Origin: Bdellovibrio sp. ZAP7
Lineage (GTDB): Bacteria > Bdellovibrionota > FAC87 > UBA2466
Length of the DNA: 64,000 bases
Assembly (NCBI GenBank): GCA_945878405.1
Contig: CAMCTJ010000003.1
Location: 62,001 to 126,000, forward strand
Direction of reading: 5' to 3'
Under the pieces are notes generated by a model. It made no database searches, was not told the origin of the DNA, and was given only the letters and a program-made list of their open reading frames with translations. This document shows, piece after piece, positions 1 through 64,000 of the stretch. Position 1 is the first letter of the stretch. Each line of letters starts with the position of its first letter. The translations under genes and the position numbers were made by a program.

Positions 1-2052
<2,052 letters not shown>

Positions 2053-2061
2053 TGTTTTGTG

Positions 2062-3513
2062 TTATTTCAAGCCGTGTAAGTCTAATCGACCACGCGAAAC
2101 AACTTTATCAGCCACGGATTCTGTTTCAGTTGAAAGTTCCATGAGCTGTTTTGCAACGCTTTGAGCGCTCATTTTTGGATCTGTCGACCACAACGCTGCA
2201 GCTGCTCCTGCTACGTGAGGAGTCGCCATTGAGGTTCCATCCCAAGTAACAACAATCTGCCCAAGGTTGATGATCGTGTCCTGATATTTATCGCCGGGAA
2301 CGGTTGAGAGAATTTTCACGCCAGGGGCAGCGATCTTAACGCTCTTTTGTCCCCAGTTTGAAAAAGTGGCTAAATTATTTTCGGCATCAATTGCAGCCAC
2401 TGTGAAGACATTTTCTAAAGGATAAGCAGCGGGGTACACTGGTTTTGGATCGTTATCGATATCAAATCCGGATGCCCCACCTTGGCTATTGGCTCGTCCA
2501 TTTCCTGCAGCAGCTAAAAAGAGAACGCCTTTTTTCCCAGCGCGCTCAATAGCTTCTTTGAGCAGGCCATCTTCTTCTTGTTCGCCATCTGATTCGCCAC
2601 CCCAGCTAGCATTGATGACGTTAGCACCGTTATTGGCAGCGTAATCAATCGCGGAGATTGCTTCGGCTGTCCCGCCTTGGCCGCTTTCGCTGATAAATCG
2701 AAGAGCCATCAGCTTAACATTAGGAGCAAGGCCAACAATCCCTAACTTGTTGTTAAGGGCCGCCCCAATACATCCGGCTACGTGCGTTCCGTGACCAGGG
2801 TTTCCACCCTGAAGAACGATATCCATCAGGCTCAGTGTAAGGTCATAGGGTTTGTCATCGTTGGAGGCAAAATCCCAACCTACGATATCGTCGATGTATC
2901 CGTTGTTGTCGTTGTCGATTCCGTCGCCAGCAACTTCTTTTGGGTTGCGCCACATGTTTGCGATTAAATCTTGGTGATTGTAGTCAACGCCCGTATCCGT
3001 TACGGCAACTACGATTTCTTTGCCCCCGGGAGTTTTTTTCCACGCCCCAGCAGCATCTACAGCAGACATCCCCCACTGTTTACTGAACAGGGGATCGCTA
3101 CCAGCGGTTTGCTTGGAAGGCTTTTTAATTTCTGGATTATCTGGATAAGGGGTGTTTGCTGCGGGCTTGGGTTCTTCTTCAGAGCGCTCAATCGCTTCTG
3201 CTAAACGAGCACGGTTTTCTTCTAAAGAAGGGCTTAAGAAAATTTTGAGTTTTCGGTTTGGCTCCATCTTTACAACCGGAGAGGTGCCAGACTTCTTTCC
3301 GCCAACCCATTTCATGTTTAGACCGTTTTTAGGAGTCGACCACTTGTAAACTTGTCCTTCTCGGCTAACTAATTCCAAAACGCCACCGTTTTGGTCTAAA
3401 AAAGCTTTTTCGTCTGCGGGAGTGGAGGATTTCAGCTTAACAACATACTCAGCGCCAAATACAAACGAAGAACATGAAAGCACTAAAGCAATGCTGACGA
3501 GTTTTTGAATCAT
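2062..3513 (-). CDS. Secreted subtilisin-like (S8) serine protease
   Basis: 483 residues with a signal peptide (about 1-20), a propeptide-like region to about 145 and an S8 catalytic domain. The triad is visible: Asp173 in AVTDTGVDYNH, His241 in GHGTHVAG, Ser428 in GTSMATPHVAG, with oxyanion Asn338 in AAAGNG. A Ca-binding-like insert GDGIDNDNNGYIDD (about 197-209) follows the Asp block. The start is supported by a GGGGGA ribosome binding site just upstream. The product probably digests protein in the periplasm or outside the cell. The upstream region holds two adjacent inverted repeats (3561-3575 and 3577-3586) that could bind a regulator. Confidence 0.93.
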   Translation of the reverse strand: MIQKLVSIALVLSCSSFVFGAEYVVKLKSSTPADEKAFLDQNGGVLELVSREGQVYKWSTPKNGLNMKWVGGKKSGTSPVVKMEPNRKLKIFLSPSLEENRARLAEAIERSEEEPKPAANTPYPDNPEIKKPSKQTAGSDPLFSKQWGMSAVDAAGAWKKTPGGKEIVVAVTDTGVDYNHQDLIANMWRNPKEVAGDGIDNDNNGYIDDIVGWDFASNDDKPYDLTLSLMDIVLQGGNPGHGTHVAGCIGAALNNKLGIVGLAPNVKLMALRFISESGQGGTAEAISAIDYAANNGANVINASWGGESDGEQEEDGLLKEAIERAGKKGVLFLAAAGNGRANSQGGASGFDIDNDPKPVYPAAYPLENVFTVAAIDAENNLATFSNWGQKSVKIAAPGVKILSTVPGDKYQDTIINLGQIVVTWDGTSMATPHVAGAAAALWSTDPKMSAQSVAKQLMELSTETESVADKVVSRGRLDLHGLK

Positions 3514-3736
3514 CGGGTCCCCCTGTTAAGCCTGTTTCTTACCACTGGTAATCGCCTATTTTGGTTGTTAACCAAGTTGAATTCAATACTAAAAAAAAGC
3601 GACTTTTTACCTGTACTTGCCCCTACTTTATCTGTGGCGTGTCAAAGGTCAAGCTGAGAAGCCGATTATTCGATAACAAATGATCAACATTGAGGAATTT
3701 TCCCTCGAAATGAGAGCCCAAAAACGGCATTTTTGG

Positions 3737-3742
3737 TATGAT
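3737..3742 (+). promoter_or_regulatory. Candidate -10 (TATGAT) for nadK, near-leaderless
   Basis: TATGAT lies 8 nt before the nadK ATG (3751), with no Shine-Dalgarno motif between. Transcription would start within about two bases of the start codon. No good -35 hexamer is seen 16-18 nt upstream, so this is suggestive only. Confidence 0.4.
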
Positions 3743-3750
3743 TACGCGAT

Positions 3751-4590
3751 ATGAGCCAACCCAACAAAGTAATGCTTTGCGTCAAGGGCGGCGATCCTGC
3801 CGCCGCTAAGGCCGCCAAAGAGCTCGAATCTGCTCTAAAAAGCCAAGGAATTGAAGCCATCCAAGTGGCAGACAACGCCAACGAAATACCCGCAACTATT
3901 CTGAGAAGCTGCCGGTTGGCTGTGGTGATCGGAGGCGACGGAACCTTCTTGTCGCTTGTTCGTCGGATGGAGCAAAAAAACATAACCCCCGTTATGGGAG
4001 TTAACCTGGGAAGTCTCGGTTTTATCACAGACACTAGCCGCGAACAGATGGTTGCTGCCGTCCTGGCTGCATTGGCAGGCCACTTCAAGGCAGAAAAAAA
4101 ACCGCTCCTGACCATTGAGCTTAAGCATCCCAATGGAAAAACGGACGTAGCCACTGTTTTTAATGACGTCTGTTTATCTAAGGGTGCCGGTACAGCACTT
4201 TTAAAATTTGAAATTCTGTTAGATGGCGAATTGCTCAGCCACGTTAAAGCGGACGGATATCTTGTTGCGACCCCAACAGGTTCGACGGCGTATAGCCTTT
4301 CTGCGGGAGGCCCCCTCCTGCATCCTCAACTTGAAGGACTGGTTTTGATTCCGATTTGCGCTCATTCATTGTCTGCGCGTCCAATCGTTATTCCTCTTCA
4401 TCAGAGGGTGGAGATTAAAACCATTGAACTTAAAGAAACCGCTTATTTGGTTTGTGATGGGCAAGTTAGCTTTGAGGTAAAAGACGGTGATGAACTTTTA
4501 GTTCAGGTATCAAAACAGCACCTGCAACTCTTGCGGCCACCCCAATCGGGCTGGTCGGAAGCGCTGAGAAGTAAGCTAAAAATGGCCTAA
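3751..4590 (+). CDS. nadK: NAD kinase
   Basis: Phosphorylates NAD+ to NADP+ with ATP or polyphosphate in the cytosol. 279 residues, normal length for the bacterial family. It carries the GGDGT motif (61-65, catalytic Asp63) after a hydrophobic strand LAVVI, the NLGSLGFI block and the second diagnostic motif DGYLVATPTGSTAYSLSAGG. The PICAHSLSARPIV segment is also typical. It is the first gene of a tight plus-strand run: the TldE/PmbA-like gene starts 4 bp after its stop. The leader seems to be missing (-10 hexamer next to the ATG). Confidence 0.97.
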   Translation: MSQPNKVMLCVKGGDPAAAKAAKELESALKSQGIEAIQVADNANEIPATILRSCRLAVVIGGDGTFLSLVRRMEQKNITPVMGVNLGSLGFITDTSREQMVAAVLAALAGHFKAEKKPLLTIELKHPNGKTDVATVFNDVCLSKGAGTALLKFEILLDGELLSHVKADGYLVATPTGSTAYSLSAGGPLLHPQLEGLVLIPICAHSLSARPIVIPLHQRVEIKTIELKETAYLVCDGQVSFEVKDGDELLVQVSKQHLQLLRPPQSGWSEALRSKLKMA

Positions 4591-4594
4591 ACAA

Positions 4595-5854
4595 ATGACA
4601 CAAAAGCTTCTTGAGTTTATCAAAAATCATCCAAAGCTCGTTGTAGCGCAGGACTTTGAGGTTGCTTGTCAAAAAACCCTGATTCAAACCCAACAATATC
4701 GGAACGGCCAAAAAGGCATTCAAAGTTTTGATGACTCTTGGTGGGTACAGCTCAAAATTCTTCACAGAAACAAACCAGGAATAGCCGCTGCCTCGGCTTT
4801 AACGGAAGAAACTTTGGATAGATTAGTAACGGAAGCTTTATTAAGCGCCGAACAATCTACACCCGATCCCTGGTTTCGCTTTCCAGTTTGGTCCCCGAGA
4901 TCCGATACCCAGGCACAAGAAAAATCTGAAACTCCGACAGAAAGCTTTTGGTCTTCTAGCCAGAGCCTGTTGGGGGGCACACCACTGGTTTTTAATGAAT
5001 GGTATGAATGGCGCGAGATTGAGACGGCTCTTTTTCGCCGTTCAGAAAAAGTTCAAAAAACGTCACGGCATTCGGCTGCATTTCAGCAGTGGAACTTGGG
5101 GCGATGCCACGAATCGTTTTGGGGCTTAGAAAACCGGAAAGAAAGAATTGAGCGTTTAAAGAATGCCGCTTTTAGCGTGGAAAACTCTATTAAGTGGGAG
5201 AAGTCGATTCCTTCAATCATTTCATTGAGCGGGCGAGCCATTTCTCCAATACTCCAACTGGTCTCGCAGTGGTTTCATGGGAAGGGTGTAAAAAACAAGA
5301 AAAGCCCGCTTTCGGGCCACGATGAAAATCCGGTCGTCATGTCAAAGGTGATCACCCTCGTCGATGATGGAACCCAAATTAAAACCGCTTTCTCTGGTCC
5401 TTTTGATCTAGATGGAATCCCCAGACAAAGAACAACACTGATTCAAAACGGACTTTTTAAGAGTGCCCTTCACGATTCCTACACGGGGGCAATGGACAAT
5501 TGCCGGAGCACTGGAAATCGAATGCGGCTGCATGAAGAGCTAGAACCAAAAATTCGTGCAAAAGCTATCTGTCTAGAGCCAGGAAACGCGGCCCCGAATC
5601 TGATTTGGAAGGAGCAAGGACAAGGGTTGGCGTTAGAGGGTTGGACCCGATTGGCTTTTTTGTCGGATCACCATGTAGAGGGGGATGCTTTTGGTTGGCG
5701 AATAGAGGGTGGGACTCCCATGAGCGCTGTCCGCGTCGAAGGTTTAAAGTTGGATTTGGTTAATCTGATGAATCGGGTATTTTTGGTTGCGAACGATTCT
5801 GAAAAACACGGATTCTCAATTTCTCCGACTGTTTTTGTTCAAGGAGCTCTATGA
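4595..5854 (+). CDS. TldE/PmbA-like protein (metalloprotease-associated subunit)
   Basis: 419 residues. The C-terminal half has the TldD/PmbA pattern: DDGTQ, then GPFDLDGIPRQRT, LIQNGLFKSALHDSYTGA, and a final Gly-rich strand region. No HExxxH zinc motif is present, which fits the TldE/PmbA subunit (TldD carries the zinc site). In known systems TldD and TldE form a heterodimeric protease that degrades unfolded peptides and matures peptides such as microcins. The N-terminal half is divergent and a tldD partner is not in this window. It is 4 bp after nadK and overlaps the phosphatase start by ATGA, so all three are translated together. Confidence 0.75.
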   Translation: MTQKLLEFIKNHPKLVVAQDFEVACQKTLIQTQQYRNGQKGIQSFDDSWWVQLKILHRNKPGIAAASALTEETLDRLVTEALLSAEQSTPDPWFRFPVWSPRSDTQAQEKSETPTESFWSSSQSLLGGTPLVFNEWYEWREIETALFRRSEKVQKTSRHSAAFQQWNLGRCHESFWGLENRKERIERLKNAAFSVENSIKWEKSIPSIISLSGRAISPILQLVSQWFHGKGVKNKKSPLSGHDENPVVMSKVITLVDDGTQIKTAFSGPFDLDGIPRQRTTLIQNGLFKSALHDSYTGAMDNCRSTGNRMRLHEELEPKIRAKAICLEPGNAAPNLIWKEQGQGLALEGWTRLAFLSDHHVEGDAFGWRIEGGTPMSAVRVEGLKLDLVNLMNRVFLVANDSEKHGFSISPTVFVQGAL

Positions 5855-6564
5855 AAGCGCGGTCTTTCGCCATTACTGATATTGGAATGAAGAGAAAGGT
5901 GAACCAGGACGCTTTTCTTAAAGACGACGAGCTGGGCATTTTTTTAGTAGCAGATGGAATGGGGGGGCACCGAGGAGGAGAAGTCGCCAGCCAACTCGCG
6001 GTACAAATAATCCGCGAATTCTGTGTTGAACATCGCTCCTTGCCAGCTGCTGAGAGGATTAACCAAGCGGTTAATGCGGCTTGCGAGCAAATTTTCTTTA
6101 AGGCGGCCCAAAATGAAGATCTCCACGGGATGGGAACAACCATACTTGCTCTTTTAATTGAGAACGGCGAGGCCAGTTTGGGGCAAGTCGGAGACAGTCG
6201 GGGATATTTGATGAGCGAGGGAAAAATCTGGCAGATCACAGAAGATCACTCGCTACTTAACGAAGAGCTCAGATCTGGACGTCTCGTTGCTAGCCAAGCA
6301 AAGGATTACCAGTTTAAGAACGTCATTACTCGCAGCGTGGGGTACGAAAGCCGAGTTGCAGTCGATGTTTATCGAAGAGTTTTAAGGTCTGGAGATATCT
6401 TTTTATTGTGCACCGATGGATTGTCGGGATTGGTTTCCATAGACGAAATAGAAAAAGAATTGAGCAAAAGTAACATGCATCAGGGACTCCAAAACCTGAT
6501 CGATTTGGCCAATTCTAGGGGCGGAGACGACAACATCACGGCTCTGGCTTGTGAAGTGAAGTAA
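5851..6564 (+). CDS. PP2C-family Ser/Thr protein phosphatase
   Basis: 237 residues, a bare PP2C catalytic domain with no membrane segment, so cytosolic. The metal-binding and catalytic motifs are intact: RKVNQD (15-20), ADGMGGHRGGE (34-44), GMGTTILAL, QVGDSRGYL, CTDGLSGLV and GGDDNITAL. Such enzymes (PrpC/Stp type) remove phosphate from Ser/Thr using two Mn or Mg ions and usually oppose a Hanks-type kinase. No kinase is encoded in this window. The start overlaps the stop of the preceding gene (ATGA). Confidence 0.93.
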   Translation: MKARSFAITDIGMKRKVNQDAFLKDDELGIFLVADGMGGHRGGEVASQLAVQIIREFCVEHRSLPAAERINQAVNAACEQIFFKAAQNEDLHGMGTTILALLIENGEASLGQVGDSRGYLMSEGKIWQITEDHSLLNEELRSGRLVASQAKDYQFKNVITRSVGYESRVAVDVYRRVLRSGDIFLLCTDGLSGLVSIDEIEKELSKSNMHQGLQNLIDLANSRGGDDNITALACEVK

Positions 6565-6585
6565 GCCCAAAAGGATTGACTCCCG

Positions 6586-7335
6586 GTGACAAGTGATGTT
6601 TTTATTGTTCCGGTCATGATTCGCAACACGAAGCTTACAGCACTGGTTGCCGCCGTAATGATCCTCGGGGTTCTGGTTTTCAATCCCGCAACAGCGGCCG
6701 GAGCAAATCCACAGCCCGTTCTTTCCAAGAAGCAAGCGGCTGAAAAAAGAGCGGAGAAACGCGCCCGCCGGTTTGGTCAAAAGCTACAAACCCTAACCCA
6801 ATTAAAAAAGGCCTTTACCCAAATCAAAAAAAAGAGCCCACCAACTAAATTGGTGCTCACCGAAAAGGTGCCCGTTCGGCTGGTTCGAATTAAAAGCTTA
6901 ATTGATCAGGGTCAAATGATGATGCGGGCGGTTCCTGCCTCTCTCCCCGTAAGAGGACGAATTTCTTCTCTCTTTGGTCCGAGACGCCACCCCCGCAGCC
7001 AAGATTTTAGACTTCATGCTGGAATTGATATTGTGGCCCGATTTGGGTCCCCTGTTGTTGCAACGGCAGATGGTCGCGTCGTTTTTTCCGGGGAAAGACA
7101 GGGGTACGGGAAAGTAGTGGTCTTAGATCATGGTTTTGGTTATCAGACGGTTTATGCGCACAATTCCAGGCTTTCAGTGCCTATTGGAACTCGGGTTGCG
7201 AGAGGCCAGGTAATTGCCCACGTAGGAAAGAGCGGGCACACAACTGGAACGCATCTACATTACGAAGTGAGAAAGAATGGGGCTCCTATCGATCCAAGGC
7301 CCTATCTTAAGAAGCAAATGCCCCCCTCTTCTTAG
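6586..7335 (+). CDS. M23 (LytM-type) peptidoglycan endopeptidase
   Basis: 249 residues from a GTG start. A hydrophobic export signal (about residues 11-35) is followed by a basic linker and a C-terminal M23 domain with zinc ligands HAGID and HLHYE, plus the conserved VVATADGRVVFSG and GYGKVVVLDHG strands. The family cuts peptide cross-links of the cell wall or, when degenerate, activates amidases; here the metal ligands are present. The GTG is backed by AAGGA at 6571-6575; a downstream ATG at 6616 gives a cleaner signal peptide but lacks a ribosome binding site. It lies 21 bp after the phosphatase and may be co-transcribed. Confidence 0.9.
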   Translation: MTSDVFIVPVMIRNTKLTALVAAVMILGVLVFNPATAAGANPQPVLSKKQAAEKRAEKRARRFGQKLQTLTQLKKAFTQIKKKSPPTKLVLTEKVPVRLVRIKSLIDQGQMMMRAVPASLPVRGRISSLFGPRRHPRSQDFRLHAGIDIVARFGSPVVATADGRVVFSGERQGYGKVVVLDHGFGYQTVYAHNSRLSVPIGTRVARGQVIAHVGKSGHTTGTHLHYEVRKNGAPIDPRPYLKKQMPPSS

Positions 7336-7453
7336 CATCTTAAAACTGTCAAAACTTTAGACACGCTCAATTTCCTTAGCTAGGGCTTGGATGCCATTGT
7401 GAAGGATTTGTGCTGAAGCTTTGCCCGGTCCCGAAGTTGCAGATTTTTAGGGC

Positions 7454-10138
7454 GTGATTCAAAAACATCGCATGATTGCGCTCTTTTTTGCGGCGATTTT
7501 CGCTTGGTCCGGGGTTGGCCAAGAGACCAGCTGTTATGATCTCTGGATCCGCTTGCGCGAACAGAAACTCAATTCTGAGCCAATGACCCTGAAAGCAAAA
7601 GACACAGAAACCGAAATGGCATTTGCTTTTGAAAAGGAGGGAAGCTGGTTTCCCGAGCTTCCTAAGGGATGGTTTGAGTTAGATCAAAATTATATGAAAC
7701 GGGCCCTTCAAATACGAGCCCGAGCCGAGGCAGAAGGTAAGAAGGAAAACGTTCTTCTGAAAATGCTGAAACGTTATTTGGATGCTAGCGATCCAAAATG
7801 GGTTATGGCACCCGCATCCGTTCGTCGTTCTATGACCAAAGCTCAGTGGTCTAAAATGACCCCGCAAGAGCAAATCGAATTTTTATTCCAATCTGGAGAT
7901 GTTTTAAAAAGGCTCACCCGAACGGGACTGGGCCATCTTTTCTATGAAGAAGTTTTAAACTTTGCACGGCTTCGGCCGGGCTCCAAAAAACCAGAGAGCG
8001 TAAACATTACGGATGATTTGGGTTCTTATGAGCTCGTCAGTCGCGGAGAAACGAACCGAAAAACGTTTCAGGAAATGCGAAAGGAAATTGAGGATGCTCT
8101 CGATGGACCGATTGGTCACCAGCATATTGTGCACGCTTGGCCCGCCGATCGAGAAGCCCGAGCCAAGTTAGCCCCTAAGTATTTGGAGCTTTTAGATGCA
8201 GGGACTTGGTTTTTGTATTGGCGTCAAATGGAGCGAAATCCCGAGGACGTTGAATCCATTTTAGGTCATGAATATTTAGGAATTTATCCGAAAAGCTCGC
8301 TCAAAAGATTGCAGGATCGCATGGTAGAGGGCGACTCTGAGCATGCTAGAGACAAATATAGGATGATTGGTTTTCGCTCGATGCGAGGAAGAGAATCTAT
8401 GCCGGGCCAGGATCCCAAGCAGTTTTATCCGGATTTTGAACTTCGCTCGGGGAACAAAGGTGTCAAAAGGGATTTTATGGAGGATATGCTCCAAGCCCGA
8501 TTGGCCTCCGGAGATTATTCAGGATTAAAAGATTTCAATTCGCATTCGGTTGATCCAGGAGCTCCCGTAAGAAAAATTGCACCCGACTTATCTTCTGAGC
8601 AACTCTCAACGTTAGAGTCCTTTGAAGCAGCTATGCCCAAGTTGAGATCGGCCAATCGACAATACAGAAAAGATTTGCGGAACAAAATTTTCTCACCCCT
8701 GCTGAATTGGGAAGAGAGACTGCCCATGGATTTGGGGGGCGAAGGCCTCAGAAAGGCTCGACAGAAATATGCCGAGGAATTAACAGCTATCGCGAAAGAG
8801 TATTTAAAACGTCAGGCAAGAACACAAAAGCCAGAGTCTCACGAGCGCCTCTGGGACGAGACCCAGCAACAAATTGAAAAGGCAGTTTATGAATTTGCAA
8901 AAGCTACAAAACTCTCGAAGGCTTTTGAAGGCTACTTAGTTCCAAGACCTGAGCAACTCCCAGATATCCGTGTTGCGGCTTCTGGTCCTGTCGACGTGAA
9001 CAAAATCGATTTGGGGATTGAGTTCAGTTTTAGGTTCCTCAATTCCCCTGCAAATAAAACAGAAGCAAGCGATAGAATTTATAAAACGGTCAGCGAGCTG
9101 GCCAAAGCTCTTGGCGCATCCGAGGTTCGAGATCTTGAAGATCCCACGGCGCACGGCCATGGACTGGGAATGAAGTTTTTGATGGTGGATGAAAATGGAA
9201 AAAAATGGAGAGTCGAGTGGGATGGCGTTCAGCGCTTCTACCGACAAGGAAAGCCCTACGCCCCCCAGGGCGGGCACATCGAAATTCCTTCACCCAAAGC
9301 GGCGCCTCAAGACATGACCCAAATCAAAGCCCTTTATGAAACCAATCGAGCGCTGGGACAAGTTCCGAACAGGGCAGCCGGCGGAGCGCACATTAATATT
9401 GATCTCAAGCCATTTTTTAGTCTTTCTGAAACAGAGGGAGCTCGAAAGTTTGTCGACTTTCTTAATCATTTTGAAAACAACCGAGAAATGATCCAGTTTT
9501 TGTGGCAGCATCCGTATAGAACAGCCGCCGCATTCCCGCTGGAGATGTCTTCCTCGCTCAAAGAAAAACTGAATCAGTTTTCTGGCACTTGGGATGACCT
9601 CGCTCGATTGCTTTATCAGGAGCGCTATTTCAACCCGTATGTAAGCCGCAAACCAGGCTATACGCAGCTGAACGCAACAGCTTTAATGTCGGGACTTGTT
9701 CCGGACGCCTATCGAGAAACCATTGATATCAAAAACCCTTCAACCGAGTGGTTCCCTGCGTTTGGTGGAAAGGGTACAGACCGCGTTGAACTGCGGCTTT
9801 TCGATGCTCCGCCCGATGAGTACCTGGCAGCTCTTCAAATTAAGTATATTCGAGCGTTACTGAATAAAAGCATCAATGCTGCGGGCAATATCGGAATTCA
9901 GAAAAAATACGGAGCCGAAGATTTTAAAGATTGGAAAGAGGATGCAGGATCATTTTCGGAAGCCGCAAAAGCCCATCTGACCGATTTGGGTTTAGATCCT
10001 AAAGAGTTTTTACCGCTGCTTGTAGATGCGCATCAAGTCCAACAAGTCGAGCTGCCAAAGCCGAAGCCGCTTGTTGAGTTTCCCAATTTCCTCCCGCTTC
10101 AAGACGAGCGTTGGAGTCCCTCTCAAAATAAACAGTAA
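7454..10138 (+). CDS. Large exported protein with an amidoligase-like (glutamine synthetase-fold) C-terminal domain
   Basis: 894 residues with a signal peptide (ALFFAAIFAWSGVGQ, GTG start 7454; ATG 7472 is an alternative). The first 500 or so residues are charged, helical and unrecognised. From about residue 510 the order of motifs resembles the GS-like amidoligases: GIEFSF, then GGHIEIPSPK, AGGAHINIDL, and RVELRLFDAPP with a following helix. That family makes amide bonds with ATP, often on peptides or cell-wall material. An export signal on an ATP-dependent fold is odd. The family call rests on motif order only. The gene stands alone between the M23 peptidase and a second protease. Confidence 0.55.
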   Translation: MIQKHRMIALFFAAIFAWSGVGQETSCYDLWIRLREQKLNSEPMTLKAKDTETEMAFAFEKEGSWFPELPKGWFELDQNYMKRALQIRARAEAEGKKENVLLKMLKRYLDASDPKWVMAPASVRRSMTKAQWSKMTPQEQIEFLFQSGDVLKRLTRTGLGHLFYEEVLNFARLRPGSKKPESVNITDDLGSYELVSRGETNRKTFQEMRKEIEDALDGPIGHQHIVHAWPADREARAKLAPKYLELLDAGTWFLYWRQMERNPEDVESILGHEYLGIYPKSSLKRLQDRMVEGDSEHARDKYRMIGFRSMRGRESMPGQDPKQFYPDFELRSGNKGVKRDFMEDMLQARLASGDYSGLKDFNSHSVDPGAPVRKIAPDLSSEQLSTLESFEAAMPKLRSANRQYRKDLRNKIFSPLLNWEERLPMDLGGEGLRKARQKYAEELTAIAKEYLKRQARTQKPESHERLWDETQQQIEKAVYEFAKATKLSKAFEGYLVPRPEQLPDIRVAASGPVDVNKIDLGIEFSFRFLNSPANKTEASDRIYKTVSELAKALGASEVRDLEDPTAHGHGLGMKFLMVDENGKKWRVEWDGVQRFYRQGKPYAPQGGHIEIPSPKAAPQDMTQIKALYETNRALGQVPNRAAGGAHINIDLKPFFSLSETEGARKFVDFLNHFENNREMIQFLWQHPYRTAAAFPLEMSSSLKEKLNQFSGTWDDLARLLYQERYFNPYVSRKPGYTQLNATALMSGLVPDAYRETIDIKNPSTEWFPAFGGKGTDRVELRLFDAPPDEYLAALQIKYIRALLNKSINAAGNIGIQKKYGAEDFKDWKEDAGSFSEAAKAHLTDLGLDPKEFLPLLVDAHQVQQVELPKPKPLVEFPNFLPLQDERWSPSQNKQ

Positions 10139-10229
10139 ATCCCTGAAAAAATTCTTCGCTTTTCAAAGGTTTTTTATTGCTCTTTGAGATCGTGACACGT
10201 AAAAAATGATTCTAATTCAAGGGAAATAA

Positions 10230-11291
10230 ATGGGTAGGGGAATCCGTACTTTTCTTTTTTTGCTTTTGATGTCTTCGGCGGCGGTTGCCAAGGAAAACTT
10301 ACCGCCACCACTCCAAAAAATTCCCGATCTTCAGCACGCCCCCGATCCCCTAATGGCAAAGGCGTGGCACTTGGAAAACATCAAAGCCCCAGAAGCGTGG
10401 AAAATCAGCCAGGGAAGCGCCGATGTTACTTTAGCGGTTATCGATAGCGGGGTTAATTACAACCACCCCGAATTAATTCACCGAATTAAGCGAAAAGAAA
10501 GCGAATGGCCCGCTAACGGGGTGGACGATGACAATAATCGATTCGTTGACGACGTTATTGGGTGGGATTTTGTTCGAGGTCTCCACCTTCCTATGGATCG
10601 CACCGGTCACGGAACGGCAATGGCGGCCATCATGGCGGGAACCTTAAATAATGGAGAAGGGGCAGCTGGCGTCTGTCCTAATTGTTCCATTATGCCCATC
10701 CGTTTTATTAATTGGGAGGGCCTCGGAGATACCGAAGATGCTATCAGCGGAATTTATTACGCGGTTCGAGAAGGGGCATCGGTTCTTAACATTTCTTTTG
10801 CTGGCGAAGGGTATGACCGAGACCTACTCGACGCTATTCGGTTTGCGGCGAAGCACGATGTAGTAGTGGTTGTGGCCTCGGGAAACGATGGCGAAAGCTT
10901 GAACGACTCTTCGGTCTATCCCGCTAAATTTCAAGAAGAGAACATGCTGACTGTGACAGGAACGGACAGCGAAAATAAATTATTTGATGGGGCTAATTGG
11001 AGTTCCAAGTATGTTTCAGTGGGGGCTCCTGGCGACGAGATTATTGAGCCATGGTTTAAGAACTGGGATGTAGGAAGTGGAACATCTCAAGCGACCGCCG
11101 TTGTGGCAGGCGCAGTTGGGCTTGTGCGATCGATTGCACCGAGCTTAACGGCTTCCGAAGTTGTCTCTTTAATTAAAGCCACAGTTCAAGTTCACCCGCA
11201 CCTTGAAAAAAAGGTGATGACTAGTGGAATTTTAGACGTTGCTCAAGCTGCCAAATGTGCTAGTCACAAAGGGCATCCCTGCCTTCGTTAA
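10230..11291 (+). CDS. Secreted subtilisin-like (S8) serine protease, compact form
   Basis: 353 residues with a signal peptide (1-20, ending SSAAVA) and almost no propeptide before the S8 domain. Triad: Asp72 in AVIDSGVNYNHPEL, His127 in RTGHGTAMA, Ser286 in GSGTSQATAVVAG, oxyanion Asn219 in ASGND. It shares with the protease at 2062-3513 the acidic insert GVDDDNNRFVDDVIGWDF after the Asp block, so the two are probably paralogues. The serine motif reads GTSQA instead of the usual GTSMA/S, which is tolerated in the family. An AAGGGA motif lies upstream of the ATG. Confidence 0.92.
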   Translation: MGRGIRTFLFLLLMSSAAVAKENLPPPLQKIPDLQHAPDPLMAKAWHLENIKAPEAWKISQGSADVTLAVIDSGVNYNHPELIHRIKRKESEWPANGVDDDNNRFVDDVIGWDFVRGLHLPMDRTGHGTAMAAIMAGTLNNGEGAAGVCPNCSIMPIRFINWEGLGDTEDAISGIYYAVREGASVLNISFAGEGYDRDLLDAIRFAAKHDVVVVVASGNDGESLNDSSVYPAKFQEENMLTVTGTDSENKLFDGANWSSKYVSVGAPGDEIIEPWFKNWDVGSGTSQATAVVAGAVGLVRSIAPSLTASEVVSLIKATVQVHPHLEKKVMTSGILDVAQAAKCASHKGHPCLR

Positions 11292-11359
11292 GTTGACAAG
11301 GCTTCCTTGCGATACCAAAATCTTCAAGCGTTTAAATGCTTCCGTGGGAGATCAAGACC

Positions 11360-12292
11360 ATGATTGAAGTTCGTAATCTAACCAAAAAATATGGCGATCG
11401 TACTGCCATCAACCAACTCACTTTTTCGGTCGCCCGGGGGGAAATCCTTGGCTTTTTGGGACAAAACGGGGCGGGCAAAACAACGACCATGAAGATTTTG
11501 ACTGGATTTATGCCAGCAACAAGCGGGTCTGCTTCTATCGGCGGGTTTGATGTTCTTGAGAACCCCTATGAGGTGAAGAAGAAAATTGGCTACTTGCCGG
11601 AAACTCCGCCCATTTATCCGGAGCTGTTAGTTTACGAGTACTTGTCTTTCGTGGCTGAGCTGCGAGGTGTCTCCAAATCTGAAAGAAGCAAAAAAATAGA
11701 TAAGGTGATAGAGCTCTGTCACTTGGGAGATGTCAGACGACGATTGATTGGAAACTTATCTAAGGGATATCGACAAAGAGTGGGGCTAGCTCAGGCGTTA
11801 ATTCACGATCCTGAAGTTTTGATTTTAGATGAGCCCACCGTTGGGCTAGATCCCAAACAAGTCAATGAAGCCCGAGGCCTTATTAAAAATCTCCGCGGCG
11901 AGAAAACGGTAATTTACAGTACTCACATTCTTTCAGAGGTGGCCGCCACTTGTGATCGCATTATTGTGATTGATCGCGGGAATATCGTTGCTCAAGAGGC
12001 GCTGAATCCCATGGGCGCCACCGGCGGCGTTGTCAAAACAGAAATTATTGTCAGAAAAGTGGCAGATGATCTCAGAAAGAAGATAACTTCTGTTTCGGGA
12101 GTGAAGGAAGTTCATATAACCTCCAATGGAGCCCACCGATTAATCGTAGAATCAGAAGCAAACGAAGAAGTTATTGCAGAGGTTTCTCGGGTGGTTGTCG
12201 AGAGCCGGTCCGGTCTTATTCGAATGTCCCCAGTCCAACAAGCCTTAGAGGAATATTATTTAACCCTGATTACCGGGAAAGGGGGGCCATGA
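11360..12292 (+). CDS. ABC transporter ATP-binding protein (GldA-like)
   Basis: 310 residues. Complete ABC ATPase: Walker A in GQNGAGKTTTMKI, signature LSKGYRQRVGLAQAL, Walker B VLILDEPTVGLDP, H-loop YSTH. It has the extended C-terminal region seen in GldA/NatA-type exporters. The ATG at 11360 has GGGAG 9 nt upstream; the in-frame ATG at 11336 lacks one and precedes the conserved MIEVRNLTKKYG start. The stop overlaps the permease start by ATGA. With the next two genes it forms a Gld-like ABC system; in Bacteroidetes the analogous set supports gliding or secretion, but the substrate here is unknown. Confidence 0.9.
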   Translation: MIEVRNLTKKYGDRTAINQLTFSVARGEILGFLGQNGAGKTTTMKILTGFMPATSGSASIGGFDVLENPYEVKKKIGYLPETPPIYPELLVYEYLSFVAELRGVSKSERSKKIDKVIELCHLGDVRRRLIGNLSKGYRQRVGLAQALIHDPEVLILDEPTVGLDPKQVNEARGLIKNLRGEKTVIYSTHILSEVAATCDRIIVIDRGNIVAQEALNPMGATGGVVKTEIIVRKVADDLRKKITSVSGVKEVHITSNGAHRLIVESEANEEVIAEVSRVVVESRSGLIRMSPVQQALEEYYLTLITGKGGP

Positions 12293-13068
12293 GCATGAGA
12301 GGATCAGTTGCCATTCTAAAAAAAGAACTGAGAAGCTATTTTTACTCTCCCGTCGCTTATGTGATTTTGGGAGTTTTTCTCTTTATTATGGGAGTGATAT
12401 TTGCCAAGTTTGTGGATATCTACCAGCGATTTAATACAGTCCAGCGATTTGGGGGGGCTCAGGGAATTACACTAGATAAGCTAGCAACCTATCTTTACCA
12501 AAACATGGCCTTTATTCTTTGTTTTGTGACTCCGTTTCTTACCATGCGGCTATATGCCGAGGAGAAGCGGCAACACACGCTCGAGCTTCTTTTCACGGCA
12601 CCTTTGAAAAAATTTGAATTAGTTTTTGGTAAATTCCTAGCTGCTTATTCCCTGATGGTTTTCATGGTGGTGGTTTCCTTTATTTACGTGCTCTTCATGA
12701 TCATTTGGGGAAATCCAGAGCTGCCGATTATTGCTACTACCTATCTAGGGTTACTTTTGGCTCTAGCTTGTTACGTTTCCTTAGGGGGACTTATTTCTGC
12801 GATGACCAATAGCCAGGCAATCGCAGCTGTTTGGACATTTATCGCACTTCTTTTGCTTTGGCTTCTTCAGTCGTTGGGACAGGGAATTTCAGCCAAGACT
12901 GGTTTTGTTGAGTGGGGGCCGTTGCTGGTCTTTCTTTCTCCTCTGGGTCACTTCAATAGTTTTTCTGAAGGACTTATCCACTTGAAGGACATTGTGTATT
13001 TCCTCAGTTTTACGGTGATCTCTCTTTATTTCACTTACTGTGTCGTTGAAAGCAATCGGTGGAGGTAA
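12289..13068 (+). CDS. ABC-2 type permease (GldF-like)
   Basis: 259 residues, inner membrane, about six hydrophobic segments. It starts with a short cytoplasmic stretch (VAILKKELRSYFYSPVAYVI), which is the typical opening of GldF/ABC-2 permeases, and has the ABC-2 signature region MRLYAEEKRQHTLELLFTAP after the second membrane segment. It is translationally coupled to the ATPase (ATGA overlap) and is 6 bp before the GldG-like gene. Confidence 0.9.
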   Translation: MSMRGSVAILKKELRSYFYSPVAYVILGVFLFIMGVIFAKFVDIYQRFNTVQRFGGAQGITLDKLATYLYQNMAFILCFVTPFLTMRLYAEEKRQHTLELLFTAPLKKFELVFGKFLAAYSLMVFMVVVSFIYVLFMIIWGNPELPIIATTYLGLLLALACYVSLGGLISAMTNSQAIAAVWTFIALLLLWLLQSLGQGISAKTGFVEWGPLLVFLSPLGHFNSFSEGLIHLKDIVYFLSFTVISLYFTYCVVESNRWR

Positions 13069-13074
13069 AGAACT

Positions 13075-14637
13075 ATGAATGATGGAAAAGCTTTTTATCC
13101 CACTCTTATTGGGTCTGTGGCGATAGGTTTAATTGCGTTGGTAGCGCTTTACCTGGCTCCCGAGACCCCTCTGGTTGCGCAAATAATGGGTGGTTTGTTT
13201 GTGGTGGTTTTGTTGGCGCACCTATTTATGAACGTCGCTGCTTATAAAAGTCTATTTAAAAGAAGAACTACCCAACTCGGACTCCAAGCGGTCATTAACG
13301 CTGTTTTGGTGCTTGCGATCGTTGTGGTGGTGAATCTCATCATCAGTAATTACGACATCAAGAAGGACATAACAAAAAACAAAATTCATACTCTGTCCGA
13401 ACAATCCATTAAGGTCCTTGCGGGACTCAAAGGAGACGTGGTTCTAAAGGCCTTTGTAAATCCAACCCAGGTTCAAGAATTTGAAAACATTTTTTCAAAG
13501 TATACGTATCATTCGAAACTGCTGAAGAGAGAATTTGTCGATGTAGATAAGGATCCGCTTTCGGTCCAAAAATACAACATTCGAACTGCGGGAACGGTGG
13601 TCGTCGAAAGTGGCGATCGCACGGCGCGGGTCGAAAACCTATCTGGTCCAGACGATCCAAAGCTCGAAGAAAAACTCACCAATGCCATTATTTCTGTTAC
13701 CAAAGGTGGGAAAAAGAAACTCTATTATTTATCTGGGCATGGCGAACGGCTTTTGTCGGATACGGGGCGCGAGGGCTTTTCCGAAATAAAATCAGCGCTA
13801 GAGAGCGGAAGATACCAGGTGGAAGAGCTCAGCATTTTAGAAAAGGGGGAAATCCCTAAGGATGCTGAGATCCTGATGGTGGCCGGTCCCAAATCGGAAT
13901 TCATGCCTCAAGAATATCAAGCGATGGAAGGATTTTTAAAAGCCGGTGGAAAGATGTTGTTTATGGTCGAGCCCACCTCGCCCAAGTCTGTTCGGGACTT
14001 TTTGTTAAAGTTTGGAGCTGACTGGAAGCCCAAGAAGGTAGTGCTAGAAACAAACAGTCTTCAACAGCTGGCTGGTGGAAACCCGCTTACACCGATTGTC
14101 ACTAGCTACGATCGAAATCACGAAATCACACGCGAGTCTAAACAACTCACTCTGTTTCCGATCTCGACGCCCGTGGAAAAGACAGCCAAAATACCAGAGG
14201 GAGAAACTATCACGAGCCTTTTTTCGTCCAGTGCGAAGAGTCTTGAGACGGATTTGCAAGGGGACAGAGTTAAGGTTAATCAAGCCACCGATCGTAAAGG
14301 GCCCCTCTCTTTGGCCTTGGCGATTAGCGGCCCCGTGAAAAAGAAAGAAGAGTCGGAGAAAACGCTCGAGTTCAGGCTGGTTGTGGTTGGTGATTCTGAT
14401 TTTGCTTCAAATCAAGCGCGGCAGTTTGGGATGAATGCTGACCTTTTTCAAAACATATTGAGTTGGCTGGCTCAAGAAGAGGATCTGATTGCTATTCGGC
14501 CCAAAAATGCTGGTGAAAGCCAGTTTGATATCACCGAGCAGAGAAGCCGAGTGATTAATCTAGCGTCTATCATCATTGCTCCGTTGGTGATGTTTATCTC
14601 TGGGATTTGGGTCTGGATCAGTCGTCGCAGAAGATAG
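13075..14637 (+). CDS. GldG-like ABC transporter auxiliary protein
   Basis: 520 residues. Three N-terminal membrane helices, a long extracytoplasmic domain and one C-terminal membrane helix (about 495-513) followed by a basic RRRR tail. After the third helix comes DITKNKIHTLSEQSIKVL, the conserved opening of the GldG/DUF4350-type extracellular region, and later YYLSGHGERLL and LMVAGPKSEF. The domain resembles a substrate-binding or accessory domain of the Gld ABC complex. It is the last gene of the three-gene unit and nearly meets tsaB tail to tail (6 bp). Confidence 0.85.
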   Translation: MNDGKAFYPTLIGSVAIGLIALVALYLAPETPLVAQIMGGLFVVVLLAHLFMNVAAYKSLFKRRTTQLGLQAVINAVLVLAIVVVVNLIISNYDIKKDITKNKIHTLSEQSIKVLAGLKGDVVLKAFVNPTQVQEFENIFSKYTYHSKLLKREFVDVDKDPLSVQKYNIRTAGTVVVESGDRTARVENLSGPDDPKLEEKLTNAIISVTKGGKKKLYYLSGHGERLLSDTGREGFSEIKSALESGRYQVEELSILEKGEIPKDAEILMVAGPKSEFMPQEYQAMEGFLKAGGKMLFMVEPTSPKSVRDFLLKFGADWKPKKVVLETNSLQQLAGGNPLTPIVTSYDRNHEITRESKQLTLFPISTPVEKTAKIPEGETITSLFSSSAKSLETDLQGDRVKVNQATDRKGPLSLALAISGPVKKKEESEKTLEFRLVVVGDSDFASNQARQFGMNADLFQNILSWLAQEEDLIAIRPKNAGESQFDITEQRSRVINLASIIIAPLVMFISGIWVWISRRRR

Positions 14638-14643
14638 TTCAAA

Positions 14644-15288
14644 CTAGTCAAAATGTGCACTTCCAAAATAAAGAGGAGATAGATCTGCAAGGTCTTGTGG
14701 ACGGTGTTCCTTTTGAGAAGATAAATCTGTAAAAAACCGCAAGTGTCCCGCTTTCAGAGGAAAGAGTATACCGGTTCCCACTCTTTCTTCGCCGAGAACA
14801 ATTCTGTCCGGAAGACCTGAAAAAGAAGAGCCCTGGTGTATTTTTTCCGAGGCTTTTTTAAGTTGGTTACCGGCCATTTCAAAAGATGAAACAACAAACT
14901 TGTCGGCAGTCAGATAGGACAAAACATCTATAGGAGGGATTCTCTTTTTTGGATCTTGTTCTTCAAAAAAGGCACGTGCCCGCGCCTCAGGACCTTCAAC
15001 GGTTACGATGGGCTTTGAGGTGGCCAGGGCAAAAGCTTTGAGGGTCGCGTAAGCGATCCGAAGGCCTGTAAAAGATCCTGGCCCGCTGCTTGTTACCCAA
15101 ATGGAGAGATCTGAAATCGCAATTCCATGATGCGAAAGCAAAGATCGCATTTCATCTAGAAGGGTTTCGGAATGAGTGAACGAACCCGGCAGATCTTTTT
15201 CAAAAATTAAATGAGGACGAGACGCGTTTTCAAAAACACAAAAGGATCCTTTGGGTGACGAGAGATCTAAAGCAAAACAAAGCGCCAT
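14644..15288 (-). CDS. tsaB: tRNA threonylcarbamoyladenosine biosynthesis protein TsaB
   Basis: 214 residues, ASKHA-fold non-catalytic partner of TsaD in making t6A37 on ANN-decoding tRNAs. Diagnostic segments: ALDLSSPKGSFCVFE at the N-terminus and the nearly invariant SGPGSFTGLRIAYATLKAFA (about 71-90). The C-terminal half is the variable region common in TsaB. It is monocistronic, convergent with the GldG-like gene, and its promoter must lie in the region that also holds the structured element at 15331-15428. Confidence 0.93.
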   Translation of the reverse strand: MALCFALDLSSPKGSFCVFENASRPHLIFEKDLPGSFTHSETLLDEMRSLLSHHGIAISDLSIWVTSSGPGSFTGLRIAYATLKAFALATSKPIVTVEGPEARARAFFEEQDPKKRIPPIDVLSYLTADKFVVSSFEMAGNQLKKASEKIHQGSSFSGLPDRIVLGEERVGTGILFPLKAGHLRFFTDLSSQKEHRPQDLADLSPLYFGSAHFD

Positions 15289-15330
15289 TGAAACGAAGTA
15301 TCCAGATTTGTCAGATTAAACAAGAAAATT

Positions 15331-15428
15331 AGGGCGGAGGTTCCAAACTGGACATGCCGGGCGAGGGGTTGGCCCAGCGTAGGATTCCGGTTTCGGGGGT
15401 TTGTCCGATATTGGGAACCTTCCGCCCT
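15331..15428. ncRNA. Candidate structured RNA or element with a long GC-rich closing stem
   Basis: The arms 15331-15344 and 15414-15428 pair almost perfectly (AGGGCGGAGGTTCC with GGAACCTTCCGCCCT, one bulged T). The pairing can extend inward (CCAA with TTGG, one bulged G). Inside are GGACA 15350-15354 with TGTCC 15402-15406, GGGC 15359-15362 with GCCC 15372-15375, and CCG 15387-15389 with CGG 15394-15396. This gives a closed multi-branched fold of about 98 nt. Direction is undecided: downstream of the plus strand is only a short TTT, while the minus strand runs into AATTTTCTTGTTT. It does not show the SRP domain IV loop, tmRNA, RNase P, or any riboswitch core I know. It sits between tsaB (minus) and the ferredoxin gene (plus). 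Confidence 0.5.
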
Positions 15429-15642
15429 TTGCTTAGGAACGCGCTATAAATTCTTCTTATTTCCTATTTTTCTTACTCCTCTAATCGCGCATTCCTGAAG
15501 TTAAAATCAGTATAACGCGAAGCGAAAACAGGGTTCAATATACAAGGTGTGGACAGTGGGTTTTATTCTGAAAGGACAGCGACTTACAGAATTGTGGAAT
15601 TTTACTAGGCGGCGAAATGTCCAATTGTTAGATAGTGGAGAA

Positions 15643-15912
15643 ATGGTTTTGAACTCCAAAGTCACCCTACTGATACGGCGATCCCAATCCAACGAGCCGA
15701 ACGTTGTTGAAGTAGAAAGAGGCGAAAATCTACGGCAGGTCCTTTTGAGAGAAAGTCTGACGCCCTATCAAGGGAATAAAAAGATTTTTAATTGCCGTGG
15801 AATGGGAATATGCGGCACCTGCAAGGTCCTTGTTTTTGAAAACGGTGAGTGGTGGGACAAGCGCTCGTGTCAAATTCAGTGCTTTAAGAACCTTGAAATT
15901 CAACTAAAATAA
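15643..15912 (+). CDS. [2Fe-2S] ferredoxin-like protein
   Basis: 89 residues from ATG 15643. A ubiquitin-like beta-grasp ferredoxin: VTLLIRRSQ strand, then the cluster motif NCRGMGICGTCKVLV with Cys-x5-Cys-x2-Cys, and a further Cys near the C-terminus (KRSCQIQC) as likely fourth ligand. Such proteins carry single electrons in the cytosol. The start is uncertain: GGAG at 15637-15640 is too close to ATG 15643 and better placed for TTG 15649, while an in-frame GTG at 15547 would add a 32-residue stretch without family resemblance. The long space upstream (15289-15642) holds the structured element and a TATAAC hexamer at 15511-15516, nothing else recognisable. The next gene starts 27 bp after the stop. 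Confidence 0.8.
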   Translation: MVLNSKVTLLIRRSQSNEPNVVEVERGENLRQVLLRESLTPYQGNKKIFNCRGMGICGTCKVLVFENGEWWDKRSCQIQCFKNLEIQLK

Positions 15913-15939
15913 AGGGTCCTTCATCAAGCGAGAGAAATC

Positions 15940-16614
15940 ATGAAAATAACAGGCTATGGGTATTCAGTCATCGGTGGCAGAGAAACCAATCAGGACTCAT
16001 TTTTAGTTGATAACAAAGTGAAACTTTATGCTGTGGCCGACGGAGTTGGCGGGGGCTTGCGAGGAGAAGAAGCTTCCAAAATGGCTGTAGATGGCCTTCA
16101 AAAAAAATATATCCCGGGGGAACTTCTAAAACCGGTCATAACGCAATTAGCGGATGATGTTTTAAAAGAAGCTTTGGAATCCTGTAACGGACAGGCCCTC
16201 ATGGGAACCACCCTTACCGCGGTTCAACTGACCGACAACTTGATTCACCTTTGTCACGTGGGGGATTCGCGAGCTTACCTTTTTGACGGGAGCGCCCTTC
16301 AACAATTGACCGAAGATCATGAGTTCTTTGATGAGGAATCCAAAGGAGCTGTGTTGAGTTCCTATTTGGGGCTGGACACAAGAGTTCATCAATTAACCGT
16401 TTTAGAAGAGTCGATAGAAGCCAAGCCCGGGCAGGCACTCCTTCTTTGTAGCGATGGTCTTTATAAGCAAATGTCCGAGATGCAGTTGGTAACCCATTTG
16501 AGAAATCACTTGAGTGAACCACAGAAACTATTGGAACAGCTCTGCCACGAAGCCTCTAAAGTGGAATACTCAGACAATATTACGATCGTTTTAGTCCTCT
16601 TTGAAAATCCATGA
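15940..16614 (+). CDS. PP2C-family Ser/Thr protein phosphatase (second copy)
   Basis: 224 residues, a soluble PP2C domain. Motifs: GGRETNQDS, VADGVGGGLRGEEAS, MGTTLTAVQL, HVGDSRAYLFDG, CSDGLYKQM and YSDNITIVL, so the metal-binding aspartates are in place. It is more compact than the copy at 5851-6564. GAGAG precedes the ATG. The stop overlaps the Rieske gene start (ATGA), which ties a protein phosphatase to redox and sulfur-amino-acid genes. No kinase gene is nearby. Confidence 0.92.
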   Translation: MKITGYGYSVIGGRETNQDSFLVDNKVKLYAVADGVGGGLRGEEASKMAVDGLQKKYIPGELLKPVITQLADDVLKEALESCNGQALMGTTLTAVQLTDNLIHLCHVGDSRAYLFDGSALQQLTEDHEFFDEESKGAVLSSYLGLDTRVHQLTVLEESIEAKPGQALLLCSDGLYKQMSEMQLVTHLRNHLSEPQKLLEQLCHEASKVEYSDNITIVLVLFENP

Positions 16615-17000
16615 AGGCAAACTTAAGTGAAGCCACTGTTGTGGTTGCGAAAAAGAAGCTGTCGTCCGATCCCTCCACGACAGATTTTTCTGTAAAAATA
16701 AAAGGAAAAATTATCAAAGGTTTTGTTGTGCGTAGAGGCTCGGGTTTTTATGCATATCAAAATCTCTGCAGACACCTTCCCGTTACTCTTGATCTCAACG
16801 ACAACAGTTTTTTTAACCACGACAAAACAATGCTCCAGTGTCAAATGCACGGGGCCCTTTACGAGATGGAGTCGGGGCTTTGCGTGGGGGGGCCCTGCGA
16901 AGGAGCGAGATTAAGGTCCTTGCCACTTCAGGAAACCGACAGCCAATTGATAATTACCTTCCCGGAAGATGTGGTAGCAGAAGAGGTTTTAGATGGATAA
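16611..17000 (+). CDS. Rieske-type [2Fe-2S] protein
   Basis: 129 residues, no membrane segment or signal, so a soluble Rieske ferredoxin. Cluster ligands: Cys-x-His in LCRHLPV and Cys-x2-His in LQCQMHGALYEM. The spacing between the two pairs (about 21) is slightly longer than usual. The GLCVGGPCEGARLRSLPL segment after the cluster matches the Rieske GPC loop. It would pass electrons to an oxygenase or reductase not encoded nearby. It overlaps both neighbours: ATGA with the phosphatase, and 8 bp with the PLP enzyme. Confidence 0.9.
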   Translation: MKANLSEATVVVAKKKLSSDPSTTDFSVKIKGKIIKGFVVRRGSGFYAYQNLCRHLPVTLDLNDNSFFNHDKTMLQCQMHGALYEMESGLCVGGPCEGARLRSLPLQETDSQLIITFPEDVVAEEVLDG

Positions 17001-18141
17001 AAAAACAGGATTTAATACGAGAGCGATTCACTCGGGTGAGAAAGTTTTTGAGCGAGCAGTAACCCAGCCGATCTTTCAAACAAGCACTTACATCTTTGAG
17101 GGCGAGGCTCAATACCTTGATGTAAAATACGGCCGGCTAAACAACACCCCAAACCACCAGGCGCTCCAAGAAAAAATTGCTGATTTAGAAAAGACAGAAG
17201 ACGCCCTGGTTACTGCCTCTGGTATGGCGGCTATTACAACCGCGCTTCTAGGAGCGATCCAATCCGGTGGGCACTTACTCGCCCAGGACAATCTCTATGG
17301 GGGAACTTATTATTTCCTAAAAGAGGACTTTCCCTATTGGGGCCGAGAGGTTTCGCTGTTTCCAACTGAAGATTCGTCCTCTGTTGAAAAATATCTTCGA
17401 AAAAACACGAAGGCTATTTATGTGGAGACAATTTCCAATCCGCTCCTAAAGATTCCCGATCTAGAAAAAATCGTAGCTGTGGCCCACAAGCATGGCGCAC
17501 TCGCAATCATCGACAACACCTTTGCCTCTCCCTATAACTTCAATCCAGCTGATTTAGGATTTGATATCGTCCTTCATAGCGCTACAAAATATCTAAATGG
17601 GCACACCGACGTCTTAGCCGGTGTGGTAGCAGGGCGGAAGGAAAGACTAGCAGACATAAGAAAGTTGGTTTGTCATTTGGGGCCAACGCTCGATCCCCAT
17701 GCTTGTTTTTTATTGAATCGAGGCATTAAAACCTTAGGCCTTCGCGTGAGAGAACATAATTCAAGCGCCCTTGAGCTTGCACATTTTCTTCGAGGTTTGA
17801 AACGGGTGGAACGAGTCTATTATCCCGGCTTAGAGGACCACCCAGACCATGCGCGAGCAAAAAGATTTCTTAGGGGCTTCGGAGGAATGGTGTCTTTTGA
17901 TTATAAGGGCAGTCCAGATGAGTTGGAGTTGGCGATGAGCCGTCTTCGCATACCCTTTATAGCGCCCAGTTTGGGCGGCGTGGAAAGTCTTATTACTCGT
18001 CCTAGCACGACATCCCACTCTGGAATTTCTCCCGACGAAAGAACTCGATTGGGAATTAAAGATGCTCTGGTGCGGCTATCCGTTGGGCTGGAAGATATCA
18101 GCGATTTGAAAGATGACTTTCGAGAAGCCTTCGATGCTTAA
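16993..18141 (+). CDS. Trans-sulfuration PLP enzyme (cystathionine gamma-synthase/lyase family)
   Basis: 382 residues, Cys/Met metabolism PLP family, fold type I. Visible motifs: YGRLNNTPNHQALQEKIADLE, SGMAAITTALL, YVETISNPLLKIPDL, DNTFASPYNFNPADLG and the PLP lysine in HSATKYLNGHTDVLAG; SLGGVESLITRP near the C-terminus. Members make or cleave cystathionine (MetB, MetC) or use O-acylhomoserine with sulfide (MetY/MetZ). Which reaction applies cannot be read from the motifs. It is the last gene of the coupled ferredoxin-PP2C-Rieske cluster. Confidence 0.9.
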   Translation: MDKKTGFNTRAIHSGEKVFERAVTQPIFQTSTYIFEGEAQYLDVKYGRLNNTPNHQALQEKIADLEKTEDALVTASGMAAITTALLGAIQSGGHLLAQDNLYGGTYYFLKEDFPYWGREVSLFPTEDSSSVEKYLRKNTKAIYVETISNPLLKIPDLEKIVAVAHKHGALAIIDNTFASPYNFNPADLGFDIVLHSATKYLNGHTDVLAGVVAGRKERLADIRKLVCHLGPTLDPHACFLLNRGIKTLGLRVREHNSSALELAHFLRGLKRVERVYYPGLEDHPDHARAKRFLRGFGGMVSFDYKGSPDELELAMSRLRIPFIAPSLGGVESLITRPSTTSHSGISPDERTRLGIKDALVRLSVGLEDISDLKDDFREAFDA

Positions 18142-18179
18142 GACTTGAATTTTTGTAACTGAAGTCCTAGAGTTTTTTT

Positions 18180-18692
18180 ATGAAAAAAATCATCTCATTA
18201 TTTATCATCTCATTTTCAATTTTTGGTTTCTGTGCCAATGCCAAAAATGAAGCAACAAAAAAAGGAAAAAGTCCCATGATCTATATTGAAACCGCTTACG
18301 GAACAATTGAAGCTGAGCTTTACTCAGAGGATGCACCAAAAACCGTCGCTAGAATTACTGAGTTAGCGAACAAAAACTTTTATGATGGCCTGACTTTTCA
18401 TAGAGTGATTCCGGGTTTTGTAGCTCAGGGCGGAGATCCTTCTGGAAATGGCACTGGTGGATCCGGCACAAAATTAAAATCAGAGTTCAACAAACGAAAG
18501 CATTTAGAAGGAACTCTCGCAATGGCCAGATCTTCTGATCCCGATTCTGCTGACAGCCAGTTTTACATTTGTCTTGGCGCCCAACCACATTTGGACAATC
18601 AATACACGATTTTCGGCCAAGTAGTTAAAGGGCTGGACGCTGTTAAAAAATTGAAGGCCGGGGATAAAATGACCAAGGTCTACGTAAAGTAG
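18180..18692 (+). CDS. Exported cyclophilin-type peptidyl-prolyl isomerase
   Basis: 170 residues with a signal peptide (about 1-21, ending CANA), so likely periplasmic. Cyclophilin domain: FHRVIPGFVAQGGDP, the GNGTGGSG loop, LAMARSSDPDSADSQFYI and TIFGQVVKGLD. The family speeds proline isomerisation during folding. A separate gene 38 bp after the PLP enzyme. A small AT-rich hairpin (18695-18709) lies between its stop and the convergent gene. Confidence 0.93.
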   Translation: MKKIISLFIISFSIFGFCANAKNEATKKGKSPMIYIETAYGTIEAELYSEDAPKTVARITELANKNFYDGLTFHRVIPGFVAQGGDPSGNGTGGSGTKLKSEFNKRKHLEGTLAMARSSDPDSADSQFYICLGAQPHLDNQYTIFGQVVKGLDAVKKLKAGDKMTKVYVK

Positions 18693-18695
18693 ATC

Positions 18696-18998
18696 TTAAT
18701 TTTTAAGATGTGCTAAGTGAGCAGGCGGCTGTACTTGGAGTCTTTCCATTAAACTAAAAAGTCCCTGCTCATTTTCGGCAACAAGCTCTGCCGACGGGCA
18801 AGTCCAAATCCAATCAGTTCCTTTTTTTTGAGTGAGAAACAGATAGTTGATCCTATCTAAGTTTCCTAGAGTGACAGGAATAATTCGTCGCAGTCCATCC
18901 GAAGCTTTTTCCAGCTGAGAATCCAGCTGAGGAATATCTTTCTTCAAAGAGATGAGATCTTCTGGGTTCGACCGACGAATAATATAACGCATTGCCAT
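18696..18998 (-). CDS. Small protein of unknown function
   Basis: 100 residues, not recognised. No signal peptide or membrane segment. The N-terminus MAMRYIIRRSNPEDLISL and the later RINYLFLTQKKGTDWIW look like alternating strands and helices of a compact soluble domain. It is convergent with the cyclophilin gene (3 bp) and divergent from the RRM gene. A normal-looking intergenic region upstream and a stop placed just at the neighbour's end favour a real gene. Confidence 0.55.
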   Translation of the reverse strand: MAMRYIIRRSNPEDLISLKKDIPQLDSQLEKASDGLRRIIPVTLGNLDRINYLFLTQKKGTDWIWTCPSAELVAENEQGLFSLMERLQVQPPAHLAHLKN

Positions 18999-19040
18999 TG
19001 GTACTTTATACTGCGGGCCAAGCTGAATGACAATAGGAGC

Positions 19041-19070
19041 TTGAAGCGCACTGTTTCAAGATGAAATACT
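19041..19070 (+). promoter_or_regulatory. Candidate promoter for the RRM gene
   Basis: TTGAAG (19041-19046), 18-nt spacer, AATACT (19065-19070), followed by an AGGAG ribosome binding site and the ATG at 19089. The match is moderate. Confidence 0.4.
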
Positions 19071-19088
19071 TAAACAGGAGATTCGCTC

Positions 19089-19361
19089 ATGCCCAAAAAG
19101 CTCTATATAGGTAACCTCAGCTATGAAATTACAGACGATGAATTACATCAAGTTTTTAGCCAGTGTGGACAGGTTTTAAGCGCCAAAGTCGTTAAAGACC
19201 GTGATTCAGGACAGTCCAAGGGGTTTGGGTTTGTCGAAATGCCCAACGATGATGAAGCCACTCACGCGGTGGATAGAATGAATGGCTTTGATCTCAAGGG
19301 CCGGGCTTTGGTAGTCGATATCGCTCGAGAGCCTGAAAAAAGGGGTCGAGGCCGATATTAG
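19089..19361 (+). CDS. RRM-type RNA-binding protein
   Basis: 90 residues, one RNA recognition motif and a short RGRGRY tail. RNP2 is LYIGNL (5-10) and RNP1 is KGFGFVEM (about 46-53). Bacterial single-RRM proteins of this size (Rbp type) bind RNA and are often cold-responsive; the target is not known. Start supported by AGGAG upstream. The last 4 bp overlap the end of the convergent RMD1-like gene. Confidence 0.93.
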   Translation: MPKKLYIGNLSYEITDDELHQVFSQCGQVLSAKVVKDRDSGQSKGFGFVEMPNDDEATHAVDRMNGFDLKGRALVVDIAREPEKRGRGRY

Positions 19362-20140
19362 CCCCTGTGAAAAAGGGCCAGAATAATCTCTAACACAATC
19401 AAACAGACGATCATGGTCTCTAGTAGCGTTGACCTTCGACTGGTAACCAACCCACTCAAAATTTCCAGATTGTCCTGAATCAGGGACATCTTCCGGTCCA
19501 GCGTTTTAAATCGAACATCAATATCAAAGTTTCCCTGAAGCTCACGGTGTAACTTTTCTAGGTCTTTGCTCTTCCAGGTTTCTTCGGGCGGATCCAGTAT
19601 CGATAAATTGCTGATTATGTTTTGTCTGTTTGCCGCTATTGATCCAATAATTTTGAGAAGGGGCCGAGTTTGTAAGGGAACGGAGCCCACCCTGGATAGC
19701 TTTTCCATGAGTTGAGAGGTTTCATATAACAACTTCTCCGTCATGAGTTCGAAGTATTCAACTCCTGCGGACTGAGCGACGCTGACTGCGATTAATCGCA
19801 GCTGATCAATTCCCAGTTTTTTAATTTCCACATATTCAAATTCAACTCGGTGACCGGCGTCTCCAATAACTACCTGATAGGTCTCGGTAGTTGGATTTGC
19901 GACTCCGGGGCCGAGGGCTTCTTGTAATTTCTTTACCTCTTCGTCCATTTCCTCAGGCGTGAACCCAAAAAACACGAGTGAGCCAAAACGAAAAACAAAA
20001 AGGAATTTGTTTTCATTGAATTCAAAGACAATTTCTTGCGGAGAGCTATAAGCTACTTTTCCTGGGAAAATACTACGAACGCGTTTTATGTGGATGGAAT
20101 CATAGAGATTGATTGCCTGCATTGTAAAAAGGGTCGACAT
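19358..20140 (-). CDS. RMD1/DUF155-family membrane protein
   Basis: 260 residues. An N-terminal alpha/beta domain with KFLFVFRFGSLVFFGFTPEEMD, which matches the signature of the RMD1/DUF155 family, a helical middle (about 120-230) and a single C-terminal membrane helix MIVCLIVLEIILALF preceded by charged residues. In eukaryotes the family (RMD1, RMND1) is mitochondrial and supports translation or meiosis; bacterial members are uncharacterised. Orientation suggests a cytoplasmic body anchored at its C-terminus. Family call from motif and architecture. Confidence 0.65.
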   Translation of the reverse strand: MSTLFTMQAINLYDSIHIKRVRSIFPGKVAYSSPQEIVFEFNENKFLFVFRFGSLVFFGFTPEEMDEEVKKLQEALGPGVANPTTETYQVVIGDAGHRVEFEYVEIKKLGIDQLRLIAVSVAQSAGVEYFELMTEKLLYETSQLMEKLSRVGSVPLQTRPLLKIIGSIAANRQNIISNLSILDPPEETWKSKDLEKLHRELQGNFDIDVRFKTLDRKMSLIQDNLEILSGLVTSRRSTLLETMIVCLIVLEIILALFHRG

Positions 20141-20177
20141 GTCAGATTCCAGCCTTTCTCTACTAACCCACCTGGCC

Positions 20178-20183
20178 TACAAT
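20178..20183 (+). promoter_or_regulatory. Candidate -10 (TACAAT), leaderless start at 20190
   Basis: TACAAT is 6 nt before the ATG at 20190 with no ribosome binding site. Transcription would begin at or within a base or two of the start codon. The -35 region is poor. Confidence 0.4.
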
Positions 20184-20189
20184 AATAGT

Positions 20190-20789
20190 ATGAGAACCTC
20201 TTTGAGTCGAATCGGACTTCTTTTTTTGGTCGTGGTCGTATTGTCGGGTCGTAATTCTTATGCCGGACCCGACTTTGAAGTTTTTGGAAAGGCTGCTTAT
20301 TCAAGAAACAATTTGGGTGTAAGCCAATACTCTCAGACGATTTCCGGAGCAGTTGGTTTAGCGATTATTCTCATCCCGCAAGTTCGACTTGAAGGGCGAT
20401 ACACTTCTCAGAATCAGTATCAAAACAGACTGGGCTTAAGCCCCACGGATGTTTTGACCAATTTTAAAGTTCAAACCGCCATTTATTCCGTGGGTCTTGA
20501 TATTTCTTTAGCAGGACAAAGGGCGTCCTTTGTGCCCTTCGTTTTTTGTGGTGCGGGCTTTGCTGAAAGTTTACGTACTTGGGATTATACCAATACGACT
20601 TTAGGTCAAACGACTCCTGGAACAGATAAACGAACCGGTTTAGCGGGCCAAATGGGCTTAGGGGTTCGTTGGAGAGTGGCAAAAAGCGCAGCTATCGAAG
20701 TAGAGGCAACCGCCTACAGTATTGATTTCTACAAACCCGGCGCTCTCGTCGACATCTATGGAAATGCTGGGATCCGTTTTTATCTTTAA
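20190..20789 (+). CDS. Predicted outer-membrane beta-barrel protein
   Basis: 199 residues from ATG 20190, which gives a clean signal peptide (MRTSLSRIGLLFLVVVVL, cleavage near SYAG). The in-frame codon at 20109 would add an implausible, non-hydrophobic extension reaching into the divergent gene. After the signal come alternating strands such as GAVGLAIILIPQVRLEGRYTS and LAGQMGLGVRWRV, ending in an aromatic IRFYL: the layout of a small 8-stranded barrel (OmpW/OmpA-like). No specific function can be read. Convergent with rarA (4-bp overlap). Confidence 0.75.
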   Translation: MRTSLSRIGLLFLVVVVLSGRNSYAGPDFEVFGKAAYSRNNLGVSQYSQTISGAVGLAIILIPQVRLEGRYTSQNQYQNRLGLSPTDVLTNFKVQTAIYSVGLDISLAGQRASFVPFVFCGAGFAESLRTWDYTNTTLGQTTPGTDKRTGLAGQMGLGVRWRVAKSAAIEVEATAYSIDFYKPGALVDIYGNAGIRFYL

Positions 20790-22027
20790 TCTGTCGCTCT
20801 TGCTTTTAGAAAATCAAAAAATCTTTTTTCCTGACCATGTAGAGAAGGCTCATAAAATTTCTTACCCTTTAATTCCCGGGGAAGATATTCTTGTTTTACC
20901 CAACCCGATGCATGATCCTGCGGATACTGGTAGTTTTTAGCAGCGTTTCGAATGGCTAGTGGAATCTCAAGAGTACCACTTCTTTTTATTTCATCTTGGG
21001 CCTTGTTGATAGCTACATAACTCCGATTACTTTTTTCAGAGCACGCCAAATAAGTAGTTGCTTGTGCCAGGATTATTCGGCCCTCTGGCATTCCAATCGC
21101 GTGAACCGCCTGAAAGGCACTATTAGCTATCATGAGGCCTGCGGGATTAGCATTCCCAATATCCTCTGAGGCCAAAATAATAAGTCGTCGAGCTATGAAG
21201 AGCGGGTCTTCTCCAGACTCAAGCATCCTGGCCAAATAATAAACTGCCGCATCAGGATCGCTCCCCCGAACACTTTTGATAAATGCCGAAATAGTATCGT
21301 GGTGAGCCTCTCCGTGTTTGTCGTAATACAAGGATTGTGAATCACAAACTTTCTCTAAATCTTCCAAAGTGATGAGCTCTCCTTGGGGGCGGGTCAGACA
21401 CAGATGATCCAAAAGGGTGAGAGCCCTTCTCGCATCTCCACCAGATAGGTCTGCTACGCGCTCAAGAACTAATTCGGCAAACGGATAAGAAGTTGGAGCC
21501 GCGCGCCTGAGAAGCACAAGTACATCTTCTTTACTGAGTGCTTTGAATTGAAAAATCAACGATCGTGAGGCGAGGGCGTTGTTCAACTCAAAAGAAGGAT
21601 TCTCCGTCGTAGCCCCAATAAATCGAATGCTCCCCTCTTCTAAAAAGGGTAGCAGCACATCCTGCTGAGCTTTGTTGAGCCGATGAATCTCATCTATAAA
21701 CAAAATATGAGCAAGCTTCCCCAACCGGTAATCTTGCTTTGAAGCATCCAAAACTTCTTTTATTTCCTTCACGCCACAAGTAACGCCTGACAACAAATGA
21801 AACTTTCTCTTGGTAAATCCAGAAATGATTTTTGCTAAAGAAGTCTTGCCTGTACCCGGAGGGCCCCAAAAAACAAGACCTGCCCAACGATCACTTTCTA
21901 AAATTCGCCGAAAGCGATCGTTTAAAATGTGACCCTGTCCCACCAAACGTTCAAACGTGTCAGGTCGTTTTTGTTCGGCCAATGGAGCTTGGCTGCGGTC
22001 GGCCGAAAAAAGTGTCTCTTGGTCCAT
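20786..22027 (-). CDS. rarA: Replication-associated recombination protein A (AAA+ ATPase)
   Basis: 413 residues. RarA/MgsA acts at stalled replication forks with SSB and RecA. Visible: RPDTFERLVGQGHIL, Walker A FWGPPGTGKTSL, Walker B ILFIDEIHRLNKAQQD, sensor 1 FIGATTENPSFELN, then the RarA C-terminal region GDARRALTLLDHL, HYDTISAFIKSVRGSDPD (here HHDTISAFIKSVRGSDPD) and AIGMPEGRIILAQ. Length is normal. Divergent from the lptF-like gene 52 bp away. Confidence 0.95.
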   Translation of the reverse strand: MDQETLFSADRSQAPLAEQKRPDTFERLVGQGHILNDRFRRILESDRWAGLVFWGPPGTGKTSLAKIISGFTKRKFHLLSGVTCGVKEIKEVLDASKQDYRLGKLAHILFIDEIHRLNKAQQDVLLPFLEEGSIRFIGATTENPSFELNNALASRSLIFQFKALSKEDVLVLLRRAAPTSYPFAELVLERVADLSGGDARRALTLLDHLCLTRPQGELITLEDLEKVCDSQSLYYDKHGEAHHDTISAFIKSVRGSDPDAAVYYLARMLESGEDPLFIARRLIILASEDIGNANPAGLMIANSAFQAVHAIGMPEGRIILAQATTYLACSEKSNRSYVAINKAQDEIKRSGTLEIPLAIRNAAKNYQYPQDHASGWVKQEYLPRELKGKKFYEPSLHGQEKRFFDFLKARATD

Positions 22028-22066
22028 CGGGGAAAGTTATAGTCCCAGAGGGGTAAAAAAGTAAGC

Positions 22067-22072
22067 TATAAT
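22067..22072 (+). promoter_or_regulatory. Candidate -10 (TATAAT), leaderless start at 22080
   Basis: A perfect TATAAT overlaps the first in-frame ATG (22071) and lies 7 nt before a second in-frame ATG at 22080. The mRNA would start at about 22080, so that ATG is the more likely first codon. No ribosome binding site is seen. Confidence 0.45.
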
Positions 22073-22079
22073 GCCAACG

Positions 22080-23207
22080 ATGTTGAGAAAACGGCCCTGG
22101 AAAATCTCGCCCCACCTAATTATTTTTGTTTTGAAAGAGATAATGCCCACCTTTGTGTTGGGCACAGGGATCTTTCTTTTTATCATGTTGATGTTTCAGG
22201 CCATTCGGCTCAGTGAATTCTTGGTGGTTCACCAAGTCGGTTTGGTGGGGCTGGTCAAGATCTCAGCCTATCTTCTTTTGTCCTTTCTTCCCATTGCTGT
22301 GCCCATCGCTTTTTTATTTGCGGTTTTAATGGGCACCTCCCGAATCCAATCTGAGGGGGAAGTTTTGGCTCTCCAAGCTAGCGGCATCAGTTTAAAGCAA
22401 ATCTATCTCCCCTATTTTCTTCTCGCTACGGTCGTGACAGGGCTTTGTACTTACTGGGCTCTTTACACGGTACCGCGCGGAAATAGGGCTTTCGAATTAA
22501 TCATCACCAAAGTAAGCGGCGAAAAAGTTATCTCTCAGATGCGACCCGGAGTTTTTCAGGAAGGTTTTTTTGGATTGGTGATTCTTGCTGAAAGCATCAC
22601 GCCCTTAAAAAATGAAATGTGAAAAGTTTTTATTTATGACCAGAGAGAGGAAAATCAGCCCGTTGCCATTTCGGCAAAGGCAGGAATTCTGAGATCAGAT
22701 CCCCAGGGCGAGCATCAACTCACATTAAGACTAAGCGACGGAACCATTTATTTAGAGCAGTTAGATCCTAAGGGCCCACAGAAAAAAATCGAGTTTGATG
22801 TGTACGATATCAATTTAGACGTTGGGTCCCCGGGGGGAGGGTGGCGCGACTATAGTCCGCCTTCCTATAATTTTAACCAATTACGGCAGCGCTTGCGCGA
22901 AATCAAACCCGATACCCCTGCTTATCGGCAGCTGCTGGTGGAGACCCATCGAAGATTTTCATTGAGCTTTGCGTGTTTGGTTTTTTCAGCCCTGGGCTTT
23001 GCAATTGGTTTGATTAGCCAGCGTGGAATTAGAAGCACGGCCGTTATTTTATGTCTCTTACTAGCGACGGTATATTGGCTCTCTTACATTGGCGCAAACT
23101 CATACGCGCTTACTGGCGGATGGGCCCCCTGGATCGGCGTCTGGGCGCCCAATGTCGTTTTTGCTTTCTTGTCTTGGTGGCTGTACGCGCGATTTGCCCG
23201 AAAATAG
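22080..23207 (+). pseudogene. LptF/LptG-family permease interrupted by an in-frame TGA at 22620
   Basis: YjgP/YjgQ family; LptF and LptG form the inner-membrane part of the LPS export ABC complex LptB2FG. The first part (to 22619) has the three N-terminal membrane helices and reads ...AESITPLKNEM, then TGA. The same frame stays open from 22623 to 23207 and continues with family sequence: KVFIYDQREENQPVAISA, LRLSDGTIYLEQ, a jelly-roll-like region, then HRRFSLSFACLVFSALGFAIG and the C-terminal helices. The combined 376 codons equal a full-length member. No frameshift is needed. A CGA (Arg) or TGG (Trp) codon changed to TGA would explain it. TGA is a normal stop elsewhere here (for example at 5852 and 12290), so the code is not changed. 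Confidence 0.85.
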
Positions 23208-23211
23208 CGGA

Positions 23212-24126
23212 TTACTCTCCGTTCAGAGGAACTTCTTGAATGGGCTCTCGGTGATCAGGTGTTGAAAAGTCCAGATTAGTAATGAGGGCAACACCAATCC
23301 TAAAACCATCAGAGGCTGATTGACCCCAGACCGTTTGTGAGGCCGATGTCTCCAGTTTAAATCGAGGAGAGAGAAAAGCTCCGACTTTTAAGCCAAGATT
23401 TATGAGGTCTGGATTCGTGGCCAGGCGAGAAAAAGAGCCGCCACTCCCAGGCTCCGCGTTTTCTGCCCCTTGATTGCCAGCTGAGTCCTTGGTCATGGAG
23501 AACTGAGAGGACTGAAACAAACGAAAATAAAATTTTTTGAGAACGAGAGAAACGGCCGCATCCAAAAGAGCCTGATGTGAGAAGCGACCAAATCGGAAAA
23601 GAAGCCCAGGTGAAATTGAAAAGGAAAACTTTTTAACTTGGGTGCCAGCGTGAACACGAAGTTGACCTCCTGAAACCCCATCTCCCAGAGCCAGTTCTTC
23701 TGTTCCCAGGTTTTTTGTCGAGTAGGGAGGCAGGATTAAGCCAGCCTCCAGAGCTAAGACCGGTTTCTCGCGCTTAAATTGCCACTTAAATCCAAGATGT
23801 GTATCAAAGAGCCCTGATCCACTTAAGGATGAAAAACCCGAGTTGAGAGCCTCCACTTGGGCACTTAAGAAACTCGTGCGAAAAACTCCGCTCCACTGAT
23901 CGCCAAGGCCGTATTCCGCATCCAAGAAAACCTGATTTTGACTAAGGCTTGATGCCACATTGTTGGTTGTGAGATCACTTTTAGTGCCGAGAGAGTCGTA
24001 GTTGTTTTCAGTTTTGAAAAGCTCCCAACCGGTTTTCAGGACGAGCGTCTCTGGCTTTGGAATCCATGCATAATCACCCAGAGCAACCGTGGTTAGGAGA
24101 AAACCAACTAGGAAAAGGGATTTCAC
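23212..24126 (-). CDS. Predicted outer-membrane beta-barrel protein
   Basis: 304 residues with a signal peptide (MKSLFLVGFLLTTVALG). The mature protein is a succession of amphipathic strands such as VFLDAEYGLGDQWSGVFRTS, VLALEAGLILPPYS and FSFSISPGLLFRFGRF, as in transporter-type barrels of about 10-12 strands. One loop is Gly/Asn/Ser-rich (AGNQGAENAEPGSGGS). No specific family was recognised. Tail to tail with the lptF-like gene (4 bp) and 3 bp downstream of rimO on the same strand. Confidence 0.7.
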   Translation of the reverse strand: MKSLFLVGFLLTTVALGDYAWIPKPETLVLKTGWELFKTENNYDSLGTKSDLTTNNVASSLSQNQVFLDAEYGLGDQWSGVFRTSFLSAQVEALNSGFSSLSGSGLFDTHLGFKWQFKREKPVLALEAGLILPPYSTKNLGTEELALGDGVSGGQLRVHAGTQVKKFSFSISPGLLFRFGRFSHQALLDAAVSLVLKKFYFRLFQSSQFSMTKDSAGNQGAENAEPGSGGSFSRLATNPDLINLGLKVGAFLSPRFKLETSASQTVWGQSASDGFRIGVALITNLDFSTPDHREPIQEVPLNGE

Positions 24127-24129
24127 AGT

Positions 24130-25467
24130 TCAGACCGCGCTTCCGATAAAATCGTATTCCATCGAGCGCTCCAATTTAACAGGGAGTATCGTTCCAATTT
24201 TTAAATCGCCCGATCGAATCAATACGTACCCATCAATGTCTGGAGCTTGTCCAGCGTGCCGTCCCTTCAAAAGAAACTCAGACTCATCTGAAAGTCCCTC
24301 AACTAGAACCGGAACGACTTGGCCGAGCTTATGCTTCAGGTTCTCCTTCGAAATATCCATTTGAACTTTCATCAAGCTTTCCCGGCGTGCTTCTTTTACT
24401 TCCGTACTCAACTGTTCTTTAAGGAAATAAGAGGCGGTGTTCTCTTCGTGTGAATAAGCAAACACGCCCAGGTGATCGAATCGAGCTTCCTTTACAAAAT
24501 CTACTAGCTCTTGAAACTCCTGGTCGGTTTCACCGGGGTAGCCCACAATAACGGTGCTTCGGATAGCAACATCGGGAATGCGACTTCGTAACTTTTGAAG
24601 GCGCTCTCTAATCTGACTTCCCTGAACTTTTCGATTCATCAACTTTAGCATTCTGTCGTTAATGTGCTGGACAGGGGTATCGATGTATTTGCAAATTTTT
24701 GGCTCTGTGGCGATCAGTTCAATGAGCTCATCGGACATCTCATCAGGGTAAAGATAGAGCATGCGGATCCATTTAAGACCTTCAACTTTTACAAGAGCTT
24801 TTAGCAGGCTCTCTAGATTCGTGCCGTCGGCCAAGTCTCTTCCGTAATCGGTTAAGTCTTGAGCTATCAAATTTAGTTCAACTGCTCCCGAAGCAACGAG
24901 GTTCTCAGCTTCGGCCACCAGTGACGGGATCGTTCGACTACGTAAAGTTCCTCGAATACGAGGAATAATACAAAAGGCACAGCCCTTAATGCAGCCTTCG
25001 GAAACCTTCAAATAAGCGCGGAAAAAAGGCTGCGTGTTGATTCTGGGAGTGTTTTCATTGTGGAGATATTTCGGATGACGAAAATCAAAGTCCTCCTCTT
25101 TTTTACCGCCAATGAATTCAAGAATTTTATGGTATTGCCCCGTTCCCACAAAAGCATCCACTTCAGGGAAAGAAACCTTCAGGTCTGACTTGTATCTTTG
25201 GGCGAGGCAACCCGTAACGATGAGCTTATTGCAGGTTCCGCTTTTTTTGTGTTCGGCCATATCGAGAATCGCATCAATTGATTCTCTTTTGGAATCGTTA
25301 ATAAAGCTGCAGGTATTTACAACGATTACTTCTGCTTTTTCTGGTTCTGTGACGAATTGGTAATTTTCCTTTTGTGTAATTCCCAACATGACCTCGGCAT
25401 CCACGAGGTTTTTCACACAGCCAAGGCTTTGGAAAAAGATGGTTTTAGGGTTAGGAGCAGTTACCAT
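24130..25467 (-). CDS. rimO: Ribosomal protein S12 methylthiotransferase RimO
   Basis: 445 residues. A radical SAM methylthiotransferase adding a methylthio group to the conserved Asp of ribosomal protein S12. N-terminal UPF0004 domain with cluster cysteines in SLGCVKNLVDAEVM, VNTCSFI and TGCLAQ. The radical SAM motif is CIKGCAFCIIP (Cys-x3-Cys-x2-Cys), and a C-terminal TRAM domain follows (LVEGLSDESEFLLKGR). GCVKNLVD distinguishes RimO from MiaB. ATG 25467 was chosen since it is 1 bp after the yajQ stop and directly precedes the domain; the longer frame from 25530 lies inside yajQ. Confidence 0.95.
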   Translation of the reverse strand: MVTAPNPKTIFFQSLGCVKNLVDAEVMLGITQKENYQFVTEPEKAEVIVVNTCSFINDSKRESIDAILDMAEHKKSGTCNKLIVTGCLAQRYKSDLKVSFPEVDAFVGTGQYHKILEFIGGKKEEDFDFRHPKYLHNENTPRINTQPFFRAYLKVSEGCIKGCAFCIIPRIRGTLRSRTIPSLVAEAENLVASGAVELNLIAQDLTDYGRDLADGTNLESLLKALVKVEGLKWIRMLYLYPDEMSDELIELIATEPKICKYIDTPVQHINDRMLKLMNRKVQGSQIRERLQKLRSRIPDVAIRSTVIVGYPGETDQEFQELVDFVKEARFDHLGVFAYSHEENTASYFLKEQLSTEVKEARRESLMKVQMDISKENLKHKLGQVVPVLVEGLSDESEFLLKGRHAGQAPDIDGYVLIRSGDLKIGTILPVKLERSMEYDFIGSAV

Positions 25468-25468
25468 T

Positions 25469-25957
25469 CTAGTCTCTAAAATTCTGAAATTGAAAATCAA
25501 GGCCAAGATCCGCTGTCTTAACAAGAGCAATGGCCTCTTGAAGATCGTCCCTTTTCTTTCCCGTTACTCGAACTTGTTCTTCTTGATGTTGGGAGGAAAC
25601 TTTAATTTTACTGTCTTTAATGAGGCGGTTAATTTCTTTGGCTTTCTCTGCGGGAATACCTTGAGCCAAAGTAACTTTTTGTCTGACGGTGCCTTCAAAG
25701 GAAGGTTCAATTTTGGAGTAAGTCAGATTCTTAAGAGAAATCCCGCGCTTTGCAAATTTCCCCTCGAGAATTTCAATGACAGCTTTCAATTTATATTCAT
25801 CGTCACCAACTACTGAGACCTCATTCTTTTTATCCCAATCGATCTTGCTTTTGCTGCCTTTAAAGTCATAGCGCTGTCCCAATTCTTTTTGGGCCTGGTT
25901 AATAGCATTGTCGACCTCTTGAAGGTCGGTTTTCAGAACAATATCGAATGACGGCAT
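25469..25957 (-). CDS. yajQ: YajQ family nucleotide-binding protein
   Basis: 162 residues, the full UPF0234/YajQ length. Family start [19 protein letters not shown], then [14 protein letters not shown], and the repeat of the ferredoxin-like fold near the C-terminus with [23 protein letters not shown]. Homologues bind nucleotides, including c-di-GMP in Xanthomonas; the role here is unproven. In a minus-strand run ftsK-lolA-yajQ-rimO with gaps of 1-17 bp. Confidence 0.95.
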
Positions 25958-25959
25958 AA

Positions 25960-26604
25960 CTACCTCTGATGATGGTGTACGATGTCCTGAGGGTTTGGTT
26001 GATAAGTGAACAACGAATCCTTCAGCGACACATTGGTTTGAATATTTTTAAATTCAATCCGAGTCTCAGACTCTGGACTTTCCAATTTTAACGCGCCGAG
26101 AAGATAGCTGGGTTTGAGAATTTCCGCAAGGATCGTGTCCCCTTTACCGGCAAGAGGTGAAAGGGCCAAAAAAACCGATGTCGAATCATTCTTTAAGATC
26201 CGATATTTATAAGACTTTTTTATGTTTATCTTGTCCGATAAAAAGGTCAAAGACCGTAGGTCGATGAGGCTTGAGATATCGGAGTAGTGATCCACCTGGG
26301 TCTGTTTTCTTCGTTTGCTCTGCCGGATTTGCCAAAATTCGTTACCGTTTAGGATTTGAGTGGTGCCGCTGACCGAGGGCTCCCAGCGTAATTTTCCGGG
26401 CTTTACGACAAAGAATCTGCCTTCGGACTCCTCATGAGTCCCAAGAGTTTTTGACTTGATGACTTGTTTAAATTCGGCCTGGTAACTGCTCACTTCGTCC
26501 CACGCCTTTTGGATTAAATCAATCGTCGACGACTCCTTGGATGGAGCTGATTGAAGAGCTGAAGCAATCAAAACTAAAAGAAAAATGAGATTAAAACGGT
26601 TCAC
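25960..26604 (-). CDS. lolA: Outer-membrane lipoprotein carrier protein LolA
   Basis: 214 residues. Periplasmic chaperone that carries lipoproteins from LolCDE to the outer membrane. A GTG at 26604 gives a proper signal peptide ([19 protein letters not shown]). The longer frame to 26730 would lie inside ftsK and lacks a signal, so it is rejected. LolA features: [38 protein letters not shown] and [15 protein letters not shown]. It begins 17 bp after the ftsK stop, the same order as ftsK-lolA in many proteobacteria. Confidence 0.9.
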
Positions 26605-26620
26605 GCTTGAGAGCGTACCA

Positions 26621-28966
26621 TTAAATCGAGTTAACCAGAACTGTTCGTCGTTTGGATGTGCCAGTGGAAGGAGCCACGACTCCCTCTTTTTCCAATTGCT
26701 CCATGAGCATGGCAGCACGGTTGTACCCAATGCGAAGATGTCGTTGAATGAGCGAAATGCTTGCTTCGCCCTTTTCGGTGACTAAGCGAACCGCTTGGTC
26801 GTACAGCCTACCCTCATCTGAATCTGATGAGTCTCCAAAGCCCGACGCAAAATCGCCTTCTTCGGATGCTTGTAAAATCTTTTCATCGTATTCCGGTTCA
26901 CCTTGTGATTTCAGGAAGTCGATCATTCTGTTCAGGTCAGCATCAGAGATGAAGGCCCCTTGCATTCGTTTGAGAGTTGCGAAGCCTGCAGAATGGAAAA
27001 GCATGTCCCCCTGGCCTAAAAGGCGCTCGGAACCCGTTCTGTCCAAAATAGTTTTGGAATCTACTGAAGAAGCTACTCTGAAAGAAATTCGACTGGGGAA
27101 GTTTGCTTTGATGGTTCCCGTTACGACATCGGTCGAAGGTCTTTGTGTGGCCAAGACCAAGTGAATGCCACTGGCTCGAGCTTTTTGCGCAAGTCTTGCA
27201 ATAGAAAGTTCAACATCTTTAGGAACCACCGCCATCAGATCGGCATACTCATCAATGACGACAACGATGTAAGGAATAGCCTGAAGATCTTCCGCGGTTT
27301 CACCCCGGCCTTTCATTTCCGCAATTCGTGCATTGTAACCATCGACATGCCGAACACCCGCTTGATGCATTAAGGTATAACGACGTTCCATTTCATCTAC
27401 AGTCCATCTGAGGGCCAAGGCCGCCTTTTTTGAGTCGACCACTACCGGCAACAATAGGTGCGGTATTCCCTCGTAGAGCGACAGCTCAACCATTTTGGGA
27501 TCGACGAGAATTAATTTCAGTTGTTGTGGAGTAAAGCGAAACAAAAGACTGGAGATAAGCGTATTAATGAATACGGATTTTCCAGTTCCGGTGGCGCCAG
27601 CGACTAACAAGTGGGGCATCGCTGCTAGGTCTGCCGTTACGGGTTCGCCGGACGCAAGCCGTCCGAGTGCAATCGGAATGCGGATTTCATCATTATAAAA
27701 AGGCGTCTCTTGAATGAGATCTTTAAAGAAAACCATTTCTCGATGAGGGCTTGGTATTTCAATACCCACCACAGGCTTTCCTGGAATGGGAGCTACAATT
27801 CGGACAGAGAGAACACTCAGAGCCAGCGTGAGATCGTCAGAAAGATTTGCAATATCTTTAATCTTAACGCCGCTAGCAGGTTTAAATTCATAAACAGTAA
27901 TAACTGGTCCTGGAGAAATGTGGACCACTTCGCCTTCAACACCGAAGTCTTTTAGCTTCTCTACCAAGATGTTTGCTTTTTCCAGATACCAAGATTTATC
28001 CACTGATTTACCTTTGGAATCTGCTTTTCCCGACAGCATGGCGACTGGCGGAACCTGGAAAGGACCCGTGTTTTTTCGCTTAGGCTTCGTTTCCGTAAAA
28101 GTTGGTGTCCTAGACCCGCTCATCAAAGTAAACATCTCTTCGTCTTCTTGGGCGGGAAGAGTTGAAATTTCGGGTTCTTTAGAAGTGCCCGGCAACTCAA
28201 TCTGCTTAGGCGGCTCTAGGGCTAAAGCCGGAGCTGGAGTTGAAATAGCAACTGAAGCAGTGGCAGCCGCAATGGGTGGAGATTTTTTGAATAGCGGTTT
28301 TGTTTTCTCTACCAGAAGTTGAAAAAGCTCTTTTCCAGTGGTCGAACCTTTTTGCCGTGCCTCCCATTTAATCCTTTGCAAAAGGAGTAAAGCCTGAGTG
28401 ATGGCTTTCCAGCGGAACAATAAAATGCTCGACGCAAGGGCAAGAATGAAAGAGACCAAAAGAGCGCCGAAAGGTCCGGCAAGATACTTCCAAAGCGTGA
28501 GGTGAAGCTCTCCGGTTATTCCCCCCGAGTAAGTAAGCTGCCAGGGTAGCCAGCTTCGAGGAATCAGCGCTTGAATCAAAGTACTAAACGAAAGCAAGAA
28601 AACGACACTTGCAGTAATCGCTAAGCCCCGAGAGAGGGCGCCATCCTCTTCGCGCTGAGCATTTTTTCCCAATCGCACGAGGACCAAGACGAGAAAAAAA
28701 GAGGTTAACCCAAACAGCTGGTAAAGAATGTCAGAGAGAATGCTTCCCGTGCGGCCCATCCAGTTTTTAAATAAAGAATTTGTCGACCAAGTAGTCCAAG
28801 AAGGATCGGCAGCTGAGTAGCTGATCAGGGAAATAAAAGTAAAAGCGGAGATTCCCCACCAGAAAAGCTTCCACAGATCTCCCCAAACGGGAGTTTCCTT
28901 CAAGCTAAGACCAGAACTGGTTGCTAAATAACGACCGTCTTTTTTGTTTTGTTTTTTGAAGAGCAT
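26621..28966 (-). CDS. ftsK: DNA translocase FtsK
   Basis: 781 residues. Pumps chromosome DNA at the septum and activates dimer resolution. Four N-terminal membrane helices (about 25-180), a Pro/Ala/Glu-rich linker, then the RecA-like motor: Walker A AGATGTGKSVFINTL, Walker B VVVIDEYADLMA, GIHLVLATQRPSTDVVTG. The C-terminal gamma winged helix (YDQAVRLVTEKGEASIS, LIQRHLRIGYNRAAMLME) reads KOPS sites. Shorter than E. coli FtsK because the linker is short. It has a near-consensus promoter 20-50 bp upstream. The ATG is preceded by CACCTCC, not by a ribosome binding site. Confidence 0.96.
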   Translation of the reverse strand: MLFKKQNKKDGRYLATSSGLSLKETPVWGDLWKLFWWGISAFTFISLISYSAADPSWTTWSTNSLFKNWMGRTGSILSDILYQLFGLTSFFLVLVLVRLGKNAQREEDGALSRGLAITASVVFLLSFSTLIQALIPRSWLPWQLTYSGGITGELHLTLWKYLAGPFGALLVSFILALASSILLFRWKAITQALLLLQRIKWEARQKGSTTGKELFQLLVEKTKPLFKKSPPIAAATASVAISTPAPALALEPPKQIELPGTSKEPEISTLPAQEDEEMFTLMSGSRTPTFTETKPKRKNTGPFQVPPVAMLSGKADSKGKSVDKSWYLEKANILVEKLKDFGVEGEVVHISPGPVITVYEFKPASGVKIKDIANLSDDLTLALSVLSVRIVAPIPGKPVVGIEIPSPHREMVFFKDLIQETPFYNDEIRIPIALGRLASGEPVTADLAAMPHLLVAGATGTGKSVFINTLISSLLFRFTPQQLKLILVDPKMVELSLYEGIPHLLLPVVVDSKKAALALRWTVDEMERRYTLMHQAGVRHVDGYNARIAEMKGRGETAEDLQAIPYIVVVIDEYADLMAVVPKDVELSIARLAQKARASGIHLVLATQRPSTDVVTGTIKANFPSRISFRVASSVDSKTILDRTGSERLLGQGDMLFHSAGFATLKRMQGAFISDADLNRMIDFLKSQGEPEYDEKILQASEEGDFASGFGDSSDSDEGRLYDQAVRLVTEKGEASISLIQRHLRIGYNRAAMLMEQLEKEGVVAPSTGTSKRRTVLVNSI

Positions 28967-28991
28967 GGGAGGTGATTTGAGAGTATAAATA

Positions 28992-29019
28992 ATTATAACT
29001 TATTGACTTTCCATGTCAA
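28992..29019 (-). promoter_or_regulatory. Sigma-70 type promoter for ftsK
   Basis: On the minus strand TTGACA (29019-29014), a 16-nt spacer and TATAAT (28997-28992); both hexamers are perfect. The transcript start would be about 20 nt before the ftsK ATG at 28966. Confidence 0.8.
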
Positions 29020-29028
29020 TGAACCCTC

Positions 29029-29057
29029 TTGACACACCGTCGGCATTTTCAGATCAT
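29029..29057 (+). promoter_or_regulatory. Sigma-70 type promoter for the cold-shock gene
   Basis: TTGACA (29029-29034), 17-nt spacer, GATCAT (29052-29057). It predicts a leader of about 130 nt before the ATG at 29192, in line with the long structured leaders of cspA-type mRNAs. It diverges from the ftsK promoter 10 bp away. Confidence 0.65.
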
Positions 29058-29191
29058 CGTGTTGAATGCGTACAGACGAACTCCTTTTGGTTAGAGAGTT
29101 GGTTTGTGCGTAGGGGGGAATTCTGAAATTCACACCAAATTTGGGTTTGGTTTGACCGAAAGTCGCCCCGTCTTTAGGAGGACATCTAGGT

Positions 29192-29404
29192 ATGCTTCAA
29201 GGGTTTGTTAAATGGTTTAACGACAACAAGGGTTATGGTTTCATCGAACAACAAGGCGGCGTCGACGTTTTTGTACACTTTTCTGCAATCGAGGGAGAAG
29301 GCTTTAAGTCTTTGACCGAAGGTCAGGAAGTTGAATTTGAAATGGTGGATGGACCCAAAGGTCCTCAAGCCACTGTTGTTCGTAAGACGAAAGGCAATGC
29401 CTAA
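29192..29404 (+). CDS. Cold-shock protein (CspA family)
   Basis: 70 residues, a single OB-fold cold-shock domain that binds single-stranded RNA/DNA. RNP1 is [11 protein letters not shown] and RNP2 is [10 protein letters not shown]; it ends in [14 protein letters not shown] strong AGGAGG ribosome binding site lies upstream. The gene has its own promoter (29029-29057) and a strong intrinsic terminator (29423-29449), so it is a single-gene unit. Confidence 0.97.
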
Positions 29405-29422
29405 TTGAGTTTTGCCTGTCAG

Positions 29423-29449
29423 GGGGGTGGCCTGAACCACCCCCTTTTT
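29423..29449 (+). terminator. Intrinsic terminator of the cold-shock gene
   Basis: GGGGGTGG (29423-29430), loop CCTGAA, CCACCCCC (29437-29444), then five T. Perfect 8-bp GC-rich stem. Confidence 0.9.
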
Positions 29450-29577
29450 AGTTGACACACCTAACAAATCTTCCTAGAAGATTAGCGGCCTTAAAAAAAA
29501 GCTAATTCCAAAGGCCTAATATCAACTTCTAATTTTTTATCGAAGTAAAAATCCATTCAATCTCATGAGGTAGTCAA

Positions 29578-30825
29578 ATGCACCTAAAAGAGCTCAAAGA
29601 GAAACCCATTTCAGAACTTGCTGAACTAGCCCGGTCTTTGGGCGTCGAATCCGCCAGTGGAATGCGCCGGCAGGAACTCATTTTTGCTATTTTGCAGGCT
29701 CAAACCGAAGCAGAAGGACAAATTTACGGTGAGGGGGTTTTAGAAACTCTTCCGGATGGCTTTGGATTTTTAAGAGCAGCAGATTACAACTATCTGCCAG
29801 GTCCGGATGATATTTATGTTTCTCCATCACAAATTCGTCGCTTCATGTTGCGAACTGGAGACACGGTGGAAGGCCAAATCCGTCCTCCCAAAGATTCTGA
29901 ACGCTATTTCGCTCTTTTAAAAGTTGAGAAACTTAATCATGAGCCACCCGAAGTCTCTCGCGATAAAATTTTATTCGACAACTTGCGACCTGTATTTCCT
30001 CACGAGCGATTTAATCTTGAGTATGATCCCAAGAGATATTCGACTCGGGTAATCGATCTGTTGGCCCCCATTGGTAAAGGCCAGCGCGGTCTCATTGTTG
30101 CTCCTCCGCGAGCAGGTAAGACCATGTTGATGCAAGAAATTGCAAATGCCATTACACGAAACCACCCTGAAGTTGTCGTGATGGTTCTCTTAATTGACGA
30201 GCGCCCAGAAGAAGTCACCGACATGCAAAGAAACGTAAAAGGTGAAGTGGTCAGCTCGACTTTCGATGAACCTGCTACTCGTCACGTTCAAGTAGCTGAA
30301 ATGGTCATCGAGAAGGCAAAAAGATTGGTTGAACACAAGAAAGATGTGGTCATTCTACTAGATTCAATCACTCGATTGGCCCGTGCGTATAATACAGTTG
30401 TTCCTCCAAGCGGAAAAATCCTGTCAGGTGGTGTTGATGCGAATGCGCTTCACAAGCCAAAAAGATTTTTTGGGGCAGCACGAAAAATTGAAGATGGCGG
30501 CAGCTTAACTATTTTGGCAACTGCCTTGATTGATACTGGCAGCCGAATGGACGAAGTCATTTTCGAAGAATTTAAAGGAACGGGTAATCTAGAAATCACG
30601 CTTGATCGCAAGCTGATGGAAAAGCGTATTTTCCCCTGCATCGACATCAACAAATCCGGAACTCGCAGAGAAGAGCTTTTAATGGATAAAGAATCTTTAA
30701 ATCGAGTTTGGATTCTTAGAAAAGTTCTTCAGCCAATGAACGTGGTTGATAGCATGGAGTTCTTGCTGGACAAGGTTATGTCGACCAAGACCAATAAGGA
30801 TTTCTTAAGCTCAATGAGCGGTTAA
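29578..30825 (+). CDS. rho: Transcription termination factor Rho
   Basis: 415 residues, hexameric RNA helicase that ends transcription. N-terminal Rho-N helices ([18 protein letters not shown]), the cold-shock-like RNA-binding domain ([22 protein letters not shown] is split as DGFGFLRA and PGPDDIYVS), Walker [28 protein letters not shown] and the Q/R loop [12 protein letters not shown]. Length is standard with no insertion. A GAGGT motif precedes the ATG. No intrinsic terminator is visible in the 170 bp after the stop. Confidence 0.98.
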
Positions 30826-30995
30826 CCAAGTACATCCGTGACTTCGAAGTTCTGCATTTAGTTCATGAATTGTTATTTGTGATTCTCGCATTCCCTTTGT
30901 GTGCAAAGTTTAACACAACTGTTTAGGGATTTTCTGTATTCCGCCAGTGGTCTCTGCTCAAAAGTGGGCTGATTTTTTGCACTCTTAGGGCCCCA

Positions 30996-31967
30996 ATGAC
31001 AAGGCACTTCTTCAGGCTGTTGGTTGCTTTTACGCTTTTTGCCCAGTTGCCTGCCCTTGCGGGGGAGACGGGGCACTGCCAAGAATCCTTTCAGAAACTA
31101 ACACAGTTAATAGGTCGAAACTTTTTTGAAACCAGAAGAGATTTTGAAAAGTATGCCGAGCTTTTTCCTCAGTCCTTTCTTTCGCGGGTCTCGTCACTCA
31201 AGGAGGATGGGCATTGGGTTGATGCCGGTAGCGGGGAGGGGTTTGCGCTTCAGGATTTATTCAATCAAACAGTGATCGACCCAGAAAAAGTGCTCAAAGA
31301 AGCCGCATCTTCTTTTTGGAGGGCGAGAAAAATAGTTATCGATCCAGAGCCTCTCCGCGAATCTGCACAGCAGTTAAATTTCAGAGAAGCAGCTGATAAG
31401 CCAAAAATTACCGGGGTAACTTACAAAATGGAACGGCCAGATCCCAAAATCCCCAACCTGGCTTTTAAAGTTGGACGCTTTTTTGAGGATATACCGCTAG
31501 GTGAATTTGCCCCAGCTGATCTGATCACTGACTTATACGGGGTCATTTCCTACTCGCCTCGATTAGACGAAGTTTTGCGCCGTTATCATGCGTTGTTAAA
31601 AAACTCCGGGCGTGCCTACATTTTCATAGGGGATTATTTATCTGTTCCCCAGCACATAGGCACAAGAAGAATTGAGAGAATTGGAGAGGAAGGGTGGTAC
31701 TCGCCCTTTGTAAATAGTACGGTGACAAGAACAGATGGTTCTACAGTATCTCTTCTGGATTGGATCAAGTCTCTTCCAGATTTCAACGCTAAGGTTGAAA
31801 AAGTTGTGATTCAACAATCCAAAAAGGGCAATTTAGTTCCTGGAGAGATTGAACGAAGTACATTGGTTTTGGAAAAAAGGACAGAGCAGTCAAACATCCC
31901 CTTGCTTAAGTTGCTGGAATCTGATGACGGAAAGCCTCCCATAAGAAAATTTGAGGAAGTCCCGTAA
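30996..31967 (+). CDS. Exported protein with a SAM-methyltransferase-like domain
   Basis: 323 residues. A clear signal peptide (MTRHFFRLLVAFTLFAQLPALA) precedes a Rossmann-like region: WVDAGSGEGFALQDL resembles methyltransferase motif I (D-x-G-x-G), followed by RKIVIDPEP as the second strand, ADLITDLYGVISYSPRLDEVLRRY as the motif IV region and GRAYIFIGDYL as the next strand. The acidic residue at the end of strand 2 is present (IDPE). S-adenosylmethionine is not expected outside the cytoplasm, so either the domain does something else or the protein is delivered elsewhere. Monocistronic. Confidence 0.6.
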   Translation: MTRHFFRLLVAFTLFAQLPALAGETGHCQESFQKLTQLIGRNFFETRRDFEKYAELFPQSFLSRVSSLKEDGHWVDAGSGEGFALQDLFNQTVIDPEKVLKEAASSFWRARKIVIDPEPLRESAQQLNFREAADKPKITGVTYKMERPDPKIPNLAFKVGRFFEDIPLGEFAPADLITDLYGVISYSPRLDEVLRRYHALLKNSGRAYIFIGDYLSVPQHIGTRRIERIGEEGWYSPFVNSTVTRTDGSTVSLLDWIKSLPDFNAKVEKVVIQQSKKGNLVPGEIERSTLVLEKRTEQSNIPLLKLLESDDGKPPIRKFEEVP

Positions 31968-31988
31968 TAAAAATCTCTGGTGCTGTGA

Positions 31989-31994
31989 TAAAAT
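31989..31994 (+). promoter_or_regulatory. Candidate -10 (TAAAAT) for the lspA pair
   Basis: TAAAAT sits 9 nt before the TTG start at 32004, implying a leader of only a few bases. A weak AAGG at 31996-31999 could still serve as a ribosome binding site. Confidence 0.35.
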
Positions 31995-32003
31995 TAAGGC
32001 ACT

Positions 32004-32492
32004 TTGAAACAAAAATACCTCATTCTGTTCTCGCTCAGTGGGCTAATCATTTGCCTCGATCAGCTTACGAAACTGTGGGTTCGAGCTAACGTCCCTGAGG
32101 GGAGTCAAACTCCGTGGTTAAGCTGGGTGTGGTTGACCCATCATCGGAATAAGGGGTTTGCATTGAGTTTTATTCAGAACCTGCCCCCGGCGATTCAGAA
32201 CTTATTCTTTATTGCCGTTCCTGCGTTTGCACTTTTTTTGATTATCTTGATTTTTATCAAGCTTCGAGACAATCAAATGCTGACCTCGCTCGCCTTAACA
32301 AGCATTCTGGGGGGCGCTGTTGGTAATATGATTGATCGATTTGAGGTGGGACCTGTTTTAGATGTTTTCGAATTAAGGGCGGGTTCGAGCGCAAGTACCC
32401 CCTTTAATATTGCAGACATTGCAATCATCGTTGGTGTTGGCATCGTTTTTATAAACACATTGATTCAACAGCGAGCGGAGAAAAAATCGTGA
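32004..32492 (+). CDS. lspA: Signal peptidase II (prolipoprotein), first of two tandem copies
   Basis: 162 residues from a TTG start. Inner-membrane aspartic protease that cuts the signal peptide of prolipoproteins before the lipidated Cys. Four membrane helices; both catalytic regions are present: NMIDRFEVGPVLD and FNIADIAI. The usual NxGAAF segment is altered to RNKGFALSF, so this copy is the more divergent one. Its stop overlaps the start of the second copy (GTGA). Confidence 0.9.
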   Translation: MKQKYLILFSLSGLIICLDQLTKLWVRANVPEGSQTPWLSWVWLTHHRNKGFALSFIQNLPPAIQNLFFIAVPAFALFLIILIFIKLRDNQMLTSLALTSILGGAVGNMIDRFEVGPVLDVFELRAGSSASTPFNIADIAIIVGVGIVFINTLIQQRAEKKS

Positions 32493-32992
32493 TGAGCGCG
32501 AACAAAAAAAAATATGCATTTCTTGGAGCTGTTTTCGCAGTTTGTTTGGCAATCGACCAAATAACAAAACAGGCTATCCTGAATCGATTTGTTTTAGGGG
32601 AGTCACTGGAAATTGTTCCAGGACTATTTAGTTTGACCTATGTAAGAAACAAAGGTGCAGCCTTTGGGTTTTTACATTCAGCCCCCGAATCCTTTCGAGA
32701 GCCCTTTTTTCTGGCTGTACCTATCTTAGCGATTTTTATCCTGGGCTACCTCTATTACCAATTAAGGGTAGAAGAGCGGCTTTCAGCTTGGGCTTTAAGT
32801 CTGATTCTATCGGGAGCCGCCGGTAACCTAATTGACCGCGTCCGATTTGGTTATGTTGTTGATTTTCTTGATTTTTATCTTGTTCGATGGGGACACTGGC
32901 CAGCCTTCAACGTGGCAGATATGGCTATTGTTATTGGGGTTTCTCTTCTTTTTCTTCATTCTCTCTTGGGCCGAAAAGTTGTCGCTGGCTGA
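32489..32992 (+). CDS. lspA: Signal peptidase II (prolipoprotein), second tandem copy
   Basis: 167 residues. Canonical LspA: four membrane helices, DQITKQAI near the start, TYVRNKGAAFGFL, NLIDRVRFGYVVDF and FNVADMAIVIG with the two catalytic aspartates. The GTG at 32489 has GGAG 8 nt upstream (32477-32480); ATG 32492 is the next codon. It probably does the housekeeping work, with the first copy as a paralogue. Both are likely one transcript. Confidence 0.95.
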   Translation: MMSANKKKYAFLGAVFAVCLAIDQITKQAILNRFVLGESLEIVPGLFSLTYVRNKGAAFGFLHSAPESFREPFFLAVPILAIFILGYLYYQLRVEERLSAWALSLILSGAAGNLIDRVRFGYVVDFLDFYLVRWGHWPAFNVADMAIVIGVSLLFLHSLLGRKVVAG

Positions 32993-33036
32993 CGGCCATG
33001 GTATGAACGGCCAAACATTTTTTTGAGGCAGGTAGT

Positions 33037-34332
33037 ATGCAGGAAAATCACCATCACCACGATTTAAACGTAAAAAAAATAGATAAGTTATCTCCAACAC
33101 GTGTTCGTTTAACTGTTGAATATGATGCCGGCGCGATTTCGCGTCACGAAGCTTCAGTGGTGAACCGTTACACTCAAGGGGCCAAGATTCCTGGCTTTCG
33201 TCCTGGGAAGGCACCAGTCAGCCTAATCAAGCAAAAATTTAAAGAAGAAATTTTGAGAGATATTGTTTCCCATTTGTTAGAAGTGGGATTGAGTGAGGCG
33301 ATTCAAAAATCTAACCTAAGTCCTGTAAGCCAACCGCAAATCAAAGTAGGTGAAGTTCAAGAAGGAAAACCGTTTGGTTTCGAAGCAGAGTTTGATGTTC
33401 AGCCGGAGATTGAGCTTAAAAACTATAAGAATATTCCGCTGACCAGAAAGCCAGCGGAAGTAAAAGAAGAAGAAGTTGATCAGACGCTCCAAAACCTAAG
33501 AGACCGACTGTCTACTTTGGAGCCCGATACTCTTACCCAACCGCAAAAAGGGTCTTTTGCGGTGGTTGAGGTCAGTTTTGAATTGGAAAACGGAGAAGAC
33601 AAACAAGAAAAGCAGACTCATACAGTCGAAGTAGGGGCCGATAGACTCTTGCCGAACATTGAGAAAGAAATTCTAAAAATGAGCGTTGGCGAGTCGAGAG
33701 TGGTCGAAGACGTTTTTCCAGCAGATTATCCAGAAAAAGATCTCTCGGGAAAGAAAGCTAAGTTTGACCTCAAACTTTTAGAATTAAAGAAAAAGGTTTT
33801 GCCAGAACTCAATGATGATTTTGCAAAACAACTTAAAGAGGGCTCAAATTTAGAGGCTATCAAACAAGAGATTCGCGACAATATTAAATCCTCAAAAGAA
33901 GCTGAGGCTCGTCGAGATGAGCGGCAGAGCCTTGTAGATTATTTGATTGAAAATAATCGGTTCGAGGTAGCTCAAAGTTTTGTTCAGGGTCAGTCCGCTC
34001 AACTTGTTCAATGGATGGAAGAAGATTGGAAGAAGCGAGGGATGAAAATGCCCGCCCTCAAAGCCGAGGACACGAAGCAAATTCAAGAAAGAGCTGAACG
34101 AATGGTCCGCAGCAGCCTCCTTTTGAGGGAAGTTGCTACAAAGGAGAATATTTCGCTGGATCCAGAGCGACTTAAACAACGGATCGATTTAATTTCGACT
34201 CAACTTGGCAGAACCACTGAGGAAACTGAAAAGCTCCTTGCTGGACGGGACATGTTGGACAAAATTAAAGACGAGATTTTAACGGACCAAGTCTTCGATT
34301 TTTTGCTAAGCCAAGCAAAAATAAGGAATTAA
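33037..34332 (+). CDS. tig: Trigger factor, ribosome-bound chaperone
   Basis: 431 residues. N-terminal ribosome-binding domain with the signature PGFRPGKAPVSLI, an FKBP-type isomerase domain (about 155-240: SFAVVEVSFELENG and VGADRLLPNIEKEILKM) and the helical C-terminal chaperone arms. The usual aromatic pocket of the FKBP domain is only partly kept, common in this family. The N-terminus has an odd natural HHHH stretch (residues 5-8). GAGGCAGGT precedes the ATG. First of the conserved order tig-clpP-clpX-lon. Confidence 0.96.
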   Translation: MQENHHHHDLNVKKIDKLSPTRVRLTVEYDAGAISRHEASVVNRYTQGAKIPGFRPGKAPVSLIKQKFKEEILRDIVSHLLEVGLSEAIQKSNLSPVSQPQIKVGEVQEGKPFGFEAEFDVQPEIELKNYKNIPLTRKPAEVKEEEVDQTLQNLRDRLSTLEPDTLTQPQKGSFAVVEVSFELENGEDKQEKQTHTVEVGADRLLPNIEKEILKMSVGESRVVEDVFPADYPEKDLSGKKAKFDLKLLELKKKVLPELNDDFAKQLKEGSNLEAIKQEIRDNIKSSKEAEARRDERQSLVDYLIENNRFEVAQSFVQGQSAQLVQWMEEDWKKRGMKMPALKAEDTKQIQERAERMVRSSLLLREVATKENISLDPERLKQRIDLISTQLGRTTEETEKLLAGRDMLDKIKDEILTDQVFDFLLSQAKIRN

Positions 34333-34376
34333 AAAAATTTGTCGATAAGAAAGACTGAAGCAGACGTGATAGCTGA

Positions 34377-34382
34377 TTGACA
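34377..34382 (+). promoter_or_regulatory. Possible -35 (TTGACA) in the clpP leader, with hairpins
   Basis: TTGACA at 34377-34382 lies inside an AGCTG/CAGCT hairpin (34371-34385). A second hairpin GTCAGC/GCTGAC follows (about 34415-34430). No convincing -10 is seen at 16-18 nt. The leader could carry regulatory structure for clpP. Confidence 0.3.
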
Positions 34383-34459
34383 GCTGTTAACGTTGAGTTT
34401 CATTGCGCTACTTGTCAGCTGCTGCTGACTGGAGTTTAATTGCCTGTGGAGGTCTTTCC

Positions 34460-35086
34460 ATGTCTGATCCTCTAAGTTCTAAGTTTTCTAACTATTTAGT
34501 ACCCATTGTTATCGAACAAACTCCTCGAGGGGAGCGAAGCTTTGATATCTATTCTCGTTTGTTAAAGGAAAGAATCCTCTTTATTGGATCTGCCATTGAT
34601 GACGCGGTGGCTAATCTGGTAATTGCCCAGTTATTGTTCTTAGAATCGGAGGATCCGGAAGCAGATATTCATATTTACATTAACTCTCCCGGAGGAAGCG
34701 TTTCCGCTGGGCTGGGAATGTACGATATGATGCAGTATGTGAAGCCCGACATCTGTACTTATTGCACAGGGCTTGCTGCCAGCATGGGAGCTGTGCTTTT
34801 GGCTGCTGGAACGCCTGGTAAACGTTATGCACTTCCTCATGCTCAGATTATGATTCACCAGCCATTGGGAGGCGCTCAGGGACAGGCAACTGATATCGCT
34901 ATCCAGGCTAAACAGATTTTGTTTTTGAAAAATCGGTTGAATGAAATTCTAGTGAAGCATACGGGACAGATTTTAGAGACAATAGAAAGAGATACGGACC
35001 GTGATCGTTACATGACCGCAGAGGAAGCAAAATCCTACGGTTTAGTAGATAATGTCATCGTTAGAAAAGAAACAGAAAAGAAGTAA
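34460..35086 (+). CDS. clpP: ATP-dependent Clp protease proteolytic subunit
   Basis: 208 residues from ATG 34460, which has GGAGG at 34448-34452; an in-frame TTG at 34403 adds a non-homologous extension and is rejected. Serine peptidase forming the tetradecameric barrel. Conserved: [36 protein letters not shown], nucleophile Ser in [14 protein letters not shown], His in [12 protein letters not shown], and [16 protein letters not shown]. Pairs with ClpX encoded 15 bp downstream. Confidence 0.98.
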
Positions 35087-35101
35087 TTTCAGGAGGCGAC
35101 G

Positions 35102-36394
35102 ATGAGTCGACGAGATAGCGAAAGTTTTGGAAATTTAGTTTGTAGTTTTTGCGGTAAAAGCCAACGAGAAGTGAAAAAACTTATCGCGGGTCCCACGGTG
35201 CATATCTGTGATGAATGCATTGAGCTTTGTAATGACATCATCAAAGAGGAAGCGGCCAAAGAGGAAACACGAGGCGGAGCTACAAAAATTCCCAAGCCCC
35301 ATGAGATTAAGACTGTCCTAGATGAATTTGTCATCGGCCAAGATCAGGCCAAGAAAACTCTCTCAGTTGCCGTACACAATCATTACAAGAGAATTGCAGC
35401 TCCTCGCGGAAATGGTGCTGAAGTTGAGTTGCAAAAAAGCAATATTCTTCTCATCGGACCAACGGGTAGCGGAAAAACTCTTTTGGCTCAGACTCTCGCA
35501 AAACTCTTAAAGGTCCCTTTCACTATAGTTGATGCCACTACTCTGACAGAAGCCGGTTATGTTGGTGAAGATGTCGAAAACATCATTCTTTATCTGTTGC
35601 AAAGCGCAGACTATGACATTGAGAAAGCTCAGAAGGGAATCGTCTACATCGACGAGATCGATAAGATAGCTCGAAAAGGAGAAAATCCATCGATTACAAG
35701 AGACGTTTCTGGAGAGGGTGTCCAGCAAGCCCTACTCAAAATCATCGAAGGAACTAAAGCCAATGTTCCTCCCAAGGGTGGTCGAAAACATCCCCAACAA
35801 GAGTTTCTCCAAGTTGATACGAGCAACATTCTCTTTATTTGCGGTGGGGCTTTTGTCGGCCTTGAAAAGATTGTTGAAGGAAGAATGCACAAAAGAAGTA
35901 TTGGTATTGGTGCCGATGTAAAAAGCGATAAGGAACGTAATAAAGGCAATCCCCTTCACAGAGTTCAAACCGAAGATCTGCTTAAGTTTGGGATGATTCC
36001 TGAGTTCGTTGGGCGGTTGCCAGTGGTCGCCACCTTAGATGAATTAGATGAAGCCGCGCTGATTAGAATCCTCACCGAACCCAAGAATGCTTTGATCAAG
36101 CAGTATCAGAAGCTTTTTGAATACGAAAATGTGAAGCTTAGCTTTAATGACGGTGCGGTTAAAACGATTGCTAAAGAAGCGCTTAAGAGCCGAACGGGTG
36201 CTCGTGGTCTTCGAACCATTCTGGAACACTCGATGCTAGATCTAATGTATGAAGTTCCCAGCATTCCAAACCTTAAGGAATGCATTGTGAACGAGAATGT
36301 CATTCTTAAAAGCGGTAAGCCCCAACTCGTTACTCAAACAGAGGAAGAGCAAGCAGCTCAGGCGGCTTTTGCAAAAAAAGCTGAAACTGCATAA
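35102..36394 (+). CDS. clpX: ATP-dependent Clp protease ATPase subunit ClpX
   Basis: 430 residues. N-terminal C4 zinc-binding domain ([13 protein letters not shown] ... ICDECIELC), AAA+ domain with Walker [15 protein letters not shown], Walker [11 protein letters not shown], pore loop [31 protein letters not shown], and sensor 2 [10 protein letters not shown]. The ClpP-contact loop is [15 protein letters not shown] precedes the ATG. The transcript ends at the hairpin starting in the stop codon (36393). Confidence 0.98.
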
Positions 36395-36417
36395 ATGACG
36401 CGAGTCATTTTGTTTTT
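36393..36417 (+). terminator. Intrinsic terminator after clpX
   Basis: AAATGAC (36393-36399), loop GCGA, GTCATTT (36404-36410), then TGTTTTT. The stem begins within the clpX stop codon. It separates clpPX from lon. Confidence 0.8.
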
Positions 36418-36514
36418 GAGTGACGCAAATTAAGAGCGAAGAAATTTTTTTTTTCAAGAAAAAAAGTTTTCCTAAAAAAAAGTAAACCCTTCCATTTCAC
36501 CCCAGACGATCGGT

Positions 36515-36520
36515 TATAAT
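36515..36520 (+). promoter_or_regulatory. -10 hexamer (TATAAT) for lon
   Basis: Perfect TATAAT 55 nt before the lon ATG, in the 181-bp gap after the clpX terminator. The -35 region (about 36492-36497) is not consensus-like, so an activator or a heat-shock sigma factor could be involved. The AT-rich tract before it carries several A and T runs. Confidence 0.5.
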
Positions 36521-36575
36521 TTAGTCACATTCTTTGCTCTAACACCTTAACAAACTATTACGAGGATCTGATCCT

Positions 36576-38990
36576 ATGACGAAAAAGCAGGTTCAGCCCC
36601 AAGTCTATTCGCTTCTTCCTTTAAGAGACATCATTGTGTTTCCGCACATGGTGGTTCCTCTTTTTGTGGGCCGCGAGAAATCTATTCGAGCACTTGAAGA
36701 TTCGATGACGCAGCGTAAGCAGATTGTTCTCGCCGCGCAAAAGAAAGCTCAAAACAACAATCCGCAAGAAAAAGATATTTTCGATTTTGGTACGCTTGCA
36801 AATATTATTCAGCTCCTCAGACTGCCAGACGGAACACTTAAGGTTCTGGTAGAAGGGGTTCAGCGAGTAAAAATCACCGGGTTTGTAGATACAAACAGTA
36901 TTTTCCGCGTTGAGGCAGAGCCTATTGATGAGATGGTCTCCTCCATGGTCGAGGCAGAGGCCCTAACAAGAGGCATCAAGGGTACCTTTGAAACCTATGT
37001 GAAATTAAACAAGCGAATTCCACCAGAGCTTGTCATGTCAGTTCTGGGAATCGAAGAGCCGGGTAAATTAGCGGACACCATTGTTCCGCACCTTAATATC
37101 AAAGTTGAAGAGAAGCAAAAGCTGCTCGAAATGACAGATGCTTGCCGTCGTCTTGAGAAGTTAATGAAGTTGATTGAAGGCGAAATTGATATTCTTCAGG
37201 TCGAAAAGAAGATCCGCTCACGAGTAAAAAAACAAATGGAGCGTTCCCAGCGTGAGTACTATTTGAATGAGCAGATGGCTGCTATACAGAAAGAATTGGG
37301 AGAGCGCGACGAGTTTAAGAGCGAAGTTCAGGAGCTCGAAAAGGCTATCAAAAGAAAACGAATGCCAGAGGAAGCAGCAAAAAAGGCAAAGGCCGAGCTC
37401 AAGAAACTAAAAATGATGTCTCCCATGTCAGCGGAGGCAACCGTCGTTCGAAATTATCTCGACTGGCTTATCCAACTTCCATGGAATGAGAAGACCGAAG
37501 AAAAAATTGACGTCGCTCAAGCAGAAGCCGTCTTGGATGAAGATCATTTTGGTCTAAACAAGGTGAAAGAGCGAATTGCAGAACACCTGGCTGTCCAAAG
37601 TCTGGTTGGAAAAACGCAAGGACCCATCATTTGTTTGGTTGGTCCTCCCGGCGTAGGAAAAACCTCTCTAGCCAGATCAATTGCGAAGTCGATCGGACGA
37701 AGCTTCGTCAAGATTGCTTTGGGCGGGGTTCGCGATGAAGCTGAAATCCGCGGCCACAGAAGAACTTATATTGGTGCGCTCCCAGGAAAAATGATTCAAG
37801 CGATGAAGAAAGCGGAAACAATTAATCCGGTTATTCTTCTCGATGAAATTGACAAGATGAGCACAGATTTTCGGGGCGATCCAAGCAGTGCGCTTTTAGA
37901 AGTTTTAGATCCAGAGCAAAACAAGTTTTTTGCCGATCACTACCTCGAAGTGGAATACGATTTGTCTCATGCGATGTTTATTACGACTGCGAATAGCCAG
38001 CATACTATTCCCTGGGCACTTCTCGATCGACTCGAAGTGATCAATCTTTCCGGATATACAGAAGAGGAGAAGAGTGAGATTTCGAAAAGACACCTAGTTC
38101 CCAAGCTCATCCAAAGACATGGTCTTGATGAAAGCAAAGTAAACTTCCAGGAAAGTGCAGTGGTTGATATTCTGCGGCACTACACAAAAGAGGCTGGCGT
38201 AAGAAATCTTGAGAGAGAGATTTCTGCCATTTGCCGAAAAATTGCGAGAGAGATTAGCAAGTCCAAAGAAAAATCTGGAAAAGTCACAGTAAATCCTCAA
38301 AAGGTTCAGCAACTCTTGGGGCCCCACAAATTCAGTTATCAGAAGACAGAATCTGAATCTGAAGTCGGTCTGTGTAATGGTCTTGCCTACACCGAAACTG
38401 GTGGAGATATGCTGACCATCGAAGTTCTTCAGATGCCTGGAAAAGGCAAACTGCAGGTGACGGGAAAACTTGGAGATGTGATGCAAGAGTCCGCTCAGGC
38501 GGCCATGAGCTATGTGCGCTCTCGAGCCAAATTGCTTGGGTTGGATCCTGAGTTCTACCAAAAGGTCGACCTACACATCCACGTGCCGGAAGGTGCGATC
38601 CCCAAAGATGGTCCTTCCGCTGGGATAACGATGGCAACGGCGCTGGTTAGCTCCCTCACTGGAAAACCGGTCAGCAAGGATGTTGCAATGACCGGAGAGA
38701 TCACGTTACGTGGGCGCGTACTTCCCATCGGTGGGTTGAAGGAAAAGATTTTCGCTGCTCATCGAGGCGGCGTGAAAAAAATTATTATTCCAAAAGAAAA
38801 CGAAAAAGATCTGCGAGATGTTCCGAAGAACATTCTAAAAAATATCCAAGTTGTTCCAGTGGATCACATGGATAAGGTGCTTCAAGAGGCATTGGTCACA
38901 GATTCTGTTTTCCAGGAAAATGTGCCCATGGAGATCAGGCCGCCCGACGAAGGGCATATTGTTCCTGCACCTAGCGCCTCCTCCCATTAG
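36576..38990 (+). CDS. lon: ATP-dependent Lon protease
   Basis: 804 residues, LonA type. N-terminal substrate-binding domain ([20 protein letters not shown]), coiled coil (about 190-290), AAA+ with Walker [16 protein letters not shown] and Walker [11 protein letters not shown], and a C-terminal Ser-Lys protease domain: nucleophile Ser in [15 protein letters not shown], catalytic Lys in [16 protein letters not shown]. It degrades misfolded and regulatory proteins. It has its own promoter region. The short tail PAPSASSH is variable. Confidence 0.98.
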
Positions 38991-39020
38991 ATCCCCCAGT
39001 TTTGGGAGGCTGGCCCCCAG

Positions 39021-39041
39021 GTGTATTCTGCCCGAATACAC
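39021..39041 (+). terminator. Hairpin after lon, possible terminator
   Basis: GTGTATTC (39021-39028), loop TGCCC, GAATACAC (39034-39041). The tail TTAAATC is only mildly T-rich, so termination may be weak or Rho-aided. Confidence 0.45.
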
Positions 39042-39070
39042 TTAAATCAATAAAATCAATATCTTGCCAG

Positions 39071-39099
39071 TTGATTTGCCGCATTAAATCGGCTATGAT
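39071..39099 (+). promoter_or_regulatory. Candidate promoter for the small zinc-ribbon gene
   Basis: TTGATT (39071-39076), 17-nt spacer, TATGAT (39094-39099). The start of transcription would be about 55 nt before the ATG at 39162. Confidence 0.6.
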
Positions 39100-39161
39100 G
39101 GATTCAGTTGATCAGCTAATTGATCTGTGAAGAACTTTTAGTCGATAAACGGGGAGGACGT

Positions 39162-39359
39162 ATGAAAGCATGTTCTGTTTGTAAAAAAGCAAGTTCAACG
39201 ATCTTAATGAACAATCGTTTTGTGTGTTTTCGGTGTGATGAGCTGTTGTTCGATATTGAAATAGAAAGCGACGAAGCCGAAGTCTCTCCGGTGGGGGTGA
39301 ACAACTATCCACATCCAAAAACCGAAACGATGATTACCAAGCCTACCGGCCAAAAGTAA
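39162..39359 (+). CDS. Small zinc-ribbon-like protein
   Basis: 65 residues from ATG 39162, which has GGGGAGG 4 nt upstream. Two CxxC knuckles, CSVC (4-7) and CFRC (about 24-27), make a likely zinc site; the rest is acidic then Pro-rich and probably disordered. It has its own promoter and lies before a good terminator, so it is a real single-gene unit. No family recognised; such proteins often bind nucleic acid or a protein partner. An in-frame TTG at 39120 would add 14 residues without a ribosome binding site. Confidence 0.7.
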   Translation: MKACSVCKKASSTILMNNRFVCFRCDELLFDIEIESDEAEVSPVGVNNYPHPKTETMITKPTGQK

Positions 39360-39364
39360 AAAAG

Positions 39365-39388
39365 TTGGGGAGCCGCAGGGCTCCCCAA
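39365..39388. terminator. Bidirectional intrinsic terminator
   Basis: TTGGGGAGCC (39365-39374), loop GCAG, GGCTCCCCAA (39379-39388). On the minus strand it is followed by CTTTTTT, a strong terminator for metK; on the plus strand by GTTTC, a weaker one for the zinc-ribbon gene. Confidence 0.85.
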
Positions 39389-39393
39389 GTTTC

Positions 39394-40566
39394 TTAGCTA
39401 CGAATAAGATTTTTCAAATCGTTAACTCGATCAAGCTTTTCCCAAGTAAAGCCCTTTGTAGAAGTTCTTCCGAAGTGTCCGTAAGCGGCGGTTTCTTCGT
39501 AAATGGGTCGAAGGAGATCAAGAGTTTTAATTATTTCAGAAGGTTTAAATCCGAACAGTTCTTTCGCGGCAGCAGTTATTTTGTCGAGCGGTACAGTAGC
39601 CGTATCATAATCTTCGATCATTAATGAAACTGGCTCAGCAACTCCAATCGCGTAAGCAATTTGAACCAAGCAACGTTTCATTAAGCCAGCTGCGACGAGA
39701 TTCTTAGCTAGATATCTGCCCATGTAAGAAGCCGATCTATCCACTTTAGAGGGATCTTTTCCGGAGAAGGCTCCTCCGCCATGCGCTCCATGACCACCAT
39801 AGGTATCTACAATAATTTTTCTTCCAGTTAACCCACAGTCACCCATGGGGCCACCAATTACAAATCTCCCAGTGGGATTAATGAAAAATTTTGTTTTGGG
39901 GTCGATAAGATTTGATGGGATCACTTTCTGAACTACTTCTTCCATCAAAGCGTTTTTAAGCTCCTCATAGGAAACATCCGGGCTGTGTTGCGTGGACAAA
40001 ACAATTCCATCAACTCGTTTAGGCACGCCATTTTCATATTGAACCGTTACTTGTGATTTTCCATCTGGTCGGAGAAAACCCAAGACTCCCTCTTTGCGAC
40101 ATTCTGCGAGACGTCGAGTCAGACGATGAGCGAATGCGATTGTTGCGGGCATGAACTCGGGAGTCTCATCACAGGCATAACCAAACATGAGGCCTTGATC
40201 GCCAGCTCCCTGCTCTTTAAAAAGTCCTTGGCCCTCAGTCACTCCTTGAGAAATATCCGGCGATTGCTTTCCAATCGCTGTCAAAACGGCGCAGGTATTA
40301 TAATCGAAACCTGCTTCATCTGAGTTGTAGCCGATTTTTTTAATCGTTCTTCGGGCAATGTCCGTAACGTCTATTACGGCCGAGGTGGTAATTTCTCCAG
40401 AAACAAAAGCCAGTCCAGTGGTGACCAAAGTCTCACAAGCAACTCTGGCTTTTGGGTCTTGAGTTAAAATGGCATCTAATACCGCATCTGAAATTTGATC
40501 GGCGATCTTATCAGGATGACCTTCGGTAACCGACTCAGATGAAAAAAGGCAGTTCTTAAGTTTCAT
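39394..40566 (-). CDS. metK: S-adenosylmethionine synthetase
   Basis: 390 residues, full length. Makes SAM from methionine and ATP in the cytosol. Conserved: [32 protein letters not shown], the loop [12 protein letters not shown], the P-loop-like [16 protein letters not shown], and [23 protein letters not shown] motif 5 nt before the ATG serves as ribosome binding site and can pair with GGGTG/CACCC upstream (see finding). It ends at the bidirectional terminator. The LysM gene lies 62 bp upstream on the same strand. Confidence 0.98.
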
Positions 40567-40628
40567 AGAAACACCCCAACCGTAAAAGCCCCTAGGGTGC
40601 TGCCGAAGGTCTTAAATGTCAAATAGGT

Positions 40629-41921
40629 CTATCTTCTTCGAAATTTACTGGGAGTGTCCTCAGTGCTCTCACCAGCATCGCTACTCGATGGCGAGGAAGC
40701 TCGTGCTTTGAGACGTTTTTTTCTTGCCGCCAAGGCAAGCAAAAGAATAATCAGAGCTGCCCCGATAAGGATCGCAATTGAGTTTTGCTCAACCACTTGG
40801 TCCCAGTTCATGGCTGCTGCAGGTTGTTCAGCGCCGTTACCGATTTCTTCAGCTGGCGATTCAGGTTCCTCAACAGAGGGAGCCTGGAGAGCAGCCGGAG
40901 GTGGCGTTACCGGAGCTGGAGCAAGAGAAGGTGCGGGTTCTGGGATTTTGTTTTCGAATACGGGCAGGGGTTCGGCCGGTTTAGCCAAGAGGGGCTCTGG
41001 CTTCGACGGTTGGACCATCGGAACCTCTTCCTCTTTTGCTAGCTTTTGTTCAGCCGGAGCTTGGAGGGCCTTGAAAAGATTTTTTGGATACACAGCTAGA
41101 GTCTGACCAGTTTCTATTGAGTTAGGAGTTTTTAGACCGTTGAGGACCGCAAGCTCCTTCCAGCTTTTGACACTTCCCAGTTTCTTATGAGCGATTCGAG
41201 TTAGCCAGTCTCCTGAGTGAACTTGATATTCTTCAGGCTGAATGTTTCGCTCCTGATAGAAAGAGGCCATTTTTTTATCTTTGGGATCTAATGGAGACAC
41301 ATAAAAGATCATTTGTCCGGGTGACCAAACGGCGCCATTCCAGCGAGCTAATTTTTTTGTGAATTTTAAGTTTGAATAAATGAGTTGAGAAATTTTCTTG
41401 GGGGAGTCTCCCTTTCGGGCAAAGTAAAATCTATTTACCTGAGATCCCTTTCTAACAAACGCTCTTCTAGGAATTTTGGGAGCCTTGGGTGTGTATGCCC
41501 TGCGAACTACCGGCTTTGGAGCTTCTTCCATCTGGACTTCTGGCGCCTCGATTTCTGGTTCTGCTTGGACTGAGGGAGCTTCTGCAACTTCTGCCTTTGG
41601 CTCCACAGCTTCCGCTGATTGGAGAACCGGTTCTGCCATTGCTTGTTCTTCTGGTTGGGTCGTTTGATCCGGATTTTGAGGCAATTCGTTTTTTTCTGCT
41701 TCTTCCGAATTAAAAGCCGTTTCGGGTGATTCGCTCGTTCTCTGCTCAACGGGTTGTTCTTCTGACTCTTGGTTCTCCGCTAATTGCTGTTCAGCTGCTT
41801 GCTCGAAAGCTGTATCGTCCTCGTCTTTGAACCGATTTTGGTGCGCACAGGACAAGAACCAAACCAGACCAAAAAGAATAAGCGTTGTCACAGAAGGCAG
41901 AAAATAATCTCTATTTCTCAT
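40629..41921 (-). CDS. LysM-domain membrane protein (FimV-like layout)
   Basis: 430 residues. The N-terminus MRNRDYFLPSVTTLILFGLVWFLSC is a membrane anchor or lipoprotein signal (FLSC is a poor lipobox). A Glu/Gln/Pro-rich low-complexity stretch follows (about 35-150). Then come two LysM-like modules, NRFYFARKGDSPKKISQLIY and EYQVHSGDWLTRIAHKKLGS, which in known proteins bind peptidoglycan. After a second Pro/Ala/Glu-rich linker there is a C-terminal membrane helix (IAILIGAALIILLLALAA) and a basic cytoplasmic tail. The order LysM, acidic linker, membrane helix resembles FimV-type polarity proteins. Confidence 0.7.
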   Translation of the reverse strand: MRNRDYFLPSVTTLILFGLVWFLSCAHQNRFKDEDDTAFEQAAEQQLAENQESEEQPVEQRTSESPETAFNSEEAEKNELPQNPDQTTQPEEQAMAEPVLQSAEAVEPKAEVAEAPSVQAEPEIEAPEVQMEEAPKPVVRRAYTPKAPKIPRRAFVRKGSQVNRFYFARKGDSPKKISQLIYSNLKFTKKLARWNGAVWSPGQMIFYVSPLDPKDKKMASFYQERNIQPEEYQVHSGDWLTRIAHKKLGSVKSWKELAVLNGLKTPNSIETGQTLAVYPKNLFKALQAPAEQKLAKEEEVPMVQPSKPEPLLAKPAEPLPVFENKIPEPAPSLAPAPVTPPPAALQAPSVEEPESPAEEIGNGAEQPAAAMNWDQVVEQNSIAILIGAALIILLLALAARKKRLKARASSPSSSDAGESTEDTPSKFRRR

Positions 41922-42035
41922 AGTTTTTACCCCAACTCAGGAGGGGCTCCTCTAGACCCTATATCGGCCTTATTCTACAACTTCCTTAGTCTAACGCTCG
42001 CAAGAGTTTGATTTTTGAGCTAATCTTGTGTCGCC

Positions 42036-43685
42036 ATGCAAAAAGATAAATTAAAGGTCATTCCTTTGGGGGGATTAGGCGAAATCGGTATGAACGCCAT
42101 GGCCCTCGAGACGCACGGCGACATGGTGTTGATTGATTGCGGGTTACAATTTCCAGACGCCAGTTACCCGGGCGTAGAAGTTTTGGTTCCCGATCTTTCT
42201 TATGTTTTGGAGAGGCTCGATAAGCTTCGAGGAATAATCGTAACCCACGGCCATGATGATCATATTGGGGCCATTCCCTTTTTACTCAGAGAAAAAGAAC
42301 TAGATATTTATTCAACCCCCTTCCCACGAGGGTTGATTGAGCAAAAGCTTGCTGAGTTTTCAGGAGTAAAAGAGGCCCGGTTTCACACCGTTGAGCCTCG
42401 AAAAAAATTCTCTGTGGGCTGTTTTAATTTTGATCCCATTCCGGTTCAACATTCGATTATTGAAGCACTAGCTTTTGCGATCGAAACTCCCGCAGGCACG
42501 GTGATCCATTCTGGAGATTTTAAACATGATCCCAAAGAAGCCTCGAGAGGGGAAATTACTTTTCAGGCCTTTCACGAATATGGAGACAAGGGTGTTTTGC
42601 TGCTGATGTCAGACAGCACTAATGCCGAGAGAGAAGGCCATACTCTCTCAGAAGTCGACATCGAGAAATCATTTGAAAAGATTCTCACTAATCAAACGGG
42701 ACGACTCATCATCGCATTGTTTGCTTCTAACATTCGTAGGTTAGAGCGCATCATGGCGATTGCTAAAAAGCAGGGGAAAAAAGTTGCTTTGATGGGCCGA
42801 AGTATGCACAGCTATACGCGAATTGCATTTGAGCAAAATTCTCTGACCATTCCCGAGGACACGCTCATCCCCATTGAAAACGTCGGTAAGTATCGTGATG
42901 ATCAAGTCATTGTTTTAAGTACTGGAAGCCAGGCTGAACCTCGCTCGGCGTTGGTGCGAGTGGCAGAGGGGATTCATAAAGACTTTGAAATCCGAAAAAC
43001 GGATACAGTTGTTATGTCGAGTCGGTTTATTCCAGGGAATGAGCGTGCCATTACCCGAATGATAGACAATCTTTATCGCTCGGGAGCTGACGTTCTTTAC
43101 GAATCTGTCCATCAAATACACGTTTCTGGACACGGGTTTCAAGAAGAGCTCATGATGATGTTGAAGGCAACCCGACCAAAATTTTTCATACCGATTCATG
43201 GTGAATTTCGACACCTATCTAAACATGCCAAGCTCGCGGTTGGCTCAGGGGTGAAAGAAGAAAACTCGGTCGTAGTGGAAGATGGGCAGGTGATAGAAAT
43301 CACTGCCGATGAAATTAAGCTCGGGGAGAAGCTCGAGATTGTAAAGCTACCGGCCGTCGAAAATCTTTATGTGGATGGAAGCCCAGAGGCCTTAAAGCAA
43401 AAGCACGCTTTGGCAAAAGCGGGAATCGTGTTTGTTGCCCTTTTTCGAAACCCGCGCACGCACCAATTGTTGAGCGATCCCATTGTGTGTGTTCAAGGCC
43501 TTCTTCTTTATCACGGGTCAGATGAGCAGGAAGTTATCGCTGGAGCTAAGAAAAAACTCATTGCCGTAAACGCTGACTATGGGGATCGCGAAGATTTTGA
43601 AGAAATTGTGAAGCTTGAAACTCGAAGGTACTTTAGAAGGCACGCAAGCTACAAGCCTGTTGTGATACCAGTTGTCATCCCCTAG
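42036..43685 (+). CDS. rnj: Ribonuclease J
   Basis: 549 residues. Metallo-beta-lactamase/beta-CASP RNase with 5'-3' exo and endo activity in mRNA and rRNA maturation. Zinc motif VTHGHDDHIGAIPFLL, HSGDFKHDPK, SDSTNAEREGHT, the beta-CASP region FASNIRRLERIMAIAK, STGSQAEPRSALVRVA and HVSGHGFQEELMMMLK, PIHGEFRHLSKHAKLA and a C-terminal domain. No ribosome binding site is evident and TAATCT lies 9 nt before the ATG. Divergent from the LysM gene. Confidence 0.96.
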   Translation: MQKDKLKVIPLGGLGEIGMNAMALETHGDMVLIDCGLQFPDASYPGVEVLVPDLSYVLERLDKLRGIIVTHGHDDHIGAIPFLLREKELDIYSTPFPRGLIEQKLAEFSGVKEARFHTVEPRKKFSVGCFNFDPIPVQHSIIEALAFAIETPAGTVIHSGDFKHDPKEASRGEITFQAFHEYGDKGVLLLMSDSTNAEREGHTLSEVDIEKSFEKILTNQTGRLIIALFASNIRRLERIMAIAKKQGKKVALMGRSMHSYTRIAFEQNSLTIPEDTLIPIENVGKYRDDQVIVLSTGSQAEPRSALVRVAEGIHKDFEIRKTDTVVMSSRFIPGNERAITRMIDNLYRSGADVLYESVHQIHVSGHGFQEELMMMLKATRPKFFIPIHGEFRHLSKHAKLAVGSGVKEENSVVVEDGQVIEITADEIKLGEKLEIVKLPAVENLYVDGSPEALKQKHALAKAGIVFVALFRNPRTHQLLSDPIVCVQGLLLYHGSDEQEVIAGAKKKLIAVNADYGDREDFEEIVKLETRRYFRRHASYKPVVIPVVIP

Positions 43686-43755
43686 CCGACCCAACGAAAA
43701 GAAATTAAGGCTGACTCCCTGACTCGTCGATAAGAAAACACGGTAAGGTGTTTTC

Positions 43756-44787
43756 ATGGGTGAGCCAGCAATCAAACAAAAGCCAGTCATTTCTCGATTT
43801 TTCGAGGTGCGTCTCCAATCTGTTGTCACTGATGTGCCTCTGGGATTCGATCTCTTCCTTTTGGTTAGTGGAAACCCGATTCTTTTTCGAAAACAAAAAG
43901 ATGTTTTAACCAGTCAACGGCTGCACTCCTTGCTGTCGCATGGAGGTCAGAGATTTCTGGTGCTTGAAGAACAGCGCCCACTTTATATCCAGTCTCTGAA
44001 GGAGATGGTGAATAATCCAGAAACCTCAATGGAAGTGAAAAGTCGCTACATCAAGGAATCCGCATTTCTTCACGTCAATGATCTGTTTGAGAAAGAGAGT
44101 GTAGCAGAAACGGTAAAGGGTGCTGAAATTCTAGTTTCTGAAATGGTTGATTTTGTGAGTGAGGATGTGAGCGCAGTCGCAAACCTCATGCAGTTATCTA
44201 AACACGATTATTACACGTACAATCATTGTGTTGATGTCGCGGTTTACACTATTTCGCTTGCTAAGCAGTTGTATGGTGCAGACCGTGAAAAATTAATTCA
44301 GGCGGGTTTGGGTGGCTTGCTCCACGATGTTGGTAAACGAAAAATCGATACGGCACTTATTAATAAGCAAACCAAATTAAGCCAAGAAGAGTGGCTTGAG
44401 ATCAAAAAACACCCTGAGTATGGGCAAGCAATTTTAATTGATGTTGAAAATGTGCCTCAAGATTCAAAGCGAGCAGTTTATGAGCACCACGAGAACTACG
44501 ACGGCACAGGCTATCCCAACAAAAAACGTGGCGATGAGGTTTGTGAGCTATCAAAGATAGTTGCTATTGCGGATGTTTTTGATGCCCTAACCACAGAGCG
44601 GTCCTACCACAAGGCGATTTCGCCGTCAGAAGCGCTTGATATGATGTTTGGCATGCAGCCGGGCAAGTTTGATCCAGATTTGTTCGAGGCGTTTAACAAG
44701 AAGTTTGATAAAAAAGCCAACCTCAAGCTCCTCAGTGATTTTGATCCTTGTCAGGCGGGGTCAATTACTCGAATTGAAAAAAAATAA
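43756..44787 (+). CDS. HD-GYP domain protein (probable c-di-GMP phosphodiesterase)
   Basis: 343 residues. An unrecognised N-terminal region (about 1-125) precedes an HD-GYP domain: HD pair GGLLHDVGKRKIDTALI, HPEYG, YEHHENYDGTGYPNKKRGDEV, KIVAIADVFDALTTERSYHKA. The GYP triplet is intact, which favours hydrolysis of cyclic dinucleotides to pGpG or GMP. No membrane segment, so cytosolic; the N-terminal part is the likely sensor or regulatory domain. It follows rnj by 70 bp with its own weak promoter-like sequence. Confidence 0.92.
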   Translation: MGEPAIKQKPVISRFFEVRLQSVVTDVPLGFDLFLLVSGNPILFRKQKDVLTSQRLHSLLSHGGQRFLVLEEQRPLYIQSLKEMVNNPETSMEVKSRYIKESAFLHVNDLFEKESVAETVKGAEILVSEMVDFVSEDVSAVANLMQLSKHDYYTYNHCVDVAVYTISLAKQLYGADREKLIQAGLGGLLHDVGKRKIDTALINKQTKLSQEEWLEIKKHPEYGQAILIDVENVPQDSKRAVYEHHENYDGTGYPNKKRGDEVCELSKIVAIADVFDALTTERSYHKAISPSEALDMMFGMQPGKFDPDLFEAFNKKFDKKANLKLLSDFDPCQAGSITRIEKK

Positions 44788-44884
44788 GTTCGAAAATCAT
44801 CCTACAGGAACAAAAATATCCAGTGTCCCGCCTCCCTAAAGACCGGGGATCTTTCCAAACCGAATACCCGATGTCTAGTTTTCG

Positions 44885-44924
44885 AAGGCCCAAGAAACTG
44901 AAATAACAGGCCTTTCTTCTTTTT
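44885..44924 (+). terminator. Possible terminator after the HD-GYP gene
   Basis: AAGGCC (44885-44890) pairs with GGCCTT (44909-44914) across an 18-nt loop, followed by TCTTCTTTTTC. The 270-bp gap (44788-45057) otherwise holds no gene. Confidence 0.4.
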
Positions 44925-45057
44925 CTGGAAATAAAAAACCATATTTGATACTTAAGAAGGCACCCGAACTTCTTCATGAGAGCTCCTTCTTGATTTGGCG
45001 CCTTGGTTGCACCTGTCGAAATCTTGCGAAGCTTGGTTTTTTTAAAGGAGCAATCAA

Positions 45058-46293
45058 ATGCCAACACCGTTCTCTTGGGTAACCATTTTCTTTTTAGCTG
45101 GGTTGATTTCTTGTCAAAATAAAAGCCGAAACGAAAACCCCCAGCCAGGTGAAATCTCTTCTCCAGCGGAAACGCACCCTGACCACAATAAAGATCCTGG
45201 GTCTGGGCCCCTGAAGCTAAAGGGAGAAGCCAGGGGGTTGGATGAGCCCCACTTATATGACGTTCAGTTAAGTTGGCAAATTAGCAACCGAGAGCCCTCT
45301 ACTTTTTTCATTGTTAAAAGAAGTGATTGGACTTCAGGCAGAGTGGTGCAAGGGGAGCAGGGCTTTTACCAAGACGAAGAGGTTCAAGAAGGAAAAGATT
45401 ATTTGTATCAAGTGCAAATGATTAACGGCTCAAAGAGCGTTACTTCGGATTGGATCCAGGTTCAGGTCCCCAAAGATAAAGTTTTCGAAGGGGAGGAAGT
45501 GATCCAGACCGGGAAAGTGGATGACTACGCGAGATTGTTTTTTAAAAACAAGGTCCGAATCGTTTGGCAGGGAGAAAAATTAGAAATTCGTGCTCGTGAA
45601 ATTATTTCAGAGGATGCGGTTTTAGATTCCTTCTCTCTAACGCAAAAGAATGCTGTCTTGGGAATGGCTGGTAAGGGGGGCGGAGAGCTAATAGTTCAGT
45701 CAAAAACACTCAAGGGAGCTTTGTTTATTCGGGCTGATGGTCAAAATGGTGGCGCTGGTCTCGAAGGTTCTCAAGGCGCTGTTGGAGCGGTCGGTACCGC
45801 AGGGCCAAAAACATTTCTTCGTTGGGGTGAGCCGTCCAAGTTTCCTGAGGGAGCCTATAACTTCAGGGGTTATTGGTTTTATTGTGATCCGCCTCGTCCA
45901 CCGGGTGCTATTGGAGAAACAGGGGGAACTGGCCTCTTCGGACACGCTGGTGGAGTAGGAGGAAATTCTTCTAAGGTGATTGTTGAAATTGAAGATACCA
46001 AGTCGGGAGATGTTTTTTTCACAAACAAGCCCGGTGTTGGGGGTGAGGGCGGCCTCGGTGGACCCGGTGGAGAGGGCGGGGAGGGAGGATGGTCCGGTGA
46101 GATTGATTGGAGAATCCATGCTTCAGATATGCCCCAGGGAGCAGATCTTACTCTCTTCGTAGCATGTCAGGCCAAACAAGGCGAAAAGGGCCCGCAAGGA
46201 AATAGAGGCCCTCAAGGACCAAAAGGGGATGACGGGTTTCAGGCTCCATTTTGTTTGAAGCTTGGAAACTCTCAAATGGGTTATTGTCCCTGA
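45058..46293 (+). CDS. Lipoprotein with Gly-rich and collagen-like C-terminal segment
   Basis: 411 residues. Lipobox LISC (Cys19) after a hydrophobic signal, so it is lipid-anchored on the periplasmic or outer face. A possible fibronectin-like region (about 60-150) is followed by a beta-rich part, then Gly-rich stretches (GGVGGNSSKVIVEIEDT, GVGGEGGLGGPGGEGGEGG) and at the C-terminus true Gly-X-Y triplets, GEKGPQGNRGPQGPKGDDG. AAAGGAG precedes the ATG. Function unknown; a surface or matrix component is possible. No enzymatic motif. Confidence 0.75.
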   Translation: MPTPFSWVTIFFLAGLISCQNKSRNENPQPGEISSPAETHPDHNKDPGSGPLKLKGEARGLDEPHLYDVQLSWQISNREPSTFFIVKRSDWTSGRVVQGEQGFYQDEEVQEGKDYLYQVQMINGSKSVTSDWIQVQVPKDKVFEGEEVIQTGKVDDYARLFFKNKVRIVWQGEKLEIRAREIISEDAVLDSFSLTQKNAVLGMAGKGGGELIVQSKTLKGALFIRADGQNGGAGLEGSQGAVGAVGTAGPKTFLRWGEPSKFPEGAYNFRGYWFYCDPPRPPGAIGETGGTGLFGHAGGVGGNSSKVIVEIEDTKSGDVFFTNKPGVGGEGGLGGPGGEGGEGGWSGEIDWRIHASDMPQGADLTLFVACQAKQGEKGPQGNRGPQGPKGDDGFQAPFCLKLGNSQMGYCP

Positions 46294-46329
46294 TTGACGT
46301 GCTCCAGACATCGTGCAAGCCTTCACTTG

Positions 46330-47457
46330 ATGACGATTAATTCTGTTCCAGCTCTTGATTTGTTAAGGCAATACCGAGAGCTTTTGCCTCAAGTGGCTCG
46401 AGCCATGTCTCGGGTTGTTGAATCGGGGGCTTTCATTTTAGGGCCTGATGTTGCGGCATTTGAAAAAGAAGTAGCGGAATGGATGGGAGCCCGGTTTGCT
46501 ATTGGTGTCAGCAATGGTACGGATGCGCTCTTTATTGCATTGCGAGCATTGGGAGTCGGACAAAACGATCAAGTCCTTTCCTCTCCCTTCACATTTTTTG
46601 CCACTGTCAGCGCAACTGTAAACAGTGGGGCCGTTCCCGTTTTTGCTGACATCGATCCAAAAACTTTTAATTTAGATCCTAACCAGGTTGAGCAAGTCCT
46701 CAAAAAAGACACCCACAAAAGAATTAAAGCAATTATTCCTGTTCATCTTTATGGACAAGCTTGTGACATGGAAGCATTTCAAGCGCTTTCAAAAAAATAT
46801 GGGGTCTTTCTTGTTGAGGATGCGTGTCAATCTATTGGAGCGAAAATCGGAGACAAAAAAACAGGAAACTGGAGCCAATTTGGTTGTTTTAGTTTGTATC
46901 CCACGAAAAACCTGGGCGCTGTTGGAGACGCTGGGATTATCACCACAAATGATCAGGAACTTGCTGAGAGGGTGCTAGCTATTCGAAATCATGGTTCTAA
47001 AACTCGATACGTTCATGAAGTGATAGGAAGCAACTTTAGAATGGATACCGTTCAAGCTGCGGCCCTTCGGGTTTTTCTTCCTCATCTTGATCATTGGATC
47101 AGAGAACGACAAAAGACCGCGAGCTTTTATGATGAACAATTAGGAGAGCAGGAGCAAATCGTTGTTCCCGCGAAAGCATCCTTTTCGACACATACGTATC
47201 ACCAGTACACCGTTCGGGTTTTAAATGGAAAACGAGAGGCCTTTAAAAATCATCTGAGCGCGAAAAAAATTGGCCACATGGTTTATTACCCGATTCCTTG
47301 TCATCTTCAAAAAGCGCTGAGCGCTCTCGGATATAAAAAAGGGGATTTTCCTGCGGCAGAACAAGCCTGCGAAGAGGTCCTGTCCTTGCCGATTTTTCCT
47401 AGCATGACAAAAGAGGAACAGGAATACGTTGTCGACGCAATCAAGGTGTTTGCTTAA
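46330..47457 (+). CDS. DegT/DnrJ/EryC1/StrS-type sugar aminotransferase
   Basis: 375 residues from ATG 46330. PLP enzyme that usually transfers an amino group to a keto-sugar nucleotide for LPS, capsule or glycoprotein sugars. Motifs: AVSNGTDALFIALRALG (here GVSNGTDALFIALRALG), PFTFFATVSATVNSGAVPVFADID, VHLYGQACDM, EDACQSIGAKIG, PLP Lys in YPTKNLGAVGDAGII and NFRMDTVQAAALRVFL. A TTG at 46294 in frame would only add 12 residues. No other sugar genes are nearby. Convergent with the DUF1275 gene (8 bp). Confidence 0.9.
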   Translation: MTINSVPALDLLRQYRELLPQVARAMSRVVESGAFILGPDVAAFEKEVAEWMGARFAIGVSNGTDALFIALRALGVGQNDQVLSSPFTFFATVSATVNSGAVPVFADIDPKTFNLDPNQVEQVLKKDTHKRIKAIIPVHLYGQACDMEAFQALSKKYGVFLVEDACQSIGAKIGDKKTGNWSQFGCFSLYPTKNLGAVGDAGIITTNDQELAERVLAIRNHGSKTRYVHEVIGSNFRMDTVQAAALRVFLPHLDHWIRERQKTASFYDEQLGEQEQIVVPAKASFSTHTYHQYTVRVLNGKREAFKNHLSAKKIGHMVYYPIPCHLQKALSALGYKKGDFPAAEQACEEVLSLPIFPSMTKEEQEYVVDAIKVFA

Positions 47458-47465
47458 CTTATAGG

Positions 47466-48227
47466 TTAAGGAGAGTTTGCTAGCGCTTCCTGCTCATGTT
47501 TATCCATGTTTTTTTTTGCAAGAAGCAATACAGCCAATGAAGTGAGCGCCGGAACAATAAAGCCGTGGTATCCGGCCAGATGACTAAAAATATAAGCCGA
47601 GATTCCAGAGCCGACCATAAAGCTTGCAAAAGTGAACACGCGCAGCCAGTTCAGCTTTTTTTGGTAGGTTTTTTCTTTCTCATCAACATTTAAGAAGGGA
47701 ATTCTAACCAGGTTCATTCCAAGGTCCGTTGACAGTCCTGTCATGTGGGTGGTGCGAACTTGCCCGTTTGTCAGACAACCAAAAGTAGCATTCTGAGAAC
47801 CACAAATAAAACAGAGCAGAAACAACAGTACGAAATCGCGCTGGAGTATGAGGGGTTCGCCAAACTCTCCAAACATGCCCCACTCTCCCAAAACAAAAAC
47901 AAGAAAAAGAAGAGCCGACTGAGTAACTAGCGCATATCCCACTCTTACTCTTTTTTGTTGGTAGAAGGGTCGATCGATAAGAAACGCCGAGTACGCTGCG
48001 CCCGCAATGAATGACAGCGGAGCAACCATCATCTCAAGTGCAAGCCAAAACCCTTCTTGAGAGAAGCTTAATCCGACGTGGGTTCCATACCCGGTTACAT
48101 GAGATACAAACCGATGGCAGGCGATGAAGCCGCCAGCATTAATAAAACCGGCTTGAAATGCCAAAAGGCACCACAAGATGCTGTTTTCTTTTTTGAGTAT
48201 GTCCTTAAAGGCTTGGCTTCGAACCAT
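47466..48227 (-). CDS. DUF1275 (YoaK-like) membrane protein
   Basis: 253 residues, inner membrane, about six helices. Family features: LLAFQAGFINAGGFIACHRFVSHVTGYGTHVGL, AGAAYSAFLIDR, ICGSQNATFGCLTNGQVRTTHMTGLSTDLG and a final helix pair. Function is not known for the family. The ATG at 48227 is 7 nt after the end of tRNA-Ala; the frame extends upstream through the tRNA, which is not coding. No ribosome binding site of its own is seen. Confidence 0.85.
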   Translation of the reverse strand: MVRSQAFKDILKKENSILWCLLAFQAGFINAGGFIACHRFVSHVTGYGTHVGLSFSQEGFWLALEMMVAPLSFIAGAAYSAFLIDRPFYQQKRVRVGYALVTQSALLFLVFVLGEWGMFGEFGEPLILQRDFVLLFLLCFICGSQNATFGCLTNGQVRTTHMTGLSTDLGMNLVRIPFLNVDEKEKTYQKKLNWLRVFTFASFMVGSGISAYIFSHLAGYHGFIVPALTSLAVLLLAKKNMDKHEQEALANSP

Positions 48228-48234
48228 AATAAAG

Positions 48235-48310
48235 TGGTGGAGGCGATCGGCATCGAACCGACAACCCCCAGCTTGCAAAGCTGGTGCTCTCCCAATTGAG
48301 CTACGCCCCC
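48235..48310 (-). tRNA. tRNA-Ala (anticodon TGC)
   Basis: 76 nt including an encoded CCA. Acceptor stem GGGGGCG/CGCCTCC (one G-T pair), D-arm AGCTCAATTGGGAGAGC, anticodon arm CCAGC-TTTGCAA-GCTGG, T-arm GTCGGTTCGATGCCGAT. The only recognisable RNA between the exosortase-like gene and the DUF1275 gene. Confidence 0.97.
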
Positions 48311-48391
48311 ACTTTCCAAAGAAGAAAAGGGAATACCACAGGGTCGGCCAAGAAGTAAATTGATAACGCCATGCGAGACTTGTTTTGGTGT

Positions 48392-48420
48392 TTAGAAACA
48401 CCCGAAAAGTGCAGTACAAT
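48392..48420 (+). promoter_or_regulatory. Candidate promoter for the exosortase-like gene
   Basis: TTAGAA (48392-48397), 17-nt spacer, TACAAT (48415-48420). Start of transcription about 48427, a few bases before ATG 48434. This supports 48434 over the upstream ATG at 48371. Confidence 0.45.
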
Positions 48421-48433
48421 TAGGTTGCTTCAA

Positions 48434-49420
48434 ATGAAAACCCAAATCCAATTAAGTCAGCATAAGAACTGGTACGGGACGCTTTTTAAGTCCCTTATCC
48501 TGATGGCACTACCCATTATTGAGCTAGTGGGCCTGCGGCTTTATTTTCACCATGTTCTTGGGCTTCGGTTTGGTTTTCCGGGTTTTACCGACTTTGAACT
48601 TATTTTGCCTGCTCCCTTGGGTTTCTTTGCTTTTGTCTTGGCGCTCGAAAAGGCTAAAAAACTGGATTTAAAATTTCAGCCTCTGGCCCTTGTCCTTAAT
48701 TTGTTAGCCGTTGCCGGGTTCGTTGGAGTTACCCTGGGACAGGGACTTACGATGTTATGGGTGATGCTGCTTCTCGCAACCATTGTAAGTGCTTTCTGCG
48801 TGTGGATTCGCCCGAAAGACATTTATAAAAATCCCAACGTGTGGGCGCTAGGGCCTAGCCTGATTATGGTTTTTTCCCTAGTGCTCTACATGAAATATGG
48901 TGAGGCTCTTTGGCTTTCCATGGTTTCTTACCTCGAGGGGCTCATCAAGGGAGTCCTTGCGATAATGGGAAATGATCTGATTGAGGTTTCCGCATTTAAG
49001 AATCGAATGCGAATTCACCACCCTGTAATCACGGTCTATTTAGGCCAGGGGTGTGGTGGATTTGATGGTCTTCTCTTTTTCTTGGCAGTTTTTTGCATCT
49101 TTGCTCCCCTTAATTGGGAGCTGTTTAAGCCATTAACATGGCTTAAGAATTGTGTTTTGGGGCTGTTATTCTTTTTAATCTTGAATGCCATTCGAATAGT
49201 TTCCCTGTTTTCTTTGGGCGTGATTTCAGGGCAGTGGTGGGGACGCGATTTTGCTCTGAAAGTAATTTTGGGCATTTTCCATGCCCACCTAGGCTACCTT
49301 TTATATGCTTTTGGAATTGGAATCTTTTTTAATACCCTGGTAGTTGTATCCGAGAGAAGAAAAGCCAAGCAAAAAACTACCTCTGAAATAGGGTTTTCCC
49401 CGCAACCAGCAAAAAATTAA
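48434..49420 (+). CDS. Exosortase/archaeosortase-like integral membrane transpeptidase
   Basis: 328 residues from ATG 48434, eight or so membrane helices. The catalytic pattern of the exosortase/archaeosortase family is present in order: Cys207 in YLGQGCGGFDGLLFFLA, Arg254 in LNAIRIVSLFSLG and His285 in FHAHLGYLLYAFGIG. The family cuts a C-terminal sorting signal and attaches the protein to the envelope. The gene is convergent with, and overlaps by 4 bp, a small Cys-rich protein with exactly such a C-terminal signal (49417-49794). Its type (which Xrt/Art subfamily) is not recognised; no EPS gene cluster is nearby. Confidence 0.8.
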   Translation: MKTQIQLSQHKNWYGTLFKSLILMALPIIELVGLRLYFHHVLGLRFGFPGFTDFELILPAPLGFFAFVLALEKAKKLDLKFQPLALVLNLLAVAGFVGVTLGQGLTMLWVMLLLATIVSAFCVWIRPKDIYKNPNVWALGPSLIMVFSLVLYMKYGEALWLSMVSYLEGLIKGVLAIMGNDLIEVSAFKNRMRIHHPVITVYLGQGCGGFDGLLFFLAVFCIFAPLNWELFKPLTWLKNCVLGLLFFLILNAIRIVSLFSLGVISGQWWGRDFALKVILGIFHAHLGYLLYAFGIGIFFNTLVVVSERRKAKQKTTSEIGFSPQPAKN

Positions 49421-49794
49421 ACGGGCTTTTTCTTAAGACGAAGCGCAGCCGTTAACCCAAACCCAGCCAATAAAAACGCGACGAGAAGCCAGGTTCTGCT
49501 GTTTTTGGGAAACTCAGCAATTCCTGAGCACGCAACCCCCATTTCATTTTCGCACTCAAACGTATTCCAGTGACAACCAGGATAATCGGCGCATTCAACG
49601 GAAGTTTGGGCCGTACAACAATCTATGCATACCCCGAAACCTATATCACACCCTTTGCAATGCGGATCCACACAGTCTTGGGCGCCTGAGCAGGGATCTT
49701 CACAATCAGAATAAGAGAGAGTGGGAAGGGCAACAGCAAGAAAAACAACCACCCCTATCACCAAGGATTTTCGGAGCAAGTTAAACTTTTTCAT
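49417..49794 (-). CDS. Cys-rich secreted protein with C-terminal sorting-type tail
   Basis: 125 residues. N-terminal signal (KSLVIGVVVFLAVALPTLSYS), then 12 Cys between 31 and 89 (31, 35, 41, 46, 49, 56, 59, 60, 68, 74, 81, 89), many with Asp, Pro and His. The C-terminus is a short polar motif (EFPKNSRT, 94-101), a hydrophobic helix WLLVAFLLAGFGLTAAL (102-118) and the basic end RLKKK. This tripartite tail is typical of sortase and exosortase substrates. The neighbour on the opposite strand is an exosortase-like enzyme, so this is its probable substrate. The number and order of Cys suggest disulfide or metal binding. A promoter lies right upstream (49803-49831). Confidence 0.8.
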   Translation of the reverse strand: MKKFNLLRKSLVIGVVVFLAVALPTLSYSDCEDPCSGAQDCVDPHCKGCDIGFGVCIDCCTAQTSVECADYPGCHWNTFECENEMGVACSGIAEFPKNSRTWLLVAFLLAGFGLTAALRLKKKPV

Positions 49795-49802
49795 TGGGTT
49801 AT

Positions 49803-49831
49803 ATTGAACAGGTTTTTTGCGGGGCGGTCAA
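49803..49831 (-). promoter_or_regulatory. Promoter for the Cys-rich target, directly behind tRNA-Val
   Basis: On the minus strand TTGACC (49831-49826), 17-nt spacer, TTCAAT (49808-49803). The start of transcription would be about 49796, only two bases before the ATG at 49794, so the mRNA would be near-leaderless. The -35 begins immediately after the tRNA-Val CCA. Confidence 0.55.
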
Positions 49832-49908
49832 TGGTGGGTGCTATAGGACTCGAACCTATAACCTACGCGGTGTAAACGCGTCGCTCTAACCAATTGAGCT
49901 AAGCACCC
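49832..49908 (-). tRNA. tRNA-Val (anticodon TAC)
   Basis: 77 nt with encoded CCA. Acceptor GGGTGCT/AGCACCC, D-arm AGCTCAATTGGTTAGAGC, anticodon arm ACGCG-TTTACAC-CGCGT (anticodon TAC), T-arm CTATAGGTTCGAGTCCTATAG-type. Confidence 0.96.
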
Positions 49909-50005
49909 TTGGAAAGCCAACAAGTCTTACCGCATTGTTTCTTAATGTAAATGGATTCTTTATTTCCGACGCGACCTCCTCTAAACTATCGAAAAATAAA
50001 AACTT

Positions 50006-50809
50006 ATGGCGCAGCACCACAAACTCGGAATATTGGGATTAGGAAGAATGGGCAAATGCCTAGCCGACGGGCTTTCTAAACAGCCCTCTTTTCGTTCCTC
50101 CCCGATCTTGTTTAGTAATCGAAGCGCCACTTCAGGAGCCAAGTCAAACGTCGAGCTGGTTCAGAGTTGTGATGTGATTGTTATGGCCGTCAAACCCCAA
50201 AACGTATTTGAGGTTCTTAAAGAGATTGGGCCTCACCTGGGAAAAGGGAAAACACTGATTTCTATCGTTGCAAGTATTAGCACCTCTGAAATTGAAAATG
50301 GGGTTGCCAAAGGAACAGCTGTCATAAGAGCTATGCCCAATACTCCCGCTTTGGTTGGAGAGGGGATAACAGCCCTTTGTTCAGGAAAGTCGTCTTCTCA
50401 GGCTCAATTAAAGGTTGCCAAGGAAATTTTTGAAGCAGTAGGGAAGGTTGTGTTAGTGGATGAAAACCAAATGGATGCGGTTACAGGGCTTAGTGGTTGC
50501 GGACCCGCATACCTTTATGTGATTTTAGAATCTCTAACCGATGCGGGAATCAAAGTGGGCCTTCCTCGTGAGGTGGCAACGCAATTGGCTTCTCAAACGG
50601 TTTTAGGGGCTGCCAGAATGTTACAAGTAACCCAAAGACATCCCGCAGCCCTGAAAGACGAAGTAACGACCCCCGCGGGTTGTACGATTGATGGACTTTT
50701 GGAATTAGAAGAAGGAAAACTAAGAGTAACTTTGATAAAGGCAGTGGTTCAGGCAACAAAACGAGCCAAGGCTTTGGCCAAAAAAGCGAATGTTGAAGGA
50801 GCAAAATGA
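50006..50809 (+). CDS. proC: Pyrroline-5-carboxylate reductase
   Basis: 267 residues. Last step of proline synthesis, NAD(P)H-dependent. N-terminal Rossmann GILGLGRMGKCLADGL, VIVMAVKPQNVFEVL, RAMPNTPALVGEGITAL and the C-terminal domain signature GLSGCGPAYLYVILESL, TVLGAARML, DEVTTPAGCTIDGLLELE. Full length. Its stop overlaps the gltA start (ATGA), so it heads the proC-gltA-top6B-top6A run. Confidence 0.97.
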   Translation: MAQHHKLGILGLGRMGKCLADGLSKQPSFRSSPILFSNRSATSGAKSNVELVQSCDVIVMAVKPQNVFEVLKEIGPHLGKGKTLISIVASISTSEIENGVAKGTAVIRAMPNTPALVGEGITALCSGKSSSQAQLKVAKEIFEAVGKVVLVDENQMDAVTGLSGCGPAYLYVILESLTDAGIKVGLPREVATQLASQTVLGAARMLQVTQRHPAALKDEVTTPAGCTIDGLLELEEGKLRVTLIKAVVQATKRAKALAKKANVEGAK

Positions 50810-52089
50810 GCCAGATCACAATTCAATATGAAGGAAAAACTTACGAGTTTCCAGTTGTCGAGGGAACCCAAGGAGAGCGGGGAATCGATATTGCAAAACT
50901 GAGAGATCTGACCGGTCTCGTTACTTTAGATCCTGGGTATATGAATACCGGTTCTTGCCAGAGTGCGATTACCTTTTTGGATGGTGAACAGGGAGTTCTT
51001 CGTTATCGAGGAATTCCTATTGAGGTCTTAGCTGAGAAGTCTACTTTTGTTGAAACTAGCTACTTGTTGATTTACGGCAAATTACCAAATCAAAAAGAGC
51101 TAGATACTTTTACAAACACCCTTACACGACACACGATGCTTCATGAAGACATGAAGCGTATTTACGATGGCTTTCCTCGCGATGCTCATCCCATGGCCAT
51201 TCTTTCTTCAGCAGTAAGCACTCTTTCAACTTTTTATCAGGACTTGCTTTACTCGGATGCTCCAGGTGACAGGAATCTGTCCATTCATAGGCTTCTTGCG
51301 AAGTTGCCAACTATCGCGGCCTGCTCTTACAAAAAATCGATTGGGCAACCCTTTGTCTATCCCACGAACAGTTTAGATTATTGCTCTAATTTTCTAAAAA
51401 TGATGTTTGGAGTCCCTGCAGAAGAGTATGTGGTGGATCCGGTTGTTGCAAAAGCGCTCGACCTTCTTTTGATTCTTCATGCCGATCACGAACAAAACTG
51501 CTCCACTTCGACTGTCCGTCTTGTGGGAAGTAGCCGTGCAAATCTGTACGCTTCAGTATCGGCTGGGATCTCAGCTTTGTGGGGCCCTTTACATGGGGGC
51601 GCCAACCAGGAAGTCATCGAAATGTTACAGATGATTCACAAAACCGGTGGGGACGTTCAGAAGTTCGTGGAACGAGTCAAAAACCGCGAGCAGGGCGTTC
51701 GTCTTATGGGCTTTGGCCACCGAGTTTATAAAAACTTTGATCCGAGAGCTAAGATCATCAAACGTTATTGTGATCTCATCTTGAACAAACTGGGAATCAG
51801 CGATCCGCTCTTAGATATTGCCAAGAGACTTGAAGAGGCAGCTCTCAGTGATGATTACTTCGTTTCTCGAAAGCTCTATCCCAACGTGGATTTTTATAGC
51901 GGAATTATTTACAAGGCGATTGGAATCCCGACCAACATGTTCACGGTGATGTTCGCTATTGGCAGAACTCCGGGGTGGATTGCTCAATGGAAAGAAATGA
52001 TTGAAGCGCCGGGTTCCAAAATTGGAAGACCGCGACAGATTTATACGGGTCCAACCGAAGGGGCGTATATCCCCATGTCTCAAAGGTAA
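50806..52089 (+). CDS. gltA: Citrate synthase (type II, hexameric class)
   Basis: 427 residues. Condenses acetyl-CoA and oxaloacetate. N-terminal beta-rich region TITIQYEGKTYEFPVVEGTQG-like opening, LRYRGIPIEVLAE, catalytic segments LHADHEQNCSTSTVRLVGSS, PLHGGANQEVIEML, MGFGHRVYKNFDPRA and IFTVMFAIGRTPGWIAQW (here MFTVMFAIGRTPGW). Length and opening are those of the Gram-negative type II enzymes, often NADH-controlled. Overlaps proC by 4 bp and is 3 bp before top6B. Confidence 0.96.
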   Translation: MSQITIQYEGKTYEFPVVEGTQGERGIDIAKLRDLTGLVTLDPGYMNTGSCQSAITFLDGEQGVLRYRGIPIEVLAEKSTFVETSYLLIYGKLPNQKELDTFTNTLTRHTMLHEDMKRIYDGFPRDAHPMAILSSAVSTLSTFYQDLLYSDAPGDRNLSIHRLLAKLPTIAACSYKKSIGQPFVYPTNSLDYCSNFLKMMFGVPAEEYVVDPVVAKALDLLLILHADHEQNCSTSTVRLVGSSRANLYASVSAGISALWGPLHGGANQEVIEMLQMIHKTGGDVQKFVERVKNREQGVRLMGFGHRVYKNFDPRAKIIKRYCDLILNKLGISDPLLDIAKRLEEAALSDDYFVSRKLYPNVDFYSGIIYKAIGIPTNMFTVMFAIGRTPGWIAQWKEMIEAPGSKIGRPRQIYTGPTEGAYIPMSQR

Positions 52090-52092
52090 AAA

Positions 52093-53898
52093 GTGGCTAA
52101 AGATAAAATTACATCTAGTAGTACGGCAGAGTATTTTTCCAAAAACCTCCAGCAGGTGGGGTTTTCCTCTCCGACTAAGGCAGTTTTGACGACGCTTAAA
52201 GAATCAGTGGATAACTCACTGGATGCTTGTGAAGAACAAGGAATTTTGCCGGAGATTTCAGTTCAAATTGAAAAGCTGGGTGTCGGCACTCTCAAGAACA
52301 CCGATTTGATTCGCATTAAAGTTGAAGATAATGGACCTGGCTTAAGTTTAGATGATGTTCCGAAAGTTTTCGGCGAATACTTGGCTTCTTCTAAGTTTGG
52401 ACGAGGGAGATGTTCTCGCGGGCAACAAGGGATTGGTATTTCTGCTGCAACTACTTGGGCCCAGCTCACTTCCGCCAAAGGGGTTACAGTAGTTACAAAA
52501 ACAAAAACCATGCGCCAGCCTGTTCAGGTTCAGGTGGCAGTGGACATCAAACACAACAAAGGCCTCTTAAAGGAAAAAAAGGACGGCAAGCTAAAAGGTC
52601 CCCATGGTCTTTCTGTCGAGTTTATTATTGATGGAAGAATCCAGCTGCAAGGTGAAGGCGGTCTGATTACCTATTTAACTGGTACCGCTTTAGTAAACCC
52701 CCACTTAACACTGCATTACACATTGCCTGAGCAAAAAACGATCACTATTCCTCGGGTTTCGAACGAATCTCCGGATGTGCCCAATGCAACGGAGCCTCAT
52801 CCCCATACAATGAAGCTTGGAGAGTTTATTGCTCACTCGCATTTGTTTGGTCGAATGGCTCTAAAAGCGTGGCTTAAAAAAGGGTTTTCTCGAATCAGCG
52901 ACAATTCCTTGGCTGAGTTTGTTAAGAATGGGCTCGACAAAAAAATGTTAGACCTTTCTGTCGATAAAGTCTCCGAGACCCAGTTTAAAGACATCTTTTC
53001 TGTCATTCACAAAACAGAGCTGATGTCCCCAAGTACTAAGTCTGTGATGACCATTGGAGAAGCGAGCTTCTCAAAAAGTGTCAGACGCCTGGGAGAAGTC
53101 GACTTTTTCTCGGTGGTAACGAGAAGACCATCGATCTGTGATTATAAACCCGTTGCAGTAGAAGTCGCCGTGGCGAGGTTAAAAGGTTTGTCGAAGGGTG
53201 AAGGATCCGACGACGGTCCCGTACAAGTTCTTCGTTTTGCAAATCGCGTCCCATTGCAGTTTGATAAATCTGCCTGTGCGATGGTGAAGGCAATTGAATC
53301 GGTGAATTGGCGCTCTTATGGTCTTCAACAGCCTAAAGATAGTTTGCCGCTTGGTCCGTATGTAATAGCGGTAAGCCTCGTTTCCCCCTTTATTAAGTTT
53401 AAGAACGCCTCAAAAGAAACTATCGATGCCAGTGATGAGCTAGTAGAAGAGCTTCGAAGAACTTTGATTCAGGCTGGTCAAAGACTGTCTCGTCATATTA
53501 AGAAGGAGCACCGAGAACAAGATCTTGAGAATAAGCTCCGCTATATCGAGCAGTTCTGTCCAATCTTGGTAGATTGTCTGTGTCGAATTACCCAGGCCCC
53601 CGACAAGAGAAAGAAAAAAGCAACTGAGGGTCTCGAAAAAATCCTGGGTCGCGATTTAACCGTTGCCAAAAAAGAATTCAAAGAAGCCGATCTCGCGGCG
53701 AAAGAAGCCGCTGCCAAGGGAAAAATTCAAATTATTAAAGATGAAGAAACGCCCGAGGAATCTCCAGAAGAGAATACTCCGGAAGTTGAAGTGGTTGAGA
53801 AAAAAGCAAAGGCAAAGCCAAAATCAGCAGCCAAGGCAAAGCCAGCCGCCAAAGGCAAATCGAAAAGCTCGGTCAGTAAGGAGAAGTCAGCATCATGA
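52093..53898 (+). CDS. top6B: DNA topoisomerase VI subunit B (GHKL ATPase)
   Basis: 601 residues from GTG 52093 with AAAGG 6 nt upstream. ATPase clamp of type IIB topoisomerase VI. Bergerat motifs: KESVDNSLDACEE (36-48, Glu37, Asn41), VEDNGPGL (77-84), and SRGQQGIGISAATTWAQL (108 onward). Also YTLPEQKTITIPRVS, MKLGEFIAHSHLF and LRFANRVPLQFD of the transducer domain. The C-terminus has no Ig-like domain; it is a Glu then Lys/Ala/Pro/Ser-rich tail of about 60 residues resembling histone H1 tails. Overlaps top6A by ATGA. Confidence 0.95.
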   Translation: MAKDKITSSSTAEYFSKNLQQVGFSSPTKAVLTTLKESVDNSLDACEEQGILPEISVQIEKLGVGTLKNTDLIRIKVEDNGPGLSLDDVPKVFGEYLASSKFGRGRCSRGQQGIGISAATTWAQLTSAKGVTVVTKTKTMRQPVQVQVAVDIKHNKGLLKEKKDGKLKGPHGLSVEFIIDGRIQLQGEGGLITYLTGTALVNPHLTLHYTLPEQKTITIPRVSNESPDVPNATEPHPHTMKLGEFIAHSHLFGRMALKAWLKKGFSRISDNSLAEFVKNGLDKKMLDLSVDKVSETQFKDIFSVIHKTELMSPSTKSVMTIGEASFSKSVRRLGEVDFFSVVTRRPSICDYKPVAVEVAVARLKGLSKGEGSDDGPVQVLRFANRVPLQFDKSACAMVKAIESVNWRSYGLQQPKDSLPLGPYVIAVSLVSPFIKFKNASKETIDASDELVEELRRTLIQAGQRLSRHIKKEHREQDLENKLRYIEQFCPILVDCLCRITQAPDKRKKKATEGLEKILGRDLTVAKKEFKEADLAAKEAAAKGKIQIIKDEETPEESPEENTPEVEVVEKKAKAKPKSAAKAKPAAKGKSKSSVSKEKSAS

Positions 53899-55034
53899 GA
53901 AGTGACAGCATTCCCAAAATTTCAAAAGATTTATGCAACAAAATGCTAGCGGACCTGGAGAACGCTCGACGGCCGATATTGGAGGCAATCAAATGTTCTC
54001 TGGACAATTCAAATTATAGTCCCAAAGTGGGATATCTGACTCCCGGAGATAAAAAAGTTCGAACAGAATTGAATGTGTCTTCTGTTCAGAAAATGTCACG
54101 AGCCATTTTTCTCCTTGAGGTTCTTTTAAGAAATATTGATACCGGCGCAGTTAATACAAAGCGTGAGCTCTATTATATTGCAAAAGGTGAAGTGAAACAC
54201 GATCCTCATCTAAAGCCCCTGGATTTTCAGGATCAATCTGAGAGTGATTCAGTAATTGATTTTATCTGTGAAATGCTGGAGTGCTACCGAGAGGATTTAA
54301 ATTGTTATGCGAATGATCGAGGGGGGCAAACCTACTCGAATCAATTAGTTGTCACAGAAACTTTGCCAGATGGAACCAAAGCAGTTGTCGACCTGGGCAG
54401 TTTGGGGACGTCGCCATTTCAGCCCAAGAACCGCCCGCAGAGTTTGCAACTTAAAGCGAAAAAGAAAATTGATTTTTGTCTGGTCGTAGAATCAGAGGGT
54501 ACGGCTAACACGTTTGTTGCGAATGGTTTTTGTAAGAGAAATAATTCTATTTTAATTGGTGCCCAAGGGGTTCCTAGTAATGCCGTTCGAGGTTGGGCCA
54601 AACTCATTCAAGATCAGCTGAAGGTGCCGATCTTCTTTTTCGGAGATTTGGACGCGTATACTATTCAGAACATTTACCGAACCTTGAAAGCCGGTTCAGC
54701 TGCCAGCTTGATTCGAAATTCTGATTTCAGTGCGCCGGATGTTCACTTTCTGGGGGTATTACCTGAAGATATCAAAAAGTACGATCTCAGTGACTATCCC
54801 GTGAAAGAAACGGATGTGAGTGAAGCAAGAGCTTTGAAAAAAGCCGCAGATGCTCTAAAGAACGATCCTTTTTTCCAAGACAAACGAAACAAACATCTTT
54901 CAAAGCTTCTTGAGTGGTTGCTTAAAAACAAACGTCGTTGTGAGCAACAAGCGTTCTTCATGGTAGATCCTCGAGATCCTACCATGCCGGAAAAGATCAT
55001 CGTCGAAAAAATCAAAAAGGGTATCTACCTCTAG
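53895..55034 (+). CDS. top6A: DNA topoisomerase VI subunit A (Spo11-like)
   Basis: 379 residues, DNA-cleaving subunit. The winged-helix (5Y-CAP) domain holds the tyrosine pair in KRELYYIAKGE (Tyr93-Tyr94, the second expected to attack DNA). The TOPRIM domain has LVVESEGT (catalytic Glu) and FFGDLDAYTIQNIY (Asp-x-Asp). DLGSLGTSPF and GVPSNAVRGWAKL are also typical. All key residues are present, so with the B subunit it should make an active A2B2 enzyme that relaxes supercoils by double-strand passage. Translationally coupled to top6B. Confidence 0.95.
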   Translation: MRSDSIPKISKDLCNKMLADLENARRPILEAIKCSLDNSNYSPKVGYLTPGDKKVRTELNVSSVQKMSRAIFLLEVLLRNIDTGAVNTKRELYYIAKGEVKHDPHLKPLDFQDQSESDSVIDFICEMLECYREDLNCYANDRGGQTYSNQLVVTETLPDGTKAVVDLGSLGTSPFQPKNRPQSLQLKAKKKIDFCLVVESEGTANTFVANGFCKRNNSILIGAQGVPSNAVRGWAKLIQDQLKVPIFFFGDLDAYTIQNIYRTLKAGSAASLIRNSDFSAPDVHFLGVLPEDIKKYDLSDYPVKETDVSEARALKKAADALKNDPFFQDKRNKHLSKLLEWLLKNKRRCEQQAFFMVDPRDPTMPEKIIVEKIKKGIYL

Positions 55035-55074
55035 TGGCATAAGGTTTGCTCCCCTTCTTAGCAGAGGAAGATTT

Positions 55075-55107
55075 CGAAGGCGTTTAACATAGCCCTTCGG
55101 GATTTTT
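55075..55107 (+). terminator. Possible terminator after top6A
   Basis: CGAAGG (55075-55080) pairs with CCTTCG (55094-55099), followed after GGA by five T (55103-55107). The stem is short, so moderate confidence only. Confidence 0.4.
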
Positions 55108-55129
55108 GCAATGCTAAGGGAGGGATATC

Positions 55130-55321
55130 GTGCTTAAAACAAGCTCATTACAAAATTCTCAAGCTCAGATCGTATTTCAGGAGTTGAGAGATCTTTTTCC
55201 CCTCCTGGTCGTAGCGGTGTCGCTTTTTATCTTTGCGGTCTTGACCATGGCCACCCAGGGTCCAAAAAGCAAACCCGTCGTGCGAAATGAGAAGCCGGTC
55301 TTAACTTTATTCCAGCCCTGA
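55130..55321 (+). CDS. Small single-pass membrane protein
   Basis: 63 residues from a GTG with a very strong ribosome binding site (AAGGGAGGG at 55116-55124, 5 nt spacer). One hydrophobic helix FPLLVVAVSLFIFAVLTMA (about 23-41) between a polar N-terminus and a Lys/Pro-rich C-terminus. Not recognised. The strong initiation signal and a stop within the gap argue for a real gene. From 55322 to 55486 nothing is seen. Confidence 0.6.
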   Translation: MLKTSSLQNSQAQIVFQELRDLFPLLVVAVSLFIFAVLTMATQGPKSKPVVRNEKPVLTLFQP

Positions 55322-55486
55322 GGCCCGAAAATCACTGTTCCAACTTGGCACTAGGGTTGCACATGTAAAGAAATAGAAGAGCCGACAAAAGATTTGATCG
55401 CCCCTTCTCAATTCAAAAGTAATTCATGCCTTGAGAGAGGCGGGTTGAGTCTTCATGACTTTCCCCCCGATCACAACCTGTCTCTC

Positions 55487-56392
55487 TCAAATTCCCCTTA
55501 CTGAGATGATAAATCGGGTGAGCTTCCGTGTGGTCTTAAATCCAGAGCTCTCAAACAACCTGATGGCTGCTTGATCGGAATCCTTTACTTCTGCTTGTAA
55601 CTTTTTAAATCCAGATGGTTTTAAGAGCCGAGTCGCTTCTCCCAAGCAGGCCTTTCCCAATCCCTTGCCTTTAAAATCGGGATGTCTCGCCATAAAAAGA
55701 AGCTGGCCAGTTTGGTTATCCAAAGCCACCCACACGAATGCGATCGCGCGCCCGTTTTGAAAAAGCAGTCTCGGCTTGATTGGTAAGTAGAGGGCTAGCT
55801 TTTCGAACTGCTCAAAGGGCACTAATCCGCCCGCCTCAGGCGATGGAAAGTTAATTTTTAAAAGATCATAGCAAGTTCGAACGGTCTCCGGAGTGGTGTC
55901 CTGCCAAATCCAATCGTTAGGGATAGAGCTTAGGAGCTGGGGATTTTGATGACTTGTCTCAAAGGTCAGAGTTGTGGGGCCGGGTTGGAAGCCCCTTCCA
56001 GCCAAATCTCCCGGGCCGACTTTTAATCCAAGGGAGCTGACCAACTCAATTTGTTCTAAATTTTCAGAAGCCGCCTTTTTTTTGGCTGCGGGTAAAACCG
56101 CGTCTAGGAAGAGCGAGGCTGAAAAGTCCCAGCGATAGCCTACAATGGCAATTTCCAGGGTCCTTGGTTTGCTTTGAGACTTGTCCAGCAAAAGCGCCAC
56201 TGCTCCTCTTTGAGCTCCTTGCCAGAGGTCTACAACGCAGTCAGGTCCCGAAGTCAGATCTCGGACAAAGGAATCAAAATGTTCGGGGCCATAGGGAAGA
56301 CGCGGGAACTGAGTGATAAACTTTCTAAGGCCATCCGATGAGCTCGGTAAAAAGGGCTTTAAAACAATGGACTGTGTTCCTTGAGCTGACAT
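55487..56392 (-). CDS. GNAT-family N-acetyltransferase, two-domain
   Basis: 301 residues. The C-terminal GNAT domain has the acetyl-CoA-binding segment ARHPDFKGKGLGKACLGEATR (motif A, R/Q-x-x-G-x-G/A pattern KGKGLG) and the final AIRLFESSGFKTTRKL. The N-terminal half looks like a degenerate second GNAT repeat (VALLLDKSQSKPRTLEIAIVG), giving a layout like mycothiol synthase-type enzymes. Substrate unknown. Monocistronic, divergent from the helicase gene. Confidence 0.85.
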   Translation of the reverse strand: MSAQGTQSIVLKPFLPSSSDGLRKFITQFPRLPYGPEHFDSFVRDLTSGPDCVVDLWQGAQRGAVALLLDKSQSKPRTLEIAIVGYRWDFSASLFLDAVLPAAKKKAASENLEQIELVSSLGLKVGPGDLAGRGFQPGPTTLTFETSHQNPQLLSSIPNDWIWQDTTPETVRTCYDLLKINFPSPEAGGLVPFEQFEKLALYLPIKPRLLFQNGRAIAFVWVALDNQTGQLLFMARHPDFKGKGLGKACLGEATRLLKPSGFKKLQAEVKDSDQAAIRLFESSGFKTTRKLTRFIISVRGI

Positions 56393-56457
56393 GATTTCAA
56401 AAATATTACCCTAAGCCCCCCGAAGGGTCGACATTCAGATTTCCCTGAGATATTTCA

Positions 56458-58734
56458 GTGTCCTTGGAATACTTAAGCACACTCAATCAGGCCCAAAAAG
56501 AGGCTGTCATACATCCCGAAGGACCTATTTTGATCCTGGCCGGGGCAGGCTCTGGAAAAACACGGGTGTTAACCCACCGAATTTGCCATTTGATTTTTGA
56601 ACATCGAGTCGATCCACGCCAAATTCTCGCTGTTACCTTTACTAATAAAGCAGCCGCGGAAATGAGACATCGGGTGTGTGGGTTGTTGGAAAGGCTTGTG
56701 GGTTTTCCGGTTGATGAAAGAGATTTGTGGATCAGTACTTTTCATTCTGCCTGTGTCCGTATCTTAAGGTCCGAAATCCACCATCTCGGTTATAGTCCCT
56801 CATTTACGATTTACGATGATTCAGACCAGCTTTCTGTAATCAAAGCTGTGATGAAAGAACTCAACATCAGTGATTCAAGCTTTTCTCCGAAATCCATTCA
56901 GGCAAAGATCAATAAATCCAAAAATGACGGTGCTGACTTTGATGAGTATGAATCCTCCCTGGGGGGACCCTTCGAAGACGCGTTCGTAAGAGTTTTTGAG
57001 CGATATGCGGGTGTCTTGAAAGCTTCTTCGGCCGTGGATTTTGGCGATATCATTTTGCTCGCGGTTAAGCTGTTTCGTCGCTTTCCGGCAATTCTCAAAG
57101 CTTACCAGAATCGCTTTCAATATATTCTCATCGATGAGTATCAGGACACGAACAAATGCCAATACCTTCTGGTTAAATTATTAGCCGGAGAAAAAGCTAA
57201 TGTGTGTGCCGTTGGCGACGAAGACCAATCGATTTATCGATGGCGTGGAGCAGACATTCAAAATATCCTGAATTTTGAAAAAGATTTTCCAAACGCACGA
57301 ATTTATAAGCTAGAACAGAACTACCGATCGACCAAAAATATCATTGAAGCCGCTAGCCACGTCATTGCGCAAAATACCGAGAGAAGAGATAAGAGCCTTT
57401 GGACTGATAATACCGAAGGTGAAAAAATTAGAATTCTTGAGGCTTATGATGAACATGACGAAGCTCACAAGGTTACTTCTGAAATTGCTAATCAAGTAAT
57501 AAATGGCGAAAGCCTAAATCAAATAGCTGTTTTTTACCGTACCAATGCCCAGTCGCGGGTCTTGGAAGATATTTTGCGTGCTAAGGGAATGAATTACCAG
57601 ATCTACGGAGGGCTCAAGTTCTACGAACGTCTCGAAGTAAAAGATATGATGGCCTATCTAAAGCTCATCGCAAATCCAAATGACGACGTGAGCTTTCGCA
57701 GAATCATCAACGTACCCACTCGGGGTATCGGTGCGGTATCGCTAGAAAAATTTACTCAAGTAGCTTTAGACGAGGGGAAATCCCTTTATCCGCTTCTGGA
57801 AGCCAGCTTTGGCCTGAGCCCCACCGTCCATTTGGACTTAGGGAGATCTCAAAAACAGTTTAAAAAGTTTTTTGAGCTTATGGAGCGCCTTCGTGCTGAA
57901 AAAACAAAGCTATTACCGTCAGATTTATACTCAATGGTTCTCGAAGAAACTGGGTATCGAGACAGCCTCATAAAAGAACAAACGGTAGAGGCACAAAGTC
58001 GTTTAGAGAACTTAGCCGAGCTTCGGCAAAGTATCGTTGAGTTTGAGCTGCGTTGGGGAGCACAAAATCCGGACAAGCCGATAACGCTTGAAGGATTTCT
58101 TGAAGAGATAGCCTTAGTTTCTGACATTGATCGATTTGATCCGAATGCCCCGGCAGTGAAGATGATGACCATCCACATGGCAAAGGGGTTGGAGTTCGAT
58201 GTCGTTTTTGTCGTTGGATTGGAAGAGGAGCTCTTTCCAAACGTGAGGCCTTGGGAAGCTGAGGATCCCTCAGACGTAGAAGAAGAGCGAAGACTTTTTT
58301 ATGTGGGAATGACTCGAGCAAGAAAAAAGCTTCATTTGCTTTTTGCAAAAAACAGGACCGTTTTTGGAAATAGTAACTTTCGAGTGATGAGTCGGTTTAT
58401 CGAAGAGATCCCTTCCCAGTATTACGACTTTGAAAAAGCAGATTACTTTGCACGAAGACGGCAATTTCTCGAAAGACCAGGGATTCCCCCTCGTCGAATG
58501 TCATTTGATGAGGAAAGTGATTTTAATCAGATAAATCAGGATTTAGATTCGGACTTTTGCCAAAACGAATACGACGACTCATCGTTTGATGGGCCGCAAA
58601 AAGGAAGCTCCGTTGAACACCCTGTTTTTGGAAAGGGTGTTGTTAGGCAGACGCTCGGAAAAGACAAGATCATGGTTGAGTTTCCCGGACATGGTCTAAA
58701 AAAAATCTCCTTAAAATTTACGCAGCTGAAGTAG
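56458..58734 (+). CDS. UvrD/PcrA-type DNA helicase
   Basis: 758 residues, superfamily 1A helicase acting in repair and at stalled forks. Motifs in order: LNQAQKEAV (Q motif), AGAGSGKTRVL (I), TFTNKAAAEM (Ia), LIDEYQDTN (II), VGDEDQSIYRWRGAD (III), KLEQNYRST (IV), TIHMAKGLEFDVVFVVGLEEELFP (split as IHMAKGLEFDVVF) (V), EERRLFYVGMTRA (VI). The C-terminal tail VEHPVFGKGVV is the PcrA/UvrD Tudor-like element. GTG start at 56458. Its 3' end overlaps the convergent gene by 17 bp. Confidence 0.95.
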   Translation: MSLEYLSTLNQAQKEAVIHPEGPILILAGAGSGKTRVLTHRICHLIFEHRVDPRQILAVTFTNKAAAEMRHRVCGLLERLVGFPVDERDLWISTFHSACVRILRSEIHHLGYSPSFTIYDDSDQLSVIKAVMKELNISDSSFSPKSIQAKINKSKNDGADFDEYESSLGGPFEDAFVRVFERYAGVLKASSAVDFGDIILLAVKLFRRFPAILKAYQNRFQYILIDEYQDTNKCQYLLVKLLAGEKANVCAVGDEDQSIYRWRGADIQNILNFEKDFPNARIYKLEQNYRSTKNIIEAASHVIAQNTERRDKSLWTDNTEGEKIRILEAYDEHDEAHKVTSEIANQVINGESLNQIAVFYRTNAQSRVLEDILRAKGMNYQIYGGLKFYERLEVKDMMAYLKLIANPNDDVSFRRIINVPTRGIGAVSLEKFTQVALDEGKSLYPLLEASFGLSPTVHLDLGRSQKQFKKFFELMERLRAEKTKLLPSDLYSMVLEETGYRDSLIKEQTVEAQSRLENLAELRQSIVEFELRWGAQNPDKPITLEGFLEEIALVSDIDRFDPNAPAVKMMTIHMAKGLEFDVVFVVGLEEELFPNVRPWEAEDPSDVEEERRLFYVGMTRARKKLHLLFAKNRTVFGNSNFRVMSRFIEEIPSQYYDFEKADYFARRRQFLERPGIPPRRMSFDEESDFNQINQDLDSDFCQNEYDDSSFDGPQKGSSVEHPVFGKGVVRQTLGKDKIMVEFPGHGLKKISLKFTQLK

Positions 58735-59725
58735 AAAAAACCGTAATTCCAATGCCCTCCCAGGCTTTGTCAGCGGAAAACTCTTGGACCGGTTTAAGCC
58801 AATTGAGGCGCTGAATGAACTTCCACGGCAATTCAATTTGCGCTACTGCGACCTTAAATGATCGGTGGGAAGAAAACTGTTTTAACTGTCGAAAAACTTG
58901 GCGGAGAGTGTCTCCGACAAAAGGGTTGAAGAAATAATAATAGTCTGCGATTGGGAGCCCTCGTTTAGCAGCGTTCCTGCAAACAAAAGAAACATTCCTT
59001 AGCTTAAGGCCGCATCGAGTCTTTTCAGCCATTTCATGTCTCTCTCGCATGATCTCAATACCGGTGAATTGCACTTTGGGGTAGAGAAGGCCCAGGGTAA
59101 GGGGAATTCGCCCTACGCCGGATCCTAAATCGACTACCTTTGTTCCCGGTTTTAATTTGAGGGATTTTCCCCAACGACAAATTACTCGATAAGGAGTGTA
59201 AAGATCTTCTGGATCTAAATCCAAATAAAGAGCCTCCTCTTGATAGGTTTGTGGAAGTGTCGAGTTTTTAAGTCGATGTTGAACTTTTCTTTCAAATAGA
59301 CCCAACACACGATCAATACACTCGTCCGAGAAGAGGACCCCTTCCGTCAGTTTTAGGAAGGAGGGACTGTTAAACCATCTCAGACACCATTTACGTTTTT
59401 CGATCCAGCTGGATTTTTTCCCAAGCTGTTCTGCAATTCGAAGGCTTGCCGTTTCGATCAAAAAAAGAGTTTCGAGTTTTATAGAATCTGAGCGTTTTCC
59501 CTTTTTCCGGGGGGTGAGAGATCGGAGCTGTTGCAGAAGTTGGTTTTTCTGTGAACGGGTGAGGCTCTTTAGGAGTGCCCCCTTTTCAACCTTTTGAGCG
59601 AGTTTCCAAAGAAGAGGCAAAGTATCCGGCCATTTTTTTCGTGGGATTTTGGCCAACCAGGGCCCCGCATCCCAAGAGGGGGAACAGAGGGTTAGGAGCA
59701 ATTGATTAAAAGAGTTAGCTGACAT
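58718..59725 (-). CDS. Class I SAM-dependent methyltransferase-like protein
   Basis: 335 residues from ATG 59725, preceded by CGGAG. A basic, helical N-terminal part (about 1-180) precedes a Rossmann domain with TKVVDLGSGVGRIPLTLGLL (motif I), FTGIEIMRERHEMAEK (acidic end of strand 2) and ADYYYFFNPFVGDTLRQV (motif IV/post). NPF is a nucleophile-side motif of some RNA or DNA methyltransferases but also of others, so the substrate is not known. The upstream in-frame ATG at 59785 lies across the gatC start and is rejected. Confidence 0.75.
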   Translation of the reverse strand: MSANSFNQLLLTLCSPSWDAGPWLAKIPRKKWPDTLPLLWKLAQKVEKGALLKSLTRSQKNQLLQQLRSLTPRKKGKRSDSIKLETLFLIETASLRIAEQLGKKSSWIEKRKWCLRWFNSPSFLKLTEGVLFSDECIDRVLGLFERKVQHRLKNSTLPQTYQEEALYLDLDPEDLYTPYRVICRWGKSLKLKPGTKVVDLGSGVGRIPLTLGLLYPKVQFTGIEIMRERHEMAEKTRCGLKLRNVSFVCRNAAKRGLPIADYYYFFNPFVGDTLRQVFRQLKQFSSHRSFKVAVAQIELPWKFIQRLNWLKPVQEFSADKAWEGIGITVFSTSAA

Positions 59726-59783
59726 TATGCTCCGGAGTTTACCCCGTTTTCTTTCCTTCGAGAAGGAGGTATGGTGTCTTCCC

Positions 59784-60074
59784 ATGCTAACTAAAGAAGA
59801 AGTTTTAAAAATTGCCCGTCTCGCAAGGCTCGAACTTACGGACGATGAAGTATCGTTTTATCAAAACCGATTGGGCCGAGTTTTAGACTATATGACAGAA
59901 CTCAAAGGCATTGAAACGCGCGAGGGAACCGGTGTGCGCCATGTTCCCTTGGATTCAGAAAAGTTCAGAAACGATGAAGTTGTAACTTTTCCTGATAAAG
60001 AGGCCTTGCTTCAGAATGCCCCAGCTCTTGAAGAGGGAGGGTTTCTCCTTCCGGCTATTATGGAGACCGAATGA
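59784..60074 (+). CDS. gatC: Asp-tRNA(Asn)/Glu-tRNA(Gln) amidotransferase subunit C
   Basis: 96 residues from ATG 59784. Small subunit that stabilises GatA-GatB. Typical opening LTKEEVLKIARLARLELTDDE and LDYMTELKGIET; the C-terminus VPLDSEKFRNDEVV, LLQNAPALEEGGFLLPAIME is the conserved tail. AAGGAGG at 59763-59769 is 14 nt from the ATG, longer than usual. First of gatCAB, ATGA overlap with gatA. Confidence 0.96.
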   Translation: MLTKEEVLKIARLARLELTDDEVSFYQNRLGRVLDYMTELKGIETREGTGVRHVPLDSEKFRNDEVVTFPDKEALLQNAPALEEGGFLLPAIMETE

Positions 60075-61522
60075 GCAACTTAAACCAACTAGACATTCAG
60101 TCGCTTCTCGCTGGTTATGAGAAGAAACAATTCACTGTGAGTGAAGTTGCTGAGAGCTGTTTAAAAATCATTGGGGAAAAAAACGCCAAGTTGAATGCTT
60201 TATTGGAAATTTCTTCTGAGAAAGTAATGAAGAGAGCAAAGGAATTGGATGGTCAAGGTTCCAGCTCCGGAAAGCTTAAGCTATATGGAGTTCCCATTGC
60301 CATTAAGGACAATTTCTTAGTTAAGGGGTGGCAGTGTACAGCGGGGTCCAAAATTCTAGAGGGCTACCGATCTCCTTATACGGCGACCAGCGTGAAACGT
60401 TTAGAAGAAGCCGGAGCTCTTATTATAGGGAAGGCGAATTGCGATGAATTTGCAATGGGGTCATCGAATGAAAATAGTGCCTACGGCCCTTGTCGAAATC
60501 CCTGGGATTTGGAGAGAGTCCCTGGAGGTTCTAGCGGGGGATCCGCCGCAGCTGTGGCAGCCTCGATGTGCCCAGCCGCTTTAGGTACAGATACCGGGGG
60601 CTCAATTCGACAGCCCGCAAGTTTATGTGGCCTCGTGGGAGTTAAGCCTTCGTATGGTCGAGTAAGTCGATATGGCATTGTCTCCTACGCCAGCTCTTTG
60701 GATCAGGTCGGCCCTTTGAGTCAAACCGTTTGGGATTCCGCTCGGGTGTTAGAGGTTATGTCAGGGTTTGATCCCCATGATGCAACCACTTCTAAAATGG
60801 CTGTTCCTGATTTCACTCAAAGCTTGCGAGAGACCAGTCTTTCTCAGGTCACCCTTGGCATTGCTCCTGCTTGGCTCGAAGGAGTTGATAGCGATGTGAA
60901 GAAAGCTTTTGATGCTTCGATTGACGCCCTCAAAAAATCTGGCGCTAAAATTATTGAAGTAGATTTACCAAGAACCCGTTATTCCTTGTCGGTTTACTAT
61001 CTCATTGCCCCTTCAGAGGCGAGCAGTAACTTGGCTCGGTTTGATGGAGTACACTATGGGTTTCGTGCGAAAGACTTCACTGATAGCGAGACCCTCTATC
61101 GGCTATCCCGCGGGCAGGGATTTGGTAAAGAAGTAAAGCTTCGAATCATGTTAGGGACCTATGCGCTGAGCGCGGGTTACTATGATGCTTTCTATTTAAA
61201 AGCCACCCAGGTGAGACGGCTGATTCAACAAGATTTTGAGGATGCCCATAAGAAGTGTGATGCGGTTTTAGTACCGACTTCTCCCTCGACTGCGTTTAAG
61301 CTGGGAGAAAAATCTGACGATCCACTGAAAATGTATTTATCCGATATTTTTACGTTGCCGGTTAACTTAGCCGGTCTTCCAGGAATCTCTGTTCCTTGTG
61401 GACTAGATCAGCAGGGATTACCCATTGGGCTGCAAATGATTGGGCGGCCATTTGATGAAGCGAAGCTTCTACAAATTGCAAAGTCCCATGAACAAATTCA
61501 CGGAGTGCTAAAACGGCCATGA
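60071..61522 (+). CDS. gatA: Asp-tRNA(Asn)/Glu-tRNA(Gln) amidotransferase subunit A
   Basis: 483 residues, amidase that frees ammonia from glutamine for GatB. The amidase Ser-cisSer-Lys catalytic set is intact: Lys in VPIAIKDNF, and PGGSSGGSAAAVAA, with DTGGSIRQPASLCGLVGVKPSYGRVSRYG. Length is standard. It overlaps gatC and gatB by 4 bp each, so the trio is coupled. The presence of GatCAB implies indirect synthesis of Gln- and/or Asn-tRNA. Confidence 0.98.
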   Translation: MSNLNQLDIQSLLAGYEKKQFTVSEVAESCLKIIGEKNAKLNALLEISSEKVMKRAKELDGQGSSSGKLKLYGVPIAIKDNFLVKGWQCTAGSKILEGYRSPYTATSVKRLEEAGALIIGKANCDEFAMGSSNENSAYGPCRNPWDLERVPGGSSGGSAAAVAASMCPAALGTDTGGSIRQPASLCGLVGVKPSYGRVSRYGIVSYASSLDQVGPLSQTVWDSARVLEVMSGFDPHDATTSKMAVPDFTQSLRETSLSQVTLGIAPAWLEGVDSDVKKAFDASIDALKKSGAKIIEVDLPRTRYSLSVYYLIAPSEASSNLARFDGVHYGFRAKDFTDSETLYRLSRGQGFGKEVKLRIMLGTYALSAGYYDAFYLKATQVRRLIQQDFEDAHKKCDAVLVPTSPSTAFKLGEKSDDPLKMYLSDIFTLPVNLAGLPGISVPCGLDQQGLPIGLQMIGRPFDEAKLLQIAKSHEQIHGVLKRP

Positions 61523-62958
61523 GTGATCTTCGAGAAAAATATGAAGCAGTAATCGGCTTAGAAGTGCATGCACAGCTTCTTACCAAGAGTAAAATGTTTT
61601 GCGCTTGCGCCAATCAATATGGAGCAGAGATTAACACCAATATTTGTCCTGTTTGTACGGGACAACCAGGTGCTCTTCCCACGGTGAATCAACGAGCCGT
61701 TGAATTGGGAATTCGTGCAGCTATCGCTCTCGATTGCCAAATTCGTAGCGAAAGTATTTTTGCGAGAAAAAATTATTTCTATCCCGATTTGCCAAAGGGT
61801 TATCAAATTAGTCAGTACGAAAAACCCTATTGCGAGCACGGAAAGATCACTGTTCGCTTGAAGAGCGGTGAAGAAAAAACATTTGGAATTACTCGAATCC
61901 ACTTTGAAGAAGATGCCGGAAAGAATGTTCACGCATCTCACGGCACAGTCGTGAATTTGAACAGAGCTGGTGTTCCGCTCATTGAGATAGTTAGTGAGCC
62001 TGATATGAGAAACTCCCACGAGGCAGGCCAATATTTACGGGCGCTACACAGTATTCTTCGCTATGGAGATATTTGCGACGGAAATATGGAGCAGGGGAAT
62101 TTTCGTTGTGACGCTAATATTTCTGTTAGAAAACGCGGCGAGACTAAATTTGGAACAAAGGTTGAGCTTAAGAACATCAATTCTTTTCGATTTGTTGAAA
62201 AAGCAATCGACTACGAAATTGATCGGCAAATCGACATGGTCGAAAAAAATGAGCCGATTAGACAACAAACGAGAACCTGGAACTCAGCAAAAAACATTAC
62301 TGAGTTGATGAGAGAGAAGGAAAGCGCTCACGATTATCGTTATTTTCCAGAGCCTGACCTTTCGCCCCTCGTGATTTCTAGCGCTTGGCTTGAAGATATC
62401 AAAAAAGTGATGCCAGAAATGCCAGTTCAAGTCCGGGAAAGATTCCAAAAAGAATATGGGTTGTCAGATTATGATGCTGGAGTGCTCACTGCTTCAAAAG
62501 ACTTGGCTCTGTACTACCAAGAAGCGGTTAAGGTTTCCAACAATTCGAAAGCATCCGCAAATTGGGTCGCCAATGAGCTTCTAGGTCGATTGAACGCAGC
62601 CGGAAAAGAAATTGATCAATCTCCAGTTAAATCTGACCAGCTGGGGGATCTGATTATCCGGATTGATAAATCTGAGATCAGCGGAAAGATTGCAAAGACA
62701 GTCTTTGAAGAAATGTTTGCGACTGGTAGAAATCCCGGCGACATCATCAAAGAAAAGGGACTGGTCCAGATAAGCGATACGGGTGCTATCGAAGCGGCTA
62801 TTGATAAAGTGATTGCTGCAAACCCTACTCAAGTTGCTGACTATAAGGCGGGAAAAGTAAAACTGCTCGCCTTCTTTGTCGGACAAGTCATGAAAGAGAC
62901 CAAGGGACAAGCCAATCCGGGCATGGTCAACGAGCTGGTCAAGAAGAAGCTGGATTAG
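61519..62958 (+). CDS. gatB: Asp-tRNA(Asn)/Glu-tRNA(Gln) amidotransferase subunit B
   Basis: 479 residues. Kinase/transamidase subunit that activates the mischarged aminoacyl-tRNA. Signatures: YEAVIGLEVHAQLLTKSKMFC, zinc-binding cysteines in FCACANQ and CPVCTGQPGALPT, KNYFYPDLPKGYQISQY, HFEEDAGKNVH and VELKNINSFRFVEKAIDYE; C-terminal YqeY-like tail. Ends 20 bp inside the convergent BtuF-like gene. Confidence 0.98.
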   Translation: MSDLREKYEAVIGLEVHAQLLTKSKMFCACANQYGAEINTNICPVCTGQPGALPTVNQRAVELGIRAAIALDCQIRSESIFARKNYFYPDLPKGYQISQYEKPYCEHGKITVRLKSGEEKTFGITRIHFEEDAGKNVHASHGTVVNLNRAGVPLIEIVSEPDMRNSHEAGQYLRALHSILRYGDICDGNMEQGNFRCDANISVRKRGETKFGTKVELKNINSFRFVEKAIDYEIDRQIDMVEKNEPIRQQTRTWNSAKNITELMREKESAHDYRYFPEPDLSPLVISSAWLEDIKKVMPEMPVQVRERFQKEYGLSDYDAGVLTASKDLALYYQEAVKVSNNSKASANWVANELLGRLNAAGKEIDQSPVKSDQLGDLIIRIDKSEISGKIAKTVFEEMFATGRNPGDIIKEKGLVQISDTGAIEAAIDKVIAANPTQVADYKAGKVKLLAFFVGQVMKETKGQANPGMVNELVKKKLD

Positions 62959-63880
62959 TCACAAAAGTAAGGCCGTACCTTTTGGTGGGGAATTTTTCGG
63001 GCCAGATGGCGGCGCCAAGAATTTCTAAAGAGTCGGCGATTCGAGGACCGGGTCGATTAAAATACTGATTTCCATCGCATACGATGACCGGAGATGATTT
63101 AAAAGCGGGCCAGGCTTCTAACTTCTCTCTGACCTGAGGAAGTTTCATCTCTTCCAAAGTTCTTTCAATCGACCAACCACAGGGAAAGATTAAAATCTTA
63201 TCTGGTTTTTGATCATATAACTCTTCCCAGGAAACCTTTTTGAAGGGCTTAGGTCCATCCACCAGAAGAGGATCAGCTCCTGCAAGAGTAATCAATTCTG
63301 GAATCCAACTCCCAGCGATAATCGGGGGATCTAACCATTCGAGCGCCAAAACTTTCGGGCGAGATTTCAGGTGAGTACCTGCTTTGGCATTCACTTGATT
63401 TAATCGAATCCAAAAACGGGTAACTAGGTCTTCCGCTTCCTTGTCCCGTCCAGTTACCGCACCCACTTTTCTAAAGTCTGCACAGAGATCATCCAATGCA
63501 AAAGCTGACAGAGAACAAACCACCGTATTTTTTTTTGTGAGAGATCGAACGGAATCTTCCAAATCCTTTGGTGAAACGGCGCAAACTTCACACTGATGTT
63601 GTGTCAAAATAACATCCGGTTTTAATTCCTCTAAAAGATCTGTCTTAACTCGGTAAATACTCAAGCCCTTTTCGACCATTTCTCTAACGGAACTGTCTAT
63701 GGAGGCCGAAGACAGCGTGGGATTGATTTTTATCTCTGAAACCACAGGAAGCGAACGAATAGAAGCTGGATAGTCGCATTCATGTGATATTCCGACCAAA
63801 TTACGTTCTAAACCCAGTTCGCAGGCTATTTCTGTGGCACTTGAGAGAAGAGAAACGATGCGAAGGTTCGATGGAGTCAT
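62939..63880 (-). CDS. BtuF-like metal/cobalamin-binding protein without signal peptide
   Basis: 313 residues from ATG 63880. Two-lobed periplasmic-binding fold of the BtuF/FepB (COG0614) type: RIVSLLSSATEIACELG, LVGISHECDYPASI, PDVILTQHQCEVCAV and LEWLDPPIIAGSWIPELI; the helical backbone between lobes is followed by PDKILIFPCGW. No N-terminal signal peptide is seen in any start, so it may be cytosolic, as for several cobalamin-binding relatives. The Cys pair in QCEVCAV is unusual. The in-frame ATG at 63916 adds 12 residues and no signal either. Confidence 0.8.
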   Translation of the reverse strand: MTPSNLRIVSLLSSATEIACELGLERNLVGISHECDYPASIRSLPVVSEIKINPTLSSASIDSSVREMVEKGLSIYRVKTDLLEELKPDVILTQHQCEVCAVSPKDLEDSVRSLTKKNTVVCSLSAFALDDLCADFRKVGAVTGRDKEAEDLVTRFWIRLNQVNAKAGTHLKSRPKVLALEWLDPPIIAGSWIPELITLAGADPLLVDGPKPFKKVSWEELYDQKPDKILIFPCGWSIERTLEEMKLPQVREKLEAWPAFKSSPVIVCDGNQYFNRPGPRIADSLEILGAAIWPEKFPTKRYGLTFVTNPASS

Positions 63881-63939
63881 AAGTCCACTGTTACTGAACG
63901 GGACTTGAAACGGCAAGTTCTCTGGGTTAAAACACGCCC

Positions 63940-64000
63940 ATGTTTACACCCGAAAAAATCAAACTTATTGTCGAAGAAAGAATGCCGGGAAGTCGAGTTC
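63940..64000 (+). CDS. BolA-family protein, 5' part (runs off the window)
   Basis: The first 20 residues, MFTPEKIKLIVEERMPGSRV, match the N-terminal helix and the start of the first strand of BolA/IbaG proteins, which pair with monothiol glutaredoxins in Fe-S cluster handling. Only this part is visible, so the call is tentative. Confidence 0.55.
   Translation, partial: MFTPEKIKLIVEERMPGSRV

Follow-up and report, generated by a model that had tools for sequence, protein, structure and literature searches.

A divergent glutamine synthetase-fold protein, probably exported, and its S8 protease partner in Bdellovibrionota

Ligases of the glutamine synthetase (GS) fold use ATP in the cytoplasm. 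The described groups closest to the protein analysed here are the Amidoligase_2 family (PF12224), which includes phage amidoligases, the YbdK/GCS2 enzymes, and Dop. According to passages of two papers, Dop is a GS-fold depupylase that hydrolyses amides with ADP and phosphate, and its metal ligands are Glu8 and Glu10 (PMC8599861, PMC7947786). Passages of another paper predict peptide ligation for the R2K clade and point to a possible secreted member in the related CDC123 family (PMC4431377). Exported GS-fold proteins were not reported in the literature searched, where the excerpts of PMC12419801, PMC12239564, and PMC12096838 concerned other topics.

The window that we analysed, a stretch of 64,000 nt from Bdellovibrio sp. 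ZAP7 (source genome of 2.24 Mb in 24 contigs), encodes an 894-aa protein in an ORF with a GTG start. An ATG at residue 7 is an alternative start, and the N-terminus is hydrophobic with either. The four motifs that had led the initial annotation to an amidoligase-like domain are all present in the C half of this protein, among the following features:

7454..10138, forward strand: gene of the probably exported GS-fold protein, 894 aa (ORF, motifs, model, and fold search)
8966..9943, forward strand: C half, residues 505-830, predicted GS-fold amidoligase-like domain (model, fold searches, and relatives)
9014..9031, forward strand: GIEFSF, residues 521-526, variant ExE motif (51-member alignment)
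9206..9226, forward strand: WRVEWDG, residues 585-591, with W585, E588, W589, D590, and G591 identical in 51/51 members (alignment)
9269..9298, forward strand: GGHIEIPSPK, residues 606-615 (alignment)
9377..9406, forward strand: AGGAHINIDL, residues 642-651 (alignment)
9782..9802, forward strand: RVELRLF, residues 777-783 (alignment)

With the Amidoligase_2 proteins, the window protein shares the predicted GS fold, the order of the motifs, and the match of its model to viral amidoligases. Unlike them, it has no match to the family profile, has ExS/T in place of ExE, is probably exported, carries a large N half, and has an S8 protease as partner. The likeness to YbdK/GCS2 lies in the fold (Z-score of 12.9 with 1r8g) and in an ExR strand followed by D-x-P (VEVRVMDTP versus VELRLFDAP); when aligned by eye, LGIEFS, AHINID, and RVELRLFDAP of the window protein correspond to LGIELE, QHVHVG, and TVEVRVMDTP of YbdK. 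Yet YbdK has an intact ExE (LGIELE), is 372 aa long, and has no such N half. Dop, as far as the passages cited above describe it, has in common with the protein the GS fold, a possibly hydrolytic chemistry, and a link to protein degradation, and the profile of the family matches it at E 0.48 only.

The C half and its kinship with amidoligases

Taken alone, the window protein falls in no family of Pfam or NCBIfam (its single matches, at E 2.5 and 0.11, are under the cut-offs). Amidoligase_2 gave no match to it with HMMER at E up to 10 and filters on, a search of its own genome with PF12224 gave none either, and nothing significant came from NCBIfam, PHROGs, and the PDB sequences. Of the 368 genomes searched in the phylum, 61 match a profile of the C half at E≤0.001, 3 of these weakly. 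Conservation among relatives, which had been proposed as a check, is thus found across the phylum, in Bdellovibrionales, Bdellovibrionaceae, and Oligoflexia metagenome assemblies among others. Some members are long (1806-2127 aa), and what they have in addition to the shared region mostly follows it. No relatives of the family were found in the viral contigs, plasmids, and phages searched. A same-genus copy in genome G002 (L001, L010) is interrupted by stops, reflecting decay or an assembly error.

AlphaFold2 produced from 17 sequences a model with a mean pLDDT of 78.5 and a pTM of 0.79, in which segments 564-572 (around the HGH motif), 601-605, and 758-763, near the motifs, have a pLDDT below 50. 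A single-sequence run (pLDDT 37.3) was left unused. GS-type enzymes make up 49 of the 50 Foldseek matches listed against the PDB, where all E-values exceed 0.001 (best 2.7e-3). The VIA-align Z-scores are 13.3 for a GS, 13.1 for 1tt4, and 12.9 for 1r8g (YbdK); the alignments with 1tt4 and 1r8g cover 247 residues, between residues 514 and 869, with rmsd of 4.6 and 4.8. The entry 1tt4 comes from Salmonella, under the title predicted glutathione synthase; we take it to be a YbdK orthologue. The first named matches in the BFVD structure search are viral amidoligases (E 2.0e-4, 5.0e-4, and 5.4e-4). Profile-profile comparison gives weak support for a relation to amidoligases (E 9.5e-4 at a probability of 22, and E 0.0043 when 51 sequences were used). 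Among the relatives, the Amidoligase_2 cut-off is passed in the C half of 3 of the 10 scanned (L002, L005, and L024), and 10 of 17 members match this profile at E≤1 (best 7.5e-7).

A predicted fold unrelated to glutamine synthetase would have told against the initial annotation. The Foldseek, VIA-align, and BFVD matches, together with the Amidoligase_2 matches of the relatives, argue instead for a GS-like fold, since the model resembles GS and YbdK in the PDB and amidoligases in BFVD. In summary, the model and the relatives show the C half to be a divergent domain of predicted GS fold and amidoligase type. The kinship with amidoligases holds through the relatives and not through the window protein itself, which is a variant of the GS-fold amidoligase kind outside Amidoligase_2 proper; we did not place it in that family because it failed both the score and the ExE tests.

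We counted residues in 51 non-redundant full-length members, aligned from 55 profile matches after leaving out two duplicates (L109 and L112, of L006 and L007) and two members with missing N-termini (L118 and L137). Also outside this set are the contig-end fragments G007, G012, and G013, the interrupted G002/L001 copy, and the members without a full-length sequence. Residues E523, E588, D590, E610, H646, D650, R732, K733, E779, and R781 are identical in all 51 members, and N648 in 50. The motifs are not there by chance, because E523, E610, H646, D650, E779, and R781 are among these invariant positions. The proposed check of the ligand residues gave a divided answer: the putative ligands are invariant, but the ExE motif is not intact, its second acidic residue (position 525) being replaced by Ser in 40 members and by Thr in 11. 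Following GS numbering, we presume that E523, H646, and E779 would match the metal site beside the nucleotide, and position 525 the site beside the substrate. If this correspondence is combined with the alignment, one site therefore looks complete and the other altered.

The N half and the probable export signal

A large N half of no known family was described in the initial annotation, and the Pfam scan agrees: it gave no family for this half and only single chance-level matches. The features in this part of the protein are:

7454..7522, forward strand: probable Sec signal peptide, residues 1-23, with start GTG1 or ATG7 (sequence and N-termini of relatives)
7571..8548, forward strand: N half, residues 40-365, undescribed conserved domain, possibly a second GS-like domain (no Pfam family, invariant residues, and model)
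7631..7639, forward strand: EKE, residues 60-62, identical in 51/51 members (alignment)
8027..8032, forward strand: YE, residues 192-193, first part of a [YW]E...GHQ motif (alignment)
8114..8125, forward strand: GHQH, residues 221-224 (alignment)
8438..8446, forward strand: ELR, residues 329-331, with E329 and R331 identical in 51/51 members (alignment)

Residues E60, K61, E62, W229, E329, R331, G333, and R349 are identical in the 51 members, all of which also have [YW]E and, further on, GHQ or GHH. In the model, the motifs of the N half are predicted to sit on strands 56-62, 191-195, 222-226, and 324-330, in the same order as those of the C half. We hypothesise from these motifs that the N half might be a second GS-like domain. 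Comparison of N-half profiles with the C half and with amidoligases using hhalign gave no support (best E ~0.009, with reversed controls reaching 0.034), and the N half of 38 long-branch members matched the C half at E 0.011 with the motifs out of register. In such a tandem arrangement, the N half would hold the complete ExE/E/H/ExR set and the C half an altered one.

The export signal of the initial annotation finds an echo in the relatives, where the hydrophobic N-terminus seems to be kept. The members with an N-terminus have a hydrophobic stretch near the start, mostly preceded by basic residues, and in 18 of 51, counted by eye, the stretch ends with a lipoprotein-like Cys. A hydrophobicity score of at least 2.0 is reached by 41/51 members, 157/252 neighbour ORFs, and 1/11 classical amidoligases, and a score of at least 1.6 by 48/51 members versus 177/252 neighbour ORFs, many of which also look exported. 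The score thus separates the family from the classical amidoligases and not from the neighbour ORFs. The start codons of the relatives were chosen partly by hydrophobicity, a bias that favours export signals. Because the score does not discriminate and the choice of starts is biased, we relied on the look and the conservation of the N-termini, which suggest that the protein is exported.

A dedicated S8 protease and other neighbours

The gene lies, as initially annotated, between an M23/LytM peptidase upstream (PF01551, 4.7e-35) and an S8 subtilase downstream (PF00082, 1e-41). In this two-neighbour setting, the protease persists across families, whereas the LytM gene is found only within the genus. 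The downstream gene is:

10230..11291, forward strand: S8 subtilase, dedicated partner gene (neighbourhood, PF00082, and co-occurrence)

It follows the family gene directly and on the same strand in the window, in L001 and L004 (same genus), and in L007, L047, L048, and L129, which amounts to five families. L045 also has it nearby, one gene away and on the opposite strand. Repeated adjacency by chance is unlikely because the genomes have just 8-14 S8 matches each (8 genomes). In L002, L003, and L005 (genus g6), genes other than S8 follow the family gene. The window S8 protein, searched in the 368 genomes, has matches at E≤1e-80 in 13, and all 13 carry the family protein (G013 as a fragment). 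A fourteenth genome, G052, has a match at E 6.9e-62, and five further genomes, with matches at E 1e-62 to 1e-68, are without the family protein. The 13 genomes are related and therefore not independent; six belong to genus g6, where the S8 and family genes are on different contigs. The members from S8-carrying genomes form one clade in the FastTree of the C half (support 1.0). This clade includes L006. In its genome, G209, the best S8 match (2.2e-55) is not a clear orthologue, and a papain-like protein is encoded directly downstream of the family gene, in the place of S8. Another 14 loci, which all belong to family f9, encode homologues of this papain-like protein close to the family gene but on the other strand. 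The Pfam scan of the L006 protein gave no match, and its likeness to papain is our reading of motifs in an alignment of 10 of the 15 proteins of this type. L044 has downstream a Peptidase_C1 protein over the cut-off (E 1.1e-5). Neighbourhood and co-occurrence show that one secreted S8 protease is the dedicated partner of the family protein. This lasting association with proteases suggests that the substrates are peptides or proteins.

Two other observations concern this neighbourhood. The window encodes a second S8 subtilase (2062-3513, reverse strand), which is not the conserved partner. In 15 loci, the gene immediately upstream encodes an exported-looking protein (L044:6486-7457 and homologues); the 11 of these proteins that were aligned share an invariant CxxC.

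The association with a dedicated protease could also mean that the protein is a non-catalytic member of the GS fold, serving as chaperone, inhibitor, or substrate receptor for that protease. The tightness of the link with one S8 orthologue, the papain-like replacement in L006, and the loss of one ExE residue are consistent with such a role. Yet all 51 members agree in the polar motif residues of the two halves, beyond the needs of binding alone, and the genomes of the members outside the S8 clade gave no S8 match at E≤1e-60, which makes us consider this role quite unlikely.

The upstream neighbour bears on another proposal of the initial annotation, that of a cell-wall enzyme acting with the LytM peptidase. 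BLAST found homologues of the M23/LytM gene only in the window, L001, and L004, all of the same genus, among 48 loci (some with short flanks). The neighbour is thus poor evidence for work on the cell wall, and the argument built on it was not supported by the comparison. The M23 gene does adjoin and the protein is probably exported, but the upstream cluster also contains genes, PP2C and PmbA/TldD among them, that have no link with the wall, and a function of this sort now seems improbable.

Amide chemistry with or without ATP

We favour, with a probability of roughly 0.4, an exported two-part enzyme with a GS-fold C half and an S8 partner, which would perform amide chemistry outside its own cytoplasm and preferably without ATP turnover. 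In peptides or proteins located there, such an enzyme would make, break, or exchange amide or isopeptide bonds at a carboxylate. Amide hydrolysis or transfer might proceed without ATP turnover, as in Dop, whose site holds ADP and phosphate, and the S8 protease might trim the same polypeptides or activate the enzyme. We prefer ATP-free hydrolysis or transfer because the ExE motif is altered and the location is presumably poor in ATP, and hydrolysis of the Dop type would suit such a place.

Other proteins of the phylum are relevant to the use of ATP. Exported-looking proteins of ~800 aa (L144:2068-4455, L145:2359-4857, L146:3320-5716, and L147:3143-5602) have Amidoligase_2 and, at the C-terminus, an ATP-grasp-like domain of the R2K type; L147 alone exceeds the R2K cut-offs, and L145 is at E 0.03. 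The ExE is intact in L144, L146, and L147, and reads GIKVE in L145. Exported Amidoligase_2 and R2K proteins share with the family an export-like N-terminus, an amidoligase-type domain, and the phylum, but differ in that their ExE is mostly intact, some have an ATP-grasp domain, and the family profile does not match them at E 1e-20. Exported users of ATP are therefore possible in this phylum. The family protein could then be an exported ATP-dependent ligase that adds amines or amino acids to proteins in the cytoplasm of another cell, or wherever ATP is. In favour of such a ligase, it has kept the first Glu, the His, and the Glu of ExR, and some relatives belong, by their record titles, to lineages known for predators (this concerns those lineages, not the present genus). 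On the other hand, all 51 members have S/T in place of the second acidic residue of ExE, and the lipoprotein-like members (18/51, by eye) would be tethered to their producer. We hold such a ligase to be somewhat unlikely.

A broader view is that Bdellovibrionota export a whole set of enzymes of the peptide-ligase type. The tandem GS-like domains would act together as one exported amide-bond machine, paired with the protease, and the amidoligase-ATP-grasp fusions would be its cousins; we regard this view as speculative and unlikely. Any use of ATP would confine the exported enzymes to sites where ATP is available, e.g., inside prey. Either the GS fold has come to serve an amide chemistry that needs no ATP and takes place outside the cytoplasm, or ATP-dependent modifying enzymes are exported to places that hold ATP; the protease inherited with the family protein offers a direct way to test both. 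Apart from these proteins, L143:328-2976, in which no export-like N-terminus was seen, has Amidoligase_2 fused to a helicase (ResIII and Helicase_C).

Follow-up and report, generated by a model that had tools for sequence, protein, structure and literature searches.

Exosortases are widespread and often act on many divergent substrates, so that enzyme–substrate pairs are assigned statistically. Does the locus considered here, where an exosortase-like gene meets the gene of a single Cys-rich exported protein, represent a system with one enzyme and one target? The locus lies in a window (the whole stretch of DNA analyzed, 64,000 nt) of a host genome assembled to 2.24 Mb in 24 contigs and approximately 96% complete. 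The exosortase gene occupies positions 48434–49420 on the plus strand and encodes a multi-helix membrane protein of 328 aa, with the ATG at 48434 taken as its start; an in-frame start at 48371 would give a longer protein, and homologues start near or after 48434. The target gene, at 49417–49794 on the minus strand, encodes 125 aa with 12 Cys, and the stop codons of the two genes overlap in the 4-bp TTAA. Reading of the ORFs hence bears out both genes, their positions and the 4-bp overlap on opposite strands, as described in the initial annotation. The pair is flanked by genes of tRNA-Ala (TGC) at 48235–48310 and tRNA-Val (TAC) at 49832–49908, both on the minus strand, which provide context and stand outside the proposed mechanism.

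Two more loci of the window deserve mention in their own right. The gene at 45058–46293 (plus strand) encodes a 411-aa lipoprotein-type protein with glycine-rich collagen-like repeats, whose match to the Pfam Collagen model is under the cut-off. The two subunits of topoisomerase VI, an enzyme to our knowledge uncommon in bacteria, are encoded side by side at 52093–55034 on the plus strand (Topo-VIb_trans; TOP6A-Spo11 Toprim, TP6A_N), and topoisomerase VI-like ORFs are also present in G006 (L052), there also after proC and gltA.

The window enzyme scores 19.7 bits against the exosortase model TIGR04178, with the curated cut-off being 23, and has no PF09721 match in a Pfam scan. Homologues with approximately 20–46% identity are found within the genus and family of the window, and two of them (L002 and L003, 41–46% identical to the window enzyme) score 30.1 and 28.0 bits against the same cut-off of 23. 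In total, TIGR04178 is matched by 12 of 13 aligned family members (best E-value 6.8e-11) and PF09721 by four of them, and each of the ten relatives that were re-scanned individually exceeds the TIGR04178 cut-off. Cys207, Arg254 and His283 are invariant, in that order, in 15 of 15 homologues; also invariant in the alignment are G209, G212 and N251. Thus, the HMM search with alignment of the Cys, Arg and His residues upholds the initial exosortase assignment, and of the catalytic trio proposed there Cys207 and Arg254 stand, but the histidine had been placed at position 285, which is variable (D in the fusions described below, Q in L037), whereas the conserved one is His283. As the relatives match TIGR04178 and the trio is invariant, the window enzyme is, judging by sequence, a divergent member of the exosortase family.

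No member exceeds the cut-off of a named exosortase subfamily (XrtE, XrtH, XrtO, XrtT, XrtX, ArtC, and others), and the scores are far below it, e.g., 20.5 vs. 86 for XrtH and 29.2 vs. 100 for ArtC. The AlphaFold2 model of the enzyme, a highly hydrophobic protein, is confident (mean pLDDT 83.5) and nearly all helical, the helices being long and the Cys preceded by short strands; Foldseek yields no meaningful match to an exosortase fold in PDB, and PDB profile searches with the enzyme and with the target return nothing for either. A search of plasmid sequences gave no match, and a closer exosortase alignment against the contig collection gave three loci, in two lake metagenome-assembled genomes.

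All features initially noted in the 125-residue exported protein are present: an N-terminal signal-type segment, an ectodomain with 12 Cys, a polar motif (EFPKNS, within AEFPKNSRT), a hydrophobic C-terminal helix, and a basic end (KKK, within RLKKK). The sorting-type tail, comprised of AEFPKNSRT, the helix and RLKKKPV, is encoded inside the target gene at 49420–49518 on the minus strand. The Cys pattern of the target is common to its relatives, and the number of Cys in the ectodomain is even (6, 8, 10 or 12) in 15 of 15 targets, among them the target parts of both fusions, although these are counts in related sequences with hand-set ectodomain borders, so that a binomial figure overstates the significance. 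A sixteenth target, truncated, in G004, has 8 Cys by inspection. An even number in every ectodomain is consistent with complete disulfide pairing, which we consider probable, and we infer that the target functions as a small disulfide-stapled surface domain.

Most relatives have a P-E-[L/I/V]-P motif in the tail; it reads A-E-F-P in the window target and F-[P/L]-E-G in the fusions. No family model exceeds its cut-off for the target. The PEP-CTERM models do not match any of 11 targets, and other NCBIfam tail models give nothing above the cut-off; the best scores of MYXO-CTERM (11.9 bits, cut-off 20) and LPXTG (8.8, cut-off 15.9) are both in relatives, and neither model matches the window target. 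The placement of the tail outside PEP-CTERM and MYXO-CTERM in the initial annotation hence agrees with the lack of model matches, but, judged by its motif, the tail is better regarded as related to PEP-CTERM, with a motif of the P-E-hydrophobic-P type, than as unrelated.

We observe a marked difference in conservation of the target parts in the sister genus g7, where the exosortases are 62% identical, the target ectodomains 44%, and the tails 86%. For a control, an ordinary single-pass membrane protein from the same g7 genomes, the trend is reversed, with 85% identity in the body and 32% at the C-terminus. This comparison indicates that membrane anchoring alone does not explain the constraint on the g7 target tail. 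In the window's own genus the tail is no better kept than the ectodomain (27% vs. 36% identity), and thus the strong tail constraint is a feature shown for g7 only.

The linkage of the two genes was considered at 20 exosortase loci found in the window's order. Four loci at contig borders (G006:C219, G004:C435, G012:C17, G011:C225) and a degenerate one lacking the Cys segment (G007:C68) were set aside, leaving 15 informative loci. The target is adjacent to the exosortase at nine of them (the window, G007:C17, G005:C319, G001:C10, G008:C64, G012:C170, G011:C228, G009:C61, G013:C83), is one or two genes off at two (G005:C122, G006:C94), and is fused to the enzyme in frame at two (G001:C15, G001:C62), while no target is found within reach at two (G005:C85 and G014:C131); the genome of G005:C85 has an orphan target, L070. 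Co-occurrence of both genes in related genomes, the check proposed when the pair was first described, is therefore observed at 13 of 15 informative loci, with the genes adjacent, near or fused. The pairs are convergent, divergent, co-directional or fused, and their neighborhoods differ, hence inheritance of a single arrangement does not account for the linkage.

Some features of these neighborhoods are of separate interest. The ORF at the degenerate locus (L012:1120–1791, minus strand) is exosortase-like, 223 aa long, and devoid of the catalytic Cys segment. A small lipoprotein-like gene (approximately 85–105 aa) is located near the exosortase in several relatives (L051, L052, L053, L054, L055, L056), often with the gene of a large secreted protein behind it; the small gene is absent beside the window pair. 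The N-terminal 500 aa of a 2,892-aa secreted-type protein with Laminin_G_3, Cu-binding MopE-type and fibronectin III domains (L151:5399–14077, G000:C7) match the large protein encoded beside the exosortase in G007 and G006.

Among 369 genomes of the phylum, the window-type exosortase is present in 12 (E ≤ 1e-12), all from the window's order, and the target profile has matches at E < 1e-8 in six, all of them exosortase-bearing, again in line with the two-gene pairing. Three further weak matches of this profile (E-values 0.002–0.009) carry stops and are probably due to chance. TIGR04178 exceeds its cut-off in 21 of the 369 genomes. The exosortases of families f15 and f16 are preceded by a single tailed protein without a Cys-rich domain (GAPELPGD... 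and the like), and those of G344 and G327 adjoin one PEP-CTERM-like protein. These single tailed neighbors suggest that one-to-one pairing may be general in the phylum, the Cys-rich client being the version of the window's order. The exosortases of f15 and f16 (L229–L233) also have a conserved gene of approximately 490–500 aa next downstream.

In the host genome, the exosortase search identifies one copy, that of the window, and no other credible exosortase is found there by TIGR04178. Among 2,218 ORFs called from approximately 99.7% of the host genome, the window target alone combines a signal segment, a Cys-rich ectodomain and a basic C-terminal tail. Low-hydropathy tails such as VPELPSWFGPFF escape the first tail detector, which was seen in a positive control; a missed second substrate in the host genome is possible, with its chance lowered by a motif-led scan of the host genome ORFs, which yields no better second candidate. 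In g7, a search with the 36-aa tail gives a single strong match per genome in five genomes, with the next matches at E > 0.02. The target initially described as single thus stays so when other proteins with the same C-terminal tail are searched for, with one in the host genome and one per genome in g7.

Two proteins were considered as second substrates, of which the first was rejected and the other set aside. L156 (G000:C8:86235–86951) has a PELP-type tail and is present in 14 of 14 family genomes, with the motif not conserved. The M36-type peptidase (L076:2065–3915, G000:C6), ending in a C-terminal Cys, a helix and a basic end, has a tail without the motif, and this tail also occurs in G002 and G003, genomes with no detectable exosortase of the window's family. 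More generally, the GxxxC–helix–basic tail recurs in relatives, including genomes without this exosortase, and appears to be a distinct sorting-type tail.

The most unusual part of the system is the fusions in G001. The two fusion ORFs, L005:904–2418 (minus strand, 504 aa) and L011:1462–2955 (plus strand, 497 aa), are paralogues with 63% identity, and each comprises, in one frame without a stop, a complete exosortase with the Cys, Arg and His residues, an internal signal-like segment, a 10-Cys region, and a tail with a short motif, a helix and a basic end. As both paralogues have the same joint, a sequencing error is unlikely. In the AlphaFold model of the fusion, confidence is high for most of the enzyme and low for the target part, so that docking of the tail cannot be judged from it. 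A limited literature search found no description of such a fusion between an exosortase and its target. We tentatively suggest, with the balance of our judgment somewhat against it, that the fusions may be working self-contained sorting units, with the enzyme and its own disulfide-rich substrate in one polypeptide. The substrate would then be set free through cleavage of the internal signal-like segment as a signal peptide, through the enzyme's cutting of the tail, or through both, and G001 would provide an example of a sorting enzyme carrying its substrate in cis.

A dedicated one-enzyme, one-substrate exosortase system is, in our opinion, a highly probable explanation of the pair, and on the best reading of the sequences the enzyme represents a new exosortase subfamily, whose dedicated client would be a single disulfide-rich surface protein. 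The target would leave the cytoplasm via the Sec pathway, its ectodomain would fold with the even set of Cys, probably all in disulfides, and the C-terminal helix with the Lys cluster would halt it in the inner membrane. Located in the same membrane, the exosortase would recognize the motif and the helix, and Cys207, helped by Arg254 and His283, would attack the backbone just before the helix, with the ectodomain being passed to water or an envelope acceptor and reaching the surface or the medium. A cut near the motif and transfer to water or an acceptor should be expected from what is known about the family (PMC1569441; for the archaeal enzyme, PMC9263693), and the thioester chemistry, the cleavage position, the acceptor and the final location are likewise predicted.

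Other explanations of the pair were weighed against this one. The exosortase could serve several host substrates, the Cys-rich neighbor being one among them, as does the classical exosortase A with its many PEP-CTERM clients (PMC1569441, PMC12188702), and the helix and basic end of the host M36-type peptidase, as well as the genuine tails missed by the first detector, are compatible with this possibility. We consider it unlikely, given that the motif-based scan produced no other convincing candidate, the peptidase tail is motif-less and occurs in genomes with no detectable exosortase of the window's family, the motif of L156 is not conserved, and g7 genomes have one tail each. It is also rather improbable that the target is an uncleaved single-pass anchored periplasmic protein and the exosortase-like protein is its non-proteolytic chaperone, stabilizer or partner. 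Ordinary anchored proteins indeed have the same layout (a signal, an ectodomain, a C-terminal helix with Lys), and one such protein, L156, is found in the host genome and throughout the family, but the catalytic-type Cys, Arg and His are invariant, and in g7 the tail is the most conserved part of the target and the least conserved part of the ordinary anchor.

Finally, the two genes could be neighbors by chance or by lineage inheritance, functionally unconnected. The target lies in synteny with proC and gltA in both the window and G006, and hence the linkage is partly inherited, but the several orientations, fusion included, and the different neighborhoods make a functionally empty association very improbable.

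With the dedicated pair as the preferred reading, the client family is defined as small disulfide-rich proteins, and a minimal pair with one obvious substrate, fused in one genome, is a system where recognition, the cleavage site and the acceptor could be worked out. The enzyme and client fused in a related genome make the enzyme–substrate pairing directly testable.

Among known systems, rhombosortase / GlyGly-CTERM is similar in having a sorting protease beside a lone target gene, and there enzyme–target adjacency tends to accompany single-target systems (PMC3237569); the rhomboid serine protease family and the tail are, however, both unrelated to those of the window system. Archaeosortase A / PGF-CTERM belongs to the same superfamily, and its C-terminal tripartite signal is cleaved prior to lipid attachment (PMC9263693), but it is archaeal and has several substrates and a different motif. 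Exosortase A / PEP-CTERM (EpsH; PF09721) shares with the window system a multi-helix membrane enzyme with Cys, Arg and His, and targets with a signal peptide and a tripartite tail with P-E in the motif (PMC1569441). On the contrary, the window system has one target where exosortase A has many, its motif type is P-E-hydrophobic-P or A/S-E-hydrophobic-P with no PEP-CTERM model match, and no exopolysaccharide locus is seen beside the window pair. Family members have weak matches to TIGR04162, the exosortase E model (best E-value 1.5e-4). Exosortase E / VPEID-CTERM, which Haft et al. are said to have described in 2012 as a single-target system, resembles the window system in the single target and in a motif with V-P-E, and differs from it in that exosortase E has a protease domain, whereas in G001 the enzyme is fused to the target itself.
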